Shown piece after piece: positions 1 to 13,794 of a stretch of 13,794 bases of DNA. The DNA lies in the NCBI GenBank assembly GCA_017612755.1, contig JAGAFH010000079.1, forward strand, positions 1 to 13,794. Reading direction: 5' to 3'. A program made the position numbers and the translations under genes. The notes beneath the pieces were generated by a model. It was given only the letters and a program-made list of their open reading frames with translations. It did not search any database and was not told the origin of the DNA. Within the stretch, counting starts at the first letter, position 1, and every line of letters begins with the position of its first letter. The stretch comes from Clostridiales bacterium (GTDB lineage: Bacteria; Bacillota; Clostridia; Saccharofermentanales; Saccharofermentanaceae).

Positions 1-255
1 GAACCTCTCGTCTCCCTTGAAAGCCTTCTTGATCATATCAACCCTGGGCTTGAGCTTCTTCTCTGTATTCAGTTTTTCCTCAGATACTTTATCAGCCCTG
101 TTATATATAGGAAGGATCAGAAGATTCAGACAAAGGCCCATCAGAACTATCGAGATCCCGATATTTCCGGATATCTTGTAGCAGGTTGAAAAGATGAACT
201 CCAGAAGAAGTTCAACAGGTCCTATGAAAAACGAATATAACAGATCGACGATCAT
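1..255 (-). CDS. YidC/Oxa1-family membrane insertase paralogue (N-terminal part)
   Basis: The first 85 codons are present and the rest lies beyond the left edge. The protein begins MIVDLLYSFFIGPVELLLEF. A hydrophobic segment follows at about residues 32-50 (NIGISIVLMGLCLNLLILPI), then YNRADKV, a charged helix and IKKAFKGDERF at 75-85. YidC/Oxa1 proteins insert membrane proteins. From memory, the RAD-then-IKK-FKGDERF pattern marks a Lachnospiraceae YidC paralogue often found near cell-surface polysaccharide genes rather than the housekeeping copy beside rnpA/rpmH. The ATG at 255-253 has GGGGAG a few bases upstream. A plausible promoter (-35 TTTACA, -10 GATAAT) lies on the minus strand at 320-291. 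The gene is divergent from the riboswitch and ABC transporter unit. The family call is firm; the specific job is inference. Confidence 0.82.
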   Translation of the reverse strand, partial: MIVDLLYSFFIGPVELLLEFIFSTCYKISGNIGISIVLMGLCLNLLILPIYNRADKVSEEKLNTEKKLKPRVDMIKKAFKGDERF

Positions 256-290
256 CTTGCTCCCCGGATATTGATCTCTATGACTGTACT

Positions 291-320
291 ATTATCACAG
301 ATTATCACCTGTAATGTAAA
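291..320 (-). promoter_or_regulatory. Promoter for the YidC-like gene
   Basis: On the minus strand, TTTACA (320-315) and GATAAT (296-291) are 18 bp apart. The -10 lies 35 nt ahead of the start codon. The -10 overlaps one unit of an 8-bp direct repeat, ATTATCAC, at 291-298 and 301-308. Confidence 0.45.
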
Positions 321-337
321 GATTTTTGAAAAAACAC

Positions 338-365
338 TTGAACAATCATTCATATGTGTTATCAT
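338..365 (+). promoter_or_regulatory. Promoter P1 driving the riboswitch leader
   Basis: TTGAAC (338-343) and TATCAT (360-365) are separated by 16 bp, which predicts a start near 372, where the aptamer's first helix begins. The element is weaker than consensus. A 19-bp sequence repeated inverted downstream (339-357) lies almost wholly inside it, so a bound protein would cover the spacer. Confidence 0.5.
339..357 (+). repeat. 19-bp inverted repeat, upstream copy (candidate operator)
   Basis: TGAACAATCATTCATATGT is the exact reverse complement of 574-592, with the two copies about 216 bp apart. The core TGAA-6-TTCA is itself an imperfect dyad. This copy sits in the P1 spacer. No regulator gene is adjacent, so the binding protein is unknown. 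Confidence 0.75.
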
Positions 366-372
366 AACAGCA

Positions 373-470
373 GATATTAGGGAGTAGCTTGTACACTTTA
401 TGTGTGCGACATATATCGTCATCTCGGGACTATATCCCCGGTGTGTGTCTTTCGAAGCGAGACTTTTATT
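373..470 (+). promoter_or_regulatory. yybP-ykoY family (Mn2+) riboswitch aptamer
   Basis: The sequence carries the blocks I associate with this family, in the right order: GGGAGTAGC (380-388), CGTCATC (417-423) and GCGAGAC (457-463). The folds agree. P1 pairs 373-380 with 463-470 (with two U-U mismatches). P2 pairs 391-396 with 402-407 around a 5-nt loop. P3 pairs 408-415 with 442-449 and encloses CGTCATC and a hairpin, CGGG 425-428 with CCCG 437-440. Members of this family bind Mn2+ and usually switch on Mn exporters (MntP, TerC/YoaB-type proteins, P-type ATPases). Here the next gene is a MacB-like ABC ATPase. A strong terminator that reuses the aptamer's 3' strand follows, so an ON switch by antitermination is the natural reading. 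Recognition is from memory; a covariance-model search would settle it. Confidence 0.78.
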
Positions 471-503
471 GCATGTATCGATGCAACAAAGGTCCCGTTT
501 TTT
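458..503 (+). terminator. Riboswitch-controlled intrinsic terminator
   Basis: Positions 458-474 pair with 481-497 around the 6-nt loop 475-480. The 17-position stem has two A-C mismatches (460/495 and 468/487) and one G-U pair, and a run of six T follows (498-503). Its 5' arm contains most of GCGAGAC and the 3' strand of aptamer helix P1, so aptamer and terminator cannot form together. Confidence 0.82.
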
Positions 504-544
504 GTTGCCTCGAACATTGGAACAGTTGCATAAAAGCAACAAGG

Positions 545-573
545 TTGACACGTTAGTTTATGCTAACTACAAT
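545..573 (+). promoter_or_regulatory. Promoter P2 of the ABC transporter operon
   Basis: TTGACA (545-550) and TACAAT (568-573) are separated by exactly 17 bp, one base from the sigma-70/sigma-A consensus. The spacer holds a 5-bp dyad, GTTAG (552-556) and CTAAC (563-567), a candidate operator. Transcription would start near 580, inside the inverted repeat 574-605. P2 lies after the riboswitch terminator, so it would bypass it. Confidence 0.75.
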
Positions 574-605
574 ACATATGAATGATTGTTCATGTATTCA
601 TATGT
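574..605 (+). repeat. Inverted repeat at the P2 start site (candidate operator)
   Basis: ACATATGAAT (574-583) and ATTCATATGT (596-605) are perfect 10-bp inverted arms around 12 nt. The left 19 bp (574-592) is the reverse complement of the P1 copy at 339-357. The position just after the -10 suits a repressor. In RNA it would instead form a hairpin in the 5' leader. Confidence 0.7.
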
Positions 606-628
606 GAGAAAGACACGAGGTATTTGTT

Positions 629-1348
629 ATGTCAGAGAAAGAATTACAGGAATTTTTAAATGTATGTAATGTCTGGAAAGGCTTCGGCGAGGGGGACAGC
701 CGCCAGGAAGTCTTGAGAGGCATGGACTTTCAGGTTAGAAAGGGCGAGTTCTGTGTACTCTTAGGCCCCTCCGGATCCGGAAAGTCCACTCTTCTTAACA
801 TCATCGGCGGTATCGACAGTGCAGATGACGGTTACATTTCCATAGCCGGAGACAAGCTCCGGGACATGGACGAGAAGATGCTCACAAGGTACAGAAGAAA
901 GCATCTGGGCTATGTATTCCAGCTCTATAACCTGATCCCCAACCTGAACGTTAAAGAGAATATCGAAGTCGGAGCGTATCTTTCAGACGACCCGCTGGAC
1001 ATCGATGAGCTCTTAAACACATTGGGACTTTGGGAACACAGATATAAGCTTCCTAACCAGCTTTCAGGAGGACAGCAGCAGAGGACATCCATCGGAAGGG
1101 CCATCGTAAAGAACCCCGATATCCTTCTCTGCGACGAACCCACAGGCGCCCTGGACTACAACACATCAAAAGAGATACTTAAGCTCATCGAAGACGTAAA
1201 CCAAAAATACGGTAATACCATCATCATGGTCACCCACAACAATGCCATCCAGGATATGGCGGATCATGTCATAAAGCTCCGTGACGGAAAGGTCAGGAAG
1301 AACATCATCAACGAAAACAAGATCAGTGCGACAGAGCTTGACTGGTAA
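629..1348 (+). CDS. ABC transporter ATP-binding protein, MacB/LolD type
   Basis: This 239-residue ATPase has all the expected motifs: Walker A GPSGSGKST (46-54), Q-loop Gln98, signature LSGGQQQ (145-151), Walker B ILLCDEPTGALD (165-176) and H-loop His203. Its length and the LTRYRRKHLGYVFQLYNL stretch are typical of the LolD/MacB/FtsE group, whose ATPases drive FtsX-type permeases as mechanotransmission machines rather than simple pores. The ATG at 629 has CGAGG eight bases upstream. The permease begins 11 nt after the stop, so the two form one complex. Upstream lie P2 and a putative Mn2+ riboswitch. Substrate is not evident; the family's substrates include peptides, antibiotics and lipoproteins. 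Confidence 0.93.
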   Translation: MSEKELQEFLNVCNVWKGFGEGDSRQEVLRGMDFQVRKGEFCVLLGPSGSGKSTLLNIIGGIDSADDGYISIAGDKLRDMDEKMLTRYRRKHLGYVFQLYNLIPNLNVKENIEVGAYLSDDPLDIDELLNTLGLWEHRYKLPNQLSGGQQQRTSIGRAIVKNPDILLCDEPTGALDYNTSKEILKLIEDVNQKYGNTIIMVTHNNAIQDMADHVIKLRDGKVRKNIINENKISATELDW

Positions 1349-1359
1349 GGGGTGGTAAT

Positions 1360-3801
1360 ATGAGAAATCCAATAAATAAAAGGATCCTCCGCGACCTGGC
1401 GAAGGAGTGGAAGAGATATGTGGTGCTGTTCCTTCTCATGAGCTTCATGATAGGCACAGCATCGGGAATGTATGTTGCCAACGGCAGCATGCTCAAGGCG
1501 TTTGATGATTCCTACGACAAATACAACCTGGAAGACGGACACCTGGAGTTCAAGGAAGAACCTACAGAAGAACTCCTTGCGGCTATGCCCGGGAACATCA
1601 ACCTCTATGAGCAGTTCTACAAGGAAGTATCCGAGGTGTCTGACGGCAATGACAGTGCCGCCGTAAGGGTATTTAAGATCAGAGAGGACTTAAATATAGC
1701 ATGCGTTATCGAAGGCCGCCTGCCGGAAGGTACGGGAGAGATCGCCATCGACCGCATGCATGCGGACAACAACGGCATCTCCATAGGCGATACGATAACC
1801 GTAAACGGAACCGGACTTCAGGTGGTAGGATTTATCGCCCTCCCCGATTACAGCACTCTCTTCAAGAAGAATTCGGACATCATGTTTAATGCCATTGATT
1901 TTGATGTGGCCCTGGTAACAGATGATGCCTGGGAAGAACTGCCCGGCAACGTCAAATATCAGTATGCCTTCAGATACGATACGGCCCCCGCTTCCGTCTA
2001 CGAGGAAAAGGAATGGGGCGATGATCTGATGGAAAAGATAGCCGTCATCGCAGCTACCGGCGGCTACACCGATGACAAAGATGTGGCAGAAGAACTGGCA
2101 GATAATGTGGACGAATGGACTTCCACCCTGGAGAATATGGATGAGAATACATCTTTCGAAGACATCAGCGAAGCTATTGATAATCTGGAATCACTGGAGC
2201 CTTATGAGGACAATACAAATGAACTGATCGACTTCCTTCCGGGTTATGCCAATCAGGCCATACACTTCGCACCCGAAGACTTCGGATCAGACGTGGCGAT
2301 AATGGGAGTGCTCGTGTATGTATTCATTGCAGTGCTGGCCTTTGTTTTTGCCATAACCACATCCAACACCATCGTAAAAGAAGCCGCTGTCATAGGCACT
2401 CTCAGGGCCACAGGCTATACCAGGGGCGAGCTTACGGTGTACTACATGATGATGCCGGTAATAATTACGCTCCTGTCGGCTGTCACAGGTAATGTGCTGG
2501 GCTATACGATATTCAAAGACGCAGTCGTAAGCATGTACTACAATTCCTACAGTCTGCCAACATACGAGACTGTCTGGAACGCTGAGGCTTTCATCAAAAC
2601 GACCCTCATACCGCTGGTACTGATGTTCATCATCAACCTCTTCATCATCGTGAAGAAGATGAGACTGTCCCCCCTCAAGTTTCTCAGAAGGGATCTGTCT
2701 TCATCAAAGAGGAAAAAGGCTGTCAGGCTGCCGAGGATCAAGTTCTTCAGCCGTTTCCGCCTGAGGATCCTCCTGCAGAATCTCGGAAGTTATTTTGTGC
2801 TCTTTTTCGGAATAGCATTCGTCATGCTCCTGCTGTCCTTCTCCATTGGTCTTCCTGAGACACTGGATCACTATAAGCATGTCATGACCGAGGAACTCAT
2901 CTCTGAGTACCAGTACATCCTCATGGACTACGAGGATGAAGACGGAAATGTCATAACCACAGATAACGGGGATGCGGAGAAGTTCTCCATGAATACTCTG
3001 GAGACCATTGACGGCGTTCACGTGGGCGAAGGCATCACGATCTACGGCATCGAAGATGACAGCAAATACGTGAAGGCAGATCTCCCTGAAGACGGCGTGC
3101 TCGTATCGAGTGCATATGCACTCAAGTTCATGCTGCACGAAGGCGACACCATTACTTTAAAAGAGAAGTATTCAGATAAGACATATTCGTTTGTAGTCAG
3201 GGGCATATATAAATACATGGGCGGTCTTTCCGTATTCATGAGAAATGATGACTTCAACGAGTGCTTTGATCTTGATGATGATAGTTTCACCGGCTTCCTG
3301 TCGTCCGGGAAGATAGATGACATCGACGAAGATCTCATCTACACCATAGTAACCAGAGAAGATATCATGGCCCTGTCGATCCAGATCGATCACTCAATGG
3401 GCGATTACATGGACTATGTATCCTTCGCATGCCTTATCATCGGTATCCTGGTGATCTATCTGCTAACTAAGATCATCATCGAGAAGAATGCTGCATCCAT
3501 ATCGATGGTAAAGGTCTTAGGTTATGAGAACCGGGAGATCAACAGTCTCTACGTCAATCTGACCACCGCTATAGTGGTGATCTGTGCCATCGCAACTTCG
3601 TTACTGTCCGTTCTCGGTCTGACCGCCATCTTCTCAGTGATCATGTATACGATGTCAGGATGGTTCGAGGTATACGTAAGCTTTATCAGCATCCTTAAGA
3701 TGATAGGAATACTTCTTATCTCCTATTTCATAGTGTCGTTCTTCGACATCATGAGGATAAAGAAGATCCCTCTTACGGATGCCCTCAAGAACGTGGAATA
3801 A
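1360..3801 (+). CDS. FtsX/MacB-family ABC transporter permease
   Basis: An 813-residue permease with duplicated FtsX architecture. TM1 is at about 20-40, followed by a large extracytoplasmic domain (about 42-310). TM2-TM4 lie near 312-334, 360-385 and 413-432. A basic cytoplasmic linker (435-470) precedes TM5 (476-497). A second ectodomain (about 500-685) is followed by TM6-TM8 (686-708, 735-765, 776-795). Each half carries the FtsX hallmark after its domain (VIGTLRATGYTRGEL at 344-358; MVKVLGYENREI in the second half). Both ectodomains are rich in Asp/Glu, notably 238-292. The ATG at 1360 follows AAGGGGTGG. It pairs with the ATPase just upstream. The gene ends 1 nt before convergent queF. 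Substrate unknown. Confidence 0.9.
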   Translation: MRNPINKRILRDLAKEWKRYVVLFLLMSFMIGTASGMYVANGSMLKAFDDSYDKYNLEDGHLEFKEEPTEELLAAMPGNINLYEQFYKEVSEVSDGNDSAAVRVFKIREDLNIACVIEGRLPEGTGEIAIDRMHADNNGISIGDTITVNGTGLQVVGFIALPDYSTLFKKNSDIMFNAIDFDVALVTDDAWEELPGNVKYQYAFRYDTAPASVYEEKEWGDDLMEKIAVIAATGGYTDDKDVAEELADNVDEWTSTLENMDENTSFEDISEAIDNLESLEPYEDNTNELIDFLPGYANQAIHFAPEDFGSDVAIMGVLVYVFIAVLAFVFAITTSNTIVKEAAVIGTLRATGYTRGELTVYYMMMPVIITLLSAVTGNVLGYTIFKDAVVSMYYNSYSLPTYETVWNAEAFIKTTLIPLVLMFIINLFIIVKKMRLSPLKFLRRDLSSSKRKKAVRLPRIKFFSRFRLRILLQNLGSYFVLFFGIAFVMLLLSFSIGLPETLDHYKHVMTEELISEYQYILMDYEDEDGNVITTDNGDAEKFSMNTLETIDGVHVGEGITIYGIEDDSKYVKADLPEDGVLVSSAYALKFMLHEGDTITLKEKYSDKTYSFVVRGIYKYMGGLSVFMRNDDFNECFDLDDDSFTGFLSSGKIDDIDEDLIYTIVTREDIMALSIQIDHSMGDYMDYVSFACLIIGILVIYLLTKIIIEKNAASISMVKVLGYENREINSLYVNLTTAIVVICAIATSLLSVLGLTAIFSVIMYTMSGWFEVYVSFISILKMIGILLISYFIVSFFDIMRIKKIPLTDALKNVE

Positions 3802-3802
3802 G

Positions 3803-4285
3803 TTATCTGTTATCCACTCTCTCCGGATACATATCATGGTGTGTGAGGCGGTCGCTTGCGACTGCCTCCCACTTTGTTCCGGGCTTTCCGTAATTACAGT
3901 AGGGATCGATGGAGATGCCTCCCCTGGGAAGGAACTTTCCCCAAACTTCTATATACTTGGGGTCCATGAGCTTTATGAGATCTTTCATGATGATATTTAC
4001 GCAGTCCTCATGGAAGTCCCCCCTGTTCCTGAAAGAGAAGAGATAGAGCTTCAAGGATTTGCTCTCCACCATCTTTTCGGAAGGAACATATGAAATAGTT
4101 ATGGAAGCAAAATCAGGCTGTCCGGTAATAGGACACAGGGATGTGAATTCGGGACAGTTGAACTTAACGAAATAATCGTTTTCCTTATGCTTGTTCTCAA
4201 ATGTCTCCAGGACTTCCGGAGCATAATCGAAGTTATATTCAGTATCCTTGTTTCCCAGCTTTGTCAGACCTTCATTCTCTCTCAT
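3803..4285 (-). CDS. queF: NADPH-dependent 7-cyano-7-deazaguanine (preQ0) reductase QueF
   Basis: A 160-residue single-domain (YkvM-like) QueF, which reduces the nitrile of preQ0 to the aminomethyl group of preQ1 on the way to queuosine in tRNA. Visible are [13 protein letters not shown] with nucleophile Cys51 and Asp58, the QueF motif [14 protein letters not shown] (74-87) and HEDC in the following helix. I chose the ATG at 4285 ([10 protein letters not shown]). It has GGGAGG seven bases upstream, whereas the longer frame starting at 4327 runs inside the preceding gene. The ribosome site lies in the last codons of the transporter gene and the start is 4 nt after its stop, so translation is probably coupled. 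Both genes sit behind a preQ1 riboswitch. The 3' end is 1 nt from the convergent permease stop. Confidence 0.95.
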
Positions 4286-4289
4286 ATCA

Positions 4290-4970
4290 TTACCTCCCGA
4301 CAACATGGTACTTGATGCCGTCATCAAATGTATCTATGCCTTCTGCCTTCTTTACCTTACCTACAACAAAATAAGTGAGAGGTGTAAAGATCACCTCATA
4401 TGCCACCTTGAAAAGATACTGGAAAAGTATCATGGTAAGAATGGTCCTGTTTTCCATAGTACCCCAGAAAGAGATGGTGATAAAGATGACTGAGTCAAAA
4501 CCTTCTCCCACCAGAGTGGATAAGATGGTCCTCACCCAGAGGTTCTTCCCCTTGGTGGCAACCTTGAGCTTGGAGAGGATCATGGAGTTGGAGAACTCTC
4601 CGAAAAGATATCCTGCAAAAGAAGCAATTGCAACTCTGGGAGTAGTTCCCATGACGATCTCATAAGCTCCCTGGTTCTCCCAGAATCCGGGATGGGGAAG
4701 TGCGATAGTAATAAGGTATATAAGTACGGCAAAGAAACTGCATCCGAAGCCGGCCCAGATAACGGATCTGGCCTTCTTAAATCCGTAGACTTCAGTAAAG
4801 ACATCTCCCAGAATATATGTTACCGGGAAAAGGATAACTGCTGCGGGAAGGGTGATGGTCTCTGTAACGGCCCACATCTTTCCTGCGATGATATTGGATA
4901 ATAAAAGGCATGTTACGAACACGATGCCCAGATACATATAAAGCTTGGATACTGTCTTTTCTTCTTTCAT
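4290..4970 (-). CDS. Queuosine precursor transporter (YhhQ/VUT family, COG1738)
   Basis: A 226-residue membrane protein with about six hydrophobic segments. Family marks are [12 protein letters not shown] (22-33), [21 protein letters not shown] (48-68), [10 protein letters not shown] (155-164) and [16 protein letters not shown] (191-206). E. coli YhhQ imports preQ0 and preQ1; the same job fits here because the next gene is queF and the leader holds a preQ1 aptamer and terminator. I chose the ATG at 4970 ([10 protein letters not shown]). A longer frame from 5030 would start inside the riboswitch terminator region. The ribosome site is poor (AGAGAG). It forms an operon with queF, with stop and next start 4 nt apart. 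Older annotations call this family 'DUF165' or 'vitamin uptake transporter'. Confidence 0.93.
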
Positions 4971-4990
4971 ATTTCTCTCTTTCTGCAAAT

Positions 4991-5020
4991 AAAAAACGGC
5001 TTCACAAAACAGGAAGCCGT
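4991..5020 (-). terminator. Riboswitch-controlled terminator before the queuosine operon
   Basis: Read on the minus strand, ACGGCTTC (5020-5013) pairs perfectly with GAAGCCGT (5003-4996) around a 9-nt loop and is followed by TTTTTT and, after an A, TTT. It lies 21 nt ahead of the transporter start. The loop and arm (5013-5005, CCTGTTTTG) can also pair with the aptamer tail (5058-5049, CAAAACCAGG) with one bulged C, giving an antiterminator. Confidence 0.9.
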
Positions 5021-5048
5021 ACTTCAACATAACAAGTTAAATTACAGT

Positions 5049-5090
5049 CCTGGTTTTGTTTTACGACAGGATGGCACTAACGAACTGTCG
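5049..5090 (-). promoter_or_regulatory. preQ1-I riboswitch aptamer
   Basis: On the minus strand, CGACAG (5090-5085) pairs with CTGTCG (5069-5064) around a 15-nt loop. The A-rich tail TAAAACAAAACCAGG (5063-5049) follows. The layout of short stem, C/U-rich loop and A-rich tail able to form a pseudoknot matches class I preQ1 aptamers; the tail closely resembles the UUAACAAAACAAGG tail I recall from the Thermoanaerobacter example. The genes behind it (precursor transporter, queF) are the expected targets. With preQ1 bound, the tail is held in the pseudoknot and the terminator at 5020-4991 can form, giving an OFF switch. Confidence 0.87.
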
Positions 5091-5107
5091 GCTTATCTTG
5101 CACGCCT

Positions 5108-5135
5108 AATATATCATGTAATGGATATATGTCAA
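5108..5135 (-). promoter_or_regulatory. Promoter of the queuosine operon
   Basis: On the minus strand, TTGACA (5135-5130) and TATATT (5113-5108) are 16 bp apart. The predicted start, near 5100, is just ahead of the preQ1 aptamer. Confidence 0.7.
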
Positions 5136-5181
5136 GTTATACGTCCGGATGTACCTCTTATGCGTATCCGTTTGAACCGGA

Positions 5182-5190
5182 TGATATAAT
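5182..5190 (+). promoter_or_regulatory. Extended -10 promoter of the LytTR operon
   Basis: TGATATAAT is a perfect extended -10 (TG-n-TATAAT) with no convincing -35, 31 nt before the GTG start. A direct repeat CCGGATG (5145-5151, 5177-5183) and a dyad ATCCG-7-CGGAT (5166-5182) lie over or beside it. The missing -35 and flanking repeats suit an activator-dependent promoter. Confidence 0.6.
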
Positions 5191-5220
5191 GTTGGATAGT
5201 TGACGCAAGGAGGCAGTGTT

Positions 5221-5673
5221 GTGAGATTGTTTCTTAAAGAGATCCGTGATCTTAAAGAGACTGAAGTCGAGATCCGTTATAAAGAGAAAGACACTGAGGT
5301 GGAAAACCTGGTAAGTGCCGTAAACTCAGTTTCAGACCGTCTTCCGGCTGTGACTGAAGGCGGTGATAACGTTCTTCTCATCGTATCTAAGATCTTATAC
5401 TTCGATGCAGTGGACCGCTATGTTTTTGCCTACTCTGCAGATGATGTCTACAAGGTCAGAAAGACTCTTTACGACTTGGAGGAGGAATATGCTTCAAGAA
5501 GCTTCGTCCGTATTTCCAAGGCCTCGATCGTCAACATTAACGCCGTCAGAAAGATATCACCCGAAGAAGGAAGAAGGCTCCGTCTTCTTCTGACAAACGG
5601 TGAAACGGTCATCGTATCAAGAGGATATGTAAGCGGCTTCAAGACGGCAATCGGAATGAAAGGAGATGCATGA
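5221..5673 (+). CDS. LytTR-domain transcriptional regulator without receiver domain
   Basis: A 150-residue protein with a short N-terminal region and a LytTR DNA-binding domain at about 52-145. The signature FVRISKASIVNINAVRKI is at 95-112 and the typical C-terminal beta segments (RLLLTNGETVIVSRGYVSGF) at 121-140. There is no phosphoacceptor receiver domain, unlike AgrA or LytR. Stand-alone LytTR proteins of this size are usually paired with a small membrane protein that inhibits them, as in the streptococcal HdrRM and BrsRM systems; the next gene fits. I chose the GTG at 5221 because AAGGAGG (5207-5213) sits seven bases upstream; the frame extends to a TTG at 5200 but that would place the ribosome site inside the gene. 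The stop overlaps the next start (ATGA). Confidence 0.9.
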   Translation: MRLFLKEIRDLKETEVEIRYKEKDTEVENLVSAVNSVSDRLPAVTEGGDNVLLIVSKILYFDAVDRYVFAYSADDVYKVRKTLYDLEEEYASRSFVRISKASIVNINAVRKISPEEGRRLRLLLTNGETVIVSRGYVSGFKTAIGMKGDA

Positions 5674-6137
5674 TCATGGATACAAAAAGATTATCTGAAT
5701 CGGTCAGGAAAGCATTTCTTATCAGCACGTCTCTTTTCAGTTTGACAGTCGTTCTGATTGCCCTGGTCTTTGCCCTGGCAGGAGAGCTCATATTCCCTTC
5801 AATGATGATAAGGGTCTTTATCATCTTTACGGTGATCTTTATCCTTACTTCCCTGAAGGTATATATATCCGGAACAAAGTCCGCCCTTAAGATCCCTTAT
5901 GTGGTGATAAACCTCATATTCCTCCCTTTCTATATGGGAGCCACTCTGTCGGGACTTTTCCTTTTTAATAATGAGCTTACTGTTTCCAATCTCTTTGTGT
6001 ATGTGCTGCTTTTTCTCGCTACATTCACCGTAGTGCAGCTGATATCATATTTCACACAGAAGACTAAGACGGACAAGATGAACGATGCATTAGAGATCTA
6101 TAAAAAGGAGCATCGTTACAATGGAGACGAAGAATAA
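5670..6137 (+). CDS. DUF3021 family membrane protein, partner of the LytTR regulator
   Basis: A 155-residue protein with four hydrophobic helices at about 16-38, 48-67, 76-99 and 106-128, and a charged tail (129-155). Size, topology and position directly after a receiver-less LytTR gene match DUF3021, the usual companion of such regulators in Firmicutes. In studied LytTR-membrane protein pairs the membrane partner holds the regulator inactive; that role is inferred here. The ATG at 5670 overlaps the regulator's stop by 4 nt and AAAGGAG ends 4-5 nt upstream; a second ATG at 5676 has more normal spacing and could be the true start. The next gene starts 17 nt before this one ends. Confidence 0.85.
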   Translation: MIMDTKRLSESVRKAFLISTSLFSLTVVLIALVFALAGELIFPSMMIRVFIIFTVIFILTSLKVYISGTKSALKIPYVVINLIFLPFYMGATLSGLFLFNNELTVSNLFVYVLLFLATFTVVQLISYFTQKTKTDKMNDALEIYKKEHRYNGDEE

Positions 6138-6909
6138 ATCATTAACCGTATCAAGACTCTTTCTCGCACTTACAGTCTGGTTCCTTGTCTACAAATTGAC
6201 AGATCATTTTCTGACCCCGGTCTTATCGGAAAGAATTCCGGAAGTAGTAGTCATGATCATAACATCCATGATCATCCCCTATACCATTTCACTGGGAGCC
6301 TTCTATCTTATTGTCAGAAATATGGAGATAGCAGAGCCCTCCTGCCCTGAAATAAAGCCCGTTCCCGGAAGGCTTCTGAAGCTTTTACTTATCCAGTGCG
6401 GACTTACCATCCCGGTCATGATCCCCATAAATATGATCTATAAACTGTCAGGAAGGGATATGCCCGGTATAACTGCAGATCAGATCCTGGAACACCTGGT
6501 CTTCTATGTGATCCTTCTTCTGGTATTTGCCCCGGTAATGGAGGAGCTGCTGTTCAGAAAGCTTATCCTTGACCGCCTTACGGTGCTGGGAACAGTTCCC
6601 GCCATACTCATATCCGCAGCTTTCTTTGCACTGCCTCATCTTTATTCCCAGGGGCCTGCCCAGATGCTCTATACCTTTGTTCTGGGTATCATGCTGGCAT
6701 ATGTTACCCTGACTTCAAGAAAGCTCTGGCCTGCTATAGTGCTTCACTCCCTTAGTAATATCTACGGGGCATTTATCCCAACCTTCTGGCCTAAGGATAC
6801 ACCGGCCACACTGGCAGTCTATGCCCTTATCTACATTATCCTGATGCCTTTGACTGCAATTATCCTTACAGTCCTTTCACGAAAAGAGATAAAGAAGGTC
6901 TGTGCCTGA
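6121..6909 (+). CDS. CPBP-family intramembrane metalloprotease
   Basis: A 262-residue membrane protein with about seven to eight hydrophobic segments and the three conserved CPBP (Abi/CAAX protease) motifs: EELLFR (141-146), FALPH (169-173, His173) and HSLSN (209-213, His209, Asn213). The motifs are intact, so an active zinc-dependent intramembrane protease is expected. Family members process CAAX proteins in eukaryotes; bacterial ones are tied to bacteriocin maturation or immunity and peptide pheromone processing. It overlaps the DUF3021 gene by 17 nt, with AAAAAGGAG ending 10 nt upstream of the ATG, so all three genes form one operon. A role in producing or clearing a peptide signal, or in cleaving the membrane inhibitor, is inference. 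It ends 5 nt from a convergent gene. Confidence 0.9.
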   Translation: METKNKSLTVSRLFLALTVWFLVYKLTDHFLTPVLSERIPEVVVMIITSMIIPYTISLGAFYLIVRNMEIAEPSCPEIKPVPGRLLKLLLIQCGLTIPVMIPINMIYKLSGRDMPGITADQILEHLVFYVILLLVFAPVMEELLFRKLILDRLTVLGTVPAILISAAFFALPHLYSQGPAQMLYTFVLGIMLAYVTLTSRKLWPAIVLHSLSNIYGAFIPTFWPKDTPATLAVYALIYIILMPLTAIILTVLSRKEIKKVCA

Positions 6910-6914
6910 TATCC

Positions 6915-7508
6915 TTACCACTCAAAGGAATCAACGATACCCTGGGCCACTTCCATGATGCCGTCTTCAGAGGCCTCATCCTCATCCCAGATGCAGGCGG
7001 AGACCATTACATATTCCTCATCTCCTACCAGATACCACTGGACAGTAAGGTTCTCCGATGACTGAAGCTCAAATCTGTAGACGATGATATCATTGGCCGA
7101 TGTAGTTCCCGCGGAAGTGATAGTCACATCCTCAAGTCCCTGGGCCTGGGCCCCCAGGGATGCCAGGATCCCGTCACGGAAATCCTCATGCTCATCTTCT
7201 GAATAATCATTTTCATCATAGAAGACCGCGATATTATTGGGCATCGCCTCATCTTCGTTGCCTTCTACGCAATAGGAGAAATAGTAAGGAGGATCACTGT
7301 GTTCTTCCACTTCCACCCAGTCTTCATTTTCTATGACGTAGGTTCCGAAGTCCTTCTCGTACACGCCTTCTTCTTCGTCTTCTTCCTCTTCTGTCTTCTT
7401 CCTGTCCTTATCCTTATCCCTGTCCCTGCCACGATAAGCAGAGCAGCCCGCAAGTCCCAGGATCAAAGATCCGGCAACAACAAGAGCTATCAGTTTTGTC
7501 TTTTTCAT
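6915..7508 (-). CDS. Putative lipoprotein of unknown function
   Basis: A 197-residue protein with a clear lipoprotein signal: KKTK, a hydrophobic core and lipobox LAGC with Cys22. A strongly charged linker follows (about 27-48), first alternating Arg/Asp/Lys, then a run of Glu/Asp. The rest (about 50-197) is an acidic beta-rich domain that includes VTITSAGTTSANDIIVYRF and ends in a helix and SFEW. That pattern is reminiscent of the DcrB/PsbP-like fold seen in other small lipoproteins, but I cannot assign a family. It should be anchored on the outer face of the membrane. AAGGAG stands 8 nt ahead of the ATG and overlaps the stop of the NUDIX gene 12 nt upstream, so the two are cotranscribed. 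No functional link is obvious. Confidence 0.8.
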   Translation of the reverse strand: MKKTKLIALVVAGSLILGLAGCSAYRGRDRDKDKDRKKTEEEEDEEEGVYEKDFGTYVIENEDWVEVEEHSDPPYYFSYCVEGNEDEAMPNNIAVFYDENDYSEDEHEDFRDGILASLGAQAQGLEDVTITSAGTTSANDIIVYRFELQSSENLTVQWYLVGDEEYVMVSACIWDEDEASEDGIMEVAQGIVDSFEW

Positions 7509-7520
7509 TTTTCCATCTCC

Positions 7521-8105
7521 TTATCTTCTTCTGAGAGATAAAAGCCAGGCCATGATATGTACTGCCTGCTGGAACTCTCCATCTTTGATCATCTTCTCGA
7601 TCTCGTCGGCGGAATAGAGCCCTACATTGAGAAATTCAGTGGTATCCAGATCCTGATCTGACACTTTAACACTGTTACAAGCCCTGTAGATATGGGCATA
7701 ATTGTCTGCTATGGTGGCATTGGAAGGAACCGTTATAAGATGCTGCCATTCATCCGATCTGTAGCCTGTTTCCTCCAGAAGTTCTCTTTTTGCCGCCTCC
7801 AAAGCATCCTCGGCAGCATCAATTTTTCCGTATTCCTTCCCGTCGGCACGCTCGATACCTCCGGCAGGAAATTCATTTGTTACTTCCTTTATACCCTGTC
7901 TGAACTGTCTGACCAGGATATATCTTCCTTCGGTATCAGATGCGACTATGACTACATAATCCCTTCTGCTGTAGGAATAGTATGGTTCGAATACGGATCC
8001 GTCCGGAAATCTGTAGGCGGACTGTCTGAAATCGATCCACTGGTTCTGTATCAGATGTTCTGTCTTTATCTCTTCCCATATAAGGTCTTTATTGTCTTTT
8101 TCCAT
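7521..8105 (-). CDS. NUDIX hydrolase (ADP-ribose pyrophosphatase-like)
   Basis: A 194-residue enzyme with an exact Nudix box, G-x5-E-x7-RE-L-x-EE-x-G-Y, at residues 93-115 (RELLEETGY at its end). These residues bind the metal that activates hydrolysis of nucleoside diphosphate-X compounds. The upstream YVVIVASDTEGRYILVRQFRQG and EFPAGGIE (78-85) are typical of the ADP-ribose/sugar-nucleotide pyrophosphatase branch, with a short insertion between AGG and the box. I chose the ATG at 8105 (MEKDNKDL). A longer frame to 8150 would start upstream of the -10 at 8136-8131, so it cannot be the start from that promoter. AGGAG is 11 nt ahead of the ATG. The lipoprotein gene follows 12 nt downstream. Substrate is not determined. 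Confidence 0.9.
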   Translation of the reverse strand: MEKDNKDLIWEEIKTEHLIQNQWIDFRQSAYRFPDGSVFEPYYSYSRRDYVVIVASDTEGRYILVRQFRQGIKEVTNEFPAGGIERADGKEYGKIDAAEDALEAAKRELLEETGYRSDEWQHLITVPSNATIADNYAHIYRACNSVKVSDQDLDTTEFLNVGLYSADEIEKMIKDGEFQQAVHIMAWLLSLRRR

Positions 8106-8130
8106 CAAAAACCACTCTCCTGACCCTGAA

Positions 8131-8160
8131 ATTATACCATTTGGAGCCATCTTAACCCAA
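8131..8160 (-). promoter_or_regulatory. Promoter of the NUDIX-lipoprotein operon
   Basis: On the minus strand, TTGGGT (8160-8155) and a perfect TATAAT (8136-8131) are 18 bp apart. The -35 lies between two of the ATCTTAA repeats described separately. Confidence 0.6.
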
Positions 8161-8188
8161 TCTTAATAAATTCAGACGATTATCTTAA
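8149..8188. repeat. Three helically phased ATCTTAA direct repeats
   Basis: ATCTTAA occurs at 8149-8155, 8160-8166 and 8182-8188, so starts are 11 and 22 bp apart, one and two helical turns. Tandem 7-mers with 11-bp spacing are the usual layout of sites for OmpR/PhoB-type response regulators. They lie in the divergent region between the NUDIX operon and the gene at 8262 and flank the NUDIX -35. Confidence 0.55.
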
Positions 8189-8261
8189 ACATCGGTTAGA
8201 ACCATATTAATACTGTCCTGATAAGATGGGACCATAAGATCGAGCAAAGGAGATCGGGACA

Positions 8262-8831
8262 ATGAAAAACATGATGAATAAGGCGATGTACAAAAACGTA
8301 AACGGATATAAGATGACAAATCTTCAGAAAGCAGCCGTCCTTGAGGCAGATTTCTCAGAAAGAATGGATGTCACAGGAGATAAGAAAGCTATTACAGAAA
8401 GATGCGATGAGATCATCAGCAGGGGCGGCCTGGTATATGCATACAGAAACACAAAGACAAAGCTCATCGAAGCCCTCTTCATGGTAGAAGATAATAACTG
8501 CTCCGAATTCCACATTAAGGAAGACCTGAGAGATGAAGACTTCGAAACAATGTGTGAGAATATCTGCTACTTAATGGCCAAGGAAACAACAGAGGAAGAC
8601 AGCAGACCCGTCTTCCTCGGCAGGGAGATCCCTGAACTCATCAAAGATGTAAACCTTGTGGGCATCCTTGGCGGAGTTGCTGCAGGCATCCCTCTGGGTA
8701 TCATGCTGGCAGTATCCTCCGGAAGCTTATTCGGACTTGCCATCGGACTTATGTTCACTTTAAATATCGGTCTTTGCTTCGGCACATGCTATACATGGAA
8801 CACGTCAGAAGCATTGAGCGCCCTGGTCTGA
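8262..8831 (+). CDS. Unrecognised protein with two C-terminal transmembrane segments
   Basis: A 189-residue protein that I do not recognise. Residues 1-130 are soluble, mixed-charge and acidic in the middle (DLRDEDFETMCENICYLMAKETTEED). Two Gly-rich hydrophobic segments follow (about 131-151 and 155-177) with GxxxG-type spacing (GILGGVAAGIPLGIMLA; GLAIGLMFTLNIGLCFG), and a short tail. It should be a membrane-anchored cytoplasmic protein with closely packed helices. The ATG at 8262 has AAAGGAG 9 nt upstream; Met4, Met5 and Met9 are alternative starts. Its promoter may be TTAAAC (8185-8190) and TAATAC (8208-8213), next to the ATCTTAA repeats. It is monocistronic and its stop directly abuts the stop of the convergent flavodoxin gene. 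Confidence 0.75.
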   Translation: MKNMMNKAMYKNVNGYKMTNLQKAAVLEADFSERMDVTGDKKAITERCDEIISRGGLVYAYRNTKTKLIEALFMVEDNNCSEFHIKEDLRDEDFETMCENICYLMAKETTEEDSRPVFLGREIPELIKDVNLVGILGGVAAGIPLGIMLAVSSGSLFGLAIGLMFTLNIGLCFGTCYTWNTSEALSALV

Positions 8832-9311
8832 TCAGACCCACTCTTCAGCCCAGTCCTTAAGTTCGGAAGAAGACACCCTCCTGTCAAATCTCTTCCCCGG
8901 AACGACCCTGGCACCCGGTGCAACGTCCTGGATAGTCTTCCAGGAATCACCGATGCCGCTCATGCCGGATGTTGCAAAAGGTACTATTATCTTTCCTTCC
9001 ATATCACAAGACTCGATGAACGTGTCGATAATGGAAGGCTCCCTATACCACCATACCGGAAACCCTACAAAGATCACCCCATAATCTGTAACATCCGGAG
9101 CAGCTGCCGCCATTTCAGGACGGCAGCTTTTGTCGTTCATCTCAATGGAACTTCTGCTGGAACTGTCTCTCCAGTTAAGATCTGCAAAAGTATAAGGAAC
9201 CTTGGGTTCGATCTCAAAGATATCTGCTCCGATGGCCTCAGCCAGAAGGGTAGCAACCCCCTTGGTCACCTTTCTGTCACTTGCGCTGAAATATGCTACT
9301 AAAGCCTTCAT
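8832..9311 (-). CDS. Flavodoxin
   Basis: A 159-residue flavodoxin-fold protein that should bind FMN and carry electrons in the cytoplasm. It starts MKALVAYFSASDRKVTKGVA, where residues 8-14 form the FMN-phosphate loop. It continues with LLAEAIGADIFEIEPKVPYTFADLNW (22-47), the RSSIEMNDKSCRPEMA stretch (53-68) typical of Flavodoxin_4 proteins, FVGFPVWWYREP (81-92) with the aromatic flavin contacts, and FATSGMSGIGDS (112-123). The phosphate loop lacks the usual Thr (SASDRKV instead of S-x-T-G-x-T). The ATG at 9311 has AGGAGG seven bases upstream; the frame extends to 9329 but that would include the ribosome site. A TATAAT on the minus strand at 9348-9343 may be its own promoter. Confidence 0.9.
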   Translation of the reverse strand: MKALVAYFSASDRKVTKGVATLLAEAIGADIFEIEPKVPYTFADLNWRDSSSRSSIEMNDKSCRPEMAAAAPDVTDYGVIFVGFPVWWYREPSIIDTFIESCDMEGKIIVPFATSGMSGIGDSWKTIQDVAPGARVVPGKRFDRRVSSSELKDWAEEWV

Positions 9312-9382
9312 ACCGGTCCCTCCTGTCATCTTTTATGTTTTAATTATAAATCTTTGACAGGTTCAAGAGGATGAATATCCTG

Positions 9383-10042
9383 TTAATTGTCTTCATGAAA
9401 CAGGCTCTTGATGTCAGAAAGGCAGTCCAGTCTTGCATAGAGCATCTTTGAAAGCTCCTCATCCGGTTCTGTCAGATCCGGGATCATGACAGCCTTAAGA
9501 CCCGCCCTGTAAGCGCTCATTATGCCGTTAGGTGAATCTTCCACCGCTACTGTCTCTTCCGGTCTTGTTCCTATCTTCCTGCAGGCTTCGGCATAAATGT
9601 CGGGAGCGGGCTTTCCGAACTTTACCATATCCGCACAGGCGATCTTGTCGAAACAGTCAGAAAGACCGATCCTCTCAAGATAGCTGACCGTTCTCTCCAT
9701 ATCATTGGAGGTGGCTATGGCTGTGATGATCCCTTTTTCCCTGAGCCATTTAAGGATCTCCACTGCTCCGGGCTTAAGGGGTATACCGTCCTTAAGAGCT
9801 TCTGCCACCAGCTTTTTCCTGTATTCCCTGACTGTAGGATAATCAAAACCGTCACCGTACCACTCCCTGAACTTTTGGGGAGCGTAAGGTCTTCCCAGGG
9901 ATCTGAGCTGCAGGGCGATGTCGTCAGGGCAATCCCATCCGAAGTGGCGGAGAGCTTTGGGCCAGGCCTTCAGATAGACCTTCTCCGTATCGGTCAGAGT
10001 GCCGTCCAGATCAAATACTACTGCTTTTATTTCCGTTTTCAT
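9383..10042 (-). CDS. HAD-superfamily hydrolase, beta-phosphoglucomutase-like
   Basis: A 219-residue HAD protein with all four motifs: DLDGTLTDTE (nucleophile Asp11, acid/base Asp13), ATSN (110-113), KFGKPAPD (Lys144) and VEDSPNG (Glu168, Asp169). A four-helix cap is inserted at about 18-90, as in the phosphatase/beta-phosphoglucomutase subfamily I. Substrate cannot be read from sequence; sugar phosphates or nucleotides are typical. The only initiator that fits is the ATG at 10042. Its ribosome site is poor (AGGA adjacent to the ATG), and a possible -10 TATCAT (10054-10049) ends only 6 nt before it, so the transcript may be leaderless. The gene is divergent from tetR, and the flavodoxin gene follows 71 nt downstream. 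Confidence 0.92.
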   Translation of the reverse strand: MKTEIKAVVFDLDGTLTDTEKVYLKAWPKALRHFGWDCPDDIALQLRSLGRPYAPQKFREWYGDGFDYPTVREYRKKLVAEALKDGIPLKPGAVEILKWLREKGIITAIATSNDMERTVSYLERIGLSDCFDKIACADMVKFGKPAPDIYAEACRKIGTRPEETVAVEDSPNGIMSAYRAGLKAVMIPDLTEPDEELSKMLYARLDCLSDIKSLFHEDN

Positions 10043-10074
10043 TCCTATATGATACCACGATTTAGCCCTGCCTC

Positions 10075-10103
10075 TTGAAGATTATCGTTCTACGTGTTAT
10101 CAT
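10075..10103 (+). promoter_or_regulatory. Promoter of the tetR-PEP-utiliser operon
   Basis: TTGAAG (10075-10080) and TATCAT (10098-10103) are exactly 17 bp apart, with a start expected near 10110, inside the palindromic operator. Confidence 0.65.
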
Positions 10104-10106
10104 CAA

Positions 10107-10124
10107 AATTGAACGCGTTCAATT
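10107..10124. promoter_or_regulatory. 18-bp perfect palindromic operator for the TetR regulator
   Basis: AATTGAACGCGTTCAATT is a perfect 18-bp palindrome at the predicted start site, ending 12 nt before the tetR ATG. Its position directly ahead of a TetR gene strongly suggests autorepression, and control of the PEP-utilising enzyme behind it. Confidence 0.85.
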
Positions 10125-10136
10125 ACGAGGTGGATC

Positions 10137-10712
10137 ATGAACAAAGACGAAAAGCTCCAGCTTACGAAAGACAAGCTCCTTGAAGCGACATTACAGCTTA
10201 TGGAGAAGATGGAAGACCCCCTTCAGGTAACATCCAGGGAGATCGCCGATAAGGCAGGGACAAAGCCCTCCATGATAAACTACTGCTTCGGATCAAGAGA
10301 GAACCTGATCTACAGCGTCTTCATGAAGGAATACCTCGGATTTTTAAACGAGAAAAAGATACAGGAACTGATAAGTTCGGATATATCTCCCAAGGAACTT
10401 CTGAAAGAGATCCATTTTCTGGTGGCCTCCTGTCTTGTGGAGAACTACAAGTTTACAAAAGCCATAACGGGATACGTCCTCTTTAAGAGGGATCTGGGTA
10501 AGGAGTCCTTCAGCTTTCCCTATGTCATGAAACATTTTGACGGAAGAAAGACCGAAGAAGAATGTAAGCTGATAGCCTACGAACTATCCACCATGATGCA
10601 GATAATCATCTACAGAAAAGATGACATTAAAAATGACTTTGGAATAGATCTGGACGATCCCGCAGAGCTCAGAAGATTTGTGGATATGAGAGTCGATCTT
10701 CTTATGGATTAA
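10137..10712 (+). CDS. TetR/AcrR-family transcriptional regulator
   Basis: A 191-residue regulator. The N-terminal 60 residues form the TetR DNA-binding domain: helix 1 DKLLEATLQLMEKM (12-25), then the helix-turn-helix VTSREIADKAGTKPSMINYCFGSRENLIYSV (31-61), whose NYCFGSRENL is the usual 'YYHFGSKEDL' end of the motif. The C-terminal part (62-191) is all-helical and specific to the family member, with three clustered aromatic segments that could form the ligand pocket. GAGGTGG stands about 4 nt before the ATG. The next gene starts 9 nt after the stop, so the two form an operon, and the 18-bp palindrome at the promoter is the likely operator. The ligand is unknown; it may be a substrate of the downstream enzyme. 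Confidence 0.92.
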   Translation: MNKDEKLQLTKDKLLEATLQLMEKMEDPLQVTSREIADKAGTKPSMINYCFGSRENLIYSVFMKEYLGFLNEKKIQELISSDISPKELLKEIHFLVASCLVENYKFTKAITGYVLFKRDLGKESFSFPYVMKHFDGRKTEEECKLIAYELSTMMQIIIYRKDDIKNDFGIDLDDPAELRRFVDMRVDLLMD

Positions 10713-10721
10713 GGTACTGAT

Positions 10722-13046
10722 ATGAGGTATGTTTTCCCTTTAAAGGATATTCCTTCAGACAGGCTCTCCTTTGCCGGCGGTAAGGCAAAGTCCCTGTCTC
10801 ATATGATGAACAATACTAAACTCCACATCCCGGAAGGGTATGTGATACTTGCCGATGCCTTCGAAAACGGAAAGCTCCGTTCTGACGCTGCCGAAGAGAT
10901 AGTGGCGGTCTCTATGTCCCTCAACGGAAGATATACTTATGCGGTCCGTTCCTCTGCCGTTAACGAAGACGGGGACAAAGCCTCTTTTGCAGGACAGTAC
11001 GAAACCATTACCGATGTGGCTGCCGATGATGTTATAGATGCAGTAAAGCATGTGGCAGACTCCATCGGAAGCGCCCGGGTAAAAGGATATGAAGAAAGCT
11101 TCTCCCGGGAGGATATGGGTATCGGCATCGTAATCCAGAGATTTGTAAGACCTCAGTTTGCAGGCGTTATATTCACCTCCGACGCCATCACCGGAAAAGA
11201 TGAAAAGATCATCGGAAATTACGTTAAAGGCGAAGGCGAACAGCTTGTTTCCGGATCATCTAACGCGGAGATATTTACCATAAATGCCATAAAAGGGACT
11301 TATGAGGGAAACCCTGAACTTAAAAGTTTCGGCAGGAAGCTTTGGAAAGCTTCCCTTTCCATCCGTCATCTCTATGGCATGCCCATGGATATCGAGTGGG
11401 CCGTCTCGGACGGAAAGCTCTATATCCTTCAGGCCCGCCCCATAACCACCCTTCAAAGGCTCGATATGGACAGCTATGACATAAACGGAACAAGATCCGG
11501 ATATAAGCTCCTGACCAGGACAAATGTAGGCGAGATCTTTATGAAGCCCGTCTCCCCCATGACCTTCAGCGTACTGGAGATGATCAACGGCTTTCTTGCT
11601 CTTCCCGACTGGCTCGACAATATCTGCGGCCAGCCCTATATGAACATCTCCGTTATGTGTTCCGCCTTTGTGGCTTTCGGAAAGTCCGAAGAAAAAGCCT
11701 TTGATGCCATAAAGGATCTGGTAGGCAATATCCCGGAAGGGACTTCCGTCCCCATTTCCCCCTTTGATAAAAAGGGTTTTATGAAGCAGATGAAGACTCT
11801 CTTCTTCCCCAAGGAAAAGACTAAGCTTACCAAAAAAGAAAAACTGGAAATGGTGAGGGATATGCCGGATCTTTGCAGAAGGACTATCGAAGAGATCCAT
11901 AAGATAGAAGATAACGGACATCTTCTTGCCCTGTGGGAGAACAGGCTGATCCCCGATATAAAGAACTGCTTTGCCTCCATACTGGGAACATGCGGTACAT
12001 CCATGGTGCCCCTGTTCAGTTCCCGCAATAAGATCACGAAGATCGCCGGAAGCGATATGGCCAACAGGCTCCTGGGAGGATCATTGGGAGTCATCGACTG
12101 CATGAAGCCCCTCCTTCTTCTGGAGGATGTTATCGAAGGCAGGATCACCAAAGAAGAATATATAAGATCCTGTGGACAAAGATCGGTCAACGAGATGGAG
12201 CTTATGGCTCCCCGTCCCTATGAGGATCCCGCCTTCCCCGACAGTGTTATCGAAGAGCACAAAAATAGCGGCACTGACCTTCACAAAATGCTGGAAAAAC
12301 AGCAGGGTCTTTTCGATGAAGCCCTGGCTGAATTTAAGTCCCTCTATCCTTCAAAGAGCAGATGGATAGACAAGGAGATATCAAGGTTCGCCCACGCCAA
12401 CAGTTTCCGGGAGGATATAAGGAGCAAGGGCGTATGGCTCTTTTCCGCCTTCAGGGAGTTTATCCTTCAGGCAGGAAAGATAAACTGTCTGGGAGACGAC
12501 ATATTCTTCCTTACCTTTAATGAACTCTTCGACCTTCTTAATGGAAACACTTCCTCCACGGGCTTTATCCCTGAACGGAAGAAGACTTATGACAAATATC
12601 TTGAATATCCTTCTTTCCCCAATCTCATCCTGGGAAGGTTCGATCCTGACGAATGGACCGGAGATCCGGCCCGCCGGAGCGACTGTTATATTGCCGATAT
12701 GGAGACAAAGGATACTGATCTGTCTTTCGATGTAAACGGATTTCCCGGAGCGGCCGGGATCGTAACCGGAAAGGTCAGGGTGATCACTTCTCCTGATGAT
12801 ATAGATCAACTGGAAAAAGGCGACATCCTTGTCACTGTTGCTACAAATATCGGCTGGACACTGGCCTTCCCCAAGGTCTCCGCCATCATCACCGATATAG
12901 GAGCCCCCCTGTCCCACGCAGCCATCGTGGCAAGGGAATTCGGGATTCCGGCTGTAGTAGGGTGCGGAAATGCAACCACTGTCCTTAAGACCGGAGACGT
13001 GATCGAAGTAGACGGATCAAAGGGAACTGTTACGAAGCTGGGTTAA
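10722..13046 (+). CDS. PEP/pyruvate-binding phosphotransferase, rifampin phosphotransferase-like
   Basis: A 774-residue enzyme with two recognisable ends. Residues 1-245 are a PPDK-type ATP-grasp domain: FAGGKAKSL (17-25), AVRSSAVNEDG (74-84), FAGQYET (89-95), IVIQRFVRPQFAGVIFTSD (136-154) and LQARPIT (236-242). Residues 673-770 are the mobile phosphohistidine domain: AAGIVTGKVRV, then TDIGAPLSHAAIVARE with catalytic His732 and IPAVVGCGNAT. The PEP-binding TIM barrel found at the C-terminus of PEP synthase and PPDK is absent, so this is not a central-metabolism enzyme. The ATP-grasp, substrate domain, His domain order is that of rifampin phosphotransferase (Rph). The middle (about 250-670) should bind the acceptor; I cannot tell if it is rifampin. 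AAGG stands 7 nt before the ATG. It is cotranscribed with tetR. Confidence 0.87.
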   Translation: MRYVFPLKDIPSDRLSFAGGKAKSLSHMMNNTKLHIPEGYVILADAFENGKLRSDAAEEIVAVSMSLNGRYTYAVRSSAVNEDGDKASFAGQYETITDVAADDVIDAVKHVADSIGSARVKGYEESFSREDMGIGIVIQRFVRPQFAGVIFTSDAITGKDEKIIGNYVKGEGEQLVSGSSNAEIFTINAIKGTYEGNPELKSFGRKLWKASLSIRHLYGMPMDIEWAVSDGKLYILQARPITTLQRLDMDSYDINGTRSGYKLLTRTNVGEIFMKPVSPMTFSVLEMINGFLALPDWLDNICGQPYMNISVMCSAFVAFGKSEEKAFDAIKDLVGNIPEGTSVPISPFDKKGFMKQMKTLFFPKEKTKLTKKEKLEMVRDMPDLCRRTIEEIHKIEDNGHLLALWENRLIPDIKNCFASILGTCGTSMVPLFSSRNKITKIAGSDMANRLLGGSLGVIDCMKPLLLLEDVIEGRITKEEYIRSCGQRSVNEMELMAPRPYEDPAFPDSVIEEHKNSGTDLHKMLEKQQGLFDEALAEFKSLYPSKSRWIDKEISRFAHANSFREDIRSKGVWLFSAFREFILQAGKINCLGDDIFFLTFNELFDLLNGNTSSTGFIPERKKTYDKYLEYPSFPNLILGRFDPDEWTGDPARRSDCYIADMETKDTDLSFDVNGFPGAAGIVTGKVRVITSPDDIDQLEKGDILVTVATNIGWTLAFPKVSAIITDIGAPLSHAAIVAREFGIPAVVGCGNATTVLKTGDVIEVDGSKGTVTKLG

Positions 13047-13067
13047 TCTGCTTTTTTCTCTCCTGTG

Positions 13068-13076
13068 TGATATCAT
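13068..13076 (+). promoter_or_regulatory. Possible extended -10 promoter of the right-edge gene
   Basis: TGATATCAT has the TG-n-TATCAT form, 31 nt before the ATG. No clear -35 is seen. It suggests transcription separate from the PEP-utiliser gene, which ends at 13046. Confidence 0.4.
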
Positions 13077-13106
13077 TTACGTGTAAAGAACAGGGGGAGC
13101 TCATAT

Positions 13107-13794
13107 ATGGCCAGATCTCACAGAAAAAAGATGCTGAAGCTTCGAAAGACGCACCGCGTCCTGTCCGGTCTTTTTGTGTGTTTCCTGATCCTTATAATGA
13201 TCTTCCTTTCCATGAGTTCGGCTTTTGTCTTTATTACATACGTGTTTGAAACAAAGTGCCGGGCAGAGGAAGAGAAGATAACCTATCTTGTCAAGGATTA
13301 TAATGTAGTCCGCGATGACTCCGATGCTGCTTCCATACTTGAGGATTATGAAAACGACTATATGATCCTGGACAGGAACGGTAATATAATCTCCCTTTCA
13401 GGATCTGATACCTGCCTTCGCAATGACAAGGAGCACATTGCTTTTACATCCACATTCTTCAGCTATGCCATAAGCTCAAATCATTACACCATGTATCCGG
13501 ACACAGAAAATCTTCTGATCGACACAAGTGAGGAAGAGTGCCCGGTCCTTGTGGATTTTAATTATATCAACGATGGTAAAAAAGTGGATATCCAAAGCGG
13601 AGAAGATATAAGGATACCTTACTGGCTGGAGATCCCCGTAAGAGAAGGAGAGCAGACTCTTCTTATCAGGTGCGAACTTACCGTTAAGTTTATGGAGCTC
13701 ATGTTCTTTATCGTATTCATGGGCGTTATCTCCCTGATACTCATCATCATCATCGCAGCTTTCGTTATCAACTATATCCGGGAGAGCATCGATA
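13107..13794 (+). CDS. Membrane sensor-like protein, N-terminal part
   Basis: The first 229 codons are open and the gene runs off the right edge. A basic N-terminus (MARSHRKKMLKLRKTHR) is followed by TM1 at about 18-42. An extracytoplasmic domain spans about 43-195 and includes DYNVVRDDSDAASILEDYEN, YMILDRNGNIISLSG and a string of beta-like segments. TM2 is at about 198-222 (ending FVINYIRESID). A short ectodomain between two helices, with a charged helix starting right after TM2, is the layout of histidine kinases and GGDEF diguanylate cyclases; which applies cannot be seen from this part. The ATG at 13107 has GGGGGAG 8 nt upstream. The ectodomain is a possible dCache/PAS-like sensor, by inference only. 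Confidence 0.75.
   Translation, partial: MARSHRKKMLKLRKTHRVLSGLFVCFLILIMIFLSMSSAFVFITYVFETKCRAEEEKITYLVKDYNVVRDDSDAASILEDYENDYMILDRNGNIISLSGSDTCLRNDKEHIAFTSTFFSYAISSNHYTMYPDTENLLIDTSEEECPVLVDFNYINDGKKVDIQSGEDIRIPYWLEIPVREGEQTLLIRCELTVKFMELMFFIVFMGVISLILIIIIAAFVINYIRESID

Follow-up and report, generated by a model that had tools for sequence, protein, structure and literature searches.

A yybP-ykoY-type leader paired with an FtsX-type ABC exporter in Clostridia, with a candidate role in manganese homeostasis

Introduction

The closest described relatives of the leader analysed here are the yybP-ykoY riboswitches of L. lactis (yoaB) and X. oryzae. It has in common with them the block GGGAGUAGC, a ligand adenosine in the internal loop L3, a GCGAGAC-like block, the helix arrangement P1-P2-P3 and a terminator that shares the 3' strand of helix P1. 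In the solved structures, one L3 adenosine confers Mn2+ specificity through its N7; it is A41 of the L. lactis loop UCA(41)AUUC and A48 of the X. oryzae loop ACA(48)UACU, and when it is replaced by U the stably docked state induced by Mn2+ is lost (PMC6754395, PMC9190785). The L. lactis member is described as an ON switch (PMC9190785), and a review on C. difficile describes Mn riboswitches as OFF switches (PMC11477304). The Mn riboswitch of S. pneumoniae mgtA, which we liken to the present leader by its description, is also a three-way junction with yybP-ykoY structure (PMC9495176); its target is a P-type ATPase, unlike the ABC pair found here.

The main types of Mn efflux protein are CDF, MntP, UPF0016 and P-type ATPases, according to PMC13274385, in which neither of the two predicted switches showed a drop in reads. 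One CaCA protein, whose gene follows a yybP-ykoY switch in Bordetella pertussis, acts as a Mn exporter where that gene is functional (PMC8546581). No ABC exporter named as a yybP-ykoY target was found in the open-access literature, the scope of which excludes the primary target lists of 2015 and 2019.

We analysed a stretch of 13 794 nucleotides (hereafter the window) from a Clostridiales bacterium of the Saccharofermentanaceae. It is a whole contig (JAGAFH010000079.1) of a draft genome of 1.83 Mb in 240 contigs that is 70 per cent complete. A reading of the letters without database searches (the sequence-only reading) had proposed a yybP-ykoY ON switch ahead of a MacB-like ABC exporter. Judging from the sequence comparisons below, the leader is a genuine and conserved yybP-ykoY-type riboswitch, and the ABC exporter is its commonest target in this group. 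The window differs from the L. lactis and X. oryzae members in the absence of helix P4, a score below the gathering score of the family model, and the ABC exporter as target.

Conserved blocks and fold of the aptamer

The yybP-ykoY-type aptamer lies at 371-473 on the + strand, as supported by the match to the Rfam model RF00080, by covariation and by a family-specific model. Its three ordered blocks are where the sequence-only reading had placed them: the L1 block GGGAGUAGC at 380-388, also seen in the alignment of 100 leaders, the block AUCGUCAUCUCGGG at 415-428, and the 3' block GCGAGAC at 457-463, which closes L1 and helix P1. The window thus carries GGGAGUA at 380-386 and GAGAC at 459-463; all 100 aligned leaders keep GGGAGUA and AGAC unchanged, and 98 of them have G directly before AGAC. 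The minimum-energy fold of 366-505 (-47.6 kcal/mol, z -4.83) was matched by none of 200 shuffles.

Helix P1.1 has its 5' strand at 374-380 and its partner strand at 463-469, with two U-U mismatches. Helix P2 together with its loop spans 391-407, and helix P3, with the internal loop L3, occupies 408-449. The consistent P1-P2-P3 fold claimed earlier is supported by covariation and needs correction on two points: it is a three-way junction without P4, and its helix P1 contains the two mismatches. In the window, P3 is followed by a 5-nt linker (450-454) and there is no P4 helix or four-way junction; the genus's MntP leaders (alignment A2) likewise show no P4, and neither do the two L3 types described below. 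Since a three-way-junction member has been described, the S. pneumoniae mgtA switch (PMC9495176), the missing P4 is compatible with yybP-ykoY membership.

Covariation

In group A, composed of 14 close leaders (13 ahead of ABC genes and one ahead of a CaCA gene), 13 of the 31 pairs are changed on both sides and 90.4 per cent of cells are paired, which was equalled by none of 500 shuffles. When the partners were slid by 1-3 columns, pairing dropped to 32-61 per cent. Each of the five helices has both-side changes, including all six pairs of helix P2, and the group-A covariation extends to helix P3; the number of further pair types is unexceptional (98 of 500 shuffles had as many). Helix P1.1 is the weakest, with 71.6 per cent of cells paired, and the columns of the window's two U-U mismatches are unpaired in 12 and 13 of the 14 rows. 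The group-A pair counts are lowered because the MAFFT alignment (A1) apparently misplaces row G030 and helix P2 of G027 and G086.

Both-side changes affect 22 of 26 pairs in a mixed-target set of 29 leaders, and 23 of 26 pairs (none of 500 shuffles) in an order-wide set of 100 leaders, or 92 distinct rows; the latter alignment was obtained by fitting to the model, which biases it towards the structure. Six of the 106 loci known in the order (L136, L142, L158, L160, L161 and L164) are excluded from this set; two of these hits (G141 and G157:C88) are devoid of GGAGTA. The shuffles ignore relatedness and the slid control preserves it. Covariation in homologous leaders, the lack of which would have counted against the sequence-only reading, is therefore found above both kinds of control and includes P1, P2 and P3, P1.1 being the weakest. 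Together with the blocks and the fold, it confirms the overall assignment to a yybP-ykoY-type leader.

Relation to the Rfam family

When all 4227 families were scanned, RF00080 matched the window at 367-494 with 21.8 bits (E 0.012; E 4.0e-4 in a search of the window's own genome). The comparison with RF00080 that had been suggested thus gave a match, but one below the gathering score of 45. None of 148 genomes, the window's own included, reaches this score, and this applies to MntP leaders too; at E<=0.05, 40 of the 148 have a match. The 29 loci L033-L061 comprise 17 ahead of MntP, nine ahead of an ABC ATPase, two ahead of a P-type ATPase and one (L055) with no such gene, and locus L034, which precedes MntP, has 32.3 bits. 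RF00080 matches none of the 10 Lachnospiraceae-titled ABC leaders given, none of 14 class loci and two of eight further loci; seven of these eight carry the aptamer according to our model R1, the remaining one (L074) being an MntP locus without an R1 match. The gathering score is a detection threshold and not a biological feature, and we claim homology, not formal Rfam membership. To go by these leaders, RF00080 at its curated threshold overlooks a conserved branch.

The metal site

The L3 adenosine column, A421 in the window, is A in 29 of 29 leaders of one alignment and in 100 of 100 of another, which draws on 100 of the 106 loci. Because the window has UCAUCUC at 419-425, A421 aligns as the equivalent of the Mn2+-ligating A41 of L. 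lactis and A48 of X. oryzae. There are two L3 types among the 92 distinct rows: in 19, including the window's group, L3 is closed by G-C, the L. lactis arrangement, and in 73 by A-U, that of X. oryzae. The window's loop (UCA...C) is of the former type, and the MntP leaders of its genus in alignment A2 (ACAUACU) are of the latter.

By this equivalence and by analogy with the studied members, Mn2+ is the probable ligand. That the aptamer senses Ca2+ or another divalent metal instead is unlikely in our estimation. After the ligand adenosine, the window's L3 does deviate, with UCAUCUC as against UCAAUUC in L. lactis and ACAUACU in X. oryzae, and the three-way-junction aptamer of S. pneumoniae mgtA binds Ca2+ more tightly than Mn2+, yet Mn2+ activates it more strongly (PMC9495176). 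Against another ion stand the ligand adenosine and the L1 block, both invariant in 100 of 100 leaders, and the core shared with MntP leaders of the same genus; moreover, the Na+ riboswitch (DUF1646 motif) is not among the seven matches obtained for the window up to E 10.

Terminator and switch mechanism

The U6 terminator sharing the aptamer's 3' strand, as described in the sequence-only reading, is present at 454-503 (+ strand) by fold and alignment. Its stem covers 454-501 and its U-run 498-503, and the strand 457-475 is common to helix P1 and the 5' arm of the terminator. A simple terminator scan lists a hairpin at 424-441 instead of the one at 454-503. This expression platform built on the 3' strand of P1 has modest covariation: 92.7 per cent of cells of the terminator helix are paired and 3 of 19 pairs are changed on both sides, a result equalled by 26 of 500 shuffles. 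A terminator-like hairpin follows 98 of 103 classified leaders (ABC, 50 of 53; MntP, 39 of 39; P-type ATPase, 9 of 10; CaCA, 0 of 1), its 5' arm starting at most 14 nt from the start of GCGAGAC in 57 of the 103. Most ABC leaders of the A-U type have the terminator further downstream, with a hairpin that would compete with P1 in between (one example was folded).

In silico, the terminator fold of the window has -45.3 kcal/mol and the P1 fold -35.5 kcal/mol. Forcing P1 costs 9.8 kcal/mol, and the ligand would therefore need to act during transcription. The layout supports an ON switch without proving it, and the studied family members, together with the shared strand, make this the expected direction. 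The RNA would start at promoter P1 (see below). Without ligand, strand 457-475 would fold into the terminator 454-503 and transcription would stop. Once Mn2+ sits between L1 and L3, with A421 as a ligand, that strand would be retained by helix P1, the terminator would not form and the polymerase would continue into the ABC genes, so that expression of the exporter would rise at high Mn2+.

We consider it likely, with good confidence, that 371-503, which carries the blocks and the covariation-supported fold of a yybP-ykoY-type aptamer, is a Mn2+-activated antitermination switch raising the ABC genes at 629-3801. The sequence, the covariation, the shared strand and the recurrent pairing with these genes, on which this explanation is based, are observed.

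Promoters and palindromes

Two promoter-like sites flank the switch. Promoter P1 (TTGAAC-16-TATCAT, 338-365, + strand, 9 of 12 matches) is the putative start just 5' of the aptamer, and a palindrome, CACTTGAACAATCATTCATATG, of possible operator function covers its -35 element (335-356). Promoter P2 (TTGACA-17-TACAAT, 545-573, + strand, 11 of 12 matches) lies 3' of the terminator; it contains the palindrome GTTAGTTTATGCTAAC in its spacer (552-567) and is followed directly after the -10 element by another operator-like palindrome (575-596). Promoter-like sites are not enriched over shuffles (four found, 6.0 expected), so the case for both promoters is one of conservation. By lax criteria without a computed background, a P1-like site occurs in 11 of 13 group-A leaders, a P2-like site between terminator and ATPase in 13 of 13, and the palindrome CATATGA..TCATATG, searched by pattern, in 11 of 13. 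The window's copy of this palindrome has two mismatches, and the same element is found at the window's promoter P1. These P1 and P2 sites are the two best (two-mismatch) matches in the window's own, 70 per cent complete genome, where six sites are found with up to three mismatches, as against one for the reversed control pattern. From the sequence, one repressor would act on both promoters.

It had been objected that promoter P2 could supply the ABC genes independently. For the window's subgroup this caveat stands: P2 can, to judge by the 13 of 13 leaders, bypass the switch, and together with the operator-like palindromes it would provide a Mn-independent input. It hardly applies to 29 of the 53 ABC loci known in the order, where 53-126 nt separate the aptamer from the start of the ATPase gene. 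In 27 of them this short gap includes a terminator-like hairpin, and promoter P1 with the switch therefore seems the sole route there. The extreme form of the objection would make the leader an attenuator that is decaying or blind to its ligand, with promoter P2 and a repressor in real control of the ABC genes. We regard this as very unlikely. The conserved P2-like site and palindrome, the restriction of the genome's best operator matches to this locus and the weakness of P1.1 would fit it, but both-side changes in all five helices and the invariant metal core argue for selection on the aptamer, as do the 29 loci with the short gap.

Targets of the switch in related genomes

Model R1 was built from 29 leaders, the window's among them; of the 106 places found in the order, 29 were used in training and 77 were not. 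At E<=1e-3, it detects the aptamer in 56 of 85 genomes of the genus, 72 of 115 of the family and 86 of 188 of the order. According to a tblastn panel, the first downstream gene at the 106 places is an ABC ATPase in 53 cases, MntP in 39, a P-type ATPase in 10 and a CaCA protein in one. Three places received no panel assignment: G067:C15, G111, which lies at the end of its contig, and G157:C88, whose match has only 32.6 bits. Forty-seven of the 53 ATPases are 74-100% identical to that of the window and six are 54-65% identical; a permease gene lies behind 52 of them (the exception is G017). The 73 places of the genus divide into 46 ABC, 25 MntP, one CaCA and one unassigned.

Searched from the other side, the 80 best of 136 ATPase loci include 34 with an R1 match (E<=0.01), all on the + strand and 86-433 nt upstream of the ATPase match. 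They include 16 of 28 loci in L176-L203, several of which belong to the same genomes as in the order search and are not independent, and 18 of 52 in L204-L255. Twelve of these 18 are titled Lachnospiraceae and four Eubacterium, titles absent from model R1; one of the 18 (L222) is without the GGAGTA block. In several Lachnospiraceae-titled loci, the downstream sequence includes a U-run and a strand able to pair with GCGAGAC. The gene order behind the leader, put forward earlier as a point for comparison, thus recurs in relatives, at 53 of 106 order places and in Lachnospiraceae-titled loci. In named records, relatives of the ATPase come mostly from rumen or gut Clostridia (Saccharofermentans, Mageeibacillus, Clostridiales) and Lachnospiraceae. 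Among 30 orthologous ABC loci, including the window, the motif lies within 420 nt in 20 and further upstream in L018; nine have no aptamer by pattern or by the unfiltered model R2.

A sample of 391 genomes of the class was searched with model R2 at E<=1e-5, scoring nine candidates per genome, and gave 103 places in 90 genomes, four of which (G000, G010, G018 and G080) were left out as already counted. The remaining 99 are assigned to CaCA (29), P-type ATPase (26) and MntP (13), with 31 unassigned by the panel, some of whose matches are partial; the ABC pair follows none of the 99. This search misses much, since G074, G045, G005, G048 and G029, with known ABC switches, came out empty. Given these misses, the ABC target looks restricted to few lineages, as far as can be read from the sequences.

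Several other contexts were encountered. Oxaloacetate decarboxylase beta-subunit (OAD_beta-like) genes follow the aptamer at about 20 of the 99 class places (20 tblastn hits), among them L267, L268, L269, L271, L280, L297, L303, L310, L324, L333, L339 and L343, and account for most of the 31 unassigned; PF03977 was found in the one tested. This subunit would be an unexpected target of a similar aptamer. The Na+ riboswitch was considered because of these genes, and the literature match for yybP-ykoY with oxaloacetate decarboxylase concerns Na+ riboswitches; that motif has no match in 14 class loci at E<=0.01. In the same 14 loci, RF02617 (Streptococcus sRNA 10) matches L268, L310 and L275 below its cut-off and may be the same RNA class. 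At L131, L111, L112, L113 and L132, a second type of ABC ATPase, 54-58% identical to the window's, starts 241-250 nt after the aptamer. Aptamer-like matches at L345, L359 and L360 (E 1e-8 to 1e-6) precede exported pectate lyase-like genes, named by eye; they are due either to chance or to a new context. Finally, G010:C3 has a group-A aptamer (L062:3766-3866, - strand) upstream of a gene for a CaCA exchanger (PF01699), with QueT and QueF behind that gene, and the ABC orthologue of that genome (L011) is without aptamer; in the window, QueF and QueT come directly after the ABC pair on the opposite strand. This arrangement suggests that the switch changed partner.

Retention of MntP

The MntP exporters behind yybP-ykoY switches, which take up 25 of the 73 genus places, are under the same aptamer family and belong to an unrelated transporter family. 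As one explanation of the unusual target, it had been supposed that a classical target was lost and the switch reassigned. A simple loss of MntP can be dismissed: the window's own genome keeps an MntP gene, without a credible upstream aptamer, and 15 genomes of the genus carry both an MntP and an ABC switch. The ABC pair is for these reasons better seen as an added target. The MntP loci of five group-A genomes, the window's own included (L075, L086, L095, L096 and L099), show no aptamer by pattern, and unfiltered R2 gives only a 15.6-bit match (E 0.079) in L099, on the strand opposite MntP.

The ABC exporter

The first gene after the leader (629-1348, + strand) codes for an ABC transporter ATPase of 239 aa (PF00005, 118.5 bits, cut-off 25) and the second (1360-3801, + strand) for a permease of 813 aa with two PF02687 stretches, scoring 66.1 bits (cut-off 25.5), and a marginal MacB_PCD match. 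The pair has the FtsX-type permease and ABC ATPase partner of an FtsX-domain exporter. Like MacB, LolCD and FtsEX, it combines FtsX permease domains with an ATPase of the MacB-LolD-FtsE group; it differs from them in its separate ATPase, its double-FtsX permease and an ATPase score far below the MacB, LolD and FtsE cut-offs. A MacB macrolide exporter was rejected, the ATPase scoring 189.4 of 966 bits for PRK10535 and being unfused to the permease. No NCBIfam model reaches its cut-off among the 25 of 190 matches listed for the ATPase, and none matches the permease at E<=0.001. Of the earlier description as an FtsX/MacB-type ATPase and permease, the FtsX-type ABC pair stands and 'MacB' is loose, given the separate genes, the two FtsX stretches and the absence of a listed NCBIfam match at cut-off. 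The ATPase also has PADLOC matches, which were disregarded as reflecting general similarity among ATPases. Fifteen permeases share, among others, the invariant residues D131, H134, D307 and D311, for which we make no claim of a metal site. Elsewhere in the window (10137-13046), a TetR-like gene adjoins one that resembles PEP synthase and has PPDK_N and PEP-utilizer domains.

As a rule, the MacB/FtsX fold is linked to other substrates or to force transmission, and no ABC exporter moving Mn2+ was found in the literature searched. It is a substantial possibility, if short of probable, that the same switch governs an exporter that does not move Mn, with Mn2+ as a signal of, for example, oxidative or envelope stress; the FtsX-type pair would then export a peptide, a lipid or another compound, or pass force to envelope enzymes. 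This alternative concerns the exporter and is compatible with the switch proposed above. It agrees with the FtsX/MacB-like families of the proteins, with no metal-export model at cut-off among the matches listed and no relative of the permease by sequence in the PDB, and with the operator-like palindrome retained by some orthologues that are without the switch. On the other side, the other identified targets in the order, at 50 of the 106 places, are cation transporters (39 MntP, 10 P-type ATPases and one CaCA).

Significance

Under the Mn2+-activated switch that we favour, the exporter would relieve metal or metal-related stress. We tentatively propose, as a reading that falls just short of probable, that the FtsX-type ABC exporter gives Mn homeostasis in rumen Clostridia a new, ATP-driven arm, which a divergent, P4-less yybP-ykoY branch overlooked by current Rfam thresholds switches on. 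Targets of yybP-ykoY have exposed unsuspected Mn exporters before, as with the CaCA protein annotated as a calcium antiporter (PMC8546581). Since the ABC pair is the commonest target in one order, the RNA gives a direct hint at the function of the exporter, and, if the proposal is true, an ATP-driven exporter would be added to the Mn-control kit.
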